Below are positions 1 through 64,000 of a stretch of 64,000 bases of DNA, in pieces (the first letter of the stretch is position 1; every line of letters starts with the position of its first letter). The stretch comes from Vicinamibacterales bacterium (GTDB lineage: Bacteria; Acidobacteriota; Vicinamibacteria; Vicinamibacterales; Fen-181): NCBI GenBank assembly GCA_036504215.1, contig DASXVO010000070.1, positions 62,001 to 126,000 of the forward strand, given 5' to 3'. Under the pieces are notes generated by a model. That model was not told the origin of the DNA. It was given only the letters and a program-made list of their open reading frames with translations, and did no database searches. The translations under genes and the position numbers were made by a program.

Positions 1-34
1 GCAGTAGAGGGGATCCCCTGATTGAGGTGTCACG

Positions 35-2272
35 ATGATGCGCCGTTGCCTCGCTGGAACCCTGCTGGGGTTCGTGGCCATCCTAGCCTCGTCGCTCGCG
101 ATTCGCGCCCAGGGCGGCGCGCCGCGGCCCGGACACCGGGTCGCGGCACCGGCCCGTCTCACCATTGAGGCCCTTCTCGACATCAGGCACCCGTCCAACC
201 CGATCTGGTCGCGCGACAGCCGGTGGATCGCGTTCATGTGGGAACGGGCCGGCGTCAGCAACCTGTATGTCGTGGCTGCCGACGGCTCGGCGAAGCCGGT
301 CGCGCTGACGACTGACGGCGGGCCCGTCGTCGGCCCGTTCTGGACCGCCGACAGCAAGGCGATCGGCTTCATGCGCGGCGGGTCGCTGATGCGGGTGTCG
401 ACTGACGGCCGCCAGCCGCCCACGCCGTTCTGGGCGGAGGCGCCCGGTCGTGGACTCGCCGTCTCGAGAGACGCCACGCAGGTCGCCTATCTCGTCGACT
501 GGAGCGGCGGAGGCGCGGGGCGAGGCGGTCGCGCGAGCGGCGGCCAGGGCGTGCCGGGGGCGGGCGGCCCCACGGTCATCCATATCCGTTCACTCGTGGA
601 CGGGAGCGACCGGGTCGTCGCGAGCGTCGAGGGAACCGTCGGCGGCGTCACGTGGACCGGCGACGGCGAGCACCTGACCTTCACGGTGGGCGGCGGCGGA
701 CAGACAATCCGCCACGAGCAGACGCCTGCCTACTCCGGATCGAAGATCATCTACTCCGCGACGGAGAACGCACCCGGTCCGCCCGGCCGGACCTTCATCG
801 TCTCCGCATCCGGCGGCGAGCCTCTGGCCTACAGTGCCGGAGTCGGCGGGCCTGGGGGTCGGGGCGGCGCGAATCGCTGGATCGACGCGACTCACTTCGT
901 CATCGATCGCACGGTGGAGTTCAAGAGGCGGGAGATTTCCATCGGCGACACCGCGGGCGGCGAGCCAAGGCTCGTCCATCAGCAGGTGAAGGAGACGTTC
1001 TGGAGCATGACCGGCGGCGCGCAAGGCGGCGCGCAGGCGTCGCCAGACGGCAGGTGGCTCTCGTTCCTGAGCGACCGCGACGGGTGGGACCACCTCTTCG
1101 TGATGCCCGCCACAGGCGGTGAAGCGGTCCAGGTCACCAAGGGCCGGTACGAGGCCTGGAGGCCCTCGTGGTCGCCCGATGGGACGCGCATCGCGTTCGA
1201 CTCGAACGAGGGAGCGAATCCCGGGTCGCGCCATCTGTCGGTCGCGGCCATCGGCGGCGATCCCGCTCGATTCAAGGTGACCGTCGTGACGAGCGGTCGC
1301 GGAACCGACACCGCGGCGCAGTGGTCCCCGAACGGCCGGATGCTCGTCTATCAGCACACGGATCCGCAGAACTCGGCGGACCTGTGGGTCGTCGACGTCG
1401 CGACTCCCGGATCGAGGCCGCGGCGGCTCACCGATTCGATGCCCCCGGCGATCGATCGTGCCGCGCTCGTCGAACCGCAGCTCGTGCACTACACAGGCGC
1501 CGACGGGCAATCGGTACCGGCCTACCTGTTCGTACCCAGAGGCCTCGACCGCTCCCGCAAGCATCCGGCCATCGTCTGGCTCCACGGCGACGGCGTGAAC
1601 CAGAACTACGACGGCTGGCACATCGAGCGCAATTACGCCGTCTACTACAGCTTCCACCAGTTCCTGCTGCAACGGGGTTTCGTGGTTCTCGCGCCGGACT
1701 ATCGCGGCAGCATCGGCTATGGGTCGGCGTGGCGCGAAGGCGTCTACATGGATGTTGGGGGCAAGGACTTCAGGGACGCCGCGATGAGCGCGGACTTCCT
1801 GAAGACGCTGCCGTACGTCGATACCTCCCGCGTTGGCGTGTGGGGCCTCAGCTACGGCGGGTTCTTCACGTTGCTCGCTGTGACGGAGAGGCCGACGACG
1901 TTCCGCGCGGCGGTGGACGTGGCCGGCGTCGCCGACTATGCGATGTACTACGAAGATCCGTATCACGGAGGCTGGACGGTCAGCCGGATCGGCACACCGG
2001 AGCAGAATCCCCGGGTGTACGCGCAGGCCTCACCGGTCTCACACGTCGACCGGCTCGTAACGCCCCTTCTCGTCCTGCACGGCACGGCCGACGTCAACGT
2101 GCCGTACCTGCATTCTGTTCGCCTGTTGGACGAACTCCTGAAGAACGGGAAAGGCCACCTCGTCCAGTTCATGACCTACCCGGGGGAATTCCACTACTTC
2201 ACCCGGGAGCATGTCCTCCGGGACGCCTGGACGAGGGTCAGCGCGTTCTTCGACGCGAACCTGAGGAGATAG
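35..2272 (+). CDS. Secreted S9 family peptidase (dipeptidyl-peptidase IV / acylaminoacyl-peptidase-like)
   Basis: A 745-residue serine exopeptidase or oligopeptidase, probably exported. The N-terminus (MMRRCLAGTLLGFVAILASS) is a signal peptide that ends near IRAQG. Residues about 45-480 carry repeated WD40-like/TolB-type beta-propeller blades (for example SPDGRWLSFLSDRDG and WSPDGTRIAF). The C-terminal alpha/beta-hydrolase domain has nucleophile motif GLSYGG with Ser606, Asp686 in HGTADVNVP and His720 in GEFHYF, a complete catalytic triad. S9 enzymes release short peptides from the N-terminus or cut oligopeptides, so a role in extracellular or periplasmic peptide scavenging is inferred. ATG at 35 is followed by a second ATG at 38, and GAGGTG lies just upstream. 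A glycine-rich insertion (about residues 155-180) interrupts the propeller. Two more S9 genes lie elsewhere in the window. Confidence 0.9.
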   Translation: MMRRCLAGTLLGFVAILASSLAIRAQGGAPRPGHRVAAPARLTIEALLDIRHPSNPIWSRDSRWIAFMWERAGVSNLYVVAADGSAKPVALTTDGGPVVGPFWTADSKAIGFMRGGSLMRVSTDGRQPPTPFWAEAPGRGLAVSRDATQVAYLVDWSGGGAGRGGRASGGQGVPGAGGPTVIHIRSLVDGSDRVVASVEGTVGGVTWTGDGEHLTFTVGGGGQTIRHEQTPAYSGSKIIYSATENAPGPPGRTFIVSASGGEPLAYSAGVGGPGGRGGANRWIDATHFVIDRTVEFKRREISIGDTAGGEPRLVHQQVKETFWSMTGGAQGGAQASPDGRWLSFLSDRDGWDHLFVMPATGGEAVQVTKGRYEAWRPSWSPDGTRIAFDSNEGANPGSRHLSVAAIGGDPARFKVTVVTSGRGTDTAAQWSPNGRMLVYQHTDPQNSADLWVVDVATPGSRPRRLTDSMPPAIDRAALVEPQLVHYTGADGQSVPAYLFVPRGLDRSRKHPAIVWLHGDGVNQNYDGWHIERNYAVYYSFHQFLLQRGFVVLAPDYRGSIGYGSAWREGVYMDVGGKDFRDAAMSADFLKTLPYVDTSRVGVWGLSYGGFFTLLAVTERPTTFRAAVDVAGVADYAMYYEDPYHGGWTVSRIGTPEQNPRVYAQASPVSHVDRLVTPLLVLHGTADVNVPYLHSVRLLDELLKNGKGHLVQFMTYPGEFHYFTREHVLRDAWTRVSAFFDANLRR

Positions 2273-2576
2273 GCCATGGACTATCACGTGATGGAAGCGC
2301 GGCACGTGTCCGCATCCGTCAGACCGAACTGAAGGAGGAGTGAGTACGCAGTAGGATCCCTCTTCCGACAGTCGCAGCATCGAGTCCAGCGGAAGTGTCC
2401 CACCTGTGAGGCCGGCGTCTGGATCACTGTCAGGCCGACAGCGACTCGAGACGCCGGCTCGCGTCGCCCTGTTCGATCGTCGCCAGCAGGCGCATCCTCC
2501 CGTCGTTCCTCGGCTTGGTTCGGGACGGCCCTCGGCGCGGAGCACGGGGCCGGGACAGTGTAAGATCTCGGATGTC
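2273..2576. other. Intergenic region, no convincing gene
   Basis: About 300 bases between the S9 peptidase and mtgA. An 18-codon reading frame starts at 2276 (MDYHVMEARHVSASVRPN) with AGGAGA just upstream. Its first half resembles the start of DUF2442-type proteins, so it may be a decayed remnant. TAAGAT at 2561-2566 is a possible -10 element for mtgA, but no matching -35 is visible. Nothing else is supported. Confidence 0.3.
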
Positions 2577-3317
2577 ATGGCCGCACGTGCGACAGCCAAA
2601 GCCGTTCGTCGTCCCACCCGATCCCGGGTTGGCCGGATCGTTGTCCGCCTGGGGCGGCTTGCGGCTCTCGCGTTCGTCGCGTCGGTGCTCGCGGTGCTGG
2701 CGCTGCGCTGGATCCCGCCGCTGACCTCCGGCGTGATGATCGAGCGCCGCGTCGAAGCGTTGATTGGCGGACGTCCGTACCACGTCGACTACCGGTGGGT
2801 GCCGTGGACCCGGATGTCCAGGCAGGCGGGCCTCGCGGTCATCGCGTCGGAAGATCAGAACTTCCCGACACACCACGGCTTCGACCTGGAGGCGATCCAG
2901 AAGGCGATCGACAAGCACGACAAGGGCGGACACCTTCGCGGCGCCAGCACGATTTCGCAGCAGGTGGCCAAGAACGTCTTCCTCTGGTCCGGTCGGAGCT
3001 TCGTACGCAAGGGGCTCGAGGCGTACCTCACGGCGCTCATCGAGCTCGCCTGGCCCAAGCGGCGCATTCTCGAGGTCTACCTGAACATCGTCGAACTGGG
3101 TGACGGGGTGTTCGGGGTCGAGGCGGCCAGCCAGCGGTTCTTCCGGAAGCCGGCGGCGAAACTCGGACCGTCCGAAGCGGCGCTGCTCGCGGCGGTGCTG
3201 CCAAACCCGATCCGGCTCCGCGTCAACCGACCCTCGGCGTACGTGGAAGAACGCCGCGCGTGGATCCTCCAGCAAATGGACCAGTTGGGCGGCACCTCGC
3301 TCATCGGCAAGTACTGA
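2577..3317 (+). CDS. mtgA: Monofunctional biosynthetic peptidoglycan transglycosylase
   Basis: A 246-residue GT51 glycosyltransferase that polymerises lipid II into glycan strands at the outer face of the inner membrane. A basic N-terminus precedes one membrane anchor at about residues 24-42 ([18 protein letters not shown]). The catalytic domain shows the GT51 signatures [12 protein letters not shown], with catalytic Glu92, and [17 protein letters not shown]. These are followed by [22 protein letters not shown] in the third conserved block. No transpeptidase domain follows, so this is the monofunctional type (MtgA), near the usual length of about 240 residues. The start at 2577 was chosen because the longer in-frame extension upstream has no membrane-protein character and the anchor follows naturally from this ATG. 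It stands alone, without visible operon partners. Confidence 0.93.
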
Positions 3318-3379
3318 ACGCCGGGCCACCCGTCACGCGTGATCCCGCAGGGCGGTTTCTCCCGTGCAGGAAGTCCTCG

Positions 3380-3744
3380 ATGCGAACGCTGCTGTCGGCG
3401 CTGCTGTTGACGGCCGGTGTCACGATGGTCTCGGCCGCCCATCCCCAATCCAGTCAGCTTCCGCCCGAGACGTCGGCCCAGAAGGAGGCCCGCCTGCAGT
3501 GGTGGACCGAAGCCCGGTTCGGGATGTTCATCCACTGGGGGCTCGACCTGGATGACGTCCCGGGCGGGTGGACTTCCGGTCGCCCGAACAGTTCAAGCCG
3601 CGCGAGTGGATGACGGTGAAGATGAGCGCGCGGAAGGACACGACGTGGCTGAAGGAGGAGGGCCGCGCCGGGGACCTGGTGCTCAAGCTGCCAATCCTCG
3701 AGCCCGCAGTGGAGATCCCGGTCGTGGAGTTGATCCTGAAATAG
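3380..3744 (+). pseudogene. Degraded alpha-L-fucosidase (GH29) remnant
   Basis: The segment opens with a signal peptide (MRTLLSALLLTAGVTMVSAA). It then has the typical N-terminal block of bacterial GH29 alpha-L-fucosidases, RLQWWTEARFGMFIHWGL. The reading frame departs from the family after about 65 codons and terminates at 3613. In another frame, from about 3567 to the TAG at 3742-3744, sits a stretch that reads FRSPEQFKPREWM and later LVLKLPILEPAVEIPVVELI. This could be a displaced downstream or C-terminal part of the same or a related enzyme. A full GH29 enzyme is about 450 residues, so more than 300 residues, including the catalytic nucleophile region, are missing. This reads as internal deletion plus frameshift. 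The assignment of the second fragment is uncertain. Confidence 0.6.
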
Positions 3745-3814
3745 GCAACGTGGCCGGGAATATGCGGGCCACAGATCTCGCGGAGGTTGAACAGCTGGGG
3801 TTCGCGTCCTCAAC

Positions 3815-3843
3815 TTGAATATTAGTAGTCGCTGCACTATATT
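3815..3843 (+). promoter_or_regulatory. Sigma70-type promoter of the AAA/DUF4143 gene
   Basis: TTGAAT at 3815-3820 and TATATT at 3838-3843 are separated by 17 bases, four and five matches to the -35 and -10 consensus. Transcription would start about 7 bases after the -10, at position 3849-3851, the ATG itself (3850). No Shine-Dalgarno sequence precedes that ATG. This suggests a leaderless mRNA. The block is AT-rich compared with its surroundings. Confidence 0.55.
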
Positions 3844-3849
3844 TCATAC

Positions 3850-4998
3850 ATGATCGATCGCCCAGGCTATCGCCTGCAGATTCAACACTCCTTGCGCCAA
3901 TTCCGGATCACGGCCTTGCTCGGCCCCCGTCAGTGCGGGAAGACCACCTTGGCCAAGGCGCTCGCCATCGGGCCAGACGCCTACTTCGACCTCGAAGACC
4001 CTCTGGACCTGGCTCGACTCGAAGCGCCTCGACAGACGCTCGGTGCGCTCACGGGGCTCGTGGTCATCGACGAGATCCAACGCCGGCCGGACCTGTTCCC
4101 GCTGCTGCGGGTCCTGGCGGACCGCCCGGGCACACCGGCCCGCTTCCTGATTCTGGGCAGCGCCTCGCTGGACCTTGTCAAAGGCGTGTCGGAATCTCTG
4201 GCTGGGCGGGTGGGCTTCGTCGACCTGAGTGGCTTCGACGGCACCGAAGTCGGCTTCGACCGCCTCTCCACGCTGTGGCTTCGGGGCGGTCTCCCGGAGT
4301 CGTTCCTGAGCGACTCCGACGAGACGAGCCTGCACTGGCGGCTGCAGTTCGTCCGCACGTTTCTCACTCGGGACATTCCTCAACTGGGCATCACCATCCC
4401 TTCCGAGCAGTTGCGCCGCTTCTGGCTCATGGTCGCCCACTACCACGGGCAGTCGTGGAACGCCTCGGAGATCGCGGGTTCTCTCGGTATCAACTACAAG
4501 ACGGCGCAGCACTACCTCGACATCCTCACCGGCTCGTTCCTGATCCGGTCGTTGCCGCCCTGGACCGAGAACCTCGGCAAACGTGTGCGCAAGACGCCGA
4601 AGATCTACCTGCGCGACAGCGGCCTGTTTCACGCGCTGCAGCGGATCCACTCGCTGCCGGACCTCCAGGCACACCCGAAGCTCGGCGCCTCGTGGGAGGG
4701 ATTGGCACTCGAACATGTCCTGCGGGTCCTCCGGGTGGAGCCCGGCGAGGCGTTCCACTGGAGCACCCACGGAGGTGCCGAGGTGGACCTGTTGATCGTC
4801 CGGGGCGGTCAACGCTGGGGCTTCGAGCTCAAATACGCGGACGCGCCGCGCACGACCAGGTCCATGCGGACGGCGCTGGACGATCTGCGACTGGAGCGCC
4901 TGTTCGTGATCTACCCTGGGGAGAAGGACTACGCGCTGGACGATCGGATTCAGGTGCTCGCGTTGCGAAATGTGGAGGGCTTGGTCACGAAGGTGTGA
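3850..4998 (+). CDS. AAA ATPase with C-terminal DUF4143
   Basis: A 382-residue protein of the widespread AAA_14/DUF4143 family, whose cellular role is not settled. Walker A is GPRQCGKTT (residues 25-33), Walker B is VVIDE (71-75) and a sensor-type FLILGSAS follows. The C-terminal half (about 190-345) is the DUF4143 region. It has a winged-helix-like SEIAGSLGINYKTAQHYLDIL and the nuclease-like GAEVDLLIVRGGQRWGFELKY, in which the spaced acidic and Lys residues recall PD-(D/E)XK folds. Such genes are often found alone, in accessory regions and in variable copy number, with proposed links to toxin-antitoxin or DNA-related functions. Here it follows a decayed fucosidase and has its own strong promoter, which fits a horizontally moving single-gene unit. 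The exact function cannot be assigned. Confidence 0.9.
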   Translation: MIDRPGYRLQIQHSLRQFRITALLGPRQCGKTTLAKALAIGPDAYFDLEDPLDLARLEAPRQTLGALTGLVVIDEIQRRPDLFPLLRVLADRPGTPARFLILGSASLDLVKGVSESLAGRVGFVDLSGFDGTEVGFDRLSTLWLRGGLPESFLSDSDETSLHWRLQFVRTFLTRDIPQLGITIPSEQLRRFWLMVAHYHGQSWNASEIAGSLGINYKTAQHYLDILTGSFLIRSLPPWTENLGKRVRKTPKIYLRDSGLFHALQRIHSLPDLQAHPKLGASWEGLALEHVLRVLRVEPGEAFHWSTHGGAEVDLLIVRGGQRWGFELKYADAPRTTRSMRTALDDLRLERLFVIYPGEKDYALDDRIQVLALRNVEGLVTKV

Positions 4999-5058
4999 AG
5001 GCGTGACGCATCATCACATCGCGGACGCGGGTGCGCTTTACGGTTCATGAGGGGGTGC

Positions 5059-5090
5059 TTGACTCGCGGCCGGCCGCGATGCGTTACTCT
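5059..5090 (+). promoter_or_regulatory. Candidate promoter of the ygfK-like gene
   Basis: TTGACT at 5059-5064 matches five of six -35 positions. A weak -10 lies at 5083-5090 (within GTTACTCT) with a spacer of 18-20 bases. Transcription would begin close to the ATG at 5097, which lacks an obvious Shine-Dalgarno sequence, so a very short or absent leader is possible. Confidence 0.35.
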
Positions 5091-5096
5091 TGTCGC

Positions 5097-8000
5097 ATGT
5101 CGGATGTCATGCGAATCCAGCCGTTCTCGACCCAGCTCCGCCGCATCCTGCTCGAGTACGAGCACGCCGCCTCGATCTTCGGAATCCCGCGCCAGCTCTT
5201 TCACACGCCTCGGCCCAACGCACCGTACGCCGTGCGGCAGTTGTTCGGAAAGTACCTGGCCACCCCGGTCGGGCCGTCCGCGGGACCGCACACCCAGCTC
5301 AGTCAGAACATCATCTCGGCGTGGCTCTGCGGCGGACGGTTCATCGAGCTCAAGACGGTGCAGGTCATGGATGAACTCGTCATCCCGCGCCCCTGCATCG
5401 ACATGACCGACGAAGGCTACAACGTCGAGTGGTCCCAGGAATTGAAGCTGGAGCAGTCGGCCCACGAGTACATCGTCGCGTGGGCCATCCTGCACATCCT
5501 GCCGCGCGTGCTCGGATGGACCGACGCGGCACGGCACGGCTCCCCACTGCCTGGCGCCATCTTCGACATGAGCGTGGGCTACAACCTGGACGGCGTCCGG
5601 AACCCCCGCATGAGCACCTTCATGGATGTCATGGCGGATGCGTCCGACGAGCTCGCTCGGATCGCCGAGTCCCTCCGCCGCGACTTCCCTCAGTTTGCAG
5701 GCATCGAGTTCCCGGCTCAGATCGTCAACAGCGTCACCCTCTCGACGATGCACGGGTGCCCCCCCGAGGAGATCGAACGCATCGCCCGCTACCTGATCGA
5801 GGAGCGCGGCCTGCACACGGTGGTCAAGCTGAACCCAACGCTCCTCGGCAAGGAGCGCGTACTCGACATCCTCCATCGTCGACTGGGGTTCACAGATATC
5901 GACATCCCGGACTCGGTCTTCGACCACGATCTGAAGTACGACCGGGCGGTCGATCTGATCAGGTCGCTCCAGAGCGCCGCTGCCGCCAGGGGCCTGACGT
6001 TCGGCGTCAAGTTGAGCAACACGCTCGCGATGCGCAACCACGCCGGCCGGCTGCCGGGCGCCGAGATGTACATGTCGGGGCGGGCGCTCTACCCGGTCAC
6101 GATGAACCTGTACGACGGGCTGTTGCACGAGTTCGACGGCCGACTGCACGTCTCGTATTCCGCCGGCGCCGACGCGTTGAACGTCGCGACCATCCTCGCC
6201 TGCGGCGCGATGCCCGTCACGGGCTGTTCCGATCTGCTGAAGCCTGGCGGATTCGGCCGCATGACGCAGTGGCTGGAGAACCTCGAGGCCTCGATGCGCG
6301 ACCGGGGTGCGACCAGCCTCGACGTCCTCTCCGCGGACAGGCTGGCGAACGTGCGCCAGGCTGCGTCGGACGCCCTGGACGATCCTCGCTACCGCAAGGA
6401 CGCCGTTCCGCACGGCCTGCCCAAGGTACAGTCCGGTCTCGGCCTCTGGGACTGCGTGGTCGCGCCATGCGTCGAGGCCTGTGCGGTGGAACAGGATGTG
6501 CCCGAGTACGCCTGGCTCATCGCGCAAGGCGAGTACGACCGCGCCCTGGAGGTGATCCTCGCCCGCAACCCCCTGCCCGGGATCACCGGCCACGTGTGCA
6601 CCAGGCTGTGCCAGACGAGGTGTACGCGCAACGACTACGAGGAGAGCGTGGCGATCCGGGCGCTCAAGCGCATCGCGGAGGAGCGCGGGCGCGCCGGATA
6701 CGTGTCGAAGCAGCGCTCCCCCACCGGACGCACGGTCGCCATCATCGGCAGCGGGCCATCCGGCCTCGCGGCTGCCGCGTTCCTCGCGGTGAACGGCGTA
6801 CACGCGACGATATTCGAGGCCAGGGATGTGCCGGGCGGCATGATGCGCATGGTGCCGCCGTTCCGTTTGCCGTGGGAAATCGTCCAGCGCGACATCGACC
6901 GCATCACGGCGCTCGGCGTCGACCTCGTGCTCGACACGCGCATCACCGTCCCGCCGGAGGAATTGCTCCGGCAAGGCTTCGACGCCGTGTACCTTGCGAG
7001 CGGCTTCCAGCGCGACGCGCCGCTGCGCATCGCCGGCGCCGATGGACCCGGGGTGGTACCGGCGTTGCACCTGCTCGACCGATCCCGTCGCGGTGAGCAC
7101 CTGGACCTCGGCGCGAGAGCGGTGGTCGTGGGCGGCGGCGACACGGCGATGGACGCGGTCCGAACGTCGCAGCGGCTCACGGGCCATCCCGTCACGATTC
7201 TCTACCGCCGCACCCGGCACGAGATGCCGGCCTCCGAGGAGGAGTTGGACGGCGCGCTGGAAGAAGGCAACATCCTCGAAGAACTCGTCGCCCCGATCGA
7301 GGTCCTGCGTGGGTCGGACGGCCGGGTCACCGGCCTCAGGTGCGTCCGCAACCGGCTGGGCGAACCGGGACCGGACAAACGCCGGTCGCCGGTTGCGATC
7401 CCGGATTCGGAGTTCATCGTCACGTGCGACTCGGTGGTTGTTGCCGTGGGACAGAAGCCCGAGCTCACGTTCCTCGACGCCAGCCGCGTGGTTCGGCACG
7501 GCGGTGGCGGCGTACTCGTGGACGCGACAACCCGCTGTGCGGGGCCGGAAGGCGTCTACGCCGGCGGCGACGTCGTGATCGAACCGCGGAGCATCATCGC
7601 GGCGTGCGACGACGGCCGGAGGGCTGCCGAGGCCATCTGCGAGCGCCTGGGCGTCCCCTTCGCCCAGCCATCTTCGACGCCCGCCGCGCTCTCCCAGGCG
7701 GACATCGCCGCACTCAAGGCGGCGCGGGCGCGGAAGGTCGCGCAGGTGAAGCCGACGATGGTGCCGGTCGCGGAACGCGCCGGCTTCACGCTGATCGAAC
7801 CGACCTTCACCGAGGAGGAGGCGCGCCGCGAGGCGCTGCGCTGCGTGCAGTGCACGACGTTCTGCGACAAGTGCGTCGAGGTCTGTCCGAACAGGGCCAA
7901 TGACACCTTCGTGATGGCGCCCGTCAGCTACAGGCTGCCGGTGTTCGCCATGGAGGGCGGCCTCGTGTGCGTCGTCGGGACGGAGGGGTTCGAGATCGCG

Positions 8001-8414
8001 CAGGGCCGGCAGATCGTGCACGTGGACGACTTCTGCAACGAGTGCGACAACTGCCAGACCTTCTGCGTCCACCACGGCCGGCCGTACGCCGACAAGCCAC
8101 GGCTCTTCCTCGACGCCGACCTGTTCGCCGCCGAAGGGAGCAACGCATTTCACATCGAAGGCGACGCCATTCAACGGCGGGAGCACGGCGAGCAGTCGGC
8201 GCTCACCGTGCTGAGCGAGGCGATGATCTTCGAGGACGCCGTCCTGCGCGTGACGCTGACCCACGACTGGCACGTGCGCGAGGCGGTGGCGAAGACCCCG
8301 TTTGTCGGCCGACGATCGCTGAAACCCGCCGCGGAGATGGCGGTTCTCTACCACGGAGTCAGGAACACGCTGCCGTTCCTGACACGCGGATCGAAGACGG
8401 ACGCCCGGACGTGA
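5097..8414 (+). CDS. ygfK: YgfK-like putative selenate reductase / NAD(P)-binding flavo-iron-sulfur oxidoreductase
   Basis: A large 1105-residue cytoplasmic oxidoreductase. The start MSDVMRIQPF and the following FGIPRQLFHTP resemble E. coli YgfK, which supports ATG 5097 over ATG 5109. The N-terminal third is a dihydroorotate/dihydropyrimidine dehydrogenase-like barrel (SYSAGADALNVATI and GCSDLLKPGGFGRM). A cysteine-rich GltD/DPYD-type region follows (PCVEACAVEQDVPEYA and GHVCTRLCQTRC). Next come an FAD-binding GSGPSG (about residue 548) and a second dinucleotide site GGGDTAMDA (about 676). The tail has two 4Fe-4S cysteine clusters, CVQCTTFCDKCVEVCP (about 915) and CNECDNCQTFC (about 980). YgfK was annotated as a selenate reductase, but its biochemical substrate is not established and its architecture also matches dihydropyrimidine dehydrogenases. 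Next to a semialdehyde dehydrogenase and an aminotransferase, a role in purine, pyrimidine or hydantoin catabolism is inferred. Confidence 0.85.
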   Translation: MSDVMRIQPFSTQLRRILLEYEHAASIFGIPRQLFHTPRPNAPYAVRQLFGKYLATPVGPSAGPHTQLSQNIISAWLCGGRFIELKTVQVMDELVIPRPCIDMTDEGYNVEWSQELKLEQSAHEYIVAWAILHILPRVLGWTDAARHGSPLPGAIFDMSVGYNLDGVRNPRMSTFMDVMADASDELARIAESLRRDFPQFAGIEFPAQIVNSVTLSTMHGCPPEEIERIARYLIEERGLHTVVKLNPTLLGKERVLDILHRRLGFTDIDIPDSVFDHDLKYDRAVDLIRSLQSAAAARGLTFGVKLSNTLAMRNHAGRLPGAEMYMSGRALYPVTMNLYDGLLHEFDGRLHVSYSAGADALNVATILACGAMPVTGCSDLLKPGGFGRMTQWLENLEASMRDRGATSLDVLSADRLANVRQAASDALDDPRYRKDAVPHGLPKVQSGLGLWDCVVAPCVEACAVEQDVPEYAWLIAQGEYDRALEVILARNPLPGITGHVCTRLCQTRCTRNDYEESVAIRALKRIAEERGRAGYVSKQRSPTGRTVAIIGSGPSGLAAAAFLAVNGVHATIFEARDVPGGMMRMVPPFRLPWEIVQRDIDRITALGVDLVLDTRITVPPEELLRQGFDAVYLASGFQRDAPLRIAGADGPGVVPALHLLDRSRRGEHLDLGARAVVVGGGDTAMDAVRTSQRLTGHPVTILYRRTRHEMPASEEELDGALEEGNILEELVAPIEVLRGSDGRVTGLRCVRNRLGEPGPDKRRSPVAIPDSEFIVTCDSVVVAVGQKPELTFLDASRVVRHGGGGVLVDATTRCAGPEGVYAGGDVVIEPRSIIAACDDGRRAAEAICERLGVPFAQPSSTPAALSQADIAALKAARARKVAQVKPTMVPVAERAGFTLIEPTFTEEEARREALRCVQCTTFCDKCVEVCPNRANDTFVMAPVSYRLPVFAMEGGLVCVVGTEGFEIAQGRQIVHVDDFCNECDNCQTFCVHHGRPYADKPRLFLDADLFAAEGSNAFHIEGDAIQRREHGEQSALTVLSEAMIFEDAVLRVTLTHDWHVREAVAKTPFVGRRSLKPAAEMAVLYHGVRNTLPFLTRGSKTDART

Positions 8415-8420
8415 CGCCGG

Positions 8421-9932
8421 TCAACGGCGGGTGATCGTGCCTTCCCAGGTCGACACCTTCTCGCCCTTCAGGTCCTCCGCGCCGAACCAGTAACTGGTGA
8501 CCGCCTTGGTCTCGGTGAAGAAGGCGACACCGTCTCGTCCCATCACGTGCAGGTCGCCGAAGAAGCTCGCCTTGTGCCCGGCGAACGGGAAGGCCGAGAT
8601 GGGCACCGGGATCCCGACGTTGACGCCCACCATGCCGGCATCGACGCGCCGGGCGAACTCGCGCGCGAAGTAACCGCTCGTTGTGAAGATGGAGGCGCCG
8701 TTGGCGAATTCGCTGTCGTTGATCGTCCGGACGCCCTCCTCGAAGTCCGCCACGCGTTTGATGGCGAGCACGGGGCCGAAGATCTCGTCGATGCCGACGC
8801 GCATGGACGGTGCGACATGGTCGAAGACCGTAGGCCCGACGAAGAACCCGCCTTCGTATCCGGGAACCGTCAGTCCGCGGCCGTCGAGCACGAGCCGCGC
8901 CCCTTCCCGAACCCCCTTGTCGATCCAGGCGAGGACCGCCGACCGGTGCTCGGCGCTGATGAGCGGGCCAAGCTCCGTCTCGTGAGCCCACGCGGGGCCG
9001 GCCTTCCGTGCGCGCGCCAGTTCGACGATCTCGGCCACCAGGTCGTCAGCCACGGCGTGTTCGACGGCGACCACCGGCAGCGCCATGCAACGCTCGCCCG
9101 CGCAGCCGAAGGCCGAGTTGATCACGCGCTGAGCCGTCGCGCGGATGGGCGCGTCGCCCAGGACGAGCGCATGGTTCTTGGCCTCCGTCAGGCACTGGAC
9201 GCGCTTGCCGTGCGCAGCCGCGGTGGCATAGACGTGCCGGCCGATGCTCGTGGACCCGACGAACGTGACGCCCCGGACCGCGGGGTGCTTCAGCAGCAGT
9301 TCGGCCTCGGAGCGGGAGCAGGTCACCAGGTTGAACACGCCGGGCGGCAGGCCCGCGTCGGCCAGGATCTCCGCCATGCGCATCGACGTCTGAGGCACGA
9401 GGCTGGCCGCCTTGAGAACGAACGTGTTGCCGGTCGTGATCGCGAGCGGCGTCATCCATCCCATGGGAATCATCGCCGGGAAGTTCCACGGCGCGATCCC
9501 GACGAATACGCCGAGCGGCTCGCGGTAGCTCACCGTATCGTAGCCGTCGGCCACGTTCATCAGGCTGTCGCCCTGCACGAGTGTGGCCGTGCCGCACGCC
9601 AGCTCCACGACCTCGATGGCCTTCAGCACGTCACCGCGCGCCTCGGCGTACGTCTTCCCCATCTCCGTGGCGAGGAGGGTGGCCAGTTCGTCGAGACGAT
9701 CGTCCAGCAACTCCCTGAATCGAAACATCACCTGCACGCGCCGGGTGACGGGGGTGTCGCGCCACGCTGGAAACGCCGCGGCCGCGGCGGCCACCGCGCC
9801 CTCGACCTCCGCGGCGGTGCATCGAGGCGTCTCGCACATGACCGCGCCGGTGCTCGGGTTGAACACCGGCATGCACCCGCCCTGGCTCTTACGCCACGTG
9901 CCGCCGACGAAGTATTTCAGTGTCTCGGCCAT
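8421..9932 (-). CDS. mmsA: CoA-acylating methylmalonate-semialdehyde dehydrogenase
   Basis: A 503-residue aldehyde dehydrogenase. It oxidises methylmalonate or malonate semialdehyde, with NAD+ and CoA, to propionyl-CoA or acetyl-CoA. The family-specific features are the cofactor region GVFVGIAPWNFPAMIPMGW, the GVTFVGSTSIGRHVY block and the catalytic cysteine in GCAGERCMALP (Cys282). MMSDH has CMAL where other ALDHs have different residues. TEAKNHALVLGDA replaces the usual ELGGK block, because this subfamily lacks the general-base Glu. ATG 9932 begins MAETLKYFVGGTW, the normal family start. It ends 6 bases from the convergent ygfK-like gene and is divergent from the aminotransferase gene across about 98 bases. 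The pair could convert beta-alanine or beta-aminoisobutyrate, via the semialdehyde, to acyl-CoA. Confidence 0.93.
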   Translation of the reverse strand: MAETLKYFVGGTWRKSQGGCMPVFNPSTGAVMCETPRCTAAEVEGAVAAAAAAFPAWRDTPVTRRVQVMFRFRELLDDRLDELATLLATEMGKTYAEARGDVLKAIEVVELACGTATLVQGDSLMNVADGYDTVSYREPLGVFVGIAPWNFPAMIPMGWMTPLAITTGNTFVLKAASLVPQTSMRMAEILADAGLPPGVFNLVTCSRSEAELLLKHPAVRGVTFVGSTSIGRHVYATAAAHGKRVQCLTEAKNHALVLGDAPIRATAQRVINSAFGCAGERCMALPVVAVEHAVADDLVAEIVELARARKAGPAWAHETELGPLISAEHRSAVLAWIDKGVREGARLVLDGRGLTVPGYEGGFFVGPTVFDHVAPSMRVGIDEIFGPVLAIKRVADFEEGVRTINDSEFANGASIFTTSGYFAREFARRVDAGMVGVNVGIPVPISAFPFAGHKASFFGDLHVMGRDGVAFFTETKAVTSYWFGAEDLKGEKVSTWEGTITRR

Positions 9933-9978
9933 CGTCTGCCTCTCTCCGGGAGCCGATTCGCGGTCCGCGACCGCGCGA

Positions 9979-9987
9979 TGATAGTAT
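9979..9987 (+). promoter_or_regulatory. Extended -10 promoter element of the aminotransferase gene
   Basis: TGATAGTAT matches the extended -10 form TGnTAnnAT and lies 43 bases before the ATG at 10031. No -35 is visible at the matching distance. A near-identical TGGTAGTATGCGCCGG occurs at 12415-12430 upstream of the TonB receptor, so the two genes may share a promoter type. Confidence 0.35.
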
Positions 9988-10030
9988 GCGGCCGGCGCGA
10001 CCGACCGCGTCATCCATCCGAGGACCGTCC

Positions 10031-11338
10031 ATGACCAGCGACGACCTGATTGCGTTGACCAAGCGGCATACGCTCTTCGAGTGGTCCGCCCAGGCCCACG
10101 TGGATCCGATTGCGGTCGCCCGTGCGCGGGGCATCTACTTCTGGACCCCCGAGGGGAAGCGGTACATCGACTTCAACAGCCAGTTGATGTGCGTCAACGC
10201 CGGCCACGGGGACCCGCGCATCATCGACGCCATTCGGAGCCAGGTCGAGACGCTGGCCTACGCGAACCCATTCATGGCGACCGAGCCCCGCGCCCGGCTC
10301 GGCAGGAAGCTCGCGGAGATCGCGCCGGGCGACATTGACACGTTCTTCTTCACCAACGGCGGCGCGGAGGCAAACGAGAACGCCGTCAAGCTGGCGCGGT
10401 TCTACACGGGCCGCCAGAAGATCCTCGCGCGGTACCGGTCCTACCACGGAGCCACGGCCGGCGCCATCACGCTCACCGGCGATCCGCGGCGCTGGGCGGC
10501 CGAGCCGGGCATGGCGGGGGTCGTCCACGTGCCGGATCCCTACCACGGCATCCAGCGCGGCTGGGATTCGGCCGACCAGGCGCTCGCCACGCTGCAGGAG
10601 ATCATCGAGCTCGAAGGGCCGCATACCATCGCCGCCTTCATCCTCGAGACGGTCACCGGCACCAATGGCCTGCTGATCCCGCCGGACGGGTATCTGGAGG
10701 GCGTCCGCGATCTCTGCACGCGGCACGGCATCCTGCTCATCGCGGACGAGGTGATGTCCGGATTCGGGCGCACGGGCGAGTGGTTCGCGGTCGATCATTG
10801 GCACGTCGTGCCCGATCTCCTCACCATGGCCAAGGGGCTGACGAGCGCCGCGGTGCCGCTCGGCGCCGTCGGGATGCGCCGCGCGATCGCCGAGCACTTC
10901 CAGGACAAGGTGTTCTACGGCGGCCTGACCTACAACAGCCATCCGCTCGGCTGCGCCGCCGCGCTCGCGGCGATCCGCGTCTACGAGGAGGACCACCTGA
11001 TCGAGAACGCCAGGCGCCTGGGCATCGTCATGCGGGCGATGCTCGAGGAGTTGCAGGCCAGGCATCCGTCGGTCGGCGCGACCCGGTCGATCGGGTTGTT
11101 CGGGATCGTCGAACTCGTGCGCAACCGCGCCACGCGCGAACCCATGGCCCCCTTCAACGGCAGCGCGCCCGAGATGGCCGCGCTCGGCCGCTTCTTCCGG
11201 GAAGAGGGGCTCTACACGCTCGTGCGCTGGAACACCTTCTTCACGAACCCGCCGCTCTGCATCACCGAACGCGAACTCCGCGAGGCGTTCGACATCATCG
11301 ATCGAGGGCTAGCGATCACGGACCGCGCCGTCCTCTGA
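10031..11338 (+). CDS. Class III PLP-dependent aminotransferase (beta-alanine / omega-amino acid type)
   Basis: A 435-residue fold-type I transaminase. Visible family features are FNSQLMCVNAGHGDPRI near the N-terminus, TNGGAEANENAVKLAR for cofactor phosphate binding, RSYHGATAGA and the metal-free PLP aspartate in LIADEVMSGFGRTG. The Schiff-base lysine is in MAKGLTSAAVPLGA (Lys268). The C-terminal substrate region contains RWNTFFTNPPLCIT. Class III enzymes act on amino groups distal to the carboxylate, such as beta-alanine, GABA and taurine. The substrate here is inferred from the adjacent MMSDH gene, which would consume malonate or methylmalonate semialdehyde. The start at 10031 has GAGGA 7 bases upstream. 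Alternatives are a taurine-pyruvate or putrescine-type aminotransferase. Confidence 0.88.
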   Translation: MTSDDLIALTKRHTLFEWSAQAHVDPIAVARARGIYFWTPEGKRYIDFNSQLMCVNAGHGDPRIIDAIRSQVETLAYANPFMATEPRARLGRKLAEIAPGDIDTFFFTNGGAEANENAVKLARFYTGRQKILARYRSYHGATAGAITLTGDPRRWAAEPGMAGVVHVPDPYHGIQRGWDSADQALATLQEIIELEGPHTIAAFILETVTGTNGLLIPPDGYLEGVRDLCTRHGILLIADEVMSGFGRTGEWFAVDHWHVVPDLLTMAKGLTSAAVPLGAVGMRRAIAEHFQDKVFYGGLTYNSHPLGCAAALAAIRVYEEDHLIENARRLGIVMRAMLEELQARHPSVGATRSIGLFGIVELVRNRATREPMAPFNGSAPEMAALGRFFREEGLYTLVRWNTFFTNPPLCITERELREAFDIIDRGLAITDRAVL

Positions 11339-11364
11339 CGGGGGCCACGGCCGACATCCCGTGG

Positions 11365-12231
11365 TCAGAACGTCGGCGGCGTGTTGATCCACAGCAGCAC
11401 CGCTTCCTCCTTCGAGGCGTTGAGCCAGCGGTGTGCCAGCGTGCTCTCGAACCAGCAGCCATCGCCGGGCCGGAGCACGTAGTACTCGACCTCGTCGAGC
11501 CAGAGTTCGAGCGTGCCGCTCAGCATGTAGATGAACTCCTCGCCCGGGTGCGCATAGGCGCCGTCGCTGCCGCCGCCCGGCGCCACGCGAAAGAGCATCG
11601 ACTCCAGCAACTTCGTGCCGGTGGACAGCAGTTCCATGCGCACGCCGCCCTTGGTCTGCAGGATGCGACGGTGGTGCGGTCGCACGAGGCGGCTGGCCTG
11701 GCGCGGAAGGTGGAACAACTCGAGCAGCGTCGTGTTGTAGGCGGTCGCCAGCCGGGTCAGCGTGGTGACCGACGCGTTCGCCTGGGTACGTTCGACGGCG
11801 CTCAGGAAGCCGGCCGACACGTGGGCTCGGCGAGCCGCCTCGCCAACGCTCAGGCCGAAGCGTTGCCGCAGTCGGCGCAGGGTCGGACCGATCGTCGGGG
11901 TCTCCTGCGGCGCGTCGGCTGGTGCAGATGGCCCGCCCATCGCCTCCTTGATCGCCGGCACGTTGAGATGCCTGACGTCCCTGAGATGCTTGATCTGCTT
12001 CAGCGTCTTCATCAACTCCGGGCTGTAGAGACGGTTGCGCCCGTTGCGCCGGGCGGGCGCAATCAGGCCGTTCCTCTCCCACAACCGCAGCGTCGATGCG
12101 CTGACGCCGACCAGCCGGGCCGCCTGGCTCACGCTGAGAAACCCGAATCGCGCCGGCCCCGCCTGGCCCGGCCGCGTCGTTCGTCGCGGCGTGCCCGCCC
12201 GCGCGCTCTGCCCTCCCCGAGACATACCCAC
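11365..12231 (-). CDS. MerR-XRE-cupin three-domain transcriptional regulator
   Basis: A 288-residue DNA-binding regulator with two different helix-turn-helix domains and a sensor. Residues about 31-98 are a MerR-type winged helix (SVSQAARLVGVSASTLRLWE, NRLYSPELMKTLKQIKHLRD). Residues about 112-168 are an XRE/Cro HTH (LRRLRQRFGLSVGEAARRAH, FLSAVERTQANASVTTLTRL). Residues about 195-285 are a cupin barrel (HPGEEFIYMLSGTLELWLDE, LRPGDGCWFES, HRWLN). XRE-cupin regulators such as PuuR control polyamine or amino-acid catabolism. An added N-terminal MerR domain is uncommon. It lies convergent to the aminotransferase gene and divergent from the TonB receptor, so both are plausible targets. The N-terminal 28 residues are basic and disordered. 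ATG at 12225 is an alternative start. Confidence 0.85.
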   Translation of the reverse strand: MGMSRGGQSARAGTPRRTTRPGQAGPARFGFLSVSQAARLVGVSASTLRLWERNGLIAPARRNGRNRLYSPELMKTLKQIKHLRDVRHLNVPAIKEAMGGPSAPADAPQETPTIGPTLRRLRQRFGLSVGEAARRAHVSAGFLSAVERTQANASVTTLTRLATAYNTTLLELFHLPRQASRLVRPHHRRILQTKGGVRMELLSTGTKLLESMLFRVAPGGGSDGAYAHPGEEFIYMLSGTLELWLDEVEYYVLRPGDGCWFESTLAHRWLNASKEEAVLLWINTPPTF

Positions 12232-12590
12232 TCTCCTGCACCGTCAGATCGGTCCGCCGCACTTTCCATCTTGCATCCGTGCGCTAGTCATTCTCACACA
12301 GGCTCGCCCATTCGGCCAAGCGTTGTCCACTTCACAGCTTGTTTCGGCGATCCAGCGCGTTCGAGGGTCTGTTCTCTAGATTTGTATTTGTGTGATAGTC
12401 ATGCATCTGTCCTGTGGTAGTATGCGCCGGTCAGCGGGCGTACTCGACAGACGGGTCCCTTCACGTGTGGTCGATCAGCAAGAGGGCCGAGTCGGATCGG
12501 CCGCCTCAGGGCGCGATAGCGACGTACCGGCGCGGTTCCATCCTCGGGCCGCGGCGTGACGGTCGTCATTCATAGAGGGAGGGCTTCGGC
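12232..12590. promoter_or_regulatory. Divergent control region between the cupin regulator and the TonB receptor
   Basis: About 360 bases without a gene. A comparatively AT-rich part at 12371-12425 holds an extended -10 (TGGTAGTAT, 12415-12423) reading toward the receptor, leaving a leader of about 160 bases. TGTGTGA occurs once on each strand: on the minus strand at 12294-12300, followed by GAATGACTAG, and on the plus strand at 12389-12395, followed by TAGTCATGCATC. This oppositely oriented pair, about 90 bases apart, is a candidate operator for the neighbouring regulator. AGGGAGG at 12573-12579 is the receptor's ribosome binding site. Confidence 0.4.
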
Positions 12591-15539
12591 ATGAGAAGGT
12601 TCGTTCTTCTTGGACTCATGATCGCCGTTGTCTGGATGGTCGGTCGGCCCGTCAATGCCCAGCAGACCACGGGGACCATCACCGGGAGGGTTGTGGACGA
12701 GCAGAAGTCCACCGTGCCCGGCGCGACGGTCACCGCCCGGAGCGTCACCACCGGCTTCATGCGGGTGTCGACCTCTGACGCCAGCGGGATGTACCGACTC
12801 GCCGCCCTGCCGGTGGGCACCTACGACCTCACGGTCGAACTGTCCGGCTTCGCCACGATCGACCGCAAGGGCCTCGTCGTCAACGTCTCGCAGACCGTCA
12901 CGCTCGAGTTCGAGCTGAGGGTCGCGAAGATGACCGAGACGGTCACCGTGACCGGCGAGACGCCGCTCATCGAGACCACCTCGTCATCGGTCGGCGGTGT
13001 GGTGGACGTGAACAAGATCGAGAACCTGCCGCTCAACGGCCGGCAGTTCGCCAACCTCGCGATGACGGTCGCCGGTGTCGGCATGGGGTTCCACTCCGAT
13101 CCGACCAAGAGCACCCAGTACTCGCCGCAGGTGGCCGGCGGCAACGGCCGGAACGTCAACTACCAGATCGATGGCGGCGACAACAACGACGACACGGTCG
13201 GCGGCCTGCTGCAGCAGTTCCCCCTGGAGGCCATCCAGGAATTCAACATGATCACGCAGCGCTACAAGGCCGAGTACGGTCGCAGCAACGGCGGCGTGAT
13301 GAACATCGTCACCAAGGGCGGAACGAACCATTACCAGGGCAGTTGGTTCACGATGCTCCGCGACAAGTCGATGAACGCGCAGACCGAGACCGAGCGGTTG
13401 ACCGAAACCGACAAGCCCGACTACCGCCGCTACCAGTTCGGCGGATCGTTCGGCGGCCCGGTCGTCCAGAACAAGGCCCACTTCTTCGCCGCCTTCGAAC
13501 GCACGCAGCAGGATACGAACCAGGCCGTCGACACCGGTGGTCTCTTCCCGTCGATGAACGGCGTCTACGGGACTCCCTACCGGGAGAACCTCTTCACCGC
13601 CAAGGCGACGGCCAATGTGACGGCGAACCAGTTCCTCTCGGTCCGCTACGGCCGCAACGACAACTCGCAGCCGTACGGCGCCGGCCCGCAGCTTCCACCG
13701 AGCAACTGGGGCGACAGCAAGAACAGCTTCAACTCGGTCAACCTGAACTACAACTGGGTGCTGGGTGGGTCGAAGCTGAACGAGTTCATCTTCCAGGTGG
13801 CCAACTTCAAGAACAACGTGACGGCCAACAGCACCGACCCGCAGCAGTGCTTCCCGAATGGAGTCTGCATCGGCGCCAACGGCAACACCCCGCAGACGAC
13901 CGAGCAGATCAAGTGGCAGTTCCGCGACGACTTCTCCTGGCACAAGATGGGCGGGATGGGGCTCGGCCACGACTTCAAGATGGGGCTGAATGTCATCTAC
14001 GAGCCGCGGCTGTACATCACGTTCAACTCCGGCATCAGCGCGTACTCCTACACGCACCTGACCAACGACGTGAACGGGCCCATCTCGAGCGTGTCACGAT
14101 CGGGAGGCGACTCGTCGGCGGACATCCCCAACAAGCAGATCGGCCTCTACTTCCAGGATGACTGGCGGATCAACGACCGGTTCACGGTCAACCTCGGCCT
14201 GCGCTACGACGTGGTCCTCGGCTGGGCCATCGACCAGTCGAAAGCGCACGACTTCCAGGTGCTGCAGGCGGCTGGACGGTCGGGACGCCTGAACGGCATG
14301 AGCCTGTTCGAGGACTTCGGCAAGAGTTCCCAGGAGGACTACAAGGACTTCCAGCCAAGGGTAGGGTTCGCCTGGGACGTCAAGGGCAACGGCCGCGATG
14401 TCGTGCGGGCCGGCTGGGGCATGTACTACGACTTCTCCTATTCGAACGCGAGCCTGATGTTCGCCGCGATCGACGCGCGCGGGGTGTTCGGCGGCACGGT
14501 CTTCTCGGTCAGCCAGCCGGACGGAATTCTCAAGGCGAATGGGACGAACTTCACGGTCAACGACCCGATCTCGACAATCGCCAGCCAGAACGAAATCGAC
14601 GCGACCGTGATGCCGGCCAACGGCCACATCATGTCACCCCGGTTCAAGCAGCCGTACACGCACCAGGTATCGGCCGGCTGGTCCCACGCCCTCTCGTCCA
14701 CGACAGTACTCGACATCGACTACGTGGGCGTGTTCGGCCGTCACCTCGGATGGCGGCCTCGGTTGAACACGAGGGTGAATGGCGGCGCGCGCCGGCTCTC
14801 GGACCTCGACTTCTCCTACCCGAACTTCGCCATCGACATCAGCGCCGGGAAGAGCACCTACCACGGCCTGACGATGGGCATTCGCCGTCGCATGGACAAG
14901 CACGTCCAAGTGAACGCCTGGTACTCCCTGTCGACCGCGCAGGGCACCGGCGGCAACGGGACGGACGAATTGACTGTCAGCAACATCCAGGACGCGTCCC
15001 AGCCGCTGGCCGCGAGGCAGTACGGGCCGTCGGGACGGACGGATGCGCGCCATAAGATTACGGTGAGCGCCGTCATCGAGGCGCCGGGCGGGATCAACAT
15101 CTCGCCGATCTTCCGTTATCGGTCCGCGCTTCCGGTGAACATCGTCACCGGATTCGACAACAACCGGGACGGAGCCCGCAACGACATCGCCAGCGAGGCG
15201 TTCGCCTTCAACGGCCTGGACGCCAGCGGCAACCCGATCGTCGAGAGCCTGGGATCGTGCGCGACGATCAACTGCGGGCGCGGCGCGTCCATGTCGGTGT
15301 TCAACCTGCGCGTGAGCAAGGTGTTCAAGCTGCCGCGCAACATCCACTTCGAGGCGATTGGCGAGGTATTCAACCTCTTCAACGCCAAGAACCCGTCGGA
15401 CTTCGTCGGGCAGCGGTTCATCGGAACGCTGGCCAACCCGACGCCGAACCCCGACTTCATGCGACCGCTGTCGTTCGCGGGTGACTTCCAGATGCCCGAG
15501 CAGCGTGTCGGCCAGATCGGGTTCCGACTGACGTTCTAG
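12591..15539 (+). CDS. TonB-dependent receptor with N-terminal carboxypeptidase-regulatory domain (Oar-like)
   Basis: A 982-residue outer-membrane receptor that would take up a large or scarce substrate with energy from TonB. The signal peptide ends near VNAQ (residue 24). Residues about 27-107 form a CarboxypepD_reg/CNA-B type beta-sandwich (GTITGRVVDEQKSTVPGATV, MYRLAALPVGTYDLTVELSG). The plug follows (TETVTVTGETPLIET, LPLNGRQFANLA, NYQIDGGDNND). The rest is a beta barrel with alternating aromatic strands, ending in GFRLTF, a terminal Phe as needed for barrel assembly. Such receptors are abundant in Acidobacteriota and Bacteroidota. Its ligand is unknown. The gene sits beside an aminotransferase, a semialdehyde dehydrogenase and a cupin regulator, so import of the compound degraded by that locus is inferred. 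Confidence 0.92.
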   Translation: MRRFVLLGLMIAVVWMVGRPVNAQQTTGTITGRVVDEQKSTVPGATVTARSVTTGFMRVSTSDASGMYRLAALPVGTYDLTVELSGFATIDRKGLVVNVSQTVTLEFELRVAKMTETVTVTGETPLIETTSSSVGGVVDVNKIENLPLNGRQFANLAMTVAGVGMGFHSDPTKSTQYSPQVAGGNGRNVNYQIDGGDNNDDTVGGLLQQFPLEAIQEFNMITQRYKAEYGRSNGGVMNIVTKGGTNHYQGSWFTMLRDKSMNAQTETERLTETDKPDYRRYQFGGSFGGPVVQNKAHFFAAFERTQQDTNQAVDTGGLFPSMNGVYGTPYRENLFTAKATANVTANQFLSVRYGRNDNSQPYGAGPQLPPSNWGDSKNSFNSVNLNYNWVLGGSKLNEFIFQVANFKNNVTANSTDPQQCFPNGVCIGANGNTPQTTEQIKWQFRDDFSWHKMGGMGLGHDFKMGLNVIYEPRLYITFNSGISAYSYTHLTNDVNGPISSVSRSGGDSSADIPNKQIGLYFQDDWRINDRFTVNLGLRYDVVLGWAIDQSKAHDFQVLQAAGRSGRLNGMSLFEDFGKSSQEDYKDFQPRVGFAWDVKGNGRDVVRAGWGMYYDFSYSNASLMFAAIDARGVFGGTVFSVSQPDGILKANGTNFTVNDPISTIASQNEIDATVMPANGHIMSPRFKQPYTHQVSAGWSHALSSTTVLDIDYVGVFGRHLGWRPRLNTRVNGGARRLSDLDFSYPNFAIDISAGKSTYHGLTMGIRRRMDKHVQVNAWYSLSTAQGTGGNGTDELTVSNIQDASQPLAARQYGPSGRTDARHKITVSAVIEAPGGINISPIFRYRSALPVNIVTGFDNNRDGARNDIASEAFAFNGLDASGNPIVESLGSCATINCGRGASMSVFNLRVSKVFKLPRNIHFEAIGEVFNLFNAKNPSDFVGQRFIGTLANPTPNPDFMRPLSFAGDFQMPEQRVGQIGFRLTF

Positions 15540-15721
15540 ACCTCGCAGCCGGTGCAAGAAACAGGGCGCGCGGGACTCCTCCCCCGTGCGCCTCGCTGCT
15601 CACCAAGAGGAACAGTTGTCGGCCGCGCTGCGCACGCTGGCCGCAGGCTCGCCAGGACCCGCACCAGCGCGCGCGGCGGCCAACGAGCGGGCGCTCGTCC
15701 GGAACCACACGAAGCGAAGCG

Positions 15722-15766
15722 CCCCACCGGGAGTGGGGTCGAAGGCCACTTCCGGTGGGGTTTCTC
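15722..15766 (+). terminator. Rho-independent terminator downstream of the TonB receptor
   Basis: A 15-base arm at 15722-15736 pairs with 15746-15760, with one G-U wobble and a 9-base loop, and is followed by TTTCTC. It lies 183 bases after the receptor stop. Shorter hairpins inside it (CCCCAC with GTGGGG at 15722-15738, and CCAC with GTGG at 15746-15758) are mutually exclusive with the long stem. Confidence 0.55.
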
Positions 15767-15777
15767 AGCCAACCGCG

Positions 15778-15806
15778 TTGGTTGCGGGCGGAACTCGGGC
15801 TAGAAT
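15778..15806 (+). promoter_or_regulatory. Promoter of the SGNH lipoprotein gene
   Basis: TTGGTT (15778-15783) and TAGAAT (15801-15806) with a 17-base spacer match the sigma70 consensus at three or more and five positions. Transcription would start around 15813, only about 3 bases before the GTG at 15816, which has no Shine-Dalgarno sequence. It is therefore essentially leaderless. Confidence 0.5.
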
Positions 15807-15815
15807 TATCAGTTC

Positions 15816-16859
15816 GTGGAAAAAGCCCGCGCGGTTCTTCGTTCGTGGATCTGGGTCGGCGCCGTCCTCGGGCTCGCGGCCTGTGACTCGTCGCCTGTCG
15901 CTCCGCCGCCCCCCGGGCTGGGGATCAGTTGTCCGGCCGCGGCGAGCGGCGTCTCACATCTGAACGCGCCGGCAATCGTGAGCTGGGACGCGCCGTCGAC
16001 CACCGGTGGCACAGCGCCGGTTACCGTGTCGTGCACTCCCGCACCCGGGACGGCCTTCAACCTGGGATCGACCACGGTGACCTGTCTCGCGTCGGACGCC
16101 CGGCTTCAGGCCGCATCCTGCAGCTTTCCCGTCACCGTCACCCGCGCACCGCAACTCGGCGCCACCCGGTTCATGGCCTTTGGCGACAGCATCACGGAAG
16201 GCAAGTCACAGGATCCGCCGCCGTTCGGCCTGCTCTCGATCTACAACCCGGCGTCATATCCGTACAAGCTGAACAACCTCCTCAAGCTCCGCTTTCCGGA
16301 CCAGGACGTGACGGTCATGAATGAAGGGTTGGCAGGCGAGTTCGTGGCCGACGGCTACAATCGACTGGCGTCCTCGTTGGCGCCCGCCAATCCGGACGCC
16401 GTGTTGCTGCTCGATGGGGCGAACGATCTGCTGAACTTCCCAAGCAGCACGACAACTCAATACATCGCGGGCAAGCTGCGCGACATGGTGCGGCTCGTTC
16501 AATCGAGAAGCGCGGGCCGGACGCCGGTGCTGCTGGCCACGTTCCCGCCCCAGCGGCAGGGCACGTACAAAGATCGGAGCGCCGGCCTCCCGTACGTCCC
16601 CGAACTGAACCAGCGCATCGCGGATGTCGCCCGGACGGAGAAGAACGCCTACCTCGTGGACCTCTACGCGGGATTCCCGACCGACACGAGCCGGCTCATC
16701 AGCGTGGACGGCCTCCACCCGACACCGGAAGGCTATACGCTGATGGCCCAGATCTTCTACCAGGCCGTGCTCGATCACTTCGAAACCAAGCTGGCCGCGC
16801 GGCACGCGCTACCGATTCGTGGAATGATCGCGGGGCCCGAACGCCGGTACCCGCGGTAG
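15816..16859 (+). CDS. SGNH/GDSL hydrolase lipoprotein with HYR-like domain
   Basis: A 347-residue exported lipoprotein with an esterase or lipase fold. The N-terminus carries a lipobox (LGLAAC, Cys23), so it is probably membrane-anchored. Residues about 38-110 look like a hyalin-repeat (HYR) immunoglobulin-like module (CPAAASGVSHLNAPAIVSW, GTTPVTVSC-type spacing, TFNLGSTTVTC-type ending). The SGNH blocks are complete: Ser125 in AFGDSITEG, Gly171 in NEGLAGEF, Asn203 in GANDL, and Asp298 and His301 in VDGLHPT. SGNH enzymes cleave acyl or acetyl esters from lipids, polysaccharides or peptidoglycan. The substrate is not predictable here. The start is GTG, supported by the promoter placed just before it. 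The gene is monocistronic and converges on a small hypothetical gene. Confidence 0.87.
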   Translation: MEKARAVLRSWIWVGAVLGLAACDSSPVAPPPPGLGISCPAAASGVSHLNAPAIVSWDAPSTTGGTAPVTVSCTPAPGTAFNLGSTTVTCLASDARLQAASCSFPVTVTRAPQLGATRFMAFGDSITEGKSQDPPPFGLLSIYNPASYPYKLNNLLKLRFPDQDVTVMNEGLAGEFVADGYNRLASSLAPANPDAVLLLDGANDLLNFPSSTTTQYIAGKLRDMVRLVQSRSAGRTPVLLATFPPQRQGTYKDRSAGLPYVPELNQRIADVARTEKNAYLVDLYAGFPTDTSRLISVDGLHPTPEGYTLMAQIFYQAVLDHFETKLAARHALPIRGMIAGPERRYPR

Positions 16860-16868
16860 CGTGCGCTG

Positions 16869-17249
16869 CTACTTGGGCTGCGGGGCAGGCGGCGTCGCGT
16901 CGGGCCCGACTTCGCCCTCGACCCAGGCCGCGATCCGCTCGCGGCTCCACCGGTGATCGTCGTTCAGGTGGATCAGGAGGCTGTCGAGCAGCAACTGCTT
17001 CTTGCACCCGGCCTCCGGGCAACGGCGCACGCTGTCGTCCAGGCAACTGAAGAATTTGTAAATCCCCTTGGGGCGGATTCCCGTCGCGTCGGCAGGCAGA
17101 CGGTAGATGCCTTCGTAGGCGGAGCCGAACGCATCCGAGCGGTCGCGCCCCTCGAAGTACGCCCCGAACAGTTGCTCGTGCCGCTTCCGCGCCCCGGCCC
17201 GGATGGCCGCGGCCAGTTCGGCTTCATCATCCCGTACATGCCTGGTCAT
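16869..17249 (-). CDS. Conserved hypothetical protein, Cys- and His-containing, 126 aa
   Basis: A small soluble protein of about 126 residues starting MTRHVRDDEAEL. The longer in-frame extension was not used because it lacks protein-like composition and a Shine-Dalgarno sequence (AGAGGTCTC) stands near this ATG. The sequence has FGAYFEGRDRSDAFGSAYEG, then CLDDSVRRCPEAGC, whose cysteines could bind a metal. It ends with HLNDDHRWSRERIAAWVEG, a motif seen in uncharacterised small bacterial and phage proteins that look like helix-turn-helix or adaptor pieces. There is no signal peptide or membrane segment. It lies between the SGNH gene (convergent, 9 bases apart) and ilvD (same strand, 168 bases). 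Its function is unknown. Confidence 0.65.
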   Translation of the reverse strand: MTRHVRDDEAELAAAIRAGARKRHEQLFGAYFEGRDRSDAFGSAYEGIYRLPADATGIRPKGIYKFFSCLDDSVRRCPEAGCKKQLLLDSLLIHLNDDHRWSRERIAAWVEGEVGPDATPPAPQPK

Positions 17250-17417
17250 AGAGGTCTCCCGGCTTGGCTGATGAGAGAGGCGTGCCAAATGGATCGGCTT
17301 CGAACATGGCCCGTTTCTGCCTCGAACGGCCGCTGGCGGCCGTCTCGGGCCACGCGGCAATCCCGCTTGCGGACAATCATCGTTCGGGAACGAGCAGCCC
17401 CTGTCTCCCGGCGCCCG

Positions 17418-19106
17418 TTACTGGCCGACGTCCTCCGGGTTTGCCAGCACGGCGCCCTTGCTCGCGCTGGTGACCAGCCGGCAGTAGCGCCCCAGCCAGC
17501 CCGTGTTGATCTTCGACGCGGGCTTGCGCCACGTGACCCTGCGCCTCGCGAGTTCCTCCTGGGCCACCTGCAGCGTGATCGTGCGTGACGGGATATCGAT
17601 GGTGATCCGGTCGCCATTTCTCACGAGCGCGATCGGTCCCCCTTCTGCCGCCTCCGGCGAAATGTGTCCCACGCAGGTGCCTGCGGTCCCGCCCGAGAAG
17701 CGACCGTCGGTGATGAGCGCGACGCTGGTCCCAAGCCCTTGCCCTTTTATCATCGACGTCGGCGACAGCATCTCCGGCATGCCCGGTCCGCCCTTCGGCC
17801 CCTCGTAGCGGATCACGACCACGTGGCCGGGGCGCACCCGGCGCTCGGCGAGCGCCGCCAAACACTCATCCTGCGAGTCGAAGACCATCGCCTCGCCCTC
17901 GAAGACGACGCACGACGGATCCACGCCCGCGCTCTTGATGACGCCGCCTTCCGGCGCGAGGTTGCCGAACAGTACCGCCAGCCCCCCATCGGCCGTGAAG
18001 GGATTCTCGATCCGCCGAATGATCCGTTCGTCGCCGATGACGGCGCCCCGGACGTTCTCGCCGAGGGTGCGACCGGTGACCGTCTGGCAGTTGGCGTGAA
18101 CCAGGCCTGGAATCCGCGCGACCTCGCCGAGGATCGCGGAGATCCCGCCGGCGCGGTCCACGTCCTCCATGTGCACGTCGGGCTTGGACGGCGACACCTT
18201 GCAGAGACACGGGGTCCGGGCGGACAGATCGTTGAGGAGCGCCAGCGGGAAGTCCACGCCGGCTTCGCGCGCGACGGCCAGGCCGTGCAGCACGGTGTTG
18301 GTGGATCCGCCCATCGCCATGTCGAGGACGAACCCGTTCGTCAGCGATTCGCGGGTGACGATGACGCGCGGTGTGACATTACGCGCCAACAGGTCCATGA
18401 CGCGGCGGCCGGCTTCCCGCGCCAGGTCGCGGCGCCGCGGATCGACCGCGAGGATCGTCCCGTTCCCGGGCAGCGCAAGGCCGATCGCCTCGAGCAGGCA
18501 GTTCATCGAGTTCGCGGTGAACATGCCGGCGCACGACCCGCACGTGGGACACGCCTGCGCCTCGAGTTCGGCGAGTTCCGCCTCGGTCATCTGCCCGGTC
18601 TGCACGCGGCCCACGCCCTCGAACACCGTGATGAGGTCGCCCGTCGATCCGTCGGGCAAACGGCCGGCGCGCATCGGCCCGCCAGTCACGAAGATCGTCG
18701 GGATGTCCAGCCGCACCGAGGCCATCATCATGCCGGGCGTGATCTTGTCGCAGTTGCTGATGCACACGAGCGCGTCGAAGCCATGCGCCATGCACATCGT
18801 TTCGACCGCGTCGGCAATCAGCTCGCGGCTGGGCAACGAGTACCGCATGCCCAGATGCCCCATGGCAATGCCGTCGTCCACGGCGATGGTGTTGAACTCG
18901 AGCGGCGTGCCGCCGGCCGCTCGCACGGAGTCCTTCACGACGGCGGCGAACTCCCGCAGGTGCACGTGGCCGGGCACGATGTCGGTGTAGGAGTTGGCGA
19001 TGCCGATGAACGGCTTCCGGATATCGTCGTCGGACAGGCCGCACGCCCGCATGAGGCTCCGGTGCCCTGCCCGTTCGATGCCCTTCTTCACGATGTCTGA
19101 ACGCAT
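17418..19106 (-). CDS. ilvD: Dihydroxy-acid dehydratase
   Basis: A 562-residue Fe-S dehydratase of branched-chain amino acid synthesis. It converts 2,3-dihydroxyisovalerate and 2,3-dihydroxy-3-methylvalerate to the 2-keto acids used for valine, isoleucine and leucine, in the cytoplasm. The start [19 protein letters not shown] is the classical beginning. The cluster-binding cysteines are in [11 protein letters not shown] and [19 protein letters not shown]. Further family blocks are [21 protein letters not shown] and TDGRFSGGT. The length matches the 550-620 residue family. The longer reading frame upstream was rejected because it runs through the divergent membrane-protein promoter region. No other ilv/leu gene is in the window, so this is an isolated pathway gene. 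Confidence 0.97.
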
Positions 19107-19283
19107 CTCCGATCCCCTGTCACCACTCGCCCCGGGCAGGTCCCGGGCAGATTGCCCGGCCCCGACGCTCCCGCGGCGTGCTGCCGGTTCCCGGCGCCGG
19201 ACACCGGCGGAGGTTCGAGAATACCGCGGATCGATAGTAAACTGGCAGGGCCCTGCGGGGCGTCGTTCGCCACACGGACACGA

Positions 19284-20138
19284 ATGCTGCATATTGACGT
19301 TCCCACGCTGTTCCTTCTGTCGGCGGCCATCGACGTGATGGTCAGTGCGTCGCTGGCCTACGTGTACTTCACCGAGACAACCTATCCGGGCTTCCGTGAC
19401 TGGATGGTGGGGACGGCGTGCGGGACCGTCGGCTTCGCGCTCGTCGCGGCGCGGGGTCACGTGCCGCTGTTGATGTCGACGTTTCTCGCCTCGGTGACGA
19501 TCGTGGCGGGCGTGGACCGGCTGCTACGCGGCATCCAACGCTTCACTGGCCTCGACGGACGGCCCTCGAAGGATGAACTCGCCCTCTATGCGGTGAGCGT
19601 TGCGGCGTTCGCCTACTACTCCTTGATCGAGTCCAGAACCGACATGCGAATCGTGATCCTGAGTGCCTGTATCGCCTACGTCAGCGCGAAGGCCGCCCGT
19701 GATGCCGCCGTCCGTCTTCGCGGACCGTACTCGATGGATGGCCGGTTTCTCGGCCTCCTGTTCCTGGTCATCGCCATGGCAAATGCTGCGCGCGGGGGGG
19801 TGGCACTCTGGGTACGCGACGCGACGACGGCGGATCTCGCGCGCCGGGGCACGCTCGAGACCGTTCCGCTCGTGGTCTCCGCCGGCCTCGTCATCTGTTT
19901 CACGGGGGTGTTCCTCGGGCTCAACGGGAAGCGCCTTCGGCTCGAGTTGGAGGAAGCGCACGCCCAGGTGCAACAACTCGAGGGCATCATTCCAATCTGC
20001 ATGTACTGCAAGAAGATCAGGGACGATCAGAATTCCTGGCTCAGATTGGAGCGCTACCTGGCGGAGCACTCACAGGCTGAGTTCAGCCACGGCATCTGCC
20101 CGGAGTGCGCGGAGAGAGTACAGCAGCACCTCGGTTAG
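19284..20138 (+). CDS. Integral membrane protein with C-terminal CxxC...CxxC signalling tail
   Basis: A 284-residue membrane protein. About seven hydrophobic helices span residues 5-220 (for example [20 protein letters not shown] and [20 protein letters not shown]). A short coiled-coil linker follows ([17 protein letters not shown]), then a soluble tail, [19 protein letters not shown] and [13 protein letters not shown]. That tail, with paired CxxC motifs, is the common ending of many histidine kinases, PAS proteins and response regulators in environmental bacteria, where it follows the same LEGIIPIC linker. Here it is attached to a 7TM-like sensor without a kinase or GGDEF domain. It may be a truncated receptor or an adaptor that binds metal through the four cysteines. 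It is divergent from ilvD. The start was chosen at ATG 19284, just ahead of the first helix. Confidence 0.75.
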
Positions 20139-20255
20139 CCAGCGGGCATCCTTCGTGCTTCGCCTCGCAATTGCGACCCCGATCGGCTGTCAGAGGACGC
20201 GGCCGGTTGTGCTCGCTCAGGACTCGGTCCTTCGGCCTCCGGCTGCGTCGGCCAC

Positions 20256-21518
20256 TCATCCAAGGTACGGAATCGTCATCGGGCCCTCTGGCAGGACGGC
20301 GACGGGACAGTCCCGGCCGACGCGCGCGATCTCGTCGGCGAGGCGGCGGCCGACGTCCTCCACCGGCTCGAGGTGGGCTCGACGCACCTCGTCGGGATTG
20401 AGGTCGCTGTGGAGCCCGACGCGAGCCTTCAGCAGGATCAGGGCGAGCAACTGCGCCTCCCACTGGTCGTAGAGCGAGAACCCCGGCGCCATGATCGTGT
20501 CGAGGACGGCTCGAGGACTCTGGTGTCCCGTCATCAGCGCGCGGAAGTTCCCGTGCGCCGGGAAGCCGTCGTGACAGCGCGAGGCGGTGAGGATGAACCC
20601 GCCCGTCTCGACAATCTGCGCGGCCGCCGACATGCCCTTGACGGTCTGGTACAGGTTCAGGTCGAGCGGGTACCCGCTGTTGGTCGTCACCACGATCGGA
20701 AACGGGTGCGGGCACCGGACCATCGCCGTCGCCCGGGCGAATTCGCATCCGCGGCGGTGGGCGTCCAGCACGTCACCGCAGAAGAACCCGGTGATCTCCC
20801 GGCGCCGGTTGAGCGTGACGTTGATGCAGAAGTCCACGGGCAGCAGCGAGCCGTTGGCGCGAATTTGCTCCTGGGTCGGGTTGTCCTCCAGACGACCCCA
20901 GGTGCTGCGCGGGTCGCCGATTACCGATGCGCGATGGTAGTGCATGATCGCGTCGATGTCGGCGAGGGCCGGGAACACCCCCTTGTAGCCACCCGAGAAG
21001 CCGGCCATGAAGTGCGGTTCGATGAACCCGAGCACGATGCGCCGGTCCGCCTCGACCCACTCGCGGTTCAAGTTGACAGGGCGCCCATCCGCAGTCCGGC
21101 CGGCGAGACGAAGCCCCGACGGATCGTGCGCCGAGTGGTTGACGACCCGCACGCGGCTCAGAACCTCCGCCCCCACCATCGCACGCAGTTCCTCCTCCGT
21201 GTTGATCCGGTGCGATCCGGTGCCGTTGACGATGACCCAGTTGCGATCGGGGACGTGCGACAACTCGTCGAGCAGCCAGCCGAGCAGGCGGTCGGACGGC
21301 AGGGGGCGCGTGAGGTCGGGAATGGCGACCGCCAGGCGCTCGGTGGATCGAACGGTGTCACGAAGGGGCGGCCGACCGATCGGACGGCGGACGCCATCGC
21401 GAAACGCCGCAGCTTCGTCGCAAAGACCGTGGACGAAGGTCGGCTCGATCGACGAGACGCGGGCGCTCGGGACGTCGACGGTGAGATCTCCAGCACCGTA
21501 CCGAAGGTGGACCAGCAT
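20256..21518 (-). CDS. larA: LarA-family nickel-pincer-dependent racemase/epimerase
   Basis: A 421-residue DUF2088/LarA protein. Lactate racemase LarA of Lactobacillus plantarum uses a covalently bound nickel-pincer nucleotide. Its four key residues are all present with a constant offset of five: His103 in GTGSHR, His169 in EPHFMAGFSGG, Lys179 in GYKGVFPALA, the cofactor attachment lysine, and His195 in HYHRAS. LarA paralogues racemise or epimerise many alpha-hydroxy acids, so lactate is not certain. No larB, larC or larE is in the window, so the cofactor must be made elsewhere in the genome. ATG 21518 begins MLVHLRYGAGDLTVDVP, a normal family start. It is divergent from the cytidylate kinase-like gene and convergent with the membrane protein gene. 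Confidence 0.87.
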   Translation of the reverse strand: MLVHLRYGAGDLTVDVPSARVSSIEPTFVHGLCDEAAAFRDGVRRPIGRPPLRDTVRSTERLAVAIPDLTRPLPSDRLLGWLLDELSHVPDRNWVIVNGTGSHRINTEEELRAMVGAEVLSRVRVVNHSAHDPSGLRLAGRTADGRPVNLNREWVEADRRIVLGFIEPHFMAGFSGGYKGVFPALADIDAIMHYHRASVIGDPRSTWGRLEDNPTQEQIRANGSLLPVDFCINVTLNRRREITGFFCGDVLDAHRRGCEFARATAMVRCPHPFPIVVTTNSGYPLDLNLYQTVKGMSAAAQIVETGGFILTASRCHDGFPAHGNFRALMTGHQSPRAVLDTIMAPGFSLYDQWEAQLLALILLKARVGLHSDLNPDEVRRAHLEPVEDVGRRLADEIARVGRDCPVAVLPEGPMTIPYLG

Positions 21519-21749
21519 CGGCGACAGGATATCGCACCGGGATGCGGCCACCAAGAGCGCCGATGACGGCCGCGAAGGACAGCGACGGAGCCAGCGAGAC
21601 ACAGCGACTGGAGGGCGAGGCGCAGTGATCCATCGGGGCGTGACAACCGATCGGAAGCCTCGGCGCCGACGAGCGTATACTGGTCCTGATGCGGTGATGC
21701 TGCGGAAGCGCCCACCAGCCTCATCAGCGGCCAAGAAGGGAGGCGGACC

Positions 21750-22481
21750 ATGTCCAAGTCCTACGGTCAGTTGATTCCGAGCGTCGAGCGTCGGCTCTCC
21801 ACCTGGGTGTCGCTGAGCGAGAAGTACGCCGGGAGCGTGCCCCTCGGCAGTCGGCCTACTGTCACGATCTCACGCCGGTTCGGCTGTGAGGGGTACCCGC
21901 TCAGCGAGCAGATCAAGACTCTGCTCGAAGCACGCACCGGCGAGACCTGGATCATCTACGACAAGGCACTGCTCGAGCTCGTCAGCCAGGACGAGAACCT
22001 CTCGGTCCAGCTGCTGAGAGATCTCGGTGGCCCGTCGCGGTCCCTCGACACGATCGGGTTCCTCGTGCCGGGCTATCGACCGCAGGACGAAGTGTTCAGG
22101 CACATCCCGAAACACATCGTCCGAATCGCCGAGGCGGGCAATGCGATCATCGTCGGACAGGGCGGTGCCATCATCACCCAGCAACTGGAGAACTGCTATC
22201 ACTTCCGGCTGGACGCCAGCTTCGAGTTCCGCGTGGCGTCGATGAGCCGGCGGTTGGAGATCTCCGAGGACGAGGCGCGGAAGCTGGTGCGGAAGAACCA
22301 GGAGGCTCGCGACCGGTTCCTCGAAGACTGCCTGCACGTCTCCGTATCGGACGTCTCGCTGTACGACGCGGTGTTCAACAACGCAAGGCACACCGTGACC
22401 GAGATCGCGCAGAGTATTGCTGCCTACGTCCTCGAAGGGTGGCGGAGCGCCGCCCACCTCAGGCAGACGATCCCGTTCTGA
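21750..22481 (+). CDS. Cytidylate kinase-like family protein
   Basis: A 243-residue protein of the cytidylate-kinase-like family (PF13189 type). Key stretches are TISRRFGCEGYPLSEQI at the expected P-loop position, WIIYDKALLELV, GNAIIVGQGGAIITQ and MSRRLEISEDEARKLVRKN in the lid region. These enzymes resemble nucleoside monophosphate kinases but have a degenerate P-loop (no GKST here), and their true substrate is usually unproven. Some are fused to or encoded near signalling proteins. GGGAGG sits 7 bases before the ATG. The gene is divergent from larA and almost abuts, in convergent orientation, the outer-membrane protein gene at 22485. It should not be equated with the essential Cmk. Confidence 0.75.
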   Translation: MSKSYGQLIPSVERRLSTWVSLSEKYAGSVPLGSRPTVTISRRFGCEGYPLSEQIKTLLEARTGETWIIYDKALLELVSQDENLSVQLLRDLGGPSRSLDTIGFLVPGYRPQDEVFRHIPKHIVRIAEAGNAIIVGQGGAIITQQLENCYHFRLDASFEFRVASMSRRLEISEDEARKLVRKNQEARDRFLEDCLHVSVSDVSLYDAVFNNARHTVTEIAQSIAAYVLEGWRSAAHLRQTIPF

Positions 22482-22484
22482 CGG

Positions 22485-23348
22485 TCACTTGCGGGCGACA
22501 GCCGTCCTGGTTGCCCACGGGATCCGACCCATGTTCCAGGTCGCACCCGCGTAAACCGCCGTCCCACCGAAGCCGGTCATGTTGAAGATCACGCCGGCGT
22601 CCAGCACGAGGCTTCGTTGCAGCGTCACGGTCGGGCCGGTGAGAAGCGCCACCACCGGCGCCGACCCGGCCGGGCCGCTCGTCCCGGGATAGCCGAAGAG
22701 CTCGGCGGTCCAGGCGACCGGACCTTTCACGGGGAAGGCCGACGAGATCGTCCAGAGGGTGGCATCGATTGGAACATGAGAGCCGTCCCCGCTGCGGCGC
22801 GTGTAGGCGACGTTCAGGTCGAGGCCGATGGGACCGAGCGACCGGCTCGAAATCACGGTGATGGTCAGGTCGGTCGTGCCAGTCCCGGTTCCTCGTTCGA
22901 CCGAGCCGGTCGGCAGCTTGATCGTCGGCTGTATTGCGAAGTCCTCCAAGACCGGCAGGTCCTCGCCGATTTGCCATTTGACGCCGACGACCGTGTCGGC
23001 AAAGCCCGACTCCGTGTGCCCGTCGGGGCCCACGCGGACCCAACCGGGCGAGATATCGAGCTGCACGCGCTTCCCCAGGCCGATCTTGACCAGCGCCGGC
23101 ACGCCGAGCTGTGACGACCCGGGCTCCGGGCGTTGCCACTGAAAGCCCGCCTCGAGCTCCACGATGCCGGCCGCGACGGCGTAGGCGTGCGTCGCGACGG
23201 TGGGGCGCTCGGGCTTCGCCTCACGCGGATCTGGCGGGGGCTCGGTCTGCGCCGAGGCAGAGACGGCGGTCCAGGCGATCACCAGGATCACTGCGGCAGC
23301 CGTGACGGCGGACGAGCGTGCAGTGCGAAGCCGCGGTCCAGAATTCAT
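22485..23348 (-). CDS. Outer-membrane beta-barrel protein, MetA/phenol-degradation family-like
   Basis: A 287-residue exported protein. The signal peptide (residues 1-34) ends at ASAQTEPPP. Afterwards the sequence alternates hydrophobic and polar residues as in a small beta barrel: GIVELEAGFQWQRPEP, LDISPGWVRVG, FADTVVGVKWQIGED, AIQPTIKLPTGSVERGTGTG and LDLNVAYTRR. The block with TIKLPTGS followed by DLTITVI is typical of the PF13557 family (phenol_MetA_deg), often annotated as transporter. Function is inferred only as an outer-membrane channel. It does not end in the usual aromatic residue (VARK), which leaves its assembly signal atypical. The start was set at the second Met (23348), nearer the signal peptide. 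It is divergent from the alpha/beta hydrolase gene. Confidence 0.7.
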   Translation of the reverse strand: MNSGPRLRTARSSAVTAAAVILVIAWTAVSASAQTEPPPDPREAKPERPTVATHAYAVAAGIVELEAGFQWQRPEPGSSQLGVPALVKIGLGKRVQLDISPGWVRVGPDGHTESGFADTVVGVKWQIGEDLPVLEDFAIQPTIKLPTGSVERGTGTGTTDLTITVISSRSLGPIGLDLNVAYTRRSGDGSHVPIDATLWTISSAFPVKGPVAWTAELFGYPGTSGPAGSAPVVALLTGPTVTLQRSLVLDAGVIFNMTGFGGTAVYAGATWNMGRIPWATRTAVARK

Positions 23349-23503
23349 GCGCGATCCCCGATGGGTGGCAGGGCTGCGGTCCATCCTACACTGAGGGTGC
23401 CATGATGCACATCCGCAGGGTGCAGAGCGGCGGCTCCGGCGCCCCCGGGCTTCCGGTGGCTTCGCGGGCCAAGTCGGCGTATCGTGTCGGCAAAGGAGCC
23501 TTC

Positions 23504-25090
23504 ATGCGACGCATCCCGATCGTTCTGGCCATCCTCCTCGTCGCCTTCGCCACGCCCACGCCGGCTCAGGAGACCAACAGGTTCAGGTCGCGTGTCGGCA
23601 CCGGCACCGTGTCGGGCACCGAGGAATTCACCATCGTCAGGACCGCGGCGGGATACGACGTGTCTGCGACGATCGCGATGAAGCGAGGGGCCGCCGGCAC
23701 CGCATTCACGCTACGTGAGTCGCTCACCCCGGACTGGACGCCCGAGAAATATGCCGTCGAGATGTCGGGGGCGATGGGTGCCGCGTCGGTGAGCGCGGAT
23801 CGGAAGGGCGAGATACTCGCGCTCGCGGTCAAGACCCCTGCGGGAGCGCCGGCCAAGGACCTTCCGATCAAGCCGCAGCTCGTCCTGATGGACAACATGT
23901 TGGCCACCCCCTATCAAATCCTGCTCAACCTGACAGGCGGGAAACCGGGGCCAGTGGCCGTGATCGTGCCGTTCCAACTCATGCCCCTCGATGGCGCGCT
24001 GCAGGCGGCTGGCACCGTGCAGGGCACGCTGGACGGCAAACCGATCAGCGCCACCAAGTTGCTGTTCGCGATGGCGGGCGTGCAGATGGAGATCCTCTTC
24101 GACGCGGCCACCAGCCGCCTGCTGCGCGTCTACGTGCCGATGCAGGATGCGGAGATCGTCCGCGAGGGCTTCACGATCGCCGGTGCCGCCACACCGGAGG
24201 CCGCACCGCCTGCCGGCGTGACCGAGCGCGAGATCTCGTTCGCGAGCGGCGACGGCCAGATCTTCCCCACGCTGCTGTGCGTGCCCAGGGTTCCAAAGCC
24301 CGCGCCCATGGTCGTCTTCATCCAGGGCTCCGGGCCGCAGGACCGCGATGAAACGATCGGTCCGAACAAGCCGTTCCGCGATCTCGCCTGGGGTCTAGCC
24401 GAACGCGGCGTCGCAAGTCTCCGCTTCGACAAGCGCACCCACGCCTTCCCGAACACCTACAAGGGGACGCTCGACTCCGAGTCGATCGACGATGCCGTGG
24501 CGGCCGTGAAGTTCGCGCAGACCCTCGCCGAGGTCGACAAGGACAGAATCTTCGTGCTCGGCCACAGCCTCGGCGGACTGGCCGCGCCGTATGTCGCCGA
24601 GCGGGCCCCGGTGCGCGGCCTCATCCTGATGGCGGCGCCCGGCCGCAACATGGAACAGGTCATCCGTGAACAGGTCCTCACCCTCAACGCGGTGCTGCCC
24701 GCCGAGAAGCAGAAGGAGGCGCTTAAGTTGCAGGACTCGATCATGGCCAAAGCCCGCGCTGGGACGGCGACTGCCGAGGAGCTGAACGGCCTGCCTCCCG
24801 GGGCGGTGCGCGACATGATCGTACGCGAGCCGATCGCGGAGTTGCAGAAAACGAAGGTGCCGATCCTCGTGCTCAAGGGCGGCAAGGACGCGCAGGTGTT
24901 CCAGGCGGACTTCGACGCCCTGCAGTCGCTCGCCGCCTCACGCCCGGGCTCTGCGGCGAAGCTCTTCCCCAATCTCACGCACATCTTCACGGTGAACGAC
25001 GGCCCGCCCGACTTCCGGGCGATCTTCCAGCCAGGCCACGTGGCTGTCGAAGTGATCGAGATGATTGCGGGTTGGGTCGTGAAGATGTAG
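23504..25090 (+). CDS. Secreted alpha/beta-hydrolase (dipeptidyl-aminopeptidase-like)
   Basis: A 528-residue exported hydrolase. The signal peptide is MRRIPIVLAILLVAFATPTPAQ. Residues about 25-235 are a beta-rich N-terminal domain without recognised name. From about 240 an alpha/beta-hydrolase fold begins (FIQGSGPQDRDE forms the oxyanion loop), with nucleophile Ser355 in LGHSLGG, an acidic residue in VLKGGKDAQV and His in LTHIF near the end. The arrangement resembles the bacterial family of esterase or peptidase proteins annotated as alpha/beta fold hydrolase. The substrate is unknown. AAAGGAG precedes the ATG at 23504, which supports this start over longer ones. It is followed after 12 bases by ypfJ on the same strand, so the two may be co-transcribed. 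Confidence 0.85.
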   Translation: MRRIPIVLAILLVAFATPTPAQETNRFRSRVGTGTVSGTEEFTIVRTAAGYDVSATIAMKRGAAGTAFTLRESLTPDWTPEKYAVEMSGAMGAASVSADRKGEILALAVKTPAGAPAKDLPIKPQLVLMDNMLATPYQILLNLTGGKPGPVAVIVPFQLMPLDGALQAAGTVQGTLDGKPISATKLLFAMAGVQMEILFDAATSRLLRVYVPMQDAEIVREGFTIAGAATPEAAPPAGVTEREISFASGDGQIFPTLLCVPRVPKPAPMVVFIQGSGPQDRDETIGPNKPFRDLAWGLAERGVASLRFDKRTHAFPNTYKGTLDSESIDDAVAAVKFAQTLAEVDKDRIFVLGHSLGGLAAPYVAERAPVRGLILMAAPGRNMEQVIREQVLTLNAVLPAEKQKEALKLQDSIMAKARAGTATAEELNGLPPGAVRDMIVREPIAELQKTKVPILVLKGGKDAQVFQADFDALQSLAASRPGSAAKLFPNLTHIFTVNDGPPDFRAIFQPGHVAVEVIEMIAGWVVKM

Positions 25091-25102
25091 AGGGAGCACA
25101 CC

Positions 25103-25978
25103 ATGCGCTGGACACCAGGTCAGCAGAGCGAGGACATCGAGGACAGGCGGGATGACGACGGCGGGGGCCGCGGCGGGGGCGGACTGAGCGGCACGCACCT
25201 CGGGTGCGGCGGTGTGCTCCTGCTGCTCGTCCTCAGCCTTCTCTTCAAGACGAATCTGTTCACGCTGCTCGACCAGGGACCCGCCACGCCTTCTCCGTCG
25301 GTGCCTGTCGCCGGGCCCTCAGCCCGATCGCACGCTCCTGAAGAAGATCGCCGCGCCCAGTTCGTCTCGTTCGTGCTCGACGATGTGCAGGCAACCTGGG
25401 ACCGGTTGTTGCCGACGGCGACGGGGGTTCCCTACGTGCACGCGAAGCTGGTGTTGTTCCGCGAGACCACCCGCTCGGGCTGCGGCCTCGCCGAGTCGGC
25501 GTCGGGGCCCTTCTACTGCCCGTCGGACCGGAAGGTCTACATCGACCTGGCGTTCTACGACGAACTGCGAAGCCGTTTCGGAGCGGACGGCGAGTTCGCG
25601 CAGGCGTATGTCATCGCCCACGAGCTCGGCCACCACGTGCAGAACCTGCTCGGCATCGACGACAAGGTGCGTCAACTGCAGGAATCGCGGCCGCGTCAGG
25701 CCAACGCCTATTCCGTCAGGCTGGAGTTGCAGGCCGACTGCCTGGCTGGCGTCTGGGGGCACGCGACCGCCCAGCGCAACCTGCTGCAGGAGGGTGACGC
25801 CGAGTCGGCCATCGACGCTGCCGCGGCCATCGGAGACGACCGGATTCAGCGCATGACCTCCGGCCGCGTGTTCCCCGAATCGTTCACCCACGGTTCATCG
25901 CAGCAGCGCGTCCAGTGGTTCAAGCAGGGTTTCGCCGCCGGCGTCCCGAAGGCTTGCGACACGTTCGGCGCACGATAG
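25103..25978 (+). CDS. ypfJ: YpfJ-family neutral zinc metallopeptidase
   Basis: A 291-residue membrane-anchored metallopeptidase (KPN_02809 family). The N-terminus MRWTPGQQSEDIEDRRDDD, a glycine-rich stretch and one membrane helix (about residues 33-53) match the family exactly. The zinc site is HELGHHVQN (His173, Glu174, His177). A downstream ELQADCLAGVWGH supplies the third ligand region, and the C-terminal FKQGFAAG block is also conserved. Family members are widespread but their physiological substrates are unknown. The protein probably faces the periplasm. The Shine-Dalgarno AGGGAG lies 6 bases before the ATG, 12 bases after the preceding hydrolase gene. It ends 1 base from the convergent penicillin acylase gene. 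Confidence 0.92.
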   Translation: MRWTPGQQSEDIEDRRDDDGGGRGGGGLSGTHLGCGGVLLLLVLSLLFKTNLFTLLDQGPATPSPSVPVAGPSARSHAPEEDRRAQFVSFVLDDVQATWDRLLPTATGVPYVHAKLVLFRETTRSGCGLAESASGPFYCPSDRKVYIDLAFYDELRSRFGADGEFAQAYVIAHELGHHVQNLLGIDDKVRQLQESRPRQANAYSVRLELQADCLAGVWGHATAQRNLLQEGDAESAIDAAAAIGDDRIQRMTSGRVFPESFTHGSSQQRVQWFKQGFAAGVPKACDTFGAR

Positions 25979-25979
25979 G

Positions 25980-28556
25980 TCATCGTCTCGCCGGCACCAG
26001 CGCCAGCCGCGCGGCAGCGTTGGCCTCGACGGCGGCGCGCGAGTAGGGCATCGGGTGGTACTGCTCGGCCGCCCAGATCGGGAGCAGGTTCCCGTAGAAC
26101 CGGCTGCCAGGTTGCGCCGACGCGCCGGGCACGTTGATCGTCATCGACCGATCCCAGTCGGCCAGGTCGATCACCTCCCGGAACGACGCGCCGTGCGTCT
26201 GGTGGGAACCCGTGCCCGTGGCGAACGGCGCGTTGGCATCGCCACCTCGCGGCACGTCGGGCAGGTTGAAGACGTCCCGCCGGGCGGCCGTCCCGGCCAG
26301 CGGATGCTCCCAGTACGCGCGGTGAATTCGGCCCCACGCCCACGTGGACGGGTTGGATCCCATCGCGCGCGTCGCGTCCTGCCAGGCCTGATCGAGCGCG
26401 TCGCCGAGCAGCGCGTCCTGTACCGCGGGATCGGTGCGAGCGCCGGCAACCATCCGGAGCAGCCGGTCGGTTGGCAGCGAGGCTCCGACGTACGGTCGGT
26501 CTGCGGCGGGCACGAGCGCCAGCAGCCTGCCAGACAGCCTCGGGGCCCACAACTCGAACAGGGCCGCGGCGGCCGAGTCCTTGCCGAGCACGTGGTCCCA
26601 CGCAGTCAACATCGCGACCGCGCGGGTCCGCTCCGGCGTGGAGGTGGTGTCCACGCCGCCGCGCGCGGCCTTCGCGGTCCGCAGCCCGTCGCACACGGCG
26701 CGCGCCACGAGCGACGTCGCGTCGTGCTGCAGCCGCTCCGAGTCAGCCACGGTCAACTTCCGCCCGTCCGTCCGGGCCCGTGAGATGACCTCGGTAATCC
26801 GATTGAACCGGAACGGCGAGCCCCATTCGTATCCCAGCACCTTGGTGTAGCCGGGCGGAAGGATGTTGTGGTTGGCGGTGGCGATGTAGCCGGACACAGG
26901 GTTGTAGGCCTGTGGAAGGTCATCGATCCCGAGGAACCCCGCCCACTCGAACTGGCCCGCGTCACCAGGCACCGGCAGCAGGCCGTTCCAGTTTGGGCGA
27001 ATGGGCGCGAGGCCTGCCGCAATCCACCCGATGTTGCCGTCCACGTCGGCGTACATGAGATTCTCGGACGGCACCTTCCATCCGGCCACCACGCCGCGGA
27101 ACTCGGTCCAGTTTCGAGCACGGTCGAGCGCGATCGACCGGAGGTAGCCTGCCGTACCAGGCTCGGTGCCGACCCACCGAAGCACGTACGCGCGCTGATG
27201 GTCGGTGTCGAGGTACAGCACCGGACCGTGCTTCGTGAATCGCAGATCCACATCCTTGGGATCGCCGCCCCGCACGGCGATGCGCGTTCGCTCGACCACC
27301 ATCGGCTCGGACACGCCCTTGTAGACGTAGTGATCGGGACGTGAGGGATCCAGGCGCTCGACGTAGACATCCTGCTGATCGATGCCGACGATCGTGAAGC
27401 CGAACGCGATCCGGTCGTTGTGGCCGGCGGCGATGCCGGGCAGCGCGGGCTCGCCCGCTCCGATGACGTTCCATCCCGGGCCTACGAGGTGCACCGTGTA
27501 GCGCAGCGACGGCAACGCGATGACGCGGTGCGGATCGTTGGCGAGGATCGGCTTGCCCGTATCCGTGAGGCTGCCGGCGATCACCCAGTTGTTCGATCCG
27601 ATCCGCCACGCCTCGTCTTGCCAGGTCTCGCCGACGTCTGGACCCGTGGTCTGTCCGGCCTCCGCCCACACATCCTGCGCGTGGAGCGCCGCCGGCCCGA
27701 TCCAGCCGAAGGCGGGCGGCGGATCGGCGAGGCCACGTAGCGGCCCGGGAAAGCGGATGGTCTCGCTCGCGTCGCTCGCCAGGTCGAGCACGTCGGAGGG
27801 GATCGCGGAGAGGTCGACGCCCTCCGGCACGGTGATGGACGTCGGGGGCGTGACCGGCATGAACTCGCTGACGCGCGCGGCGCCTGCCGTTGTCGTCAGC
27901 CGAGCGCGCTGGATCTCGCTGCGCACATTGCGCGCCATCAGGTAGCCCGCCATGCGGCTGATCACGACGTCTGGCGTCCAAGGCTTCGGCCTCGCATCGA
28001 GCAACCGGAACTCGATCGGCAGCTTGTCCGGATGCCCGTTGACATACGAGATCTGCGCGTTGACGCCGTCGACGAACGCCTCGACGATACCCTTCGCGCC
28101 GGGTCCGTAGCTGGCCCACTCCGCATCGAGGTCGCCCCGGTACCTCAGCAGGCGCGCGAACGTGTCCCGCCGCACTGCGCTTGGCCCCACGACCTCTGCG
28201 AGGGTGCCGTCGGCACTCCGGCGCCAGAGGTCGAGCTGCCACAAGCGATCCTGCGCGGCTACGTATCCCTGCGCGAAGAACAGGTCGTGCTCGGTCCGAG
28301 CATAGATGTGCGGCACGCCCCACGTGTCGCGAATGACATCGACGGGCTGCTCGAGACCGGCCACGGTCATCGTGCCGTCGATCTGGGCAAGCGCCGCACG
28401 GCTCTGTCCGGCAAGCGCGGCGGCGTCCTCAGGTGTTGCCTGCCAGCCGACGAAGGCGGCGGACGCGGCGAGGACGATGGACCACGCGCTCGTTCGGAGC
28501 AGCCGCCGATGCGACGCCGTCCCGAGGACCAGTCTGCCGATGCGCTCTTGAATCAT
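25980..28556 (-). CDS. Penicillin acylase family protein (Ntn hydrolase)
   Basis: An 858-residue precursor of an N-terminal-nucleophile amidase. A leader region (residues 1-40, one hydrophobic segment [14 protein letters not shown]) directs export. The alpha chain includes [30 protein letters not shown]. Autocatalytic cleavage would occur before Ser321 in [11 protein letters not shown], the new N-terminal nucleophile. The beta chain carries [16 protein letters not shown] and TANHNILP. Family members hydrolyse amide bonds in beta-lactams, N-acyl homoserine lactones, or acylated lipids and peptides. Which of these applies cannot be read from the sequence, but quorum-signal or lipopeptide degradation is possible. 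ATG 28556 is chosen since the upstream extension lacks coding character. Confidence 0.92.
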
Positions 28557-28711
28557 GAGTGTCGCGGCCTCCCCGTTGTGTGGGGCCATTGTTGCTGACA
28601 GCGGAACGCTGACCTGTGCCGATCGTGTCGGGACGGAGTCCGACCCGACAAGGGTCAGATTCAGCGCGCCGCAGACACCGGACCTGCTCGAGTGACTGCC
28701 CATGCCGGCTG

Positions 28712-29557
28712 TCAGCGTGACGGCGCTGCGGCGCCCGGCCCGCTCCGGCGAATCGCGCCGTCGATACCCACCACGACCTGCGAGATCGGCACCTGGCGCG
28801 TCGCGCGCCCGGCGGCCGTCTGTGCCATGCGCAGCAATCCGCCGCAGCACGGCACTTCCATGATCATCACCGTGATGGCTGAGACCTTGGCCTGATCGAT
28901 GAGCGCCGTCAGCTTGTCGAGATAGATCTCCTGTCCCTGATCCAGCTTCGGGCACGCGATCGCCAGCTTCTTCCCGGGCAGGTAGCGCTGGTTGAAGTCG
29001 GCCATCGCGAAGGCGACGCAGTCCGCCGCCAGCAACAGATCGGCGTCGCGAAACGCCGGGTTCATCGGCGAGATCAGATGAAGCTGCACCGGCCATTGGG
29101 TGAGTTGGCTGGCGAGTCCGTCGGTCGGGGCCAAGGCCGCGGTTGTCCGCAGCAGGTTCCGGGGCGCAGACCCGGGGCATCCGTGGTGCAGCGAGTGTTC
29201 CCGGTAGTCGGGCACCGGAATCCGGCGCTCGGCCAGCCAGGCGAGCGCCTGAGTGAGAAATGTCGTCTGTCCGTGCTCGTGCAGGTGCTCGAGGTGAGCC
29301 TCGAGTGTCTTCGGGCCCTTCGGCACAATCTGGTCGAGCGCTGCACGTTCATCGTACGGTGCGGCCTCGCGAACCTCGACCGTGATTGCGCCCTGCGGGC
29401 ACGTGCCCACGCACGCACCGAGGCCGTCGCAGGTGATCTCTGAGACCAACCGTGCCTTGCCGTCGATCAACTGCAGCGCCCCTTCCGGACATCCGTTGCA
29501 GCAATCCCCGCACCCGTCGCACTTCTGCTCGTCTATCCGGATGATGTCGCGTTGCAC
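28712..29557 (-). CDS. 4Fe-4S dicluster ferredoxin-like protein with cysteine-rich C-terminal domain
   Basis: A 281-residue cytoplasmic iron-sulfur protein. The N-terminal ferredoxin domain has two clusters: CDGCGDCCNGCPEGA (residues about 13-27) and CDGLGACVGTCPQGAI (about 43-58). A middle helical part holds KTLEAHLEHLHEHGQ, a conserved HHGCPGS and then a domain with ACPKLDQG, YLDKLTALI and EVPCCGGLLRMA. This order is that of a conserved ferredoxin/ATP-binding-like family found mostly in anaerobes and facultative bacteria, with no assigned reaction. It implies some low-redox electron transfer in this organism. The start is GTG with GGGAG 9 bases upstream, which gives the family's usual MQRDIIRIDEQKC beginning. 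It lies between the penicillin acylase and S9A genes on the same strand. Confidence 0.85.
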   Translation of the reverse strand: MQRDIIRIDEQKCDGCGDCCNGCPEGALQLIDGKARLVSEITCDGLGACVGTCPQGAITVEVREAAPYDERAALDQIVPKGPKTLEAHLEHLHEHGQTTFLTQALAWLAERRIPVPDYREHSLHHGCPGSAPRNLLRTTAALAPTDGLASQLTQWPVQLHLISPMNPAFRDADLLLAADCVAFAMADFNQRYLPGKKLAIACPKLDQGQEIYLDKLTALIDQAKVSAITVMIMEVPCCGGLLRMAQTAAGRATRQVPISQVVVGIDGAIRRSGPGAAAPSR

Positions 29558-29598
29558 GTGACTGTTCTCCCTCGCCGAAGAGCAGGACGGACGGCCTG

Positions 29599-31734
29599 CT
29601 ACTTCGTGATCCCGACCTGCTTCAGCATCCAGGCGTATTCGAACGCCGTGTCGTTCAGGCGGTCGTACCGGCCCGAGGCGCCGCCGTGACCAGCCGGCTC
29701 CATCTTGCACTTGAGCAGCAGCTCGTTGTTGTCGGTCTTCAGGCCGCGGAGCTTGGCCACGTACTTCGCCGGCTCCCAGTACATGACCTGGCTGTCGTTG
29801 AAGCTCGTCGTCACGAGGACGTTCGGGTATGCCTTCTTCTCGAGATTGTCGTACGGGCTGTACGATTTCATGTAGTCGTACGCCGGTTTCTCGTTCGGGT
29901 TGCCCCACTCGAGGTACTCGCCCACGGTCAGCGGCAGCGTCGCATCCATCATCGTGTTCATGACGTCCACGAACGGCACAGCCGAGTGAACGGCCTTGAA
30001 CAGGTCCGGGCGCATGTTCGTCACCGCGCCCATCAGCAGTCCTCCCGCGCTGCCGCCCTCGATCATCACGCGATCCTTCGCCGCCCACTTCTGCGCGATC
30101 AAGTAGTCCGCACAGTCGATGAAGTCGGTGAAGGTGTTCTTCTTGTGCATCAGCATCCCGTTGTCGTGCCACTCCTCACCCATCTCATTGCCGCCCCGGA
30201 TATGCGCCAGCGCGTAGACCACGCCTCGGTCGAGCAGGCTGAGGCGGCCACTCGAGAAGGTGGCGGGTTGGCCGTAGCCATAGGACCCGTACGCGTACAG
30301 CCACAGCGGCGCCGTGCCGTCGCGCGGGACGCTCTTCTTGTAGACGATCGAAATCGGAACCTTGACCCCGTCGCGCGCCGTCGCCCAGACGCGCTCGGTC
30401 GCGTACTGCGCCGGGTCGTAGCCGCCCAGCACCTCCTGCTGTTTGAGGAGCTTCCGGTCGAGCGTGTCCATCGCGTAGTCGTAGATCCCCGACGGCGTCA
30501 CCATCGACTGGTAGCTCACGCGGAAGGTGCGCGATTCGTATTCGGGCGTGGCGCCCGGAAACGCCGAGTAGACGGGTTCGGGAAACGACAGTTCGCGCCA
30601 GCTCCCCTTCGCGAAATCGAACACGCGCAGGCGGTTCAATCCCTGGGACAGTTCGACGGCCACCGCGAAGTCCCTGAACAGGTCGACGCCACTGATGAGC
30701 ACGTCGGGCCGGTGCGCGATGAACTCCTTCCAGTTCGCCGGCCCGGGATCGCTCACCGGCGCCGTCACCACGCGGAAGTTCTTCGCCCCCTTGTTGGTCA
30801 GGATGTAGAAGAGCCCGTTCCGATGATCCACCGAGTACTTGTGCCCCTTCTCGCGGGGCAAGGCGACCTTGAACGGCGCGGTGGGCGTGGCGGCATCGAG
30901 GTAGCGATTCTCCCAGGTATCGGTGCTCTGGATGCCGAGGATGACGTAGCGCTTGTCCTTGGTGCGGCTGACGCCGATCCCAAACAACTCGTCCTTCTCC
31001 TCGTAGAGCATCGTGGGCGCGGAACCGAGCGTGAGGCGCCACAGCTGGTTCGACCGCTTGGTGACCTTGTCCTCCGTCGTGTAGAGGAGCGTTCTGTTGT
31101 CGGCCGCCCACTCGACCGACGTCACACGTTCGGCCGAGTCGGTGAACACCGTGCCGGCCCGCAGGTCCTTGACGTGCAGCACGTACTGCCGGAAGCCGGT
31201 CGTGTCCGTGGCATACGCCAGCAGGTTCCCATCGTCACTGACCTGTGCGGCGCCCAGACCGAGGAACGGCAGCCCCTTCGCCATCTCGTTCTGGTCGAGC
31301 AGGATCGATTCGGGCGCCTTCAGGTCGTATGAGCCATCCGCCGCAGCCGCCTTCCGACAGTAGATCGGGTACTGCTGACCTTCGACCGTGCGCGAGTAGT
31401 AGTAGAACTTCCCTTCGCGCGTCGGCACGCTGAGGTCCGTCTGCTTGATCCGCCCGAGCATCTCCTTGTAGAGCGCTTCGCGGAACGGCGCGAGACCTGC
31501 CGTCATGGCCGCGGTATAGGCGTTCTCGGCCTCGAGGTACTTCGCGACATCCGGGTTGGTCTTCTCCCGGAGCCAGAAGTACGGATCGATGACCGTCTCG
31601 CCGTGCCAGACCTGCTTGTGCTCGATCCGCTTGGCGACGGGAGGCGTGGGAGCGGACGGCTGGGCCATGGCCAGCACGCCGAACAACGGCATCACGACCA
31701 GCATAGCAACGAGTCGGGCGGAACGTGTCGTCAT
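29599..31734 (-). CDS. ptrB: S9A oligopeptidase B-type peptidase, exported
   Basis: A 711-residue serine oligopeptidase. After a signal peptide (ends near LAMAQPS) comes the characteristic IDPYFWLREKTNPDVAKYLEAENAYT block of prolyl oligopeptidase and oligopeptidase B, then a seven-bladed propeller. The catalytic domain has the nucleophile Ser562 in GGSAGGLLMG, preceded by RGGNEMGEEWH, and the histidine near the end in EPAGHGG. The EMGEEWHDNG and KNTFTDFIDCADYLI segments favour oligopeptidase B, which cuts after Arg or Lys in short peptides. An exported form is unusual for E. coli PtrB but common in secretion-rich Acidobacteriota and Xanthomonadales. Its own promoter region is shared divergently with the FHA-GGDEF gene. 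Confidence 0.92.
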   Translation of the reverse strand: MTTRSARLVAMLVVMPLFGVLAMAQPSAPTPPVAKRIEHKQVWHGETVIDPYFWLREKTNPDVAKYLEAENAYTAAMTAGLAPFREALYKEMLGRIKQTDLSVPTREGKFYYYSRTVEGQQYPIYCRKAAAADGSYDLKAPESILLDQNEMAKGLPFLGLGAAQVSDDGNLLAYATDTTGFRQYVLHVKDLRAGTVFTDSAERVTSVEWAADNRTLLYTTEDKVTKRSNQLWRLTLGSAPTMLYEEKDELFGIGVSRTKDKRYVILGIQSTDTWENRYLDAATPTAPFKVALPREKGHKYSVDHRNGLFYILTNKGAKNFRVVTAPVSDPGPANWKEFIAHRPDVLISGVDLFRDFAVAVELSQGLNRLRVFDFAKGSWRELSFPEPVYSAFPGATPEYESRTFRVSYQSMVTPSGIYDYAMDTLDRKLLKQQEVLGGYDPAQYATERVWATARDGVKVPISIVYKKSVPRDGTAPLWLYAYGSYGYGQPATFSSGRLSLLDRGVVYALAHIRGGNEMGEEWHDNGMLMHKKNTFTDFIDCADYLIAQKWAAKDRVMIEGGSAGGLLMGAVTNMRPDLFKAVHSAVPFVDVMNTMMDATLPLTVGEYLEWGNPNEKPAYDYMKSYSPYDNLEKKAYPNVLVTTSFNDSQVMYWEPAKYVAKLRGLKTDNNELLLKCKMEPAGHGGASGRYDRLNDTAFEYAWMLKQVGITK

Positions 31735-32043
31735 GAGGACTCCGATGATGAGGTGGCACCTGGCGAACTCGAATCGGACCCTACGCAGGATATCAGCTTC
31801 TCGGGCCGACGATCACGTCGGCCAACGGCTCCCGCCGCGCATCCAGGCAACAGCCGCTGAACGGCCTCTGGCACCATCCGGACGTCGTCGTGCTCTGGAT
31901 GCCCGGCGTCGATTGCCTTCGCCTCGCGGCCCGCCGCATCGGGGCCCGTCCGGTAGCAGACCGCGTGCCCTCGCACCGCGCGCGCAGTTCGCCGACAACT
32001 CCAGGCGCCCGGATCGGGTAACATGGCGCCGGGGAGAGCCAAG
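31735..32043. other. Divergent intergenic region, no gene seen
   Basis: About 310 bases between the oligopeptidase (minus) and the FHA-GGDEF gene (plus). Both strands have only short reading frames with no recognisable motif. GGGGAGAG at 32031-32038 is the ribosome binding site of the downstream gene. TAACAT at 32017-32022 is a weak -10 candidate. Confidence 0.3.
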
Positions 32044-32940
32044 ATGGACGACCGGACCATGCAGTTGCCGCCGATCGGCGGACCGAAGAAGGCCCTCAGC
32101 AACCGCGTGCCTGCGATCATCCTGTACGACGGCGACGAGATCGGCGGTCTCCACAGCCTGACCAAGGACGAGACGACGATCGGCCGCACGGCAGATTGCG
32201 ACATCGTCGTCCCGGAAACCCGCGTGTCGCGCCGCCACGCCATCATCAGGCGGACGACGGACGAGGTCCCCGAGTTCGAAATCGTCGACCTCGACTCGAC
32301 CAACGGCACCATGCTGAACGGCGAGCCGGTGAAACAGTCGCCGCTGCAGAACGGCGACAAGGTCGGGATCGGGGGCCAGGTTCTCAAGTTCGCCATCCTC
32401 GACCGCGAAGATGTGGCCTACCAGTCGCGGATCGTGGAAATGATCCACATCGACGAACTCACGGGCTTGCTGACGAAACGATCGCTCTTCCGCGCCTTCG
32501 AACGCGAACTGATCCGGTCGCTGCGCTACCGGCGGCCGATCGGTGTGCTGATGATGGATCTCGACCATTTCAAGTTGGTGAACGACACCCACGGCCACCT
32601 CGTCGGGTCGCATTGCCTGTCGGAGGTGGGCAGGCTGATTCGCGAATGCACGCGGGTGGTGGACGTCAGCGGGCGATACGGCGGCGAGGAATTCGTCAGC
32701 TACCTGCCCGAGACCGACGTCGAGAACAGCGTCATGGTCGCCGAGCGGATCCGCCAGACGATGGAAGCGCGCGAGTTCCGCTACAACGACATCGTGTACG
32801 GCGTGCGCATCTCGATTGGCATCGCCGAGTTCCCGGCGCACGGGGGCGACGTGGAAAGCCTCATCACCGCGGCCGACACCGCGCTCTACTGCGCCAAGAA
32901 CCAGGGCCGCAACCGCACCATCGTGTTCGAGCCACGCTGA
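32044..32940 (+). CDS. FHA-GGDEF diguanylate cyclase
   Basis: A 298-residue cytoplasmic signalling enzyme that would make cyclic di-GMP. The N-terminal FHA domain (about residues 35-115) has the phosphothreonine-binding signature IGRTADCDIVV, SRRHAIIR and STNGTMLNG. The GGDEF domain starts at HIDELTGLLTKRSLF, with MMDLDHFKLVNDTHGH and an active-site GGEEF at residues 213-217. RVVD (204-207) lies exactly five residues before it, the allosteric inhibitory site, so product feedback is expected. An FHA input implies control by a Ser/Thr protein kinase. No such kinase or c-di-GMP phosphodiesterase is in the window. ATG 32044 was preferred over 32023 because GGGGAGAG stands 5 bases upstream. Confidence 0.92.
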   Translation: MDDRTMQLPPIGGPKKALSNRVPAIILYDGDEIGGLHSLTKDETTIGRTADCDIVVPETRVSRRHAIIRRTTDEVPEFEIVDLDSTNGTMLNGEPVKQSPLQNGDKVGIGGQVLKFAILDREDVAYQSRIVEMIHIDELTGLLTKRSLFRAFERELIRSLRYRRPIGVLMMDLDHFKLVNDTHGHLVGSHCLSEVGRLIRECTRVVDVSGRYGGEEFVSYLPETDVENSVMVAERIRQTMEAREFRYNDIVYGVRISIGIAEFPAHGGDVESLITAADTALYCAKNQGRNRTIVFEPR

Positions 32941-33073
32941 CCGTTCCCGATCGTCCCGAGCCTCGGCTACACTCTCACCGTTCTCGGGTTGGACCGACTT
33001 CGCCCTGGAGGTCTCATGCGAAGGACGGCGTGGCTGCTCAGGGTTTCGCTGCTCATCGGCCGTCAGTAGGGAG

Positions 33074-34627
33074 ATGATGCCCTCGAGAGGAACGATCATC
33101 GGCTGGCTGGCCATCCTGCTGGCCGTCCTGACGACGGTCGCCGGCGCCAGGTGGAACACCAACGCGGCCAGCGGATCGGATTCCTACGGGTACGTCAGTC
33201 AGGCCGATCTGTGGCTCGCCGGGCATTTGCGGATCGAGCAGCCCTGGGCGCTCGATTTCGCGTGGCAGGATGTGGACTGGACGGTAGCCCCCATCGGGTA
33301 CCATCCAGTCCCCGGCCGCCCCCGCGCCGTTGTCCCGATCTACTCGCCAGGTCTCCCGCTCCTGATGGCGCTCGGGAAGCTGCTGGCGGGCCCGACCGGG
33401 CTGTTCATGGTGGTGCCCCTCCTGGGCGGACTGGCCGTCTGGCTGACCTACAGGTTCGGCGCCCACCTCGTGGACCACGAGGTGGCGCTGGCGGCCGCCG
33501 CGCTGCTGGCCACGAGTCCGGCGTTCCTGAATCAACTGATGTGGCCGATGAGCGACGTGCCGGTCACCGCCTGGTGGATGCTGGTGCTCCTGCTGGTCCT
33601 CGGCGGGGCGCGGCGGCGCTTCCTCTACGCGGGATTGGCGGCGTCGGTGGCCCTGCTGATCCGGCCGAACCTCGTGCCGATCGCGGCCGTCGTGGCGCTC
33701 GCCGCGGCGTGTTCCACGCACGCCGCGGTGCCGGCGACCCTGTCGTCTTCCTCGCGGGCGCCGGTCAGGGACCGAGTGGTTTCCATCGCGCTGTTCGTGC
33801 TGGGGACGTTGCCCGGCGTCCTGATGATCGCGGCCCTTGACTGGTACTGGCACGGCGGCCCGTTGCAGTCCGGCTACGCGCCGTTCGATCAGCTGTACAA
33901 GCTGAGATTCGGTCCGGAGAATCTCGTGCACTACGCCGGCTGGCTGTGGGACACGCAGACCCCGCTGGTCCTGCTGGCCCCGATCGCCTTCTTCCTGCCC
34001 GGTGTGCTGCCCGTGTGGGATCGGCACCCGTCCGCAGCGGTATCGCCGCGTGTCCTGCTGGCGGGCGTCATGGTGGCCGTTGCCGCGTGCTACGTCTTCT
34101 ACGTGCCGTTCGGCCACTGGTCGTTCGTGCGGTTCCTGCTGCCGGCGTATCCCGCCATGCTGATCGCGAGCGTGGCCACTCTCGCGTGGGTGCTCCGTCC
34201 GCTGCCGGCGCGCTCGCGCTCGCTGGTCATCGTGCTCGTGACACTGGCCGTGATGGGCTTCCAGGTGAAGGTCGCGGCCGATCGCTTCGTGTTCCTCATC
34301 GGCGCGGAGGAACAACGGGCGGTGCTGGCCGCCCATCGGGTCGCCGTTTCGACGCCGCCAAACGCCATGATCTTGTCCATGCAGCACTCGGGCAGCTTGC
34401 GCTACTATTCCGGCCGCAAGACGATCCGATGGGACTTCCTGATGGCGCGTGACCTCGATGCGGCTGTCGCCGCGATCCGCGCCCGCGGCTACAGGCCCTA
34501 CATCGCGCTCGACGCCTGGGAACGGCCGCGTTTCGAGGAACGATTCGCGGGCTGGAGCGCGCTGGGGAATCTCGACAACGTGCCACGAACCGAGTTGGTC
34601 CGGAATTTCTGGCTCTTCCAACCCTGA
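33074..34627 (+). CDS. GT39/PMT-like (GT-C) membrane glycosyltransferase
   Basis: A 517-residue polytopic membrane protein. The first helix (IIGWLAILLAVLTTVAGA) is followed by a periplasmic loop with SGSDSYGYVSQADLWLAG. Its acidic residues in the first loop are the catalytic hallmark of GT-C enzymes that use polyprenyl-phosphate sugars. About ten more hydrophobic segments follow, including MVVPLLGGLAVWLTYRFG, and a soluble C-terminal domain (ILSMQHSGSLRYYSGR) completes the protein. This fits the ArnT/PMT-like superfamily, and the acceptor cannot be deduced. ATGs at 33074 and 33077 are both possible, with AGGGAG directly upstream. The downstream ABC exporter starts 25 bases after its stop and could be co-transcribed. 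Confidence 0.8.
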   Translation: MMPSRGTIIGWLAILLAVLTTVAGARWNTNAASGSDSYGYVSQADLWLAGHLRIEQPWALDFAWQDVDWTVAPIGYHPVPGRPRAVVPIYSPGLPLLMALGKLLAGPTGLFMVVPLLGGLAVWLTYRFGAHLVDHEVALAAAALLATSPAFLNQLMWPMSDVPVTAWWMLVLLLVLGGARRRFLYAGLAASVALLIRPNLVPIAAVVALAAACSTHAAVPATLSSSSRAPVRDRVVSIALFVLGTLPGVLMIAALDWYWHGGPLQSGYAPFDQLYKLRFGPENLVHYAGWLWDTQTPLVLLAPIAFFLPGVLPVWDRHPSAAVSPRVLLAGVMVAVAACYVFYVPFGHWSFVRFLLPAYPAMLIASVATLAWVLRPLPARSRSLVIVLVTLAVMGFQVKVAADRFVFLIGAEEQRAVLAAHRVAVSTPPNAMILSMQHSGSLRYYSGRKTIRWDFLMARDLDAAVAAIRARGYRPYIALDAWERPRFEERFAGWSALGNLDNVPRTELVRNFWLFQP

Positions 34628-34652
34628 CGCGGATCGGGGTCTGATTGCCGAG

Positions 34653-35939
34653 GTGAAGGTGCAGGACGTTCTCACGCTCTATCGGCACGAGCTCCGGATG
34701 GCCTTCCGCGAGCGGTCGATCGTCGTCGGCAGTGTGCTGATGCCGCTCGTGCTGTACCCGCTGATCCTGTGGCTGATGTTCACCGGCATCACGTTCGTCA
34801 TGGGGCAGACCGAGGGACAGCTCGCACGAATCGTCGTGCGCGGACTTCCCGCCGGCCACCCGGCGCTGACGAGCGCACTGAAGGTGACGGACAAGTTCCA
34901 GCAGGTCACGGAGGCCGATCCCCGGCGGGCCGCGGACCTGGTACGGTCGGGCGACGTGGATGCGGTCGTCGAGTTCACGCCCGCCGAGGGGGCGGCGGCC
35001 GCGCTGCCGCGGAACTTCGCGGTGCGGGTGACGTTCGACGCGTCGAAGGAACGGAGTGTGGCCGCCCGCGACCGCGTCTCATCGGCGGTCCAGCGTTACC
35101 GCGACGACTGGCTGCAGAGGGAGGCGACGGCCCGGCGCGTGCTCGTCACGACCTGGAGCACGTTCACGGTCGCCGACCGTGATATCTCCACGGGCCGCCA
35201 GGTCGGCAGCCGGATCCTCGGCATGATGCTGCCGCTCTTCTTCGTGATCATGGTGGCGGTCGGCTCGTTCTACCCGGCGATCGACAGCACGGCCGGCGAG
35301 CGCGAGCGAGGCACCTGGGAAACGACGCTGACGCTCTCGGTGTCGCGCACCCATCTCGTCCTCGCGAAGTACCTGAGCGTGGCCACACTGGGATGCCTGG
35401 CCGGCGTCATCAACATGATCGCGATGCTCGCCACGATCCGCCCGATCCTGGCGCCGCTCGTCGCCCGGACCGGGGAACAGCTCGACTTCGCGGTCTCGCC
35501 GTGGAGCCTGCCAATCGTTCTGGCCGGCGCGGCGCTCCTGGCCGGGTTCGCCGCGGCGGGTATGATGATGTTCGCCGTCTTCGCCCGGACGTTCAAGGAG
35601 GGCCAGGCGATGATCACGCCGTTCTACATGCTGCTGATCATCCCGGTCTTCTTCATCCAGGATCCCGACATTGTCTTCACCACCCCTCGCGCGCTGGTTC
35701 CGGTGATGAACGTGGCGCTCATGATCCGGGAGGCGATCCTCGGGCGCCTGCCCTGGCCCCAGATCGCCGTCACCTGCCTCGCGTCGGTCGTGCTGATTGC
35801 GGTCTGCATCCGCCTCGCGACGTTCGTCCTGCGGTTCGAAGACGTCGTGATCGGGTCCTACGGCGGTTCATTCGCCACGTTCTTCTCGAGACGGATTCTC
35901 GGGCGCACGCCGAAGCGCGGCGCCGTGGAGGGAGCATGA
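34653..35939 (+). CDS. ABC-2 type transporter permease (NatB-like)
   Basis: A 428-residue permease of an ABC-2 exporter. A first membrane helix (VLMPLVLYPLILWLMFTG) precedes a large extracytoplasmic domain (about residues 50-180), and five or more C-terminal helices follow from MLPLFFVIMVAVGSFYPAID onward. GERERGTWETTLTLSVSRTHLVLAKY is the conserved NatB-type cytoplasmic loop. NatAB-type exporters move sodium or small molecules out of the cell. GTG starts at 34653 or 34659 are possible, and GAGG overlaps the first and precedes the second by 5 bases. Its stop overlaps the start of the ATPase gene (ATGA), so translation is coupled. Two different permeases flank the ATPase, suggesting a heterodimeric exporter. 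Confidence 0.87.
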   Translation: MKVQDVLTLYRHELRMAFRERSIVVGSVLMPLVLYPLILWLMFTGITFVMGQTEGQLARIVVRGLPAGHPALTSALKVTDKFQQVTEADPRRAADLVRSGDVDAVVEFTPAEGAAAALPRNFAVRVTFDASKERSVAARDRVSSAVQRYRDDWLQREATARRVLVTTWSTFTVADRDISTGRQVGSRILGMMLPLFFVIMVAVGSFYPAIDSTAGERERGTWETTLTLSVSRTHLVLAKYLSVATLGCLAGVINMIAMLATIRPILAPLVARTGEQLDFAVSPWSLPIVLAGAALLAGFAAAGMMMFAVFARTFKEGQAMITPFYMLLIIPVFFIQDPDIVFTTPRALVPVMNVALMIREAILGRLPWPQIAVTCLASVVLIAVCIRLATFVLRFEDVVIGSYGGSFATFFSRRILGRTPKRGAVEGA

Positions 35940-36709
35940 CCGCGTCGATCACCGCCCGGGCCCTGCAGAAGGTGTTCCTCGATGAAGGACGGGGCGAGGT
36001 GCGTGCCGTGGACGGCGTGGACTTCGAGTGCCACCCGGGCGAGATCTTCGGCCTGCTGGGCGCCAACGGCGCGGGCAAGACGACGACGCTCCGGCTGCTG
36101 TCGACGATCCTGCAGCCGACCGCCGGATCGGCGACGGTGATGGGCTACGACGTGATGACCGCGCCCGAAATGGTCCGGCGTCACCTGGGATTCTACTCGG
36201 CATCGACGGCGCTCTATCCCCGCCTGACGGCGCGGGAGACGATCGACTTCTTCGCCCGCGTGAACGGGTACGCGCCGGAGCGACTCTCGGCGCGCGTGGA
36301 TCAGCTCGTCGAGCGGTTCGGAATCGGGCCGTACGCGAAGGCCCGGGTGGACAAGCTGTCGTCCGGGATGAAGCAGAAGGTCTCCATCGCCCGTACCGTC
36401 GCGCACGACCCGCCCGTGCTCATCTTCGACGAGCCGACCGTCGGCCTCGACGTCCTCAACGCGCTCGAGATGCAGAAGGTGATCGCGGAGTTCAGGGCCG
36501 AAGGCAAGGCGATCATGTTCTCGACGCACATCATGAGCGAGGCCGAGCGGCTGTGCGACCGCATCGCGATCATCCACGACGGACGGATCCTCGCCTGTGA
36601 CACGCTGGCGGCGTTGCGGCAGGCGACTGGACACCGGTATCTCGAGGACATCTTCGTGCACTTCGTGAGGCCGGATGTCGAGTCTCCCGCCGCCGGGGAT
36701 CGGCCATGA
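35936..36709 (+). CDS. ABC transporter ATP-binding protein (NatA-like)
   Basis: A 257-residue ABC ATPase that powers the two flanking permeases. Walker A is GANGAGKTT (about residues 42-50), the signature is LSSGMKQKVSIART, a form typical of NatA/CcmA-type exporters, Walker B is VLIFDEPTVGLDV and the switch His is in FSTHIMSEAERL. A short C-terminal extension (HRYLEDIFVHFVRPD) matches NatA family endings. The start overlaps the preceding permease stop by 4 bases and its stop overlaps the next permease start by 4 bases. The three genes are therefore one translationally coupled operon. Substrates of this class include sodium ions, drugs and signalling peptides, and nothing in the sequence chooses between them. 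Confidence 0.94.
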   Translation: MTASITARALQKVFLDEGRGEVRAVDGVDFECHPGEIFGLLGANGAGKTTTLRLLSTILQPTAGSATVMGYDVMTAPEMVRRHLGFYSASTALYPRLTARETIDFFARVNGYAPERLSARVDQLVERFGIGPYAKARVDKLSSGMKQKVSIARTVAHDPPVLIFDEPTVGLDVLNALEMQKVIAEFRAEGKAIMFSTHIMSEAERLCDRIAIIHDGRILACDTLAALRQATGHRYLEDIFVHFVRPDVESPAAGDRP

Positions 36710-38793
36710 AGCTCGATACGGCCGTCGTCCGCACACTCCTACGGACCGAGATCCTGATGCTGCTGAGGGATCGGCGGACCCTCGTGCTGTCGGTCGTACT
36801 GCCCCTGCTGCTGATGCCGCTGATGATGTTCGGCTCGCAGATCATGGAGAAGCGGCGCCAGCAACGGCTCGAAACCGCCGAGTATACCTTCGCCGTGACC
36901 GGACCGGCCGCCGCCGAAGTCCGGCCGCACGTCGACGCGACGGTCGCGCGACTCCTGCGGGAACGGGCGAACGATGCGTCGGTGCTGCGGGTCCGGGAGA
37001 TCGTCGTCACCGATGGACTCGCCGCATTGCGGCGGGAACAGCTCGACTTCGTCGTCGAGGCCTCGACGGCGCCCGCCTCACCCGTTGTCCCTCCACCCGG
37101 TGCACCCAGGCCCGGAGATCGGTCGGCCGGCGCGCGCGAGACACCGGTGCCCGGCGTGCCTGTGGTCACCGTCATCAAGCGCGGCGAATCGGACCGGTCG
37201 TCGCGAGCCGCGTCACGATGGCGGGACGCCTTGCGTGAGACGCGACGCCTGGAACGCGCACACCTGATGGCCGAGGCCGGGCTCCCGGTGGCGGTGGCCG
37301 ACGTCGCCGTCGTCACAAACGCCAACGTCGCCACCGAGGGACAGGTGGCCGGCCTGACGCTCGGACGGCTCCTGACGCTGATGCTGCTGATGTTCCTCCT
37401 CACCGGCGGGTCGTCGGTCGCCACCGACAGCCTGGCCGGCGAGAAGGAACGGGGCACGCTCGAGACCCTGCTGACCACGGCGGCCGGTCGCGTCGAGATC
37501 GTGACCGCGAAACTGCTGGCCGTGCTTCTCGTCGCGCTGGCCACGACAGTGATCCAGGTGGCCAACCTGCTGGTCTACGTCGGCTTCAAAATCATCCCGG
37601 CCAGTGCGGGATTCTCCGCGGCGATCCATCCCGCCGCCACCGTCCTCATCCTCGCGCTGTTCCTGCCGTTGGCGGCGCTGGTTGCCTCCGTGTTGTTGCT
37701 GATCTCCGGCCACGCCCGGACGTACAAGGAAGCGCAGTTCCTGTTCCTGCCGGTGTTCCTGATCGGCATGGTGCCCGCGCTCGCGGCGTTCCTGCCAGGG
37801 CTGAAGCTCCGGTCCGCCATCGCGGTGATCCCCGTGTCGAACGTGGCGGTCGCGGTGAAGGAGATCCTGACCGGCCGCTTCGACTGGCCGATGCTCGTCG
37901 TGACGTTCGCGGTGAACGCCGCCGCCGCGGCCTGGCTGGTCCGCCTGACCGTCCGCGCGCTCTCCACCGAACGCCTCGTGTCTCCGACTCAGACCGACAG
38001 CGTCGCGATCGTCGGCGGCGCGCCGCTGTTCAGCCGACACGTCTTTCGATGGTTCGCCGTGCTGTGGGGCATCTTGATCCTCACGTCGGGGTACCTCGGG
38101 GAGTCGCACATTCGCGTGCAGGTGTCGGTCAACCTGCTCGTCCTGTTCACGGGAACCGTCGCGCTGATCCTGTCCCGATACCGGCTCGAGCCGCGAACCG
38201 CGCTCGCGTTGCGGCCCGTGAAACCGGCGGTCTGGCTGGCGGTCCTGATCGGCGCACCGGCAGGCTTGCTCACCGGGATCGGCGTCTTCCGTGTCGCGGC
38301 GCTCGTGTTCCCCGTCCCTCCGCAGGCGCTCGAGGCGTTCAGCAAGGCACTGTTGCCCGCGGACTTCCCGCTGTGGCAGGCGGTGATCTTCGTGGCCGTC
38401 ATGCCGGGCATCTTCGAGGAGTTGCTCTTCCGCGGCGTCTTCCTCCACGGCCTCGTCCGCCGGTTCCATCCGATCGTCGCCGTCGTGGCGATCGGCGCGA
38501 TGTTCGGCCTCATGCACGTGTCGCTCTTCCGTCTCGTGCCGACGGCCTACCTCGGCATGCTGCTGGCCGGCATCACGCTCGTGACGGGCTCGGTGTTCCC
38601 GGCGATGCTCTGGCACTTCCTGAACAACCTGCTCGGCGTGTCGTCGCCCTCGCTGAACATCCCGTGGGAGGCCTTCGGTCCGTCCACCTACGGCGCGGCG
38701 GCGCTGGCACTCGCGCTCAGTGGCTGGATTCTCTGGAGGAACCGGACGCCGTACCCCGGGCTGAGGTGGCGCGCCCCTACTTCCGGGGCCTAA
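36706..38793 (+). CDS. ABC-2 permease fused to a CPBP intramembrane protease
   Basis: A 695-residue fusion. Residues 1-430 are a NatB-like permease: helix VLSVVLPLLLMPLMMFGSQI, an extracytoplasmic domain with proline-rich linker, GEKERGTLETLLTTAAGRVE, then five helices. Residues about 445-680 are a CPBP (CAAX protease and bacteriocin-processing) domain: EELLFRG with Glu571, Glu572 and Arg576, then FGLMHVSLF and LWHFLNN, providing the conserved His and Asn. CPBP proteins cleave substrates in the membrane, for example during maturation or immunity to peptides. The fused form is a known family, and coupling export with proteolysis suggests a peptide substrate. It overlaps the ATPase gene by 4 bases, and its end overlaps the convergent selenoprotein gene by 17 bases. 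Confidence 0.9.
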   Translation: MKLDTAVVRTLLRTEILMLLRDRRTLVLSVVLPLLLMPLMMFGSQIMEKRRQQRLETAEYTFAVTGPAAAEVRPHVDATVARLLRERANDASVLRVREIVVTDGLAALRREQLDFVVEASTAPASPVVPPPGAPRPGDRSAGARETPVPGVPVVTVIKRGESDRSSRAASRWRDALRETRRLERAHLMAEAGLPVAVADVAVVTNANVATEGQVAGLTLGRLLTLMLLMFLLTGGSSVATDSLAGEKERGTLETLLTTAAGRVEIVTAKLLAVLLVALATTVIQVANLLVYVGFKIIPASAGFSAAIHPAATVLILALFLPLAALVASVLLLISGHARTYKEAQFLFLPVFLIGMVPALAAFLPGLKLRSAIAVIPVSNVAVAVKEILTGRFDWPMLVVTFAVNAAAAAWLVRLTVRALSTERLVSPTQTDSVAIVGGAPLFSRHVFRWFAVLWGILILTSGYLGESHIRVQVSVNLLVLFTGTVALILSRYRLEPRTALALRPVKPAVWLAVLIGAPAGLLTGIGVFRVAALVFPVPPQALEAFSKALLPADFPLWQAVIFVAVMPGIFEELLFRGVFLHGLVRRFHPIVAVVAIGAMFGLMHVSLFRLVPTAYLGMLLAGITLVTGSVFPAMLWHFLNNLLGVSSPSLNIPWEAFGPSTYGAAALALALSGWILWRNRTPYPGLRWRAPTSGA

Positions 38794-39325
38794 CGCCGAG
38801 GGCTTCGAGTCGCGCATGCACTTCCTCGCCGTGGCCGTCCGGGACCACCTGCTTGTCGATGAAGAGAATCCGCCCGTCCACGCCGATGTAGAACGTCCAT
38901 CGGGCCGGCGCGGGACGCCCGCCCGCCAGCACCCCGTACGCGTGCGCCACCCGGCGGCCGGGGTCGCTCAGGATCGGATGAGGCAGATCGAGCACCTCGG
39001 CGATCTCGCGGTTTCGCTCCACCGGATCGGTGCTTGCCTCGAAGAACGCGACGTCGAACGCACGCAGCGCATCGCCGCGCTCACGGCGCGGCTGACAATC
39101 AATCACTCAGAGCTTGGCGAATACCTTCGGGAACCAGGCGAGCACGATCGGCTGCTTGCCGACGAAGTCGGCGAGCCGGTACGTCTTTCCGTCCGAGCCG
39201 GGCAGCGTGAAGGCGGGCGCGGGATCGCCGGGCTTCAGGCCCGCATCGTCCTGCGCCGAGACCCGGGTGAGCGTCACCAAGGTCAGGATCCCGATCGCCA
39301 GCCAACACGCAACGCGGCAGTTCAA
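38777..39325 (-). CDS. Apparent selenocysteine-containing peroxiredoxin (AhpC/TSA family), exported
   Basis: Read through one in-frame TGA (39107-39109) this gives 182 residues with Sec at position 73. A signal peptide (residues 1-25) ends at VSAQ. The thioredoxin-fold peroxiredoxin follows: KPGDPAPAFTLPGSDGKTY, PIVLAWFPKVFAKL, TGA, VIDC, then RERGDALRAFDVAFFEAS, HPILSD and RWTFYIGVDG. Aligned without gaps to WFPKAFTxGCTxEC-type relatives, the TGA falls exactly on the peroxidatic cysteine and Cys77 matches the second Cys. Both flanks are intact, in frame and well conserved, unlike a decayed gene. A SECIS-like hairpin follows. It would reduce peroxides outside the cytoplasm. The start is TTG with GGAGG 6 bases upstream. 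The Thr three residues before the active site, normally conserved, is Ala here. No selA, selB, selC or selD gene was seen. A point nonsense mutation is the alternative. Confidence 0.8.
39074..39092 (-). promoter_or_regulatory. Candidate bacterial SECIS element
   Basis: On the minus strand a perfect 7-bp stem (GCCGCGC with GCGCGGC) closes a 5-base loop CGUGA. The stem begins 14 bases after the TGA and the loop 22 bases after it, so the loop guanine is 23 bases downstream. Bacterial SECIS elements lie immediately 3' of the UGA, inside the coding region, with a G in the first two loop positions at roughly 16-37 bases. The spacer between TGA and stem is AU-rich in an otherwise GC-rich gene. It would recruit SelB. 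Confidence 0.65.
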
Positions 39326-39428
39326 GCCGGTCCTCCGCGCCGAACGCGTCCCGCTCGACCGTTTCGCGATGCCTCAGGCACCGAGAGCGTCAGTGTCCGC
39401 ACGGTCCGACCAGGCAGGAACGAGATGG

Positions 39429-39758
39429 CTACCCCTTCGCCGTGTGACAACGGATGTCGTGGTTGAGCGTGTGGATCTGTCGCCTGAGGCTCCGGAGTAG
39501 CACCTGGTCGTGGGCCTCCAGCGCGGCATCTCGCCGCTTGCGCAGGTCTCGCATCGCCACTTTTGTCGCCAACTTGTCGAAGCCGCCGAGAGCGTGGTGT
39601 TCGTGCGTCGTGACGTTCAGCGCCTTGCAGAGGGCGACGAGCAAGTGATCCTTGTTCAGCTGGGTGTAGCCACGAACTGCTTCGTGCTCGACGCCTTTCG
39701 CAATCTCACGCAGATCGCCGACGGTCTTTTCCTTCAGCTCATGGTAGGTGTACGCCAT
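39429..39758 (-). CDS. Small protein with Rho_N-like domain
   Basis: A 109-residue soluble protein with ribosome binding site GGAGGG 3 bases before ATG 39758. Residues about 3-45 (YHELKEKTVGDLREIAKGVE, then VRGYTQLNKDHLLVALCKAL) match the helix-extension-helix pattern of the Rho termination factor N-terminal (SAP/HeH-like) domain. The second half is basic and helical (RDLRKRRDAALEAHDQVLLR, LRRQIHTLNHDIRCH) and probably forms a coiled coil. It may bind nucleic acid. The same combination occurs in uncharacterised proteins of several phyla, so a specific role cannot be assigned. It is separated from the peroxiredoxin gene by about 100 bases on the same strand. Confidence 0.75.
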   Translation of the reverse strand: MAYTYHELKEKTVGDLREIAKGVEHEAVRGYTQLNKDHLLVALCKALNVTTHEHHALGGFDKLATKVAMRDLRKRRDAALEAHDQVLLRSLRRQIHTLNHDIRCHTAKG

Positions 39759-39806
39759 CGTCCCTCCTTCGGGCGCATTGTAACCAAAGCGCCGGGACGC
39801 TGCACG

Positions 39807-40574
39807 TCATCTGATCGGCAAGGGGGGATCGGTTGTCGGAGCCGGTTCGGCCGTGGACGGGGACGGTGCAGCCAGCGCGGGACGTGCGCGCAGACGCCAA
39901 GGCATCAGCAGAGACTCGGTCAGACGGGATCCCGAGAGCTTCGAATGCCCCTGGGTCCGTTCGGTGAAGACGATCGGCACCTCGACCACGCGCGCCCCCC
40001 GCCGAACCGCCTCGAACGCCATCTCCACCTGGAACGCGTACCCCTCGGATACGATGCGATCGAGCGGAATGCGCTCGAGCGTCTCCCTCCTCCAACAGCG
40101 GAACCCGGCCGTGCAATCGGTCAGCGGGAGGCCGGTCACGGCTCTGATGTAGCGGTTGGCGAACGTGCTCAGAACCAGCCGGCGAAGCGGCCAGTTCACG
40201 ACGCTAATGCCGTGCACGTACCTCGAGCCGATGGCGAGGTCCGCGTCGTCCACGGCGGCCACCAGCTCGGGCAACGCCTTCGGGTCGTGTGAGAAGTCGG
40301 CGTCCATCTGACAGATGCGATCGGCGTCTCCGATCAGCGCGTGCTGAAACCCATCCACATAGGCCCGGCCCAGGCCGGCCCGGCCCGTCCGGTGGAGAAC
40401 CGAGACGCGCCCCGGATACTTCGCCGCGACGAGATCCGCAATCTCACCAGTACCGTCCGGCGAACGGTCGTCCACCACCATCGCCTGGTAGCCGTCGAGT
40501 GCGAGGATCGCATGGAGGAGCGGCTCGATCGTCTCGCGTTCGTTGAAGGTGGGGACGATGACCAGCACGCGCAT
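39807..40574 (-). CDS. Polyprenol-phosphate mannosyltransferase-like GT2 enzyme
   Basis: A 255-residue family 2 glycosyltransferase. It starts MRVLVIVPTFNERETIEPLL, followed by MVVDDRSPDGTGEIAD, GRAGLGRAYVDGF and the catalytic DxD in CQMDADFSHDPKALP. SRYVHG, LPLTDCTAGFRCWR and FTERTQGHSKL are conserved blocks of dolichol-phosphate mannose synthases. The enzyme makes polyprenyl-phosphate-mannose (or another hexose) in the cytoplasm, which serves GT-C membrane transferases. Several such GT-C genes lie nearby (33 and 48-52 kb). It has no C-terminal membrane domain, and ends with a Pro/Ala-rich tail. ATG 40574 begins immediately with the GT2 strand, which decides the start. Bactoprenol glucosyltransferase is the main alternative. 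Confidence 0.92.
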   Translation of the reverse strand: MRVLVIVPTFNERETIEPLLHAILALDGYQAMVVDDRSPDGTGEIADLVAAKYPGRVSVLHRTGRAGLGRAYVDGFQHALIGDADRICQMDADFSHDPKALPELVAAVDDADLAIGSRYVHGISVVNWPLRRLVLSTFANRYIRAVTGLPLTDCTAGFRCWRRETLERIPLDRIVSEGYAFQVEMAFEAVRRGARVVEVPIVFTERTQGHSKLSGSRLTESLLMPWRLRARPALAAPSPSTAEPAPTTDPPLPIR

Positions 40575-40708
40575 TTTCAGACGTCTCCAGGGATCGCCGC
40601 ATCCAAGGCGGGAGGTGGCCGGCCGCCACGCGCCCGCCACCGACGGGCGTGTTTCTACTCTAGCTCGTTTGACGCCTCCGGGTCCCTCTTTCGACCGATA
40701 CCCTCGCG

Positions 40709-40812
40709 CTCCTCATCCTTCCTCCTTCATCCTTCATCCTTCCTCCTTCATCCTTCCTCGTTTCTCCCTCCTCCTTCCTCCTTCATCCTTCATCCTTCAT
40801 CCTTCATCCTTG
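40709..40812. repeat. Pyrimidine-rich heptamer microsatellite
   Basis: About 100 bases of almost pure C/T built from ATCCTTC-like heptamers and degenerate forms (CTCCTTC). At least four perfect tandem copies occur at 40783-40811. On the minus strand the unit reads AAGGATG. It sits just downstream of the S9 peptidase stop codon (40823) and before the mannosyltransferase start (40574) on the same strand. The purine strand repeats a Shine-Dalgarno-like AAGGA followed by ATG. No gene is assigned. Confidence 0.85.
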
Positions 40813-40822
40813 TTCTTCGCCC

Positions 40823-43021
40823 TCACCTTCCCGTCGTCCGCCCGAGCATCCGTTCCATCCATGCCGCGGTCGCCCTGGATGCAGCGACCCAGTTCCGATG
40901 CAGCAGAAAATCGTGGATGTCGTCGGGGATGATCATCTCCTCGAACGGTACGCCTTTCGCCTTCAGGCGCTGCACCAGGTCCACGGTCTGCTGAAACTGC
41001 ACGTTGCGGTCGTCGTCGCCGTGGATGAGCAGCACAGGCGATTTCCAGGTGGAGATCGCCGACACTGGCGAGGACTCCCAGGCCACCGTGGCCGCCTTCC
41101 GAAGCTCGTCCTCGCTGACGCCGTCGCCGACAAGTGCGGAGACGGCCAACTCGGGATTCGAAGACGCGCTTGCCACGCGATGCGCCCAATCGTGAACGCC
41201 ATGAAGGTCCACGCCGGTCGCGAACACGTCCGAGTTGCGACCGAGCGCGAGCGCGGTGAGGTAGCCACCGTACGAGCCGCCATAGATCCCGATGCGCGCC
41301 CGGTCCACATCGGGCCGTGCCTGCAGGTAGCGTCCGGCCGCCAGCACATCCTGGTACTCCGCGGCGCCACGTGCCCCGCCGGTACTCGGGTACTGGAAGG
41401 CGTGACCGTAACCAATCCCCAGGCGGTAGTTCACCGACAGGACCACGAAGCCCCGGCTGGCGAGGTACTGGTTCAGGGCGTAGGTGTTCGCGTAGTAGAA
41501 GCCGTAGTGCCAGCCGAGCAGCATCTGCCTGGGCGGACCGCCGTGCACGAAGATCACGGCGGGACGCCGGGTGTCGCCGCTGGCGGTCTTGAAGAGCTGG
41601 CAGTGCACCGCCGTCCCGTCGGGGGCATTCACGACGACCGGCTGGGGCGTCACGAGCAGGCCGGCCGGGTATTCAAGTGGCAGGGCGTCGGCCATGACGG
41701 GCCGTGCGGACCCGCCGCCGAACGGCACGACTGTCGGCAGGCCAGGTGTCTGAACGCCACCGGCGAAGTACGCGAGCGTGGCGCCGTCGCCCGTGACGAT
41801 CGGGCTCCACTCGTTCCCGAGACCGTTCGTCAGTGGCTCGGGGGCGGCCCGATCCACGGGCACGCGCCACAGGTGGCGCCGGTCGATGTCGTTCGGGTCG
41901 GAACCCGTGTTCGCGTTGTAGACCATCCAGCGCCGATCGGGAGTCATCGACACGTGCTCGACCATGAAGGCGCCGGGCGTGAGCAGCGTGGCCTTGGTCC
42001 CGCCAGCGGCGGGCACCGAATAGAGATGCGGCCAGCCGTCCTGGTACGAAAGGAACACCAGGCGATCACCGTCGGCCCAGTGCAGGTTCACGCCCCCCGC
42101 AGTGCGGGGAACCGACCCGGCCGGTGTCGCGTCGCTGTGCCACACTTCGCGCGCTTCTCCCGTCGACACGTCGGCCACCCAGAGCGCCCAGGGCTGGACG
42201 GGCTGCTGCAGACCGGACGCCCGTGGCGCGCCGCGGCCGGGCTGCCGAACGAACGCGAGGCGCCGACCGTCAGGCGACCACACGGGACCCGAATCGCGCG
42301 CGGTGGAAGGCGCGAGGTACCGCAGGGGTTGATCCGGGCCGGTGAACAGCGCGATGAAGCTGTGATCGCCGCGCTCGGACACGAAGGCGAGCGTGCGGCC
42401 GTCGGGCGCCCAGGCGGGCGACGCACTCCGGCCACGCGCGAAGAACATCAGGGTCGCCGGCGTCCCGGTCGTGTCACCAAGCCAGATCTTGCCTTGGCGG
42501 ACGAAGGCCACCTTGGCCGCACCGGCGGCGGGCGCGGGGTCGTCGCCCTCGCCGATCAACGTCGGCGCACCACCGGCGAGGGGCACCGCCCACACCTGCA
42601 TCTTCGGCTGAACCGGACTGCTGGTCGGGTTCGGCATCAGATCCCCTTCGGCCGGCCAGTTGGAACCGTGATCGCCACCCCGGACGTATACGACGTGGCG
42701 GCCGTCGCCCGAGAACACGAGCCCCGTCAGTTCCTGCCCGTCATCGGTGCCGTAGTCGGTCAGGCGGCGGGGCTGGTACGCGGGAGCTTCCGCCAGATAC
42801 ACGTTGCGTCGGCCACGCTCGAACATGGCGAACGCGAGCGTCCCCCCGCGGGTCGAGGCCGTCAGTTCGGAAGCGAACGGAGCGCTGAGGATCTGGTCGA
42901 TCGTGAAGCTGCGGCCGGCCGCCGGCGCCTGCGCGTGCAGGACGGTCCAGACGAGCAAGAGGCCAACGACCGTGATCGGGCCAATCGTGCGGGAGAAAGC
43001 AGAGCGGCGAATGAAGTTCAT
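40823..43021 (-). CDS. Secreted S9 family peptidase
   Basis: A 732-residue exported serine peptidase. The signal peptide (residues 1-31) includes ITVVGLLLVWTVLHAQA. A long propeller region (about 45-470) has repeated SPDGRRLAFV-like blades and ends before VVNAPDGTAVHCQLFKTAS. The hydrolase domain contains FVHGGPPRQM, the nucleophile Ser583 in YGGSYGGYLTA, Asp in LIHGDDDRNVQ and His in IPDDIHDFLL. The sequence RLGIGYGHAFQYP is typical of the acylaminoacyl-peptidase/dipeptidyl peptidase group. It would act on peptides in the periplasm. The gene is preceded by a divergent region of about 160 bases shared with the TatT gene, and followed by the pyrimidine repeat. Confidence 0.92.
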   Translation of the reverse strand: MNFIRRSAFSRTIGPITVVGLLLVWTVLHAQAPAAGRSFTIDQILSAPFASELTASTRGGTLAFAMFERGRRNVYLAEAPAYQPRRLTDYGTDDGQELTGLVFSGDGRHVVYVRGGDHGSNWPAEGDLMPNPTSSPVQPKMQVWAVPLAGGAPTLIGEGDDPAPAAGAAKVAFVRQGKIWLGDTTGTPATLMFFARGRSASPAWAPDGRTLAFVSERGDHSFIALFTGPDQPLRYLAPSTARDSGPVWSPDGRRLAFVRQPGRGAPRASGLQQPVQPWALWVADVSTGEAREVWHSDATPAGSVPRTAGGVNLHWADGDRLVFLSYQDGWPHLYSVPAAGGTKATLLTPGAFMVEHVSMTPDRRWMVYNANTGSDPNDIDRRHLWRVPVDRAAPEPLTNGLGNEWSPIVTGDGATLAYFAGGVQTPGLPTVVPFGGGSARPVMADALPLEYPAGLLVTPQPVVVNAPDGTAVHCQLFKTASGDTRRPAVIFVHGGPPRQMLLGWHYGFYYANTYALNQYLASRGFVVLSVNYRLGIGYGHAFQYPSTGGARGAAEYQDVLAAGRYLQARPDVDRARIGIYGGSYGGYLTALALGRNSDVFATGVDLHGVHDWAHRVASASSNPELAVSALVGDGVSEDELRKAATVAWESSPVSAISTWKSPVLLIHGDDDRNVQFQQTVDLVQRLKAKGVPFEEMIIPDDIHDFLLHRNWVAASRATAAWMERMLGRTTGR

Positions 43022-43181
43022 AGGTGATGCGCCATCCTCGCCACCAGCGACGTCGTCTGTAGCAGGAATTCAGGTTGGCCGATTGGGCCGATTGATCATA
43101 CACATCCCCGCCATCCGGGTCGATGGGCCGAGAAACCGATGTGCGAAGTGGGGTACAATGACTGGCCCCGCGTTGAAGGAT

Positions 43182-44099
43182 ATGACAGCGAAACCCATCA
43201 TCCGCGCCGTGGTGCTGTTCCTTGTCGTCAGCAGCCTGCCAGGCTGCTCGATCAAGAAAATGGCGATCAACACCGTCGGCAATACGTTGGCCGACTCAGG
43301 ATCGACGTTTGCCGCCGATGACGATCCCGAGCTGGTCGCCGCGGCGGTCCCGTTCGGCTTGAAGACGATCGAAGGCCTGCTCGCTCAAGCACCGAACCAC
43401 AGAGGTCTCCTCTTTGCGGCCTGCAGCGGCTTCACGCAGTATGCGTACGCGTTCGTCCAGCAGCCTGCCGACTACATCGAGGCCAAGGATCTCGACCAGG
43501 CGACCGCGATGCGGGCTCGGGCGAAGAAGCTGTTCGTGCGGGCGCGCGACTACGGCCTGCGCGGGTTCGACGTCGAGTTCCCGGGCTTCAGCGGCCGGAT
43601 CCGCAAGGACACGGACGGCGAGCTGCAGCGGCTGAAGAAGGAGCACGTCCCGCTGCTCTACTACACCGGGGCGGCCTGGGCGGCGGCGTTTGCCATCGAC
43701 GTCACGGACTCGCAGCTTGCGACCGACCAGACGATCATCGAGAAGCTGATGCGCCGCGCGCTGGCACTGGACGAAGGGTGGGGCGCCGGGTCGCTTCACG
43801 ACTTCTTCATTTCGTGGGAAGCGGCGCACGTGTCGGGCGGCGGCACCCTCGAGAAGGCGAAAGAGCACTTCGACAGGTCGCGTCAGCTGTCGGCCGGCCA
43901 GCGCGTGTCACCGCTCGTCAGCTACGCCGAGTCGGTCCTCCTCGCCACGCGAGACCGAAAGGCCTTCGAGGCGCTGCTCAACGAGGCGATCGAGTTCGAC
44001 ATCGCAAAAGCCCCGCCGGACCAGAAGCTGCCGAACGTGCTCGCGCAGAGGCGTGCGCGGTGGCTGCTCAGCCGGACCGACGACCTATTCCACCCCTAG
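43182..44099 (+). CDS. tatT: TRAP transporter TatT-family lipoprotein
   Basis: A 305-residue periplasmic lipoprotein made of TPR-like helices. The signal peptide ends in lipobox SLPGC. Characteristic TatT blocks are VPFGLKTIEGLLAQAPNH, LLFAACSGFTQYAYAFVQQP, RARDYGLRGF and LLYYTGAAWAAAFAI. TatT (TP0956 in Treponema pallidum) forms a trimer that docks onto the substrate-binding protein TatP and is thought to help ligand delivery to a TRAP permease. ATG 43182 was preferred because the alternative ATG at 43158 overlaps a -10 like element, TACAAT (43154-43159). GAAGGA lies very close to the ATG. It is followed by dctP and a fused dctQM gene, so this is a complete TatT-type TRAP operon. Confidence 0.87.
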   Translation: MTAKPIIRAVVLFLVVSSLPGCSIKKMAINTVGNTLADSGSTFAADDDPELVAAAVPFGLKTIEGLLAQAPNHRGLLFAACSGFTQYAYAFVQQPADYIEAKDLDQATAMRARAKKLFVRARDYGLRGFDVEFPGFSGRIRKDTDGELQRLKKEHVPLLYYTGAAWAAAFAIDVTDSQLATDQTIIEKLMRRALALDEGWGAGSLHDFFISWEAAHVSGGGTLEKAKEHFDRSRQLSAGQRVSPLVSYAESVLLATRDRKAFEALLNEAIEFDIAKAPPDQKLPNVLAQRRARWLLSRTDDLFHP

Positions 44100-44130
44100 C
44101 GGTCTTCTTTCCGAGACGAGAGATCGAATC

Positions 44131-45174
44131 ATGATTCGCACCTATCTTCGCCGATCCGTCGCGTCCCTGATCGCCACCCTGGTATCCGGGGTCGCGGCCT
44201 GTCTGCTGGCCGCGCCCGCCAGCGCGCAGGTCACCGTCAAGATGGCAACGATGGTGCCCGACAACTCGGCGTGGGCGCTCATCCTCAAGCAGATGGCCGC
44301 CGAGTGGACCAAGGTGTCCGGCGGAAAGGTCACGCTCAGGCTGTATCTGGGCGGCACTCGCGGCGACGACCAGAACGTGGTCTCCGACATGCGGACGGGC
44401 GCGTTGAACGGCGCCGTGCTGACGGCGGCCGGTGTGGCCGAACTCGACAAGTCGGTCTACGCGATGAGCATCCCGATGGCGTACGACTCGTATGAAGAGG
44501 TCTACGCCGTCCTCGAGAAGATGCGCCCGCGGATCGAGGCCTCGATCGACGCCAAGGGGTTCGTCGTGCTGAACTGGGCAGATGCCGGCTGGCTGCACTT
44601 CTTCACCAAGAAGCCCGTGGCGACCCCCGACGACCTCAAGAAGCTCGTGTTGTTTCAGTGGCAGGGCGACCCGAAGTCGATGGCGATCTGGCAGGCGGCC
44701 GGCTTCAATCCCCGGGCGGGCGCCTCGTCCGAACTCCTCAGCGGCCTGAAAACCGGGATGTACGAAGCGTGCTCGGCGCCGCCGCAGGTCGCGTCGATCA
44801 TGCGGTATTACGAGAACGCCAGGAACATGACCGACGTGAACTGGGCCCTGCTGCTCGGTGCGACGGTCGTCACCAAGGACACGTGGAACAAGATCCCGGC
44901 GGACATCCGCCCCGCGCTGCTCAAGGCGGCCCAGAACGCGGGCGCGAAGCTGCGCGACGATGTGCGGAGGAACGGCGAGACCAGCGTCAATGCCATGAAG
45001 CAGGCTGGCCTGACGGTGGTGCCGGTGGACGCCAGGGTGAAGGACGCGTGGGTGAAGGCCGCGACGGCCGCTTATCCCAAGGTCAAGGGCGACTTCGTGC
45101 CGGCGGACGCGTTCGATGAGGCGTTGAAATATCGTGACGAGTACCGCCGGCAACACCCGGCACCCAAGAAATGA
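44131..45174 (+). CDS. dctP: TRAP transporter substrate-binding protein, DctP/TatP family
   Basis: A 347-residue periplasmic solute receptor. The signal peptide (residues 1-33) ends ASAQ. VKMATMVPDNSAWALILKQM and MRTGALNGAVLTAAGVAELD match the DctP fold. IEASIDAKGFVVLNWADAGW, FTKKPVATPDDLKKL and MYEACSAPPQVAS form the lobe and hinge parts that contact ligand in this family. The Arg often used to bind carboxylate groups of ligands is not evident at the usual place, which agrees with TatP-type receptors that take non-carboxylate ligands. The gene follows tatT by 31 bases and its stop overlaps the dctQM start by 4 bases (ATGA). Confidence 0.9.
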   Translation: MIRTYLRRSVASLIATLVSGVAACLLAAPASAQVTVKMATMVPDNSAWALILKQMAAEWTKVSGGKVTLRLYLGGTRGDDQNVVSDMRTGALNGAVLTAAGVAELDKSVYAMSIPMAYDSYEEVYAVLEKMRPRIEASIDAKGFVVLNWADAGWLHFFTKKPVATPDDLKKLVLFQWQGDPKSMAIWQAAGFNPRAGASSELLSGLKTGMYEACSAPPQVASIMRYYENARNMTDVNWALLLGATVVTKDTWNKIPADIRPALLKAAQNAGAKLRDDVRRNGETSVNAMKQAGLTVVPVDARVKDAWVKAATAAYPKVKGDFVPADAFDEALKYRDEYRRQHPAPKK

Positions 45175-46991
45175 AGACAGCGATCCTCGCCCTGAAACGG
45201 GGCCAGCAGACCGTCCTGGTGGCCACGCTGGCCGTGGCCACCATCCTGCCGCTCATCGACCTCATTGGCGGGCCGCTCTTCGGCTTCCGCTTGTCCAGCA
45301 CGCATCTGTACGTGCAGCATGCGACGCTCTGGCTGGCGTTTGTCGGCGCCATCGCGGCGACAGCCGAGGGCAGCCACCTCACCCTCTCCACGACCGAGTT
45401 CCTGCACGAAGGCCGCGCCCGGATGCTGTCACGCCTCTTCGGCTTCTCGGTGGCCGCCGCGGTGTCCGGCGTCCTCGCGTATGCCAGCTACGCCTTCGTC
45501 GTGGCGAACCGGAACGACAGGATCCTGCCCGGCCTCGGCGTGCCCGAGTGGGTCAGTTCGCTCGTCATGCCGGTCGCGCTCGGAGTCATGGCCCTGGTCT
45601 TTGCGTGGAAGGCGTCGGATCGGTGGTGGGGTCGACTCGTCGGCCTGCTCGTCATCCCCGCAGCGTTTGCGGTCGGCCTGGTACCCGTTGAATCCGCCGG
45701 TCGCCTCTGGCCGCTCGGCCTCCTCGTCCTCGGCGGCGCGTTTCTCGGAGCACCGGTGTTCGTGGCGATGGGGGGCATCGCCCTGGTGGGGTTCGTCAGC
45801 GAAGGCACGACCGTCGCCGCCGTGTCGTCGCAGGTCTATCGTCTGCTCGCGTCGGAGACGCTGCCCGCGATCCCGCTGCTGACCGCGGCCGGCTACGTGC
45901 TCGCCGAGAGTGCGGCGGCCGACCGCCTCGTGCGGTTCTTCCGCGCGCTGTTCGGCTGGATGCCCGGCGGCGTGGCCGTGATGGTCGCCGCGGTGTGCGC
46001 GATGTTCACGACCTTCACCGGCGGGTCTGGCGTCACGATCATCGCGCTCGGCGGCCTGGTATACCCGATCCTGCGGCGCGACGGCTACTCGGAGGGTTTC
46101 TCACTCGGCCTCGTCACGGCTGCCGGTTCGCTCGGACTGCTCTTCCCGCCCAGCCTGCCGGTGCTCCTGTACAGCATCGTGGCCAGCACGGGCGATCAGA
46201 GCGTCCCGGTGGACAACCTGTACATCGCGGGTTTCCTGCCGGGCATGTTGCTGGTGGTCATCACGGCCATCTACGGGATGGTCATCGGCCGGCAGGCGGG
46301 CCGCGAGCGCCAGCGGTTCACGCTCGGCGAGGTGGCGCGCGCGACCTGGCACGCCAAGTGGGAACTGCTCCTCCCCGTGATGATCGTCGCGCTCTTCCTC
46401 AGCGGCTTCGCGACGATGCTGCAGACGGCGGCAGCAGCGCTGGCGTACACGGTGGTCGTGGAGTGCTTCATCACCCGCGACCTGGGCATCTTCCGATCAC
46501 TGCCCGCGGCGCTGCTCAAGGCGGCGGCGCTCATGGGCGCGGTGCTCATCCTGCTCAGCATCGCGATGGGCCTGACGATCTACCTCGTGGACGTGCAACT
46601 GCCCGACATGCTCCTGGCGTGGGTCCAGGCGCACATCCACTCGGAGGTGGTCTTCCTGCTCGCACTGAACGTGCTGCTGCTGGTGCTCGGCAGCGTGGTG
46701 GAGATCTACTCGGCGATCATCATCCTGGCGCCGCTGATCGCGCCGCTCGCCGCGGTGTTCAACATCAACCCGATCCACCTCGGCGTGATCTTCCTGGCCA
46801 ATCTCGAGCTGGGCTTCCTGTTCCCGCCGGTCGGCCTGAACCTGTTCCTGTCCTCGTCGCGGTTCAACAAACCGCTGCCCCAGCTCTACCGACACGTCGT
46901 GCCGTTCCTGATCATCCTCGGCATCGGCGTCCTGCTGATCACGTACGTCCCGGCGATGTCGGTGGGGGTGTTGCGGTTGTTGGGGAGATAG
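45171..46991 (+). CDS. dctQM: TRAP transporter permease, fused small and large subunits (DctQM)
   Basis: A 606-residue membrane protein that moves the DctP-bound ligand using an ion gradient. Residues 1-170 are a DctQ-like four-helix part (VLVATLAVATILPLIDLIG, YVQHATLWLAFVGAIAATAE). Residues about 180-606 are the large DctM permease with the conserved FTGGSGVTIIALGGLVYPIL, GSLGLLFPPSLPVLLYS and GFLFPPVGLNLFLSS signatures. DctQ and DctM are often separate, and the fusion fixes a 1:1 stoichiometry. The start overlaps dctP by 4 bases, which implies translational coupling. The gene ends 1 base before the convergent tdh gene. Confidence 0.92.
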   Translation: MKTAILALKRGQQTVLVATLAVATILPLIDLIGGPLFGFRLSSTHLYVQHATLWLAFVGAIAATAEGSHLTLSTTEFLHEGRARMLSRLFGFSVAAAVSGVLAYASYAFVVANRNDRILPGLGVPEWVSSLVMPVALGVMALVFAWKASDRWWGRLVGLLVIPAAFAVGLVPVESAGRLWPLGLLVLGGAFLGAPVFVAMGGIALVGFVSEGTTVAAVSSQVYRLLASETLPAIPLLTAAGYVLAESAAADRLVRFFRALFGWMPGGVAVMVAAVCAMFTTFTGGSGVTIIALGGLVYPILRRDGYSEGFSLGLVTAAGSLGLLFPPSLPVLLYSIVASTGDQSVPVDNLYIAGFLPGMLLVVITAIYGMVIGRQAGRERQRFTLGEVARATWHAKWELLLPVMIVALFLSGFATMLQTAAAALAYTVVVECFITRDLGIFRSLPAALLKAAALMGAVLILLSIAMGLTIYLVDVQLPDMLLAWVQAHIHSEVVFLLALNVLLLVLGSVVEIYSAIIILAPLIAPLAAVFNINPIHLGVIFLANLELGFLFPPVGLNLFLSSSRFNKPLPQLYRHVVPFLIILGIGVLLITYVPAMSVGVLRLLGR

Positions 46992-46992
46992 G

Positions 46993-48036
46993 CTACTTCA
47001 CTCCCCAATCGAGGACCACCTTCCCGCTCTTCCCGCTGTTCATCACCTCGAACCCTTCCTCGAAGCGATCGATCGGGAAACGGTGCGTGATGATCTTGCC
47101 GATGTCGAGACCGCCCTGGATCATCGACGCCATCTTGTACCAGGTCTCGAACATCTCGCGCCCGTAGATTCCCTTGAGGAACAGGCCCTTGAAGATCACC
47201 TTCCCCCAGTCGATGGCGACCTCGCCGGAGAAGATGCCGAGCAGCGCGACCCGGCCGCCGTGGACCATCGCGTCGATCAGGCTCCGAAACGCGGTGGCGT
47301 TGCCGCTCATCTCGAGACCGACGTCGAAGCCCTCGGTCATTCCAAGCTGACCCATGACCTCGCGCAAGCTGGTCTCGGCCGGGTTCACCGCGAGCGTTGC
47401 GCCCATCGAGCGCGCCAGCTCCAGCCGATACGGGTTGACGTCGGTGATGACCACGTTGCGTGCCCCGACGTGGCGCGCGACCGCTGCGGCCATGATCCCG
47501 ATCGGGCCGGCGCCGGTGATCAGCACGTCCTCACCGACCATATCGAACGACAACGCCGTATGGACCGCGTTTCCGTAGGGATCGAAGATCGACGCGACGT
47601 CGTCCGAGATTGAATCGGGCAGCTTGAAGAGGTTGAATGCCGGCAGGCAGAGGTACTCGGCGAACGAGCCCGGCCGGTTGACGCCCACGCCGACGGTGTT
47701 GGGACACAGGTGGCGGCGCCCGGCCCGGCATGCGCGGCAGTGCCCGCAGACGATGTGGCCTTCACCGCTGACGCGGTCACCGACCTTGTACCCGTCGACC
47801 TCGACACCCACCTGCTCGATCGCGCCGGCGTACTCGTGGCCGACGTGCATGGGCACCGGGATCGTCTTCTGCGCCCACGCATCCCAGTTCCAGATGTGCA
47901 GGTCGGTGCCGCAGATGGCGGATTTGTGGATCCGTATCAACACGTCGTTGGGGCCGATTTCCGGCACCGGCACGTGCTGCATGACCAGTCCCGGCTTGGC
48001 CTCGGCTTTCACGAGCGCACGCATCGTCTTCGACAT
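46993..48036 (-). CDS. tdh: L-threonine 3-dehydrogenase
   Basis: A 347-residue zinc medium-chain dehydrogenase. It oxidises L-threonine to 2-amino-3-ketobutyrate with NAD+ in the cytoplasm. Catalytic zinc ligands are Cys42 in [12 protein letters not shown], His67 and Glu68 in GHEYAG. The structural zinc cysteines are in [33 protein letters not shown] is the threonine-dehydrogenase-specific form, and the Rossmann motif is [23 protein letters not shown] further supports Tdh over sorbitol dehydrogenase. The length is within a few residues of E. coli Tdh (341). GGAGG stands 5 bases before ATG 48036. Usual partner kbl (2-amino-3-ketobutyrate CoA ligase) is not in the window. Confidence 0.94.
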
Positions 48037-48132
48037 GAGAACCTCCGTTTATGACGCCGTTCGGCAGGCCGCCACACGAACCCGCCTGGGATTCCTCGCT
48101 TCGTAGAGACTAGCCCGAGCGGCACGCGAGCA

Positions 48133-49971
48133 TCAAGCGAGGCGGCCACGCCGATGCCCTCCCGTTCGAGCGTCATCGCGGACACTGCGCGTCAGGCCGG
48201 CGATTGCGGTCAGCAGCACCGCCAGCCACGACGCCGCCAGTGCAGGCGGGAACCAGACGGGAATCGCCTGCATGTCCGGCAGTCGGCGCCGCGCGCGTTC
48301 CAGGTGCAGCGGGAAGACGTCGATACCCGCGCCGGGTGGCGCGGCGAGGCCGAGCGGGCCGCTCCCCAGCGTCTGCACGAACGGCACGTAGTCCAGACGA
48401 TAGCGATTCCACGGACGCCCCGGTGCGGCCGCCACGCGCTCGTAGTAGTTCTGTCGGACGCGGCCCGCGAGGTCTTGTCCCATCGTCTGGTCCTGCACGA
48501 ACGACACGCCGACCGCCGCAGCTGCCATGAAGCACCCCATCACGACTGCGACGGCCAAGCCACGGCCGAGTGGCGCGGGCGTCCCCCCCGGGCGGACAGG
48601 CGAGACGCCTGTCCCACTCGAACCGAGTGGCGCGGGCGTCCCCCACGGGCGGACAGGCGAGACGCCTGTCCCACTCGAACCGAGTGGCGCGGGCATCCCC
48701 CCCGGGCGGACAGGCGAGACGCCTGTCCCACTCGAACCGAGTGGCGCGGGCGTCCCGCCCGAACCGAGTGGCACGGGCGTCCCGCCCGTGGGGTCCGGAT
48801 CGTCCACCGCCATTGCCAATATCAGCACGAGCAGCGGAATCAGCGGAACCAGGTGCCGCGGGCCGTGCGAGTAACCGCCCTCCGGGAAGAAGTAGCTGCC
48901 ATAGAAGGTGAGCGCGATCCCGGCGGACATCAGGATTCCCACGACAGGAGCCCGACACTGTCTCCATGCCCTGGGAATCCGAGCGGCCACGAGCAGCAGG
49001 ACTGGTGCCCAGACGAAGAGCGACTTGCCGGGCGACGCCAACAGCACCAGCAAGCCACGCGGCAGCTCGTCGAGCGCGAATGGCCGCGGCGTGCCTCCGG
49101 CCACCGTCTCGCCCCACGCGTATCCGAAGTCGAGCGGCGATCCGAACCGGACCAGGTTGTAGCCGGCGTGCCCCGCGCCAGCGACTGCGATTCCCGCGCA
49201 CAGCATCGCCGCCGCCGTCATCCGGATCCGGCGAGGCACGGACGAGTCGAGAAGGACGGCGACGACCAGTCCGGGCAGCAGGATGATGGCCGTGGGTTTC
49301 ACGAGACCCGTCACGGCGAGCAACACGCTGGCACACACCACCCATTTCCCCGCGCCCGCAATCCGGCGCCGCGCCAGCAGCAGACACACGGTTGCCCACA
49401 TCAGCCCGGAGGCAACGAATGCCTCCGCGAAGAATGATGTCGCGTAGGGCCAGAGCGGAGTGGCGACGCCGAGTGCCAGGGACAGGGTGGACGCGTACCG
49501 CACGGAACGTCCCAGCAACAGACACGCGAAGAAGAAACCGACGACCGTGAGCGCCGTCGCCGTGGAGGTTGCGAGTGAGGTCAGGCCTGCGACGAGCACC
49601 AGCCACGGCCGTCCGCCTGGCAACGGTTCGCGGCGGACACCGGCAAGCGCCGCTACCGCCCGCGCGGCCAGGTGATGCGGCACGGCCAGAATGGCCGCGA
49701 ATGGCCCGTAGGGTGCGTACGCCTCGCCGTCCCTGCCAATCTTCCCGAACAGAATCGGACGGACCGCGACACGCCCGTCCGGCTGTCGCACTTCCTCGGT
49801 CAACACGAGCGTCTGGGGCACCGAGAGCCTGTGGCGATCGACCAGGCTCTCCGTCTGGAAATACACCTCGAATTCGTCCGGCAGGCGGAACACGTTCCCG
49901 GACGACGTCAGGGCATAGAGAGCCTGGAACGCCAGAAAGAGCCAGGCAGCAACGTGGAACGGTCGGCGCAC
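48133..49971 (-). CDS. GT-C type membrane glycosyltransferase-like protein with internal repeat linker
   Basis: A 612-residue polytopic membrane protein. A first helix (VAAWLFLAFQALYALTSS) is followed by a loop with FRLPDEFEVYFQTESLVD, whose acidic residues resemble the catalytic loop of GT-C/GT39 enzymes. About ten further helices follow (TALTVVGFFFACLLLGRS, VVGILMSAGIALTFYGSYFF). Between helix LVLILAMAV and helix GLAVAVVMGCFMAAAAVG is a roughly 75-residue linker of a 19-residue repeat (GTGVSPVRPGG, TPAPLGSS), produced by in-frame DNA repeats. The C-terminus is again soluble and then hydrophobic. GTG 49971 gives the natural start, and an upstream GTG at 50034 is an alternative. It forms a minus-strand cluster with two other such enzymes, 65 bases downstream of the first. 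Confidence 0.75.
   Translation of the reverse strand: MRRPFHVAAWLFLAFQALYALTSSGNVFRLPDEFEVYFQTESLVDRHRLSVPQTLVLTEEVRQPDGRVAVRPILFGKIGRDGEAYAPYGPFAAILAVPHHLAARAVAALAGVRREPLPGGRPWLVLVAGLTSLATSTATALTVVGFFFACLLLGRSVRYASTLSLALGVATPLWPYATSFFAEAFVASGLMWATVCLLLARRRIAGAGKWVVCASVLLAVTGLVKPTAIILLPGLVVAVLLDSSVPRRIRMTAAAMLCAGIAVAGAGHAGYNLVRFGSPLDFGYAWGETVAGGTPRPFALDELPRGLLVLLASPGKSLFVWAPVLLLVAARIPRAWRQCRAPVVGILMSAGIALTFYGSYFFPEGGYSHGPRHLVPLIPLLVLILAMAVDDPDPTGGTPVPLGSGGTPAPLGSSGTGVSPVRPGGMPAPLGSSGTGVSPVRPWGTPAPLGSSGTGVSPVRPGGTPAPLGRGLAVAVVMGCFMAAAAVGVSFVQDQTMGQDLAGRVRQNYYERVAAAPGRPWNRYRLDYVPFVQTLGSGPLGLAAPPGAGIDVFPLHLERARRRLPDMQAIPVWFPPALAASWLAVLLTAIAGLTRSVRDDARTGGHRRGRLA
48566..48790. repeat. 57-bp tandem palindromic repeat array inside a membrane protein gene
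   Basis: Three complete 57-base units start at 48566, 48623 and 48680, followed by two 27-base half units at 48737 and 48764. Each full unit holds a perfect inverted repeat GGACAGGCG-AGA-CGCCTGTCC. Copies differ by only one or two bases, so expansion is recent. 57 and 27 are multiples of three, so the host gene stays open and gains a 19-residue repeat. There are no spacers, so it is not a CRISPR array. Confidence 0.95.
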
Positions 49972-50036
49972 GGCCCCGAGTATACGGCACCCGTGCCGCT
50001 GCCGCGCGGCTGTTCTGGGGACTCGCGACGCCACCG

Positions 50037-51497
50037 TCAGCGCGTCGGGACAGGCTTGGGGCGGAAGAGCAGGTTCGGGTTCGGCTCACCACCGGCCACG
50101 GCGACCGGCACCGCGTTGGCCGCCAGGATGAGTTCGGCCGGCAGGTATCGGGCGGCAAGTGCGCTCGCAAAGCCTTCCGGTTCGACCACGACGACCGCAC
50201 CGTACTGCCCCGTGCGAATACGCGCCTCCAGTTCGGTGCGAATCCGTCCCACGTACGGCCGCGGGCCGACGAGCAACGGCACGCGCCCCGCGTGACCGGG
50301 CTTTCCCGCCAGCCGCGCGAGGTAGGGCCGTTCGAACACCAGCACCGGCCCGTCGGCGGATCGGATCGCGTCGACCAGCGTCATCCCTCCCGCCCGATCC
50401 GATGCCGTCGGTACTTGCGCCACCGGGTTGTACACCAGGCCTGCGAACTGCAGGAGCGCCAGCGCGTAAACAGCCGGCATGTGCCGTCGTCCCCACGCAT
50501 CGATCGACAGCCGGTGCAGTGCCAGGCCGAAGACAACAGCGAGCCAGGCGAAGAACGGGATCAGCGCGTTCTCCGCGGTGCTCGCGTGGGCTTCGACATA
50601 CACCGTCGCGACGAACCAGCCGACGGTCAGCGCGACGACGAACTGAAAGGCATGGGAGTCAGCAAAGTGGGACCGTCCGCGGCGGATGAGCCACACGGCC
50701 GCCAGACACGCGATCGGAACGGGCCACACCAGGTCGAACCACTTCGTCCAGAGCCGGCTCATGACAAGCGGTGTCGTCACCAGCGTATGGCGAGAGAACC
50801 AGCCGCCCGACGAGTACTCGAGCGCCAGCCCCGCGACGGCCACCAGAACACCCGCCGTCGCCATGAACGCCACCGCGCGACGCCTGTCCCACCATACGAC
50901 GGCGACGACCATGGGCACGCCGAGCAGAAGCGCCGTCTGTTTCGTCACACACGCGGCCGCAAACGCCACGCCCGCCACGATCGCATCGAGCCTGCCACGC
51001 GCAAAGCGCAGCCGATAGACGGAGGTCATCAGGAACGCGAGGAAGAGCGAGTCCGGCCTGGCAATGTCGAACCAGGCGCCCGTCCGGCGAAACGTCGCGG
51101 CAAACAGGCAGACGGCCAGGAAGGCGGCAAACCTGTCCCGAGTCTCGCGCCAGACGAACGCGAAGATGATCGCCATCACGGCAATCGACGACAGGAACGA
51201 CACGAGGCGAAGCGCGAGGAAACCTTCCCCGAGCCACGCTGCCACGGCCGCCGACACGTAGTAGTAGCCCGGCGCGTACATCGTCGCGACGAAGTCCAGT
51301 GAAGGAGGTGGATAGACGTTCTGGCCGAGGAGCACGCGATGAACGTGATCGAGGATGGTCCCCTCGAGGACCTCGATGTCGAAGGGAAAGGCCATCCGGG
51401 CCAGCGCGACAGCGGTGTACGCGAGGAGATAGGCGGCACCCACCGACACGAGGAGTGCACGCAGGGCGTGGATGAAGTCGGGTTGGCGTCGCGTCAA
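50037..51497 (-). CDS. GT39-like (GT-C) membrane glycosyltransferase
   Basis: A 486-residue polytopic protein. It begins with helix LLVSVGAAYLLAYTAVALARM and a loop with PFDIEVLEGTILDHVHRVLLG. The acidic pair in this loop is typical of GT-C enzymes using lipid-phosphate sugars. YAPGYYYVSAAVAAWLG is the conserved second block, and FDIARPDSLFLAFLM resembles the substrate-contacting loop. Many helices follow. The soluble C-terminus (ALAARYLPAELILAANAVP) is short. The start is TTG at 51497, supported by GAGGAG 4 bases upstream. It lies between the other two GT-C genes on the same strand, with a 38-base gap to the upstream gene, and probably belongs to a common transcription unit for modifying a surface glycan or protein. 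Confidence 0.8.
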   Translation of the reverse strand: MTRRQPDFIHALRALLVSVGAAYLLAYTAVALARMAFPFDIEVLEGTILDHVHRVLLGQNVYPPPSLDFVATMYAPGYYYVSAAVAAWLGEGFLALRLVSFLSSIAVMAIIFAFVWRETRDRFAAFLAVCLFAATFRRTGAWFDIARPDSLFLAFLMTSVYRLRFARGRLDAIVAGVAFAAACVTKQTALLLGVPMVVAVVWWDRRRAVAFMATAGVLVAVAGLALEYSSGGWFSRHTLVTTPLVMSRLWTKWFDLVWPVPIACLAAVWLIRRGRSHFADSHAFQFVVALTVGWFVATVYVEAHASTAENALIPFFAWLAVVFGLALHRLSIDAWGRRHMPAVYALALLQFAGLVYNPVAQVPTASDRAGGMTLVDAIRSADGPVLVFERPYLARLAGKPGHAGRVPLLVGPRPYVGRIRTELEARIRTGQYGAVVVVEPEGFASALAARYLPAELILAANAVPVAVAGGEPNPNLLFRPKPVPTR

Positions 51498-51535
51498 CGC
51501 ACTCCTCGCTCAGGTCGTCGCCGTCGAGCGACCTG

Positions 51536-52744
51536 CTACACCATCAGTCGCCAACTGAAGAAGAGCATCGCCGCCACCACCTGCCCGACCGCAAACCAAG
51601 TCACCCACCGTGCCGTTGGGGACGACGCCGGTCCGATGGCCAGCCAGAAGAACAGCGGGAAGAGCACCGCGGTGAATCGGCCGAGCGATTGGATCCCGTG
51701 CGCGAGCACCGCCGGCAGCATCGTCACGACCACGACGATCGCGTATGGCGGCGCCACGCGGCGCCAAATCGGCCGCGCGGCCACGACAGCGAGCACCAGG
51801 GCCGAGATGTTCCCGAGAATGGGAATCGCATCGGACACACGGCCCGGACGTGGCGGCCCCCATCGCGGATCGGGTGGCGTCGAAGGGTGCAGCAGCGATC
51901 CCCACGCCCACTGTCCGTCCATCCACGCCAACGGGTGACCGAACGCCCACCAGAGGTACGCCGAGTACAAGACGACCCCGAGAATCGGCGCACAAGCCGC
52001 AGCCACGCCCACCCAGGAGACGCGGCCGAGCCACGCACGACCGACCGGAATCCACTCCATCGTGCGCGCCGGTGACCGTCCATCGTCGATGCCCGCCTGC
52101 CAGGCCGGTGCCGCCACGCACCAGGCCAGCGCCGGTGCCATCCACCAGCCGTTCGGCCGCGTGAGGCCGAGCAGAAGCCCCCAGGCCGCGAGTTCCAGCC
52201 ACCGCCGACGACGCGCGGACCAGAAGCCCGCGACGAGCGCGAGCAGGAACAACGACTCCGTATAGACCGCGCCGAAGAAGAGGGCGAAAGGATAGCCGGC
52301 AAGCAGCCACACGGCACGGTCAGCGGCCGCCTCGCCGATTTCGAGCGTCGCGAGGCGACGAAGGTAGACCAGGGCCACGAAGAACGCACCGAGCGACAGC
52401 GCCAACCCAGCCCACAGCCATTGGCCGCCGAGGACGGTGCCAAGCCCGCGCACCAGCATTGGATATGCCGGGAAGAACACGATGTTCTGCTGATGGATTG
52501 TCCCATCCTGCCACTGATACCCGTGGCGGGCGATGTCGAGGTACCAGTACGCGTCCCACCGGGCGGGAAGGTTGAGGAGGAGGTTCGACGACTCGCGCCA
52601 GGCCGCCTGCTCCACCGGAAGCGGGTCGTAGCCGATGAGCCGTGCCGCGAGATAGCCGGCGACGAGGGCGAGGCTTCTCGTCAGCACCCAGGGCGCGACG
52701 ACGGCCCGGGCCGACGTCCCGAGGGTTCCTCCAGGGAGACTCAT
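51536..52744 (-). CDS. PIG-V/Gpi18-like mannosyltransferase (GT-C)
   Basis: A 402-residue multi-spanning membrane enzyme. Following helix WVLTRSLALVAGYLAARLIG comes ARWDAYWYLDIARHGYQ, the acidic signature of PIG-V/Gpi18-type mannosyltransferases. Further blocks are VFFPAYPMLVRGLG, GYPFALFFGAVYTESLFLL and LLGLTRPNGWWM, all typical of bacterial Gpi18-like proteins. In eukaryotes the family adds mannose to GPI, and in bacteria the acceptor is unknown. Together with a polyprenyl-phosphate mannose synthase-like enzyme (39.8 kb), export of mannose-bearing glycans is plausible. ATG 52744 is used, with ATG 52777 an alternative. It is the first gene of a three-gene GT-C cluster and divergent from the MFS pump. 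Confidence 0.85.
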   Translation of the reverse strand: MSLPGGTLGTSARAVVAPWVLTRSLALVAGYLAARLIGYDPLPVEQAAWRESSNLLLNLPARWDAYWYLDIARHGYQWQDGTIHQQNIVFFPAYPMLVRGLGTVLGGQWLWAGLALSLGAFFVALVYLRRLATLEIGEAAADRAVWLLAGYPFALFFGAVYTESLFLLALVAGFWSARRRRWLELAAWGLLLGLTRPNGWWMAPALAWCVAAPAWQAGIDDGRSPARTMEWIPVGRAWLGRVSWVGVAAACAPILGVVLYSAYLWWAFGHPLAWMDGQWAWGSLLHPSTPPDPRWGPPRPGRVSDAIPILGNISALVLAVVAARPIWRRVAPPYAIVVVVTMLPAVLAHGIQSLGRFTAVLFPLFFWLAIGPASSPTARWVTWFAVGQVVAAMLFFSWRLMV

Positions 52745-52795
52745 GGGCGCCAATGGTAGCACGCGCCTTGACACCATCGTGCCCGGCCGGTCACG

Positions 52796-53986
52796 ATGGC
52801 AAGCCCCTCCACGTCGGCCACTCCAATGCTCCAGCGACGGTACCTGACTGTTCCACCGGCTGTCCTCATCCTCTCGAGCGCGCATCTCGTCAACGACATC
52901 TTCGGCAACATCTACGCACCGCTGCTGCCGCTCTTCATCCCCAAGCTGGGGCTCTCGCTGACGGCGGCCGGCACGATTGCGGCCTCGATCCAGATTGCCG
53001 GTTCCATCGCGCAGCTCGTCTTTGGCCCGTTGGCCGACCGCTGGCGCCCCAAAGTACTTGCCGTGGCGGGCCCCCTCGTCGCGGTGACGTTCATGAGTCT
53101 CGCCGGGTTGGCCACGTCGCCTCTGATGCTGGGAAGCATCCTCGTGATCGGGTGTCTGGGCAGCGCCGCGTTCCACCCGACGGCCGCGGCCATCGTGAAC
53201 CGCGCGGGCGGTGATCGCCGCGGGACTGCCATGTCGGTGCACGTCACCGGCGGAGCCATGGGAAATGCGATCGCGCCGCTGATCTTCGCGCCGTTCGTGC
53301 AGCATTTCGGCCTGGACTGGACGCCGGTGCTGGCGATTCCCGCGGTGGTGCTTCTCGTCTCGTTCCTGCACCGCATCCCCGATGTCCGGCTGACGCACGG
53401 CAACGCGCCCGCAGGTTTCGGGGCGCTGAGGCCATACGCCCTGCCGCTGGCGCTGCTGTGGACAGCCGTGGTCGTCCGCACGATGGTCGCGCTCGGCTTC
53501 TCGACGTTCCTTCCCGTGCTCATGACCGGTCGTGGCCTGTCGGTGTCGCAAGCCGGTCTCGCCGTGGCCTTGTACCTGGGCGCTGGCAGCTTCGGCGGCC
53601 TGGCCGGCGGGCCCATCGCCGATCGGTTCGGCCCGCGCCGCGTCATCGCGTGGTCGCTCTTCCTCGCGGTCCCGCTGCTCGCCCTCGCGCTCATCATTCC
53701 GGGCCCTGCCGCGATGGTCGTCCTCACTGCGGGCGGCTTCTTCCTCGGGTCGACGCTGCCGGTGAACATCACCTACGCGCACGCCATCGCCCCGGTTGCG
53801 ACCGGCACGGTGTCGTCGCTGATGCTCGGGGTCGCCTGGGGAGTCGGCGGCCTGGCCGTCCCCCTGGTGGGCATGCTGGGTGACACGATCGGCCTGCAGC
53901 CGGCGCTGGGGATGCTGGCATTCCTCCCGGCGATCGCAGCGCTTCTCACGCTCCGCCTCCCGGAGCGCGCTTCGCACGCTTTGTGA
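52796..53986 (+). CDS. fsr: MFS transporter, Fsr (fosmidomycin resistance) family
   Basis: A 396-residue major facilitator efflux pump with twelve predicted membrane helices. The first helix contains LILSSAHLVNDIFGNIYAPLLPLF, the Fsr-specific beginning, and IAQLVFGPLADRWRPKV is the MFS loop between helices 2 and 3. GCLGSAAFHPTAAAIVNR is the Fsr helix 4-5 signature, and GGPIADRFGPRRVI repeats the MFS motif in the second half. E. coli Fsr exports fosmidomycin, and natural substrates of homologues are not known. ATG 52796 is chosen although a second Met at residue 11 is possible. It is divergent from the Gpi18-like gene and ends 5 bases from the convergent amidohydrolase gene. Confidence 0.9.
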   Translation: MASPSTSATPMLQRRYLTVPPAVLILSSAHLVNDIFGNIYAPLLPLFIPKLGLSLTAAGTIAASIQIAGSIAQLVFGPLADRWRPKVLAVAGPLVAVTFMSLAGLATSPLMLGSILVIGCLGSAAFHPTAAAIVNRAGGDRRGTAMSVHVTGGAMGNAIAPLIFAPFVQHFGLDWTPVLAIPAVVLLVSFLHRIPDVRLTHGNAPAGFGALRPYALPLALLWTAVVVRTMVALGFSTFLPVLMTGRGLSVSQAGLAVALYLGAGSFGGLAGGPIADRFGPRRVIAWSLFLAVPLLALALIIPGPAAMVVLTAGGFFLGSTLPVNITYAHAIAPVATGTVSSLMLGVAWGVGGLAVPLVGMLGDTIGLQPALGMLAFLPAIAALLTLRLPERASHAL

Positions 53987-53991
53987 TCCCG

Positions 53992-55035
53992 TCAGAAGCA
54001 GGGCGCCACGTTGCTGAAGATCTGCGTCAGTTCCTTCCTGGCGATCGGAAGTTGGCGCCTCATCGCGTCCTGCGCGTCGAGGGGGGACATGCCCGGCCAG
54101 TCGCTGCCGAACACGATGCGGTCCACCCCGATCTTCCGGATGTGCCGCACGAGGCGTTCGTTGGCATCGGGAAGATCGCGCTGCGCATCGGCGAGCGAGC
54201 GCAACGACGACCCGGGGGTGGCATCTGCGGCACCGGCGGGTAGCACGGTGAAGGCCAGGTCGAACAACAGATGCCGGCACACGGGTGATCGGGCAGCACA
54301 CGCCGCCGAAAAGGCGCCGAGCGACCCGTCCGTTGCACGGTCGAAGCCGCCCCACCCGCTCATGTGCGCGAGAACGACAGGCACGTCCGGGGCGGCAGGC
54401 AGGACCTGTGCGAGAACGGTCTCGGCTTCCCGTGCGCCGTAGCTTCTGGCGCGCGTGCGCATGTGAACGAGCATCGGCAGCCGATTGGCGTTGGCGGCCG
54501 CGAACACGCGTCTCACGCGTTTCACGTGATCCGCGTCTCGCAGGTCCACCGCCGAATTGGTGAAGTGGAGCTTGAGACCACCGAGGCCGATCGCCGCGCA
54601 GCGCGACACCTCGACCTCCGCATAGTCCTTCAGCGGGTTGACGCTGCAGAACCCGACCAGACGCCCCGGATAGCGCCTGGCCTCCGCAGCCGTCCAGTCG
54701 TTCTCCTCCTGCACCGCCTGGTATTCGTCGGCGACCACGATGTCCGACGTACCGAGGAGATAGGCGGCGGACACGACGACACCCTTCCGAATCAGCGCCG
54801 CATCGAGCGCGCCAATCGCCTCGGCGGCGCCCACGACCATGCGATCGCCTGGCTCGACCGGTTCCTTGAACTGCAGCTTCAACCGGACCAGCACGTCGGC
54901 CGCCCTTCGGCTCTGCAGGTGCAGGTGATGGTCGGCCGCTGGAGCGACCGGCGCCTGGCTCTCCACGCAACCGGCGGTGAGCAGTCCGATCAGCGTGAGC
55001 AGAATTGGCGGGAGGAAGAATCCGCGCGGGCACAT
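53992..55035 (-). CDS. Amidohydrolase-family lipoprotein
   Basis: A 347-residue exported lipoprotein (lipobox LLTAGC after helix PPILLTLIGLLTA) with an amidohydrolase_2 (PF04909-type) barrel. The metal-binding HxH is in ADHHLHLQS at the start of the barrel. GLGGLKLHF, LVHMRTR, VVLAHMSGWG and FGSDWPGM hold the other expected ligands (Lys/His/Asp). Members include decarboxylases and hydrolases of small ring compounds, usually cytoplasmic. The lipoprotein form points to a periplasmic or outer-membrane activity. The substrate is unknown. Start ATG 55035 directly precedes the lipoprotein signal. It shares strand with the S46 peptidase upstream (73 bases apart). Confidence 0.85.
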   Translation of the reverse strand: MCPRGFFLPPILLTLIGLLTAGCVESQAPVAPAADHHLHLQSRRAADVLVRLKLQFKEPVEPGDRMVVGAAEAIGALDAALIRKGVVVSAAYLLGTSDIVVADEYQAVQEENDWTAAEARRYPGRLVGFCSVNPLKDYAEVEVSRCAAIGLGGLKLHFTNSAVDLRDADHVKRVRRVFAAANANRLPMLVHMRTRARSYGAREAETVLAQVLPAAPDVPVVLAHMSGWGGFDRATDGSLGAFSAACAARSPVCRHLLFDLAFTVLPAGAADATPGSSLRSLADAQRDLPDANERLVRHIRKIGVDRIVFGSDWPGMSPLDAQDAMRRQLPIARKELTQIFSNVAPCF

Positions 55036-55108
55036 GGCCGGAAGGATACCATCGCAGGCATGCGGCCGGGAGGCGTGAACCTCCCGGCCCCACGCGACGC
55101 TGGCGCGT

Positions 55109-57253
55109 CTACTTCTTGACGGGCTTGGCGGCCGGCTTCGTCGTCTTCCCGACAATCTCGTCGACCAGACGGTCGGCCTTGTAGACCTTCCTCATCGCCT
55201 CGAGGATGAGCCGTGAGTCCACCGACACGGCGCGGTTGATGGTCTCTTCATAGATGAAGTAGCCGGGCAGCATCTGGATGTTGCCGTCGAAGATCAGCCC
55301 CACGAGTTCGCCCTTCTTGTTCACCATCGCCGAACCGCTGTTGCCGCCAACGATGTCGTTCGTGCTGACGAGGTCGAACGGCACCTTCGGATCGAGCGTG
55401 GCCTTGGCCTCGGCCCAGCGCGGCGACAGGTCGTAGGGCGGCTGGCCGTTGTGCTGTGCCGACCGCTCGTAGAGGCCCCCGATGTAGGTATAGGCCGGGA
55501 TCGGCTTGCCGTCTTCCACGTAGCTCTTCACGGCGCCGTACGACAGGCGCAGCGTGCCGGTCGCATCCGGATAGGCCTTGGCGCCGTCCACCACGAACAC
55601 GGCCTGGCCGATCTTCGGATACGCCGCGGCCTGAACGGCCGTGACGTCGTCTTCATACTTCTTCGTCACCGCCTGCGCGTCGGCCTCGAGCGACCGGGCC
55701 AAGACGATCATCGGATCGGTGGAGGCGTCGATCGTCGCCTTGCCGCCGGCCTTCAGCAGGTTGGCGATCTCCGAGTCCGTGATCCGGGTTGCGTCCACGA
55801 GTTCGGCGGCACGGGCCTCGGGCGTCTTGTCACCGAGGATCCGCTTCACGATCGCGTGGTCGGCGCCCAGGTACTTCTTCATGAAGGCGAGCGACTCGGT
55901 GAGATTGACCTTCTCGCGCGCCGGGGTGATGGCCTGCTGCTGCCCGCCACGGGCCATCGGGCCGCCCTGGGCAGCCGGAGTGCCGGCCGGCGGCGGCTGT
56001 CCGCCGCGAGCGCTCGAACGGCCGCCGCGCTGCCCTTCGTCCGGAGCGGGGCTGTACGCCGCCCGCACCAACTGCCGCGCCTGCTGGAACAGCTGGGAGT
56101 TCAGACCGGCGGCGTTCGCGATGAAGTTCCGGTCGGCGTCGAGCTCGCGGGCGCGCTGGATGGACTTCTCGACGATGTCCCATGCGTCGCCCAGCTCTTT
56201 CTGCTTCGCGGGGTTCTTCGCCAACTCGGTACGCAGGCGCTTCTCGGCCGCTTCCTTCTTCGCCATCAGCGCCGCGTCCTGGAGCCCCTTCACGCGGCCG
56301 CGATTCGACTTGAGGCCGTTCTGGACGCCGAACAGCTCGCTCGTGGTCTGGCGCGCGTTCTCGGCGCTGATCGCCGCCCATTTCTTGATTGCCGCCTCTC
56401 GCATCTCGGCCTGGGCGATCGAGAACGGCACGGCCACGTCGCGCTGGTATTTCAGGTGCGCGACGGTGTTCAGCCGCTGCGTGGAGCCCGGATGGCCCGT
56501 CGTGAAGACCAGTTCGCCTTCCTTGGTGCCGGCTGCCGACCACTTCAGGTAGTTCGTCGTCTGGGCCGGCTTGTCGTTCTCGTAGAGCCGGAACATCGAC
56601 ACGTCCATCGCGTAGCGCGGGTACGTGAAGTTGTCCGGATCTCCGCCATAGAACCCGGTCTGGTATTCGACACCGAACACCAGGCGGACGTCCGTGTAGG
56701 TCTTGTAGATGTAGAGGTTGTAGATCGCGCCCGCATACAGCGATACGACCTGCCTGGTGACGCCCGTCTGCGCCTCGCCCTGGATCTCGACGATGACTTT
56801 CTGCCGCGCCGCTGCCGCGTCCCGCGGCGCCATGGCCGGCGTCACCGCCGCGTTCACCCTGGCCGTGACATCTTCAATCGACTGCAGCACGCTCAGCGAC
56901 ATCCCCGGCACTTTGAGTTCGTCGGCTGCCGTCGCCGCGTAGAACCCGTTCTTCACGAAATCCTTCTCGGGCGTACTGAGGCGCTGCAGGGAGCCGAGCC
57001 CGATGTGATGGTTGGTCAGCACGAGGCCGTCGGGCGACACGATCGACCCTGTGCCTCCGCCGAACCGGACGGTCGCCGTCTGGAGGTGGTTCAGCCAGGC
57101 GTCGGTGGGTTCGAACTTGTACTTGGCCTTGATCGCGGCCTTTGGAATGCTGTTGTACGGCCAAAAACCTTCATCGGCGCGCGTGGCGACGCCACAGGCG
57201 AACGCCACGAGCACCAGCGCCAGCAGGGGCGCGCGGAACTGTTTCACTGTCAT
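55109..57253 (-). CDS. S46 family dipeptidyl-peptidase (DPP7/DPP11-type)
   Basis: A 714-residue exported serine dipeptidyl-peptidase. The signal peptide ends near TRADEGFW, and DEGFWPYNSIP is the usual mature start in S46. The chymotrypsin-like catalytic domain has His in LVLTNHHIG (His82/83) and Ser639 in GGNSGSAMVN, with NFTYPRYAMDVSMFRLY as a conserved block. An all-helical S46 domain lies between. A low-complexity Gly/Arg/Gln/Pro insertion (about residues 435-470, GGRSSARGGQ) interrupts the helical region and may be a flexible loop. S46 enzymes release dipeptides from peptide N-termini and help growth on protein. ATG 57253 was chosen over 57268 because GAGG lies 6 bases upstream. Confidence 0.92.
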   Translation of the reverse strand: MTVKQFRAPLLALVLVAFACGVATRADEGFWPYNSIPKAAIKAKYKFEPTDAWLNHLQTATVRFGGGTGSIVSPDGLVLTNHHIGLGSLQRLSTPEKDFVKNGFYAATAADELKVPGMSLSVLQSIEDVTARVNAAVTPAMAPRDAAAARQKVIVEIQGEAQTGVTRQVVSLYAGAIYNLYIYKTYTDVRLVFGVEYQTGFYGGDPDNFTYPRYAMDVSMFRLYENDKPAQTTNYLKWSAAGTKEGELVFTTGHPGSTQRLNTVAHLKYQRDVAVPFSIAQAEMREAAIKKWAAISAENARQTTSELFGVQNGLKSNRGRVKGLQDAALMAKKEAAEKRLRTELAKNPAKQKELGDAWDIVEKSIQRARELDADRNFIANAAGLNSQLFQQARQLVRAAYSPAPDEGQRGGRSSARGGQPPPAGTPAAQGGPMARGGQQQAITPAREKVNLTESLAFMKKYLGADHAIVKRILGDKTPEARAAELVDATRITDSEIANLLKAGGKATIDASTDPMIVLARSLEADAQAVTKKYEDDVTAVQAAAYPKIGQAVFVVDGAKAYPDATGTLRLSYGAVKSYVEDGKPIPAYTYIGGLYERSAQHNGQPPYDLSPRWAEAKATLDPKVPFDLVSTNDIVGGNSGSAMVNKKGELVGLIFDGNIQMLPGYFIYEETINRAVSVDSRLILEAMRKVYKADRLVDEIVGKTTKPAAKPVKK

Positions 57254-57371
57254 GCACGGCCTCGTCATCAACGGTTGAGAAAGATGCCAGATGTACGCGG
57301 AGGACACCAGGAGCCAGAGCCAACGGCTGACTCTATGTGCGGCAGCGTGTCGTGTCAAGCCGGCCGCCGGG

Positions 57372-58064
57372 CTACTTCTTTCCAGCCATCAGCTTCATGG
57401 CGTCGAAGTGCTGCTTGGCGAGGATGTCGGCATATTTCAGGACGGCGTCAGCTGACTTGTCGCCATATTTCTGGCGGATGTCGAGGCCGTCACGGACGCT
57501 CGTGAGGCTCTTCGTCATGTCGGCCATCTGCGCGGCGGCGGCCTCGCGCTGAGCCGCCGGCAGCGCGGCCAGCTGCTTCTTCGCATCGGCCTCCATCTTG
57601 GCAAGCTGCGCATCGCCGCCCATCTGCTGGTACAGCATCCGGCCGTTGGCCACGGTCTCCGCCGCGTCCTTGACCGCTTCGAATTCCGCGTCGCCCAGGC
57701 CGAGCGCCTGTCGCTTCGCCTTGAGCTTGTCGTCCATCTCCTTGCCCAGCTTGTCGTTGATGGTCACCTGCTGGAGCATCTTCGCCGTGTCGCCCTTCGC
57801 CGACTCGATGTTCTTCCTCGTCTCCTCGACGAACTTCGTCACGAGCACCAGATTCTCCTTCTGGTACTCGACGTACTTGGTGACGAGGTCCTCGGTGATC
57901 TCCACCTTCTTCGGCTCGGCCGATGCGGCTGGCACCGCGGCTGGCTGCGCGGCAGCAGCCGGTTGTCCGGCAGGCTGGCTGGCGGTTGCACCGGAATCGG
58001 CAGGTTTCTTCTGGCACGCGACAACGAGGATCAGGCACGCGGCGGCGATCAGCAGGCGCTTCAT
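57372..58064 (-). CDS. Hypothetical lipoprotein with helical coiled-coil body
   Basis: A 230-residue lipoprotein. The signal MKRLLIAAACLILVVAC has a lipobox (LVVAC, Cys17). It is followed by a Pro/Ala/Gln-rich linker (residues 20-50) that suggests a spacer from the membrane. The remainder is highly charged and helical, with heptad-like patterns: LVTKYVEYQKENLVLVTKF, KMLQQVTINDKLGKEMDDKL and MEADAKKQLAALPAAQREAA. No catalytic motif is visible. Structural or chaperone roles in the periplasm are possible, but function is unknown. It is separated by 118 bases from the S46 peptidase on the same strand and divergent from pgm. Confidence 0.75.
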   Translation of the reverse strand: MKRLLIAAACLILVVACQKKPADSGATASQPAGQPAAAAQPAAVPAASAEPKKVEITEDLVTKYVEYQKENLVLVTKFVEETRKNIESAKGDTAKMLQQVTINDKLGKEMDDKLKAKRQALGLGDAEFEAVKDAAETVANGRMLYQQMGGDAQLAKMEADAKKQLAALPAAQREAAAAQMADMTKSLTSVRDGLDIRQKYGDKSADAVLKYADILAKQHFDAMKLMAGKK

Positions 58065-58234
58065 ATCGGTCTCCAGGTTGTGAGTCGGCGACTGAGCGGC
58101 GAACGAGCGAGACTAGCTCCGCCAGCTGGCGACGTCAAGCGAGGATGGGCCACGTGGATGGGCCACGTGCACAGACTCCTTGCGCCTGCCGTCGTGCGGT
58201 GGCAGATTGGAGGGAACGCTGAACAGGAGGATAC

Positions 58235-59887
58235 GTGCCGACCAGCCCCCTCGCCGGTCAACCGGCACCCGCATCGACGCTGGTGGATCTCTCTCGCCTG
58301 GTTGCCGCGTACTACGACGAGAGGCCGGATCCCGGCCTTCTGGAACAACGGGTTGCCTTCGGCACGTCGGGCCATCGAGGCTCGTCGCTGAACCGTTCGT
58401 TCAACGAGTGGCACATCCTGGCGATAGCCCAGGCGATTTCCGACCACCGTTCGGCGACGCGGACGGACGGGCCCCTCTTCCTCGGCATCGACACGCATGC
58501 CCTGTCGCGCCCCGCGTCCCAGAGCGCGATCGAAGTGCTGGCGGCCAATGGCGTCACCCTGATGCTGGCCGAAGCCACGGAGTACACGCCCACCCCGGCG
58601 GTGTCTCACGCGATCCTCACCTACAACCGGGGGAGACGCGACGGGCTTGCCGACGGAATCGTCGTGACGCCGTCCCACAATCCTCCCGAGGACGGCGGCT
58701 TCAAGTACAACCCGCCGCACGGAGGCCCGGCTGGGGCGTCCGTCACGAATGTGATCGAAGCGAGAGCCAACGACCTGCTGGGGCAGCACCTGCGCGGCGT
58801 CAGGCGAATGCCCCTGGAACAGGCCCTGCAATCACCTGTCGTCCGACGCCACGACTTCCTCGGCGGCTATGTCGGCGACCTGCCGAGCGTCATCGACCTC
58901 GACCTCGTCCGCGCGTCCGGACTCGAGCTCGGCGTCGACCCGCTCGGGGGCGCCGGCGTGGACTACTGGCCGGCCATCGCCGACCGGTATCACCTCGACC
59001 TGAAGGTGGTCAACGAGGTCGTCGACCCCCGGTTCGCCTTCATGACGATGGACTGGGACGGCCGAATCCGCATGGACCCGTCCTCGCCGTATGCGATGCA
59101 GCGGTTGATCGGCCTCAAGGATCGGTTCGACGTGGCGTTCGCCTGCGACACCGATCACGATCGCCACGGCATCGTGACGAAGACCGCGGGGCTGCTGCCG
59201 CCCAACCACTACCTGTCCGCCTGCGTCCAGTACCTGTTCGCGAACCGGCCCGAGTGGCGGAGCGACATGGCCGTTGGCAAGTCGGTGGTGAGCAGCTCGA
59301 TGATCGACCGCGTCGCCGCCAGGCTGGACCGGCGGCTCCACGAGGTGCCCGTGGGCTTCAAATGGTTCGTCGACGGCCTGCTGAGCGGATCGCTGGGCTT
59401 CGCGGGCGAGGAGAGCGCCGGCTCGTCGTTCCTGCGCCGCGACGGCACGGTGTGGACGACCGACAAGGACGGCATCATCGCGGCGCTGCTGGCGGCTGAG
59501 ATGACGGCGCGCACGGGCCGTGACCCGGGTGAAGTCTACGCGACGCTCACCGCCGAATTCGGCAGCTCTTCCTACGAACGGCTCGACGCGCCCGCGACGG
59601 CCGGAGAGAAGCGGACGCTGCAATCGTTGTCGAGCCGGGACATCGGCGCCACCCGGCTGGCGGGCCAACCGGTCCAGGTCATCCTGACGCGGGCCCCCGG
59701 TGACGGCGAGCCTCTCGGCGGCGTGAAGGTGGTCGCCGAGGGCGGCTGGTTCGCCGCCCGACCCTCGGGCACCGAGGAGATCTACAAGCTCTACGCCGAG
59801 AGTTTCGTCGGGCCAGATCACCTCGCCCGGATCCAGCACGAGGCTCAGGCGATCATCTCGGCCGCGTTCGGCAGGCAGCCCCGATGA
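58235..59887 (+). CDS. pgm: Phosphoglucomutase (alpha-D-glucose phosphate-specific)
   Basis: A 550-residue phosphohexomutase that interconverts glucose 1-phosphate and glucose 6-phosphate. The E. coli Pgm-type start is clear: LVDLSRLVAAYYDERPD, RVAFGTSGHRGSS. The phosphoserine is Ser147 in TPSHNPPEDGG (E. coli Ser146). The metal loop is FACDTDHDRHG, the sugar-binding loop is GEESAGSSF and the phosphate-binding loop is ARPSGTEEIYKLYAESF. GTG 58235 is the start, with AGGAGG 4 bases upstream. Its last bases overlap the start of a glucose-6-phosphate dehydrogenase remnant (ATGA), so the operon once coupled pgm to zwf. The enzyme links glycogen or nucleotide-sugar metabolism to glycolysis. Confidence 0.96.
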   Translation: MPTSPLAGQPAPASTLVDLSRLVAAYYDERPDPGLLEQRVAFGTSGHRGSSLNRSFNEWHILAIAQAISDHRSATRTDGPLFLGIDTHALSRPASQSAIEVLAANGVTLMLAEATEYTPTPAVSHAILTYNRGRRDGLADGIVVTPSHNPPEDGGFKYNPPHGGPAGASVTNVIEARANDLLGQHLRGVRRMPLEQALQSPVVRRHDFLGGYVGDLPSVIDLDLVRASGLELGVDPLGGAGVDYWPAIADRYHLDLKVVNEVVDPRFAFMTMDWDGRIRMDPSSPYAMQRLIGLKDRFDVAFACDTDHDRHGIVTKTAGLLPPNHYLSACVQYLFANRPEWRSDMAVGKSVVSSSMIDRVAARLDRRLHEVPVGFKWFVDGLLSGSLGFAGEESAGSSFLRRDGTVWTTDKDGIIAALLAAEMTARTGRDPGEVYATLTAEFGSSSYERLDAPATAGEKRTLQSLSSRDIGATRLAGQPVQVILTRAPGDGEPLGGVKVVAEGGWFAARPSGTEEIYKLYAESFVGPDHLARIQHEAQAIISAAFGRQPR

Positions 59888-60102
59888 GCCATCCCACCTG
59901 CAGCCACGGGCCTTCGGAAAGTGGCGCCCATTCACATGCGCACATGGCGGGCCCGCCGGAGCTCTTCGAGGTGGTGGTGACGGCACTCGCGCAGAACGGG
60001 CTCGCGGCCAACGCCCGCCTGGTCATCGAGAAACCGTTCGGCCGCGACCGCGTCGGCGCGGGTGGCCCCTGGCTGAATCCGCAGCCTCCGATCGCGAGGT
60101 AG
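59884..60102 (+). pseudogene. zwf: Truncated glucose-6-phosphate 1-dehydrogenase (zwf) remnant
   Basis: A 72-residue reading frame overlaps pgm by 4 bases. Residues 21-53 read MAGPPELFEVVVTALAQ and ARLVIEKPFGRD, which is the signature part of Zwf around the substrate-binding EKPFGxD (about residues 115-150 of a 480-residue enzyme). After that the frame becomes unrelated (GAGGPWLNPQPPIAR). The N-terminal nucleotide-binding part and the catalytic domain are both missing, so it cannot be functional as G6PD. It looks like two deletions fused the beginning of the gene to an internal piece. A His-rich N-terminus (GAHSHAHMAG) is unlike Zwf. Translation might still occur. Confidence 0.7.
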
Positions 60103-60107
60103 CCCCG

Positions 60108-60773
60108 ATGGATGACGTCGCGTTCCTGTTCGACGTCGACAACACGCTGCTGGACAACGACCGCGTGCAGGCCGACCTCAGCACGCACATGACCCACTGC
60201 TATGGGGCCGCCGCTCGGGACCGGTATTGGGCGATCTTCGAGGATCTACGCCGAGAACTCGGCTACGCCGACTACCTGGGCGCTCTCGAGCGCTACCGCA
60301 TCGAGGCGACCCGCGACCCGCGCGTGCTGAGGATGTCGAACTGGCTGGTCGACTATCCCTTTGCCGACCGCCTCTACCCGCACGCGTTGGACGCGGTGCG
60401 CCGCGTGCGCCAGCGGGGCAGGCCGATCGTCCTGTCCGACGGCGATGCCGTGTTCCAGCCGCGCAAGGTGCTGCGGTCCGGGATCTGGGAGGCGGTCGAC
60501 GGCGACGTCCTGATCTACATCCACAAGGAGCAGGAACTGCACGAGGTCGAGCGTCTCTATCCCGCGAGGCACTACGTGCTGTTCGACGACAAGCTTCGGA
60601 TCCTCAACGCCGTGAAGAAGGACTGGAAGACACGGGTCACGACGGTGTTCGTGCGGCAGGGGCACTACGCCACGGACCCGGGGATCCTGTCGGCGTACCC
60701 GCACGGGGATCTGGAGATCGATCGGATCGAGGACATCCTCGATCTCGACCTGCCGCGTCTCGAGCAGGGCTGA
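60108..60773 (+). CDS. HAD-superfamily hydrolase
   Basis: A 221-residue cytoplasmic phosphatase-like protein. Motif I is FDVDNTLLDN (Asp9 nucleophile, Asp11 general acid), motif II IVLSDGD, motif III a lysine near IYIHKEQE, and motif IV HYVLFDDKLR. The helical cap inserted after motif I (about residues 15-85) makes it a subfamily I member similar to beta-phosphoglucomutase-like or phosphoglycolate phosphatase-like proteins. It follows the zwf remnant by 5 bases and pgm, so a sugar-phosphate substrate is reasonable but unproven. Its long C-terminus (ILSAYPHGDLEIDRIEDILD) is common in a family of uncharacterised HAD proteins. Confidence 0.85.
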   Translation: MDDVAFLFDVDNTLLDNDRVQADLSTHMTHCYGAAARDRYWAIFEDLRRELGYADYLGALERYRIEATRDPRVLRMSNWLVDYPFADRLYPHALDAVRRVRQRGRPIVLSDGDAVFQPRKVLRSGIWEAVDGDVLIYIHKEQELHEVERLYPARHYVLFDDKLRILNAVKKDWKTRVTTVFVRQGHYATDPGILSAYPHGDLEIDRIEDILDLDLPRLEQG

Positions 60774-61125
60774 GGGCGCTGCCGGAGGTCCGGCGGCTCG
60801 GCGTGGGCTGGATCACCGGGCGCCCATGAAGCCCCGAGGCGGTTACCCGGCTTCCCATACCGCGGGCGCCACCGATACTTCCTGACCATTCGCGCCAGGC
60901 GAGCGGAAGCGCCGCCAGGTTCGCCGTCGGCTGGCATTCGACCAGGGTGGCGCGGCGACTCCGAGGCCGATGGTCAACGGTTGGAGCCGGGCTTCAGCGC
61001 CTGCTCGCCGGTGACAGCCTGAACGCGATGCGTTGCAGTTCGGAGGAAGTTGTGATCGCGCCCGGCCCGACGAATCCTGGCGGACGCCGCTCAGCGACCC
61101 GGCGTGATACGCTGGGAGATTCGTC
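60774..61125. other. Intergenic region, no gene seen
   Basis: About 350 bases between the HAD gene and the ABC-F gene. No reading frame has recognisable motifs. An extended -10-like TGATACGCT lies at 61105-61113, and GGGAG at 61114-61118 is the ribosome binding site for the ABC-F gene. No terminator hairpin with a T tract was found. Confidence 0.3.
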
Positions 61126-62763
61126 ATGATTGCCTTTTCGCGCATCAGCAAGCAGTACGGCCGCCAGGTCCTGTTCGTGGACGCCTCGTTCCAGCTCAAT
61201 CCCGGTGAGCGGGTCGGTCTCGTGGGGCCCAACGGCTCGGGGAAAACCACGCTCTTCCGGATGATCGTCCGCGAGGAGTCGCCGGACGAAGGTGAGGTGT
61301 CGGTCCCGAAGCGGATCACGATTGGCTACTTCCGGCAGGACATCGAGGAGATGTCCGGCCGATCCGTGCTCGACGAGACCATTGCCGGCTGCGGACGGGT
61401 CGGACTCCTCCATCACGAGCTCGAGGCGCTCCAGCACGCGATGTCGGATCCCGATCAGGCGGACGACACCGACGCCATCCTCGACCGGTTCGGCGAGGTA
61501 CAGGAGGAGTACGACCACCTCGGCGGCTACGCGCTCGAGGCGCAGGCGCGCGAGGTGCTGCACGGCCTCGGCTTCGATGACGACTGGATAGACGGCGATG
61601 TCGGCGCACTGTCCGGCGGATGGAAGATGCGCGTGGCGATGGCGCGCACGCTGCTCGGACGCCCCGATGTCCTGCTGATGGACGAGCCGACCAACCACCT
61701 GGACATCGAGTCGATCATCTGGCTCGAGTCCTTCCTCGAGTCGTTCAGGGGCGCGCTGCTGATGACCTCGCACGATCGCGAGTTCATGAATCGGATTGTG
61801 ACGAGGATTGCCGAGATCGACGACGGCGAGATCACCGTCTACTCGGGCAACTACGACTTCTACGAGCGGGAACGCGCCATCCGCGAGGCCAACCGCGAGG
61901 CGGCCTACGCCCGCCAGCAGGCGATGCTGGCGAAGGAGCGCCGGTTCATCGAGCGCTTCGCGGCGCACGCCGCCAAGGCCGCGCAGGTGCAGAGCCGCGT
62001 CAAGGCGCTCGACAAGATCGAGAAGATCGAACTGCCCAAGAAGCGGCGCGCGGTCAAGTTCGACTTCCGGACGCCCCCGCGCTCCGGCGATCTCGTGGCC
62101 ACGCTGGAAGGCGTGTCCAAGGCCTACGGCCGACGCGTGGTGTACGACGGCCTGAACCTGACGATCCGGCGCGGCGAGCGCTGGTGCGTGATGGGGCGCA
62201 ACGGGGCCGGCAAGACCACGCTGCTGAAGATGGTCGCCGGTGTCCTGCCGTCGGACGCAGGTGAGATCCGGCTCGGGGCCAGCTTGAAGATGGGGTACTT
62301 CGCGCAGCAGGCGCTCGATCTGCTCGATCCGGACCTGACGATTGAAGAGCAGCTCCAGCAGGACTTCCCGCACGAGTCGATCGGCATGCTGCGAAACCTG
62401 GCCGGGGCGTTCCAGTTCTCGGGTGATGAGATCGACAAGAAGATCCGCGCGTTGTCGGGCGGCGAGAAGACCCGCCTCGTGATGGCCGTGATGCTGCTCG
62501 ATCCGCCGAACTTCCTGGTTCTCGACGAGCCCACGAACCACCTGGACCTGGCAACGAAGGAGATGCTGGTGGACGCCCTTCGAAACTTCGACGGCACCAT
62601 GCTCTTCGTCTCGCACGACCGGACGTTCCTGCGCGGCCTCAGTAACCGCGTGCTCGAACTCGGCGGCGAGAGCGGGCACGACACCCACCCCCATCTCTAT
62701 CCGGGCAGCTACCTGGACTACGTGCAGCGTACCGGCCACGAGGCACCCGGCGTGCACTCGTAG
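61126..62763 (+). CDS. ABC-F family ATPase (ribosome-associated)
   Basis: A 545-residue protein with two ABC domains and no membrane segment. Domain one: Walker A GPNGSGKTT (residues 35-43), signature LSGGWKMRVAMA, Walker B LLMDEPTNHLD. Domain two: Walker A GRNGAGKTT (about 356-364), signature LSGGEKTRLVMA, Walker B LVLDEPTNHLD. The inter-domain linker is a charged coiled coil (ERERAIREANREAAYARQQA), the P-site tRNA interaction motif of ABC-F proteins. Family members (EttA, Uup, YbiT, YkpA) act on the ribosome, resolving stalled states or protecting from antibiotics. The subgroup here looks YbiT/Uup-like rather than EttA, but is not certain. GGGAG precedes the ATG by 7 bases. Confidence 0.94.
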   Translation: MIAFSRISKQYGRQVLFVDASFQLNPGERVGLVGPNGSGKTTLFRMIVREESPDEGEVSVPKRITIGYFRQDIEEMSGRSVLDETIAGCGRVGLLHHELEALQHAMSDPDQADDTDAILDRFGEVQEEYDHLGGYALEAQAREVLHGLGFDDDWIDGDVGALSGGWKMRVAMARTLLGRPDVLLMDEPTNHLDIESIIWLESFLESFRGALLMTSHDREFMNRIVTRIAEIDDGEITVYSGNYDFYERERAIREANREAAYARQQAMLAKERRFIERFAAHAAKAAQVQSRVKALDKIEKIELPKKRRAVKFDFRTPPRSGDLVATLEGVSKAYGRRVVYDGLNLTIRRGERWCVMGRNGAGKTTLLKMVAGVLPSDAGEIRLGASLKMGYFAQQALDLLDPDLTIEEQLQQDFPHESIGMLRNLAGAFQFSGDEIDKKIRALSGGEKTRLVMAVMLLDPPNFLVLDEPTNHLDLATKEMLVDALRNFDGTMLFVSHDRTFLRGLSNRVLELGGESGHDTHPHLYPGSYLDYVQRTGHEAPGVHS

Positions 62764-62820
62764 GCCCGCGGCCACGGTCTGCCCCGCCGAAGCCAGGCGG
62801 CGAAGGCTGAGGGGCGGCGA

Positions 62821-63540
62821 CTACCGTGGCGTCTCGATGTCGCGCATTCTGACGAACCGCGGCGCGCGGCGCTTGAGCACGCGGATGGTTTCTCGCAGGC
62901 AGTCGCGGGCCGGTTCACCGGTCTTGAAGCGGCAGTCGAACCGCAACCGCTCGCCCGTCAGATCGACGAATTCCCACGGATGCACGAACACGACGGCCGG
63001 TTCCCGGAGTCGCGCCAGCAGCAGGTCGCGCGGCCACGCCGGCCAGCGCAGCGTCGAAGAGGTGACGGAGGCGGGCACCCGGATGACGCCGCCCTCTCGC
63101 ACGACCGACGCCCCGGGATACTTGTAGCGCGCGGCCGACGAATCCAGCCGGTATCCGCGCTCCTCGAGCATCGGCACGTATCCGGCGGGAAATGTCAGGT
63201 ACGGCGCCCGAAAGGACGAGACGTCGCAGAACTCCCGGAGCGTCATCGTCGAGCGGGCGATTTCCTCACGCGCGGCGTCCGAGCCGATGCGGCCGAAATT
63301 GGCGTGCGTGTCTCCGTGCGATCCGACCTCGTGACCCGCGGAGAGGATCGCGCGTACCGCGTCGGGGAACCGCCGCGCCAACTCGCCAGTGACGAAGAAG
63401 GTGGCCGGTACCTGCTCCTCGGCCAGCAACTCGAGCAGCCGTGGCAGGCCCTCGGTCACGCCACGCCAGGTATTGAGATACGGCGGGCAGTCCTGTTCCA
63501 TGTCCACCGTCACACACACCGTGGTGGCACGTCCCGTCAT
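62821..63540 (-). CDS. Polysaccharide deacetylase family protein
   Basis: A 239-residue NodB-homology carbohydrate esterase. The first motif is VTVDMEQDCPPY (catalytic Asp in TVDME). The second motif, GHEVGSHGDTHANFG, holds the HxxxH metal ligands. FRAPYLTFP is motif 3 with the Arg, and VVFVHPWEF is the C-terminal His block. It fits the PuuE/PgdA-like group with short length and no signal peptide, so it may act on cytoplasmic or lipid-linked sugar substrates during exopolysaccharide synthesis. Its start overlaps by 4 bases (ATGA) the end of the glycosyltransferase gene upstream, so the two are translationally coupled. This suggests deacetylation of the glycan made by that transferase. Confidence 0.9.
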   Translation of the reverse strand: MTGRATTVCVTVDMEQDCPPYLNTWRGVTEGLPRLLELLAEEQVPATFFVTGELARRFPDAVRAILSAGHEVGSHGDTHANFGRIGSDAAREEIARSTMTLREFCDVSSFRAPYLTFPAGYVPMLEERGYRLDSSAARYKYPGASVVREGGVIRVPASVTSSTLRWPAWPRDLLLARLREPAVVFVHPWEFVDLTGERLRFDCRFKTGEPARDCLRETIRVLKRRAPRFVRMRDIETPR

Positions 63541-64000
63541 GCCGCCGCCTCGCTACGGCCGCGAGCCCGGCGTGCGATCGCCAACCGGTAGACCTCCTCG
63601 TGCCGCTCGCACGCCGCGTCCCACGAGAATTGATCGATGCCCTCGCGCGCCCCGGCCGCCAGCCGCTCCCGCAACGCGTCATCGTCGATCAGGCGCACGA
63701 TGGCCGCCACGAACCCAGATCTCGTCGACGTCAGCAGCCCGTGGCGATCGTGCTCGATGACCTCCGACACCCCGCCGCCGTCAATCGCCACGCACGGCAC
63801 GCCGGCCGCCCGGGCTTCGAGCAACGCGAGGCCGAACGCCTCGGCGCGCACGGGTGAGACGAAGATCGAGGAGTCCGCCAGGATGCGATCGACCTCCGCG
63901 CGGGACCGCTCGCCGCAGAACTCGATGTGTTGCCGAAGTCCGAGCAGCGCCGCCAGCCACTCCACCCGCCGCCGCTCAGGGCCGTCCCCCACGACGGTGA
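63537..64000 (-). CDS. Family 4 glycosyltransferase, partial (5' end beyond the window)
   Basis: The C-terminal part of a GT4-type transferase running off the right edge, about 154 residues seen. It starts in VVGDGPERRRVEWLAALLG, the nucleotide-sugar-binding GDGPE block. It continues with FCGERSRAEVDRILADSSIFVSPVRAEAFGLALLEARAAGVPCVAI, the GT4 E-x7-E motif (EAFGLALLEA). The end (DDDALRERLAAGAREGI) is typical. GT4 enzymes transfer sugars from activated donors in glycan or glycolipid synthesis. The stop codon overlaps the start of the polysaccharide deacetylase gene, so they form an operon with unseen upstream genes. The specificity cannot be given from this part alone. Confidence 0.9.
   Translation of the reverse strand, partial: TVVGDGPERRRVEWLAALLGLRQHIEFCGERSRAEVDRILADSSIFVSPVRAEAFGLALLEARAAGVPCVAIDGGGVSEVIEHDRHGLLTSTRSGFVAAIVRLIDDDALRERLAAGAREGIDQFSWDAACERHEEVYRLAIARRARGRSEAAA

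Follow-up and report, generated by a model that had tools for sequence, protein, structure and literature searches.

An array of near-identical, hairpin-bearing units lies within the gene for a membrane protein in a Vicinamibacterales bacterium, which raises the questions of what this sequence is, how it came to lie in frame in a gene, and whether the protein has put it to use. The window analysed here is a 64,000-nucleotide stretch of the genome (contig DASXVO010000070.1, positions 62,001 to 126,000), and the array occupies positions 48566-48790 of it.

Units of the array and the host protein

Three 57-bp units, two 27-bp half units and a perfect 9-bp inverted repeat had been predicted at this locus from the DNA alone, and all of them were found, as follows.

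48133-50034, minus strand: host open reading frame, a 633-aa membrane protein, glycosyltransferase-like by a weak match; the array encodes TGGTPVPLGSGGTPAPLGSSGTGVSPV...
48566-48622, plus strand: 57-bp unit 1, a REPIN-like inverted doublet made of a type B REP (tag GTGG; decayed second stem arm) and, after it, a type A REP in reverse
48623-48679, plus strand: 57-bp unit 2, one difference from unit 1
48680-48736, plus strand: 57-bp unit 3, one difference from unit 1
48737-48763, plus strand: 27-bp half unit, a single REP type B
48764-48790, plus strand: 27-bp half unit, a single intact REP type B (GTGGCACGGGCGTCCCGCCCGTG is 48768-48790)
48594-48614, no strand assigned: first copy of the type A hairpin, whose 9-bp inverted repeat is perfect and whose loop is 3 nt long
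48651-48671, no strand assigned: type A hairpin copy 2
48708-48728, no strand assigned: type A hairpin copy 3

The inverted repeat, GGACAGGCG-AGA-CGCCTGTCC, is present without mismatch over its 9 bp, and with its 3-nt loop, in every 57-bp unit. Pairwise, these units differ at 1, 1 and 2 positions, and this near-identity backs the proposal that the array expanded locally and recently. The hairpin core pattern occurred three times in the window compared with 0 in 100 dinucleotide shuffles, and the half-unit pattern occurred five times compared with 0 in shuffles. A search of positions 47500-50000 against Rfam gave no match. One REP-like match at position 16511, with 5 mismatches, was taken as chance and disregarded. 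Elsewhere in the window, at 40713-40811, a 7-bp unit, TCATCCT, is repeated 14 times.

When dispersed copies were compared side by side, the elementary unit was found to pair a tag (GAGTGG in most cases) with an 8-9 bp hairpin that has a loop of 3 nt, and this hairpin exists in form A, GGACAGGCG-TCT-CGCCTGTCC, and form B, CACGGGCG-TCC-CGCCCGTG. The description of the repeat as a palindromic element therefore needs to be modified. It is dispersed and does bear hairpins, but the 57-bp unit is made of two inverted REPs, a forward B and a reverse A with their tags pointing outward, rather than being a single palindrome, and each half unit is a single B REP with the tag GTGG and an 8-bp hairpin. In the window array, the right stem arm of B has decayed in each 57-bp unit. 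The elements have the length (20-40 bp) and the short perfect palindrome of REPs, and the REPIN arrangement, two inverted REPs with a short spacer, is seen in the 57-bp unit and in several dispersed A/B inverted pairs. As for the tag, GTGG is found in most copies and GTAG in one of those listed, which agrees with the accepted definition of GTAG or its variant GTRG (PMC3733652) but not with strict GTAG.

The gene caller favours a start at 49971 for the host open reading frame, which would yield a protein of 612 aa. The array is in frame with this gene, the coding signal extends past the array both ways, and hydrophobic stretches flank it, the preceding one ending in LIPLLVLILAMAV, in agreement with the predicted linker between two membrane helices. 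The host had also been called a membrane glycosyltransferase. The membrane assignment holds, but the enzymatic one comes down to a weak match to the NCBIfam LA3751 family (21 bits, cut-off 200), and the host protein had no match in Pfam. The neighbouring gene (50037-51497) is PMT_2 in Pfam.

We aligned 15 homologues of the host protein and found the repeat to be absent from 14 of the 14 that reach the array region; at about 25-35% identity, these homologues are too distant to reveal the exact empty site. A linker conserved in all orthologues would have marked an ordinary protein repeat. The array region is probably a disordered linker, rich in Gly, Thr, Pro and Val, in the loop between the two helices. 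The original prediction further held that the repeat was domesticated. We observed no sign of a host function, and the disorder predicted for the insert carries little weight, as the model is poor over 209 of the 612 host-protein residues, this region among them.

Dispersed copies and the REP-flanked transposase gene

A BLAST search with the array gave 76 matches in the 5.92-Mb genome, and the B core was present in 67 copies at one mismatch or fewer, compared with 0 for a backward-pattern control, i.e., the element is dispersed in many copies in this genome, as REPs are. We read 51 further stretches in addition to the window (52 in all) and classified 92 units at four mismatches or fewer, using a codon-usage gene caller trained on the source genome to class their locations; some stretches (e.g. 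L054 and L055) held no unit at this threshold. This search for intergenic copies, suggested as a check in the original prediction, placed 44 of the 92 units between called genes and 48 inside them. The units occur in both orientations. Because the window is approximately 92% coding, random landing would hit genes far more often than this, which suggests that most internal insertions were lost or never tolerated.

The source genome contains a single PF01797 gene, its only Y1 transposase gene (C54:195810-196259, 150 codons). Three REP units lie upstream of this RAYT gene and at least three downstream, within about 220 bp, whereas about 0.0025 REP clusters would be expected by chance per side (assuming 60 clusters); the gene is thus flanked by the same element, as in a REP family. 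Residues H65, H67 and Y125 are invariant in 26 aligned RAYT sequences and provide the HUH motif and the catalytic tyrosine; by its place, Y125 would be the nucleophile. TnpA_REP (4er8) was the best PDB profile match (E=4.1e-8) as well as the best fold match of the RAYT model (pLDDT 82, E=2.2e-7), so that the predicted fold is that of TnpA_REP. The RAYT scored 71 bits against NCBIfam NF047646 (REP-associated transposase; curated cut-off 80), and the next family scored 16 bits.

Among 80 genomes, including the source, the REP family was numerous in the source genome only. A long-standing element of the genus was rejected, since the core at one mismatch or fewer was found in 0 of 4 congeners and in 1 of 79 relatives, a genome from another genus of the same family with one core copy at one mismatch. 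Further, diverged REPs with alternating GTGG and GTAG tags were observed in that genome, at L207:1454-1566. Some Y1 transposase was present in 51 of the 80 genomes (source included), none among those compared being close to the RAYT of the source. Presence of a Y1 transposase was therefore rejected as a predictor by itself; only a matching REP-RAYT pair is informative. The closest proteins to this RAYT came from Omnitrophota, Sumerlaeota and Verrucomicrobia-type genomes (up to 53% identity), while fetched proteins of its own order reached at most about 36%, suggesting horizontal gain. From this distribution, the REP-RAYT pair was probably acquired horizontally and spread recently.

A scan of 84,980 species yielded 28 RAYT relatives, mostly in Verrucomicrobia and other PVC, and also in Sumerlaeia/BRC1, Omnitrophota, Aminicenantes, Thermoanaerobaculia and one named Chlorobiaceae. 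In 18 of the 28, the RAYT has hairpins that share an inner stem on either side, which makes 19 of 29 loci when that of the source genome is counted, compared with 0 of 488 control positions. A matching pair was not seen at 10 of the 29 loci. The flanking hairpins differ among loci yet are alike, e.g. GTGG-CTCGGGCG in a Sumerlaeia genome, which fits coevolving REP-RAYT pairs. At L149:3626-5347, a RAYT is followed by a peptidase M28 domain within one open reading frame.

Copies inside genes, reading frames and competing explanations

Internal copies are present in at least 15 genes, and 32 of the 92 units, at 15 of the 52 stretches, lie inside genes with coding signal on both sides. Pfam identified the first twelve of the following REP-carrying genes.

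dnaE, DNA polymerase III alpha subunit
mutL (MutL)
argS, arginyl-tRNA synthetase, with six 30-bp units (L062:2066-2238)
P-type cation ATPase
tRNA uracil methyltransferase-like protein
metallo-beta-lactamase fold protein
GTPase
iron-sulphur protein
family-9 glycosyltransferase
FGAR amidotransferase
polysaccharide biosynthesis protein
RNase H-like protein
IleRS-like class I tRNA synthetase, with approximately eleven 30-bp units near its end (L065:2049-2366)

The REP-carrying proteins at L067 and L213 had no match in Pfam; the long open reading frame at L213 holds a REP-derived array with a 39-bp unit in five or more copies (L213:1013-1191). The IleRS-like gene stands outside the count made by the two-sided coding-signal score, and relatives match both sides of its array, up to residue ~685 and then from ~784, in 11 of 12 cases, the twelfth (G005) matching weakly and over only a portion of its length; the array itself is missing from the relatives. 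Both parts of ileS were matched at more than 40% identity in 8 of 10 fetched loci. For argS, both flanks were matched in 11 of 12 relatives and the array in none (DNA displayed for two), the twelfth (G003) matching the C-terminal part only. The region around the dnaE insert varies in length among relatives, and the empty-site case is less clear there. In-gene arrays grow in steps of 30, 39 and 57 bp, all of which are multiples of three.

It had been proposed that open reading frames through the repeat might let such elements land in genes without damage. Neither the array nor the consensus REPs contain a stop in any of the six frames. However, when the bases of the unit, which is 77% G+C, were shuffled, 25.8% of the resulting sequences were also open in all six frames, and we therefore attributed this openness mainly to composition and rejected it as a special property. 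Nor is openness the main reason for tolerance, since in-gene sense copies use one of three frames. Units in sense orientation are present at 11 of these 15 stretches, and each of the 11 yields the peptide SGTGVPPV, intact or decayed, with frame classes assigned by hand from the peptides; p = 5.6e-6 for 11/11 in one frame if frames are equally likely, a value to be read with the reservation that the loci may not be independent. Reverse-oriented units were read as GTPVPL at 4 loci, GRDARAT or its type-A form at 5 and RAGRPCHS at 1.

We conclude, with a probability of roughly 0.87, that the array is a cluster of REPs from a REP/RAYT system, in which a doublet would have been pasted by the RAYT, duplicated locally and tolerated as a linker. 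The assignment to this system is based on the tag and hairpin of the unit, its dispersal in the genome, the sole Y1 gene with its REP flanks, and the host homologues without the insert. In the mechanism that we envisage, the RAYT would act as TnpA_REP has been proposed to do, nicking a single-stranded REP hairpin and pasting a doublet into the gene. The doublet would then be duplicated in 57- and 27-bp steps, both multiples of 3, by recombination or by slippage during replication, and the array could persist as a Gly/Thr/Pro/Val-rich linker in an inter-helix loop, where insertion would be tolerated.

The in-frame position of the array and the low-complexity, Gly/Pro-rich peptide that it encodes would also be expected of an ordinary tandem repeat in the protein that selection had favoured as a linker, with the DNA palindrome being incidental. 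We give this explanation almost no credence, because the unit is also found in intergenic DNA (44/92), in both orientations and around the transposase gene, and because the repeat is missing from the homologous proteins. A MITE-like non-autonomous element moved by another transposase, with the RAYT as a chance neighbour, is highly unlikely as well, given that REPs flank the RAYTs of relatives far above control and that the genome's own RAYT is its only Y1 gene. True domestication, in which the array would have been recruited, e.g. as a spacer tuning helix distance or as a switch through repeat number, is improbable. The strong frame bias among in-gene sense copies and the extension of in-gene arrays by steps of three bases speak for it, but any tolerated array must grow in frame anyway, the homologues manage without the array, and the same peptides are found in many unrelated proteins at one-off sites, which fits tolerance better. 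Altogether, our results indicate a REP/RAYT family that is tolerated and locally amplified within a gene, and the reading of the array as domesticated is not supported.

RAYTs inside host enzymes and known REP systems

Of the 28 relatives, 15 have their RAYT embedded in frame in a host open reading frame with recognisable host domains, namely LeuRS (4), HsdR (9), CarB (1) and MetH (1). Host domains were found on both sides of the RAYT in 11 of the 15, and a contig end cuts one side in the other 4. These loci, and further ones from a single order, are as follows.

L130, L131, L134, L135, L137-L141, L143-L146, L150, L153: embedded RAYTs in LeuRS, HsdR, CarB and MetH open reading frames
L219, L223, L230-L233, L239, L241, L246: further embedded RAYTs from one order, in LeuRS, CarB and HsdR, and one adjoining an adenosine deaminase domain

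Where hairpins were found, the embedded RAYTs are bracketed by REP-encoded linkers, and those beside the RAYT in LeuRS read as REP peptides. The LeuRS editing domain hosts a RAYT at two different places, one in a Sumerlaeia genome and the other in Akkermansiaceae. The LeuRS proteins of L130 and L153 retain the N-terminal part and KMSKS; that of L131 was read from an internal start only. Among 12 pairs tried for dN/dS, of which 2 were saturated (the LeuRS pair among them), values were 0.08-0.19 for RAYTs inside HsdR (7 pairs) and 0.06-0.12 for free-standing RAYTs (3 pairs). Where tested, embedded RAYTs are thus evolving under purifying selection.

In the order of one embedded-RAYT genome, a RAYT was found in 79 of 112 genomes, and among the 150 matches listed in that search, 31 open reading frames had at least 750 codons and 99 had at most 300. 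Nine scanned frames of at least 594 codons, picked by length among the fetched loci, carried the RAYT inside or beside LeuRS (5), CarB (2), HsdR (1) and adenosine deaminase (1); in one CarB case the Y1_Tnp score of 21.5 bits fell short of the cut-off (23), and for the deaminase only the downstream host part was matched. No description of a RAYT in frame within LeuRS, CarB, MetH or HsdR was found among titles and abstract starts of the open-licence PMC literature, and the embedding of the gene in frame in host enzymes looks new. We consider it an even chance that this REP/RAYT clade is partly coding DNA, with REPs acting as harmless linkers in preferred frames and the REP-bracketed RAYT persisting as an internal domain of host enzymes, intein-like without splicing. 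Under this reading, the RAYT would persist as a protein domain because only an exact deletion could remove it.

REPs are extragenic by name, and the Rickettsia palindromic elements (RPE) are palindromic and lie in frame inside many genes. Compared by description only, RPE are like the present array in being palindromic elements in frame within genes, and differ in their host. PMC3733652 (Di Nocera and co-workers) reports that no dedicated transposase was found for CGTC-type elements, the class of RPE-4 and RPE-6. It also describes the GTAG-20 elements of O. terrae, which resemble the present family, by description rather than by consensus sequence, in their tag and short perfect hairpin, their head-out dimers and a RAYT flanked by REPs, and most of which have the tag GTGG. 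According to that paper, intragenic REPs are found in many replication, repair and translation genes, tRNA synthetases included, intragenic GTAG-type REPs are most numerous in O. terrae, and several acidobacterial transposases are TIRYTs, flanked by long TIRs instead of REPs.

REPINs, as presented in PMC3116915, are inverted doublets of REPs like the 57-bp unit, with some doublets in tandem clusters, but they were studied in extragenic space, whereas the elements described here are present in at least 15 genes. The accounts of TnpA_REP/RAYT (4er8; PMC8266576; PMC2817692) agree with the RAYT of the source genome in the HUH and tyrosine motifs, the fold and the REP-flanked gene, and a Marinomonas RAYT is described as still cutting a GTGG substrate (PMC8266576). 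The RAYT of the source genome differs from TnpA_REP in being short (150 aa), in lacking a middle segment that most relatives have and in scoring below the NCBIfam cut-off, and its relatives, unlike TnpA_REP, are often embedded in frame in host enzymes. No paper on the sequence of the repeat or the peptide GRDARAT was found in the open-licence PMC literature. Intragenic REPs and GTGG tags are already known, and the window array alone is a further case of a known type.

These findings carry a warning for annotators. The survey in PMC6006769 discarded TnpA proteins of unusual length, regarding them as fused genes or faulty annotations. The embedded RAYTs, with the purifying selection detected on those tested, are relevant to the question of how RAYTs can last so long in single copy. 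Finally, a REP family with an identified transposase that lies in frame in housekeeping genes, and with a measurable frame preference, raises the question of what makes mobile repeats translatable.
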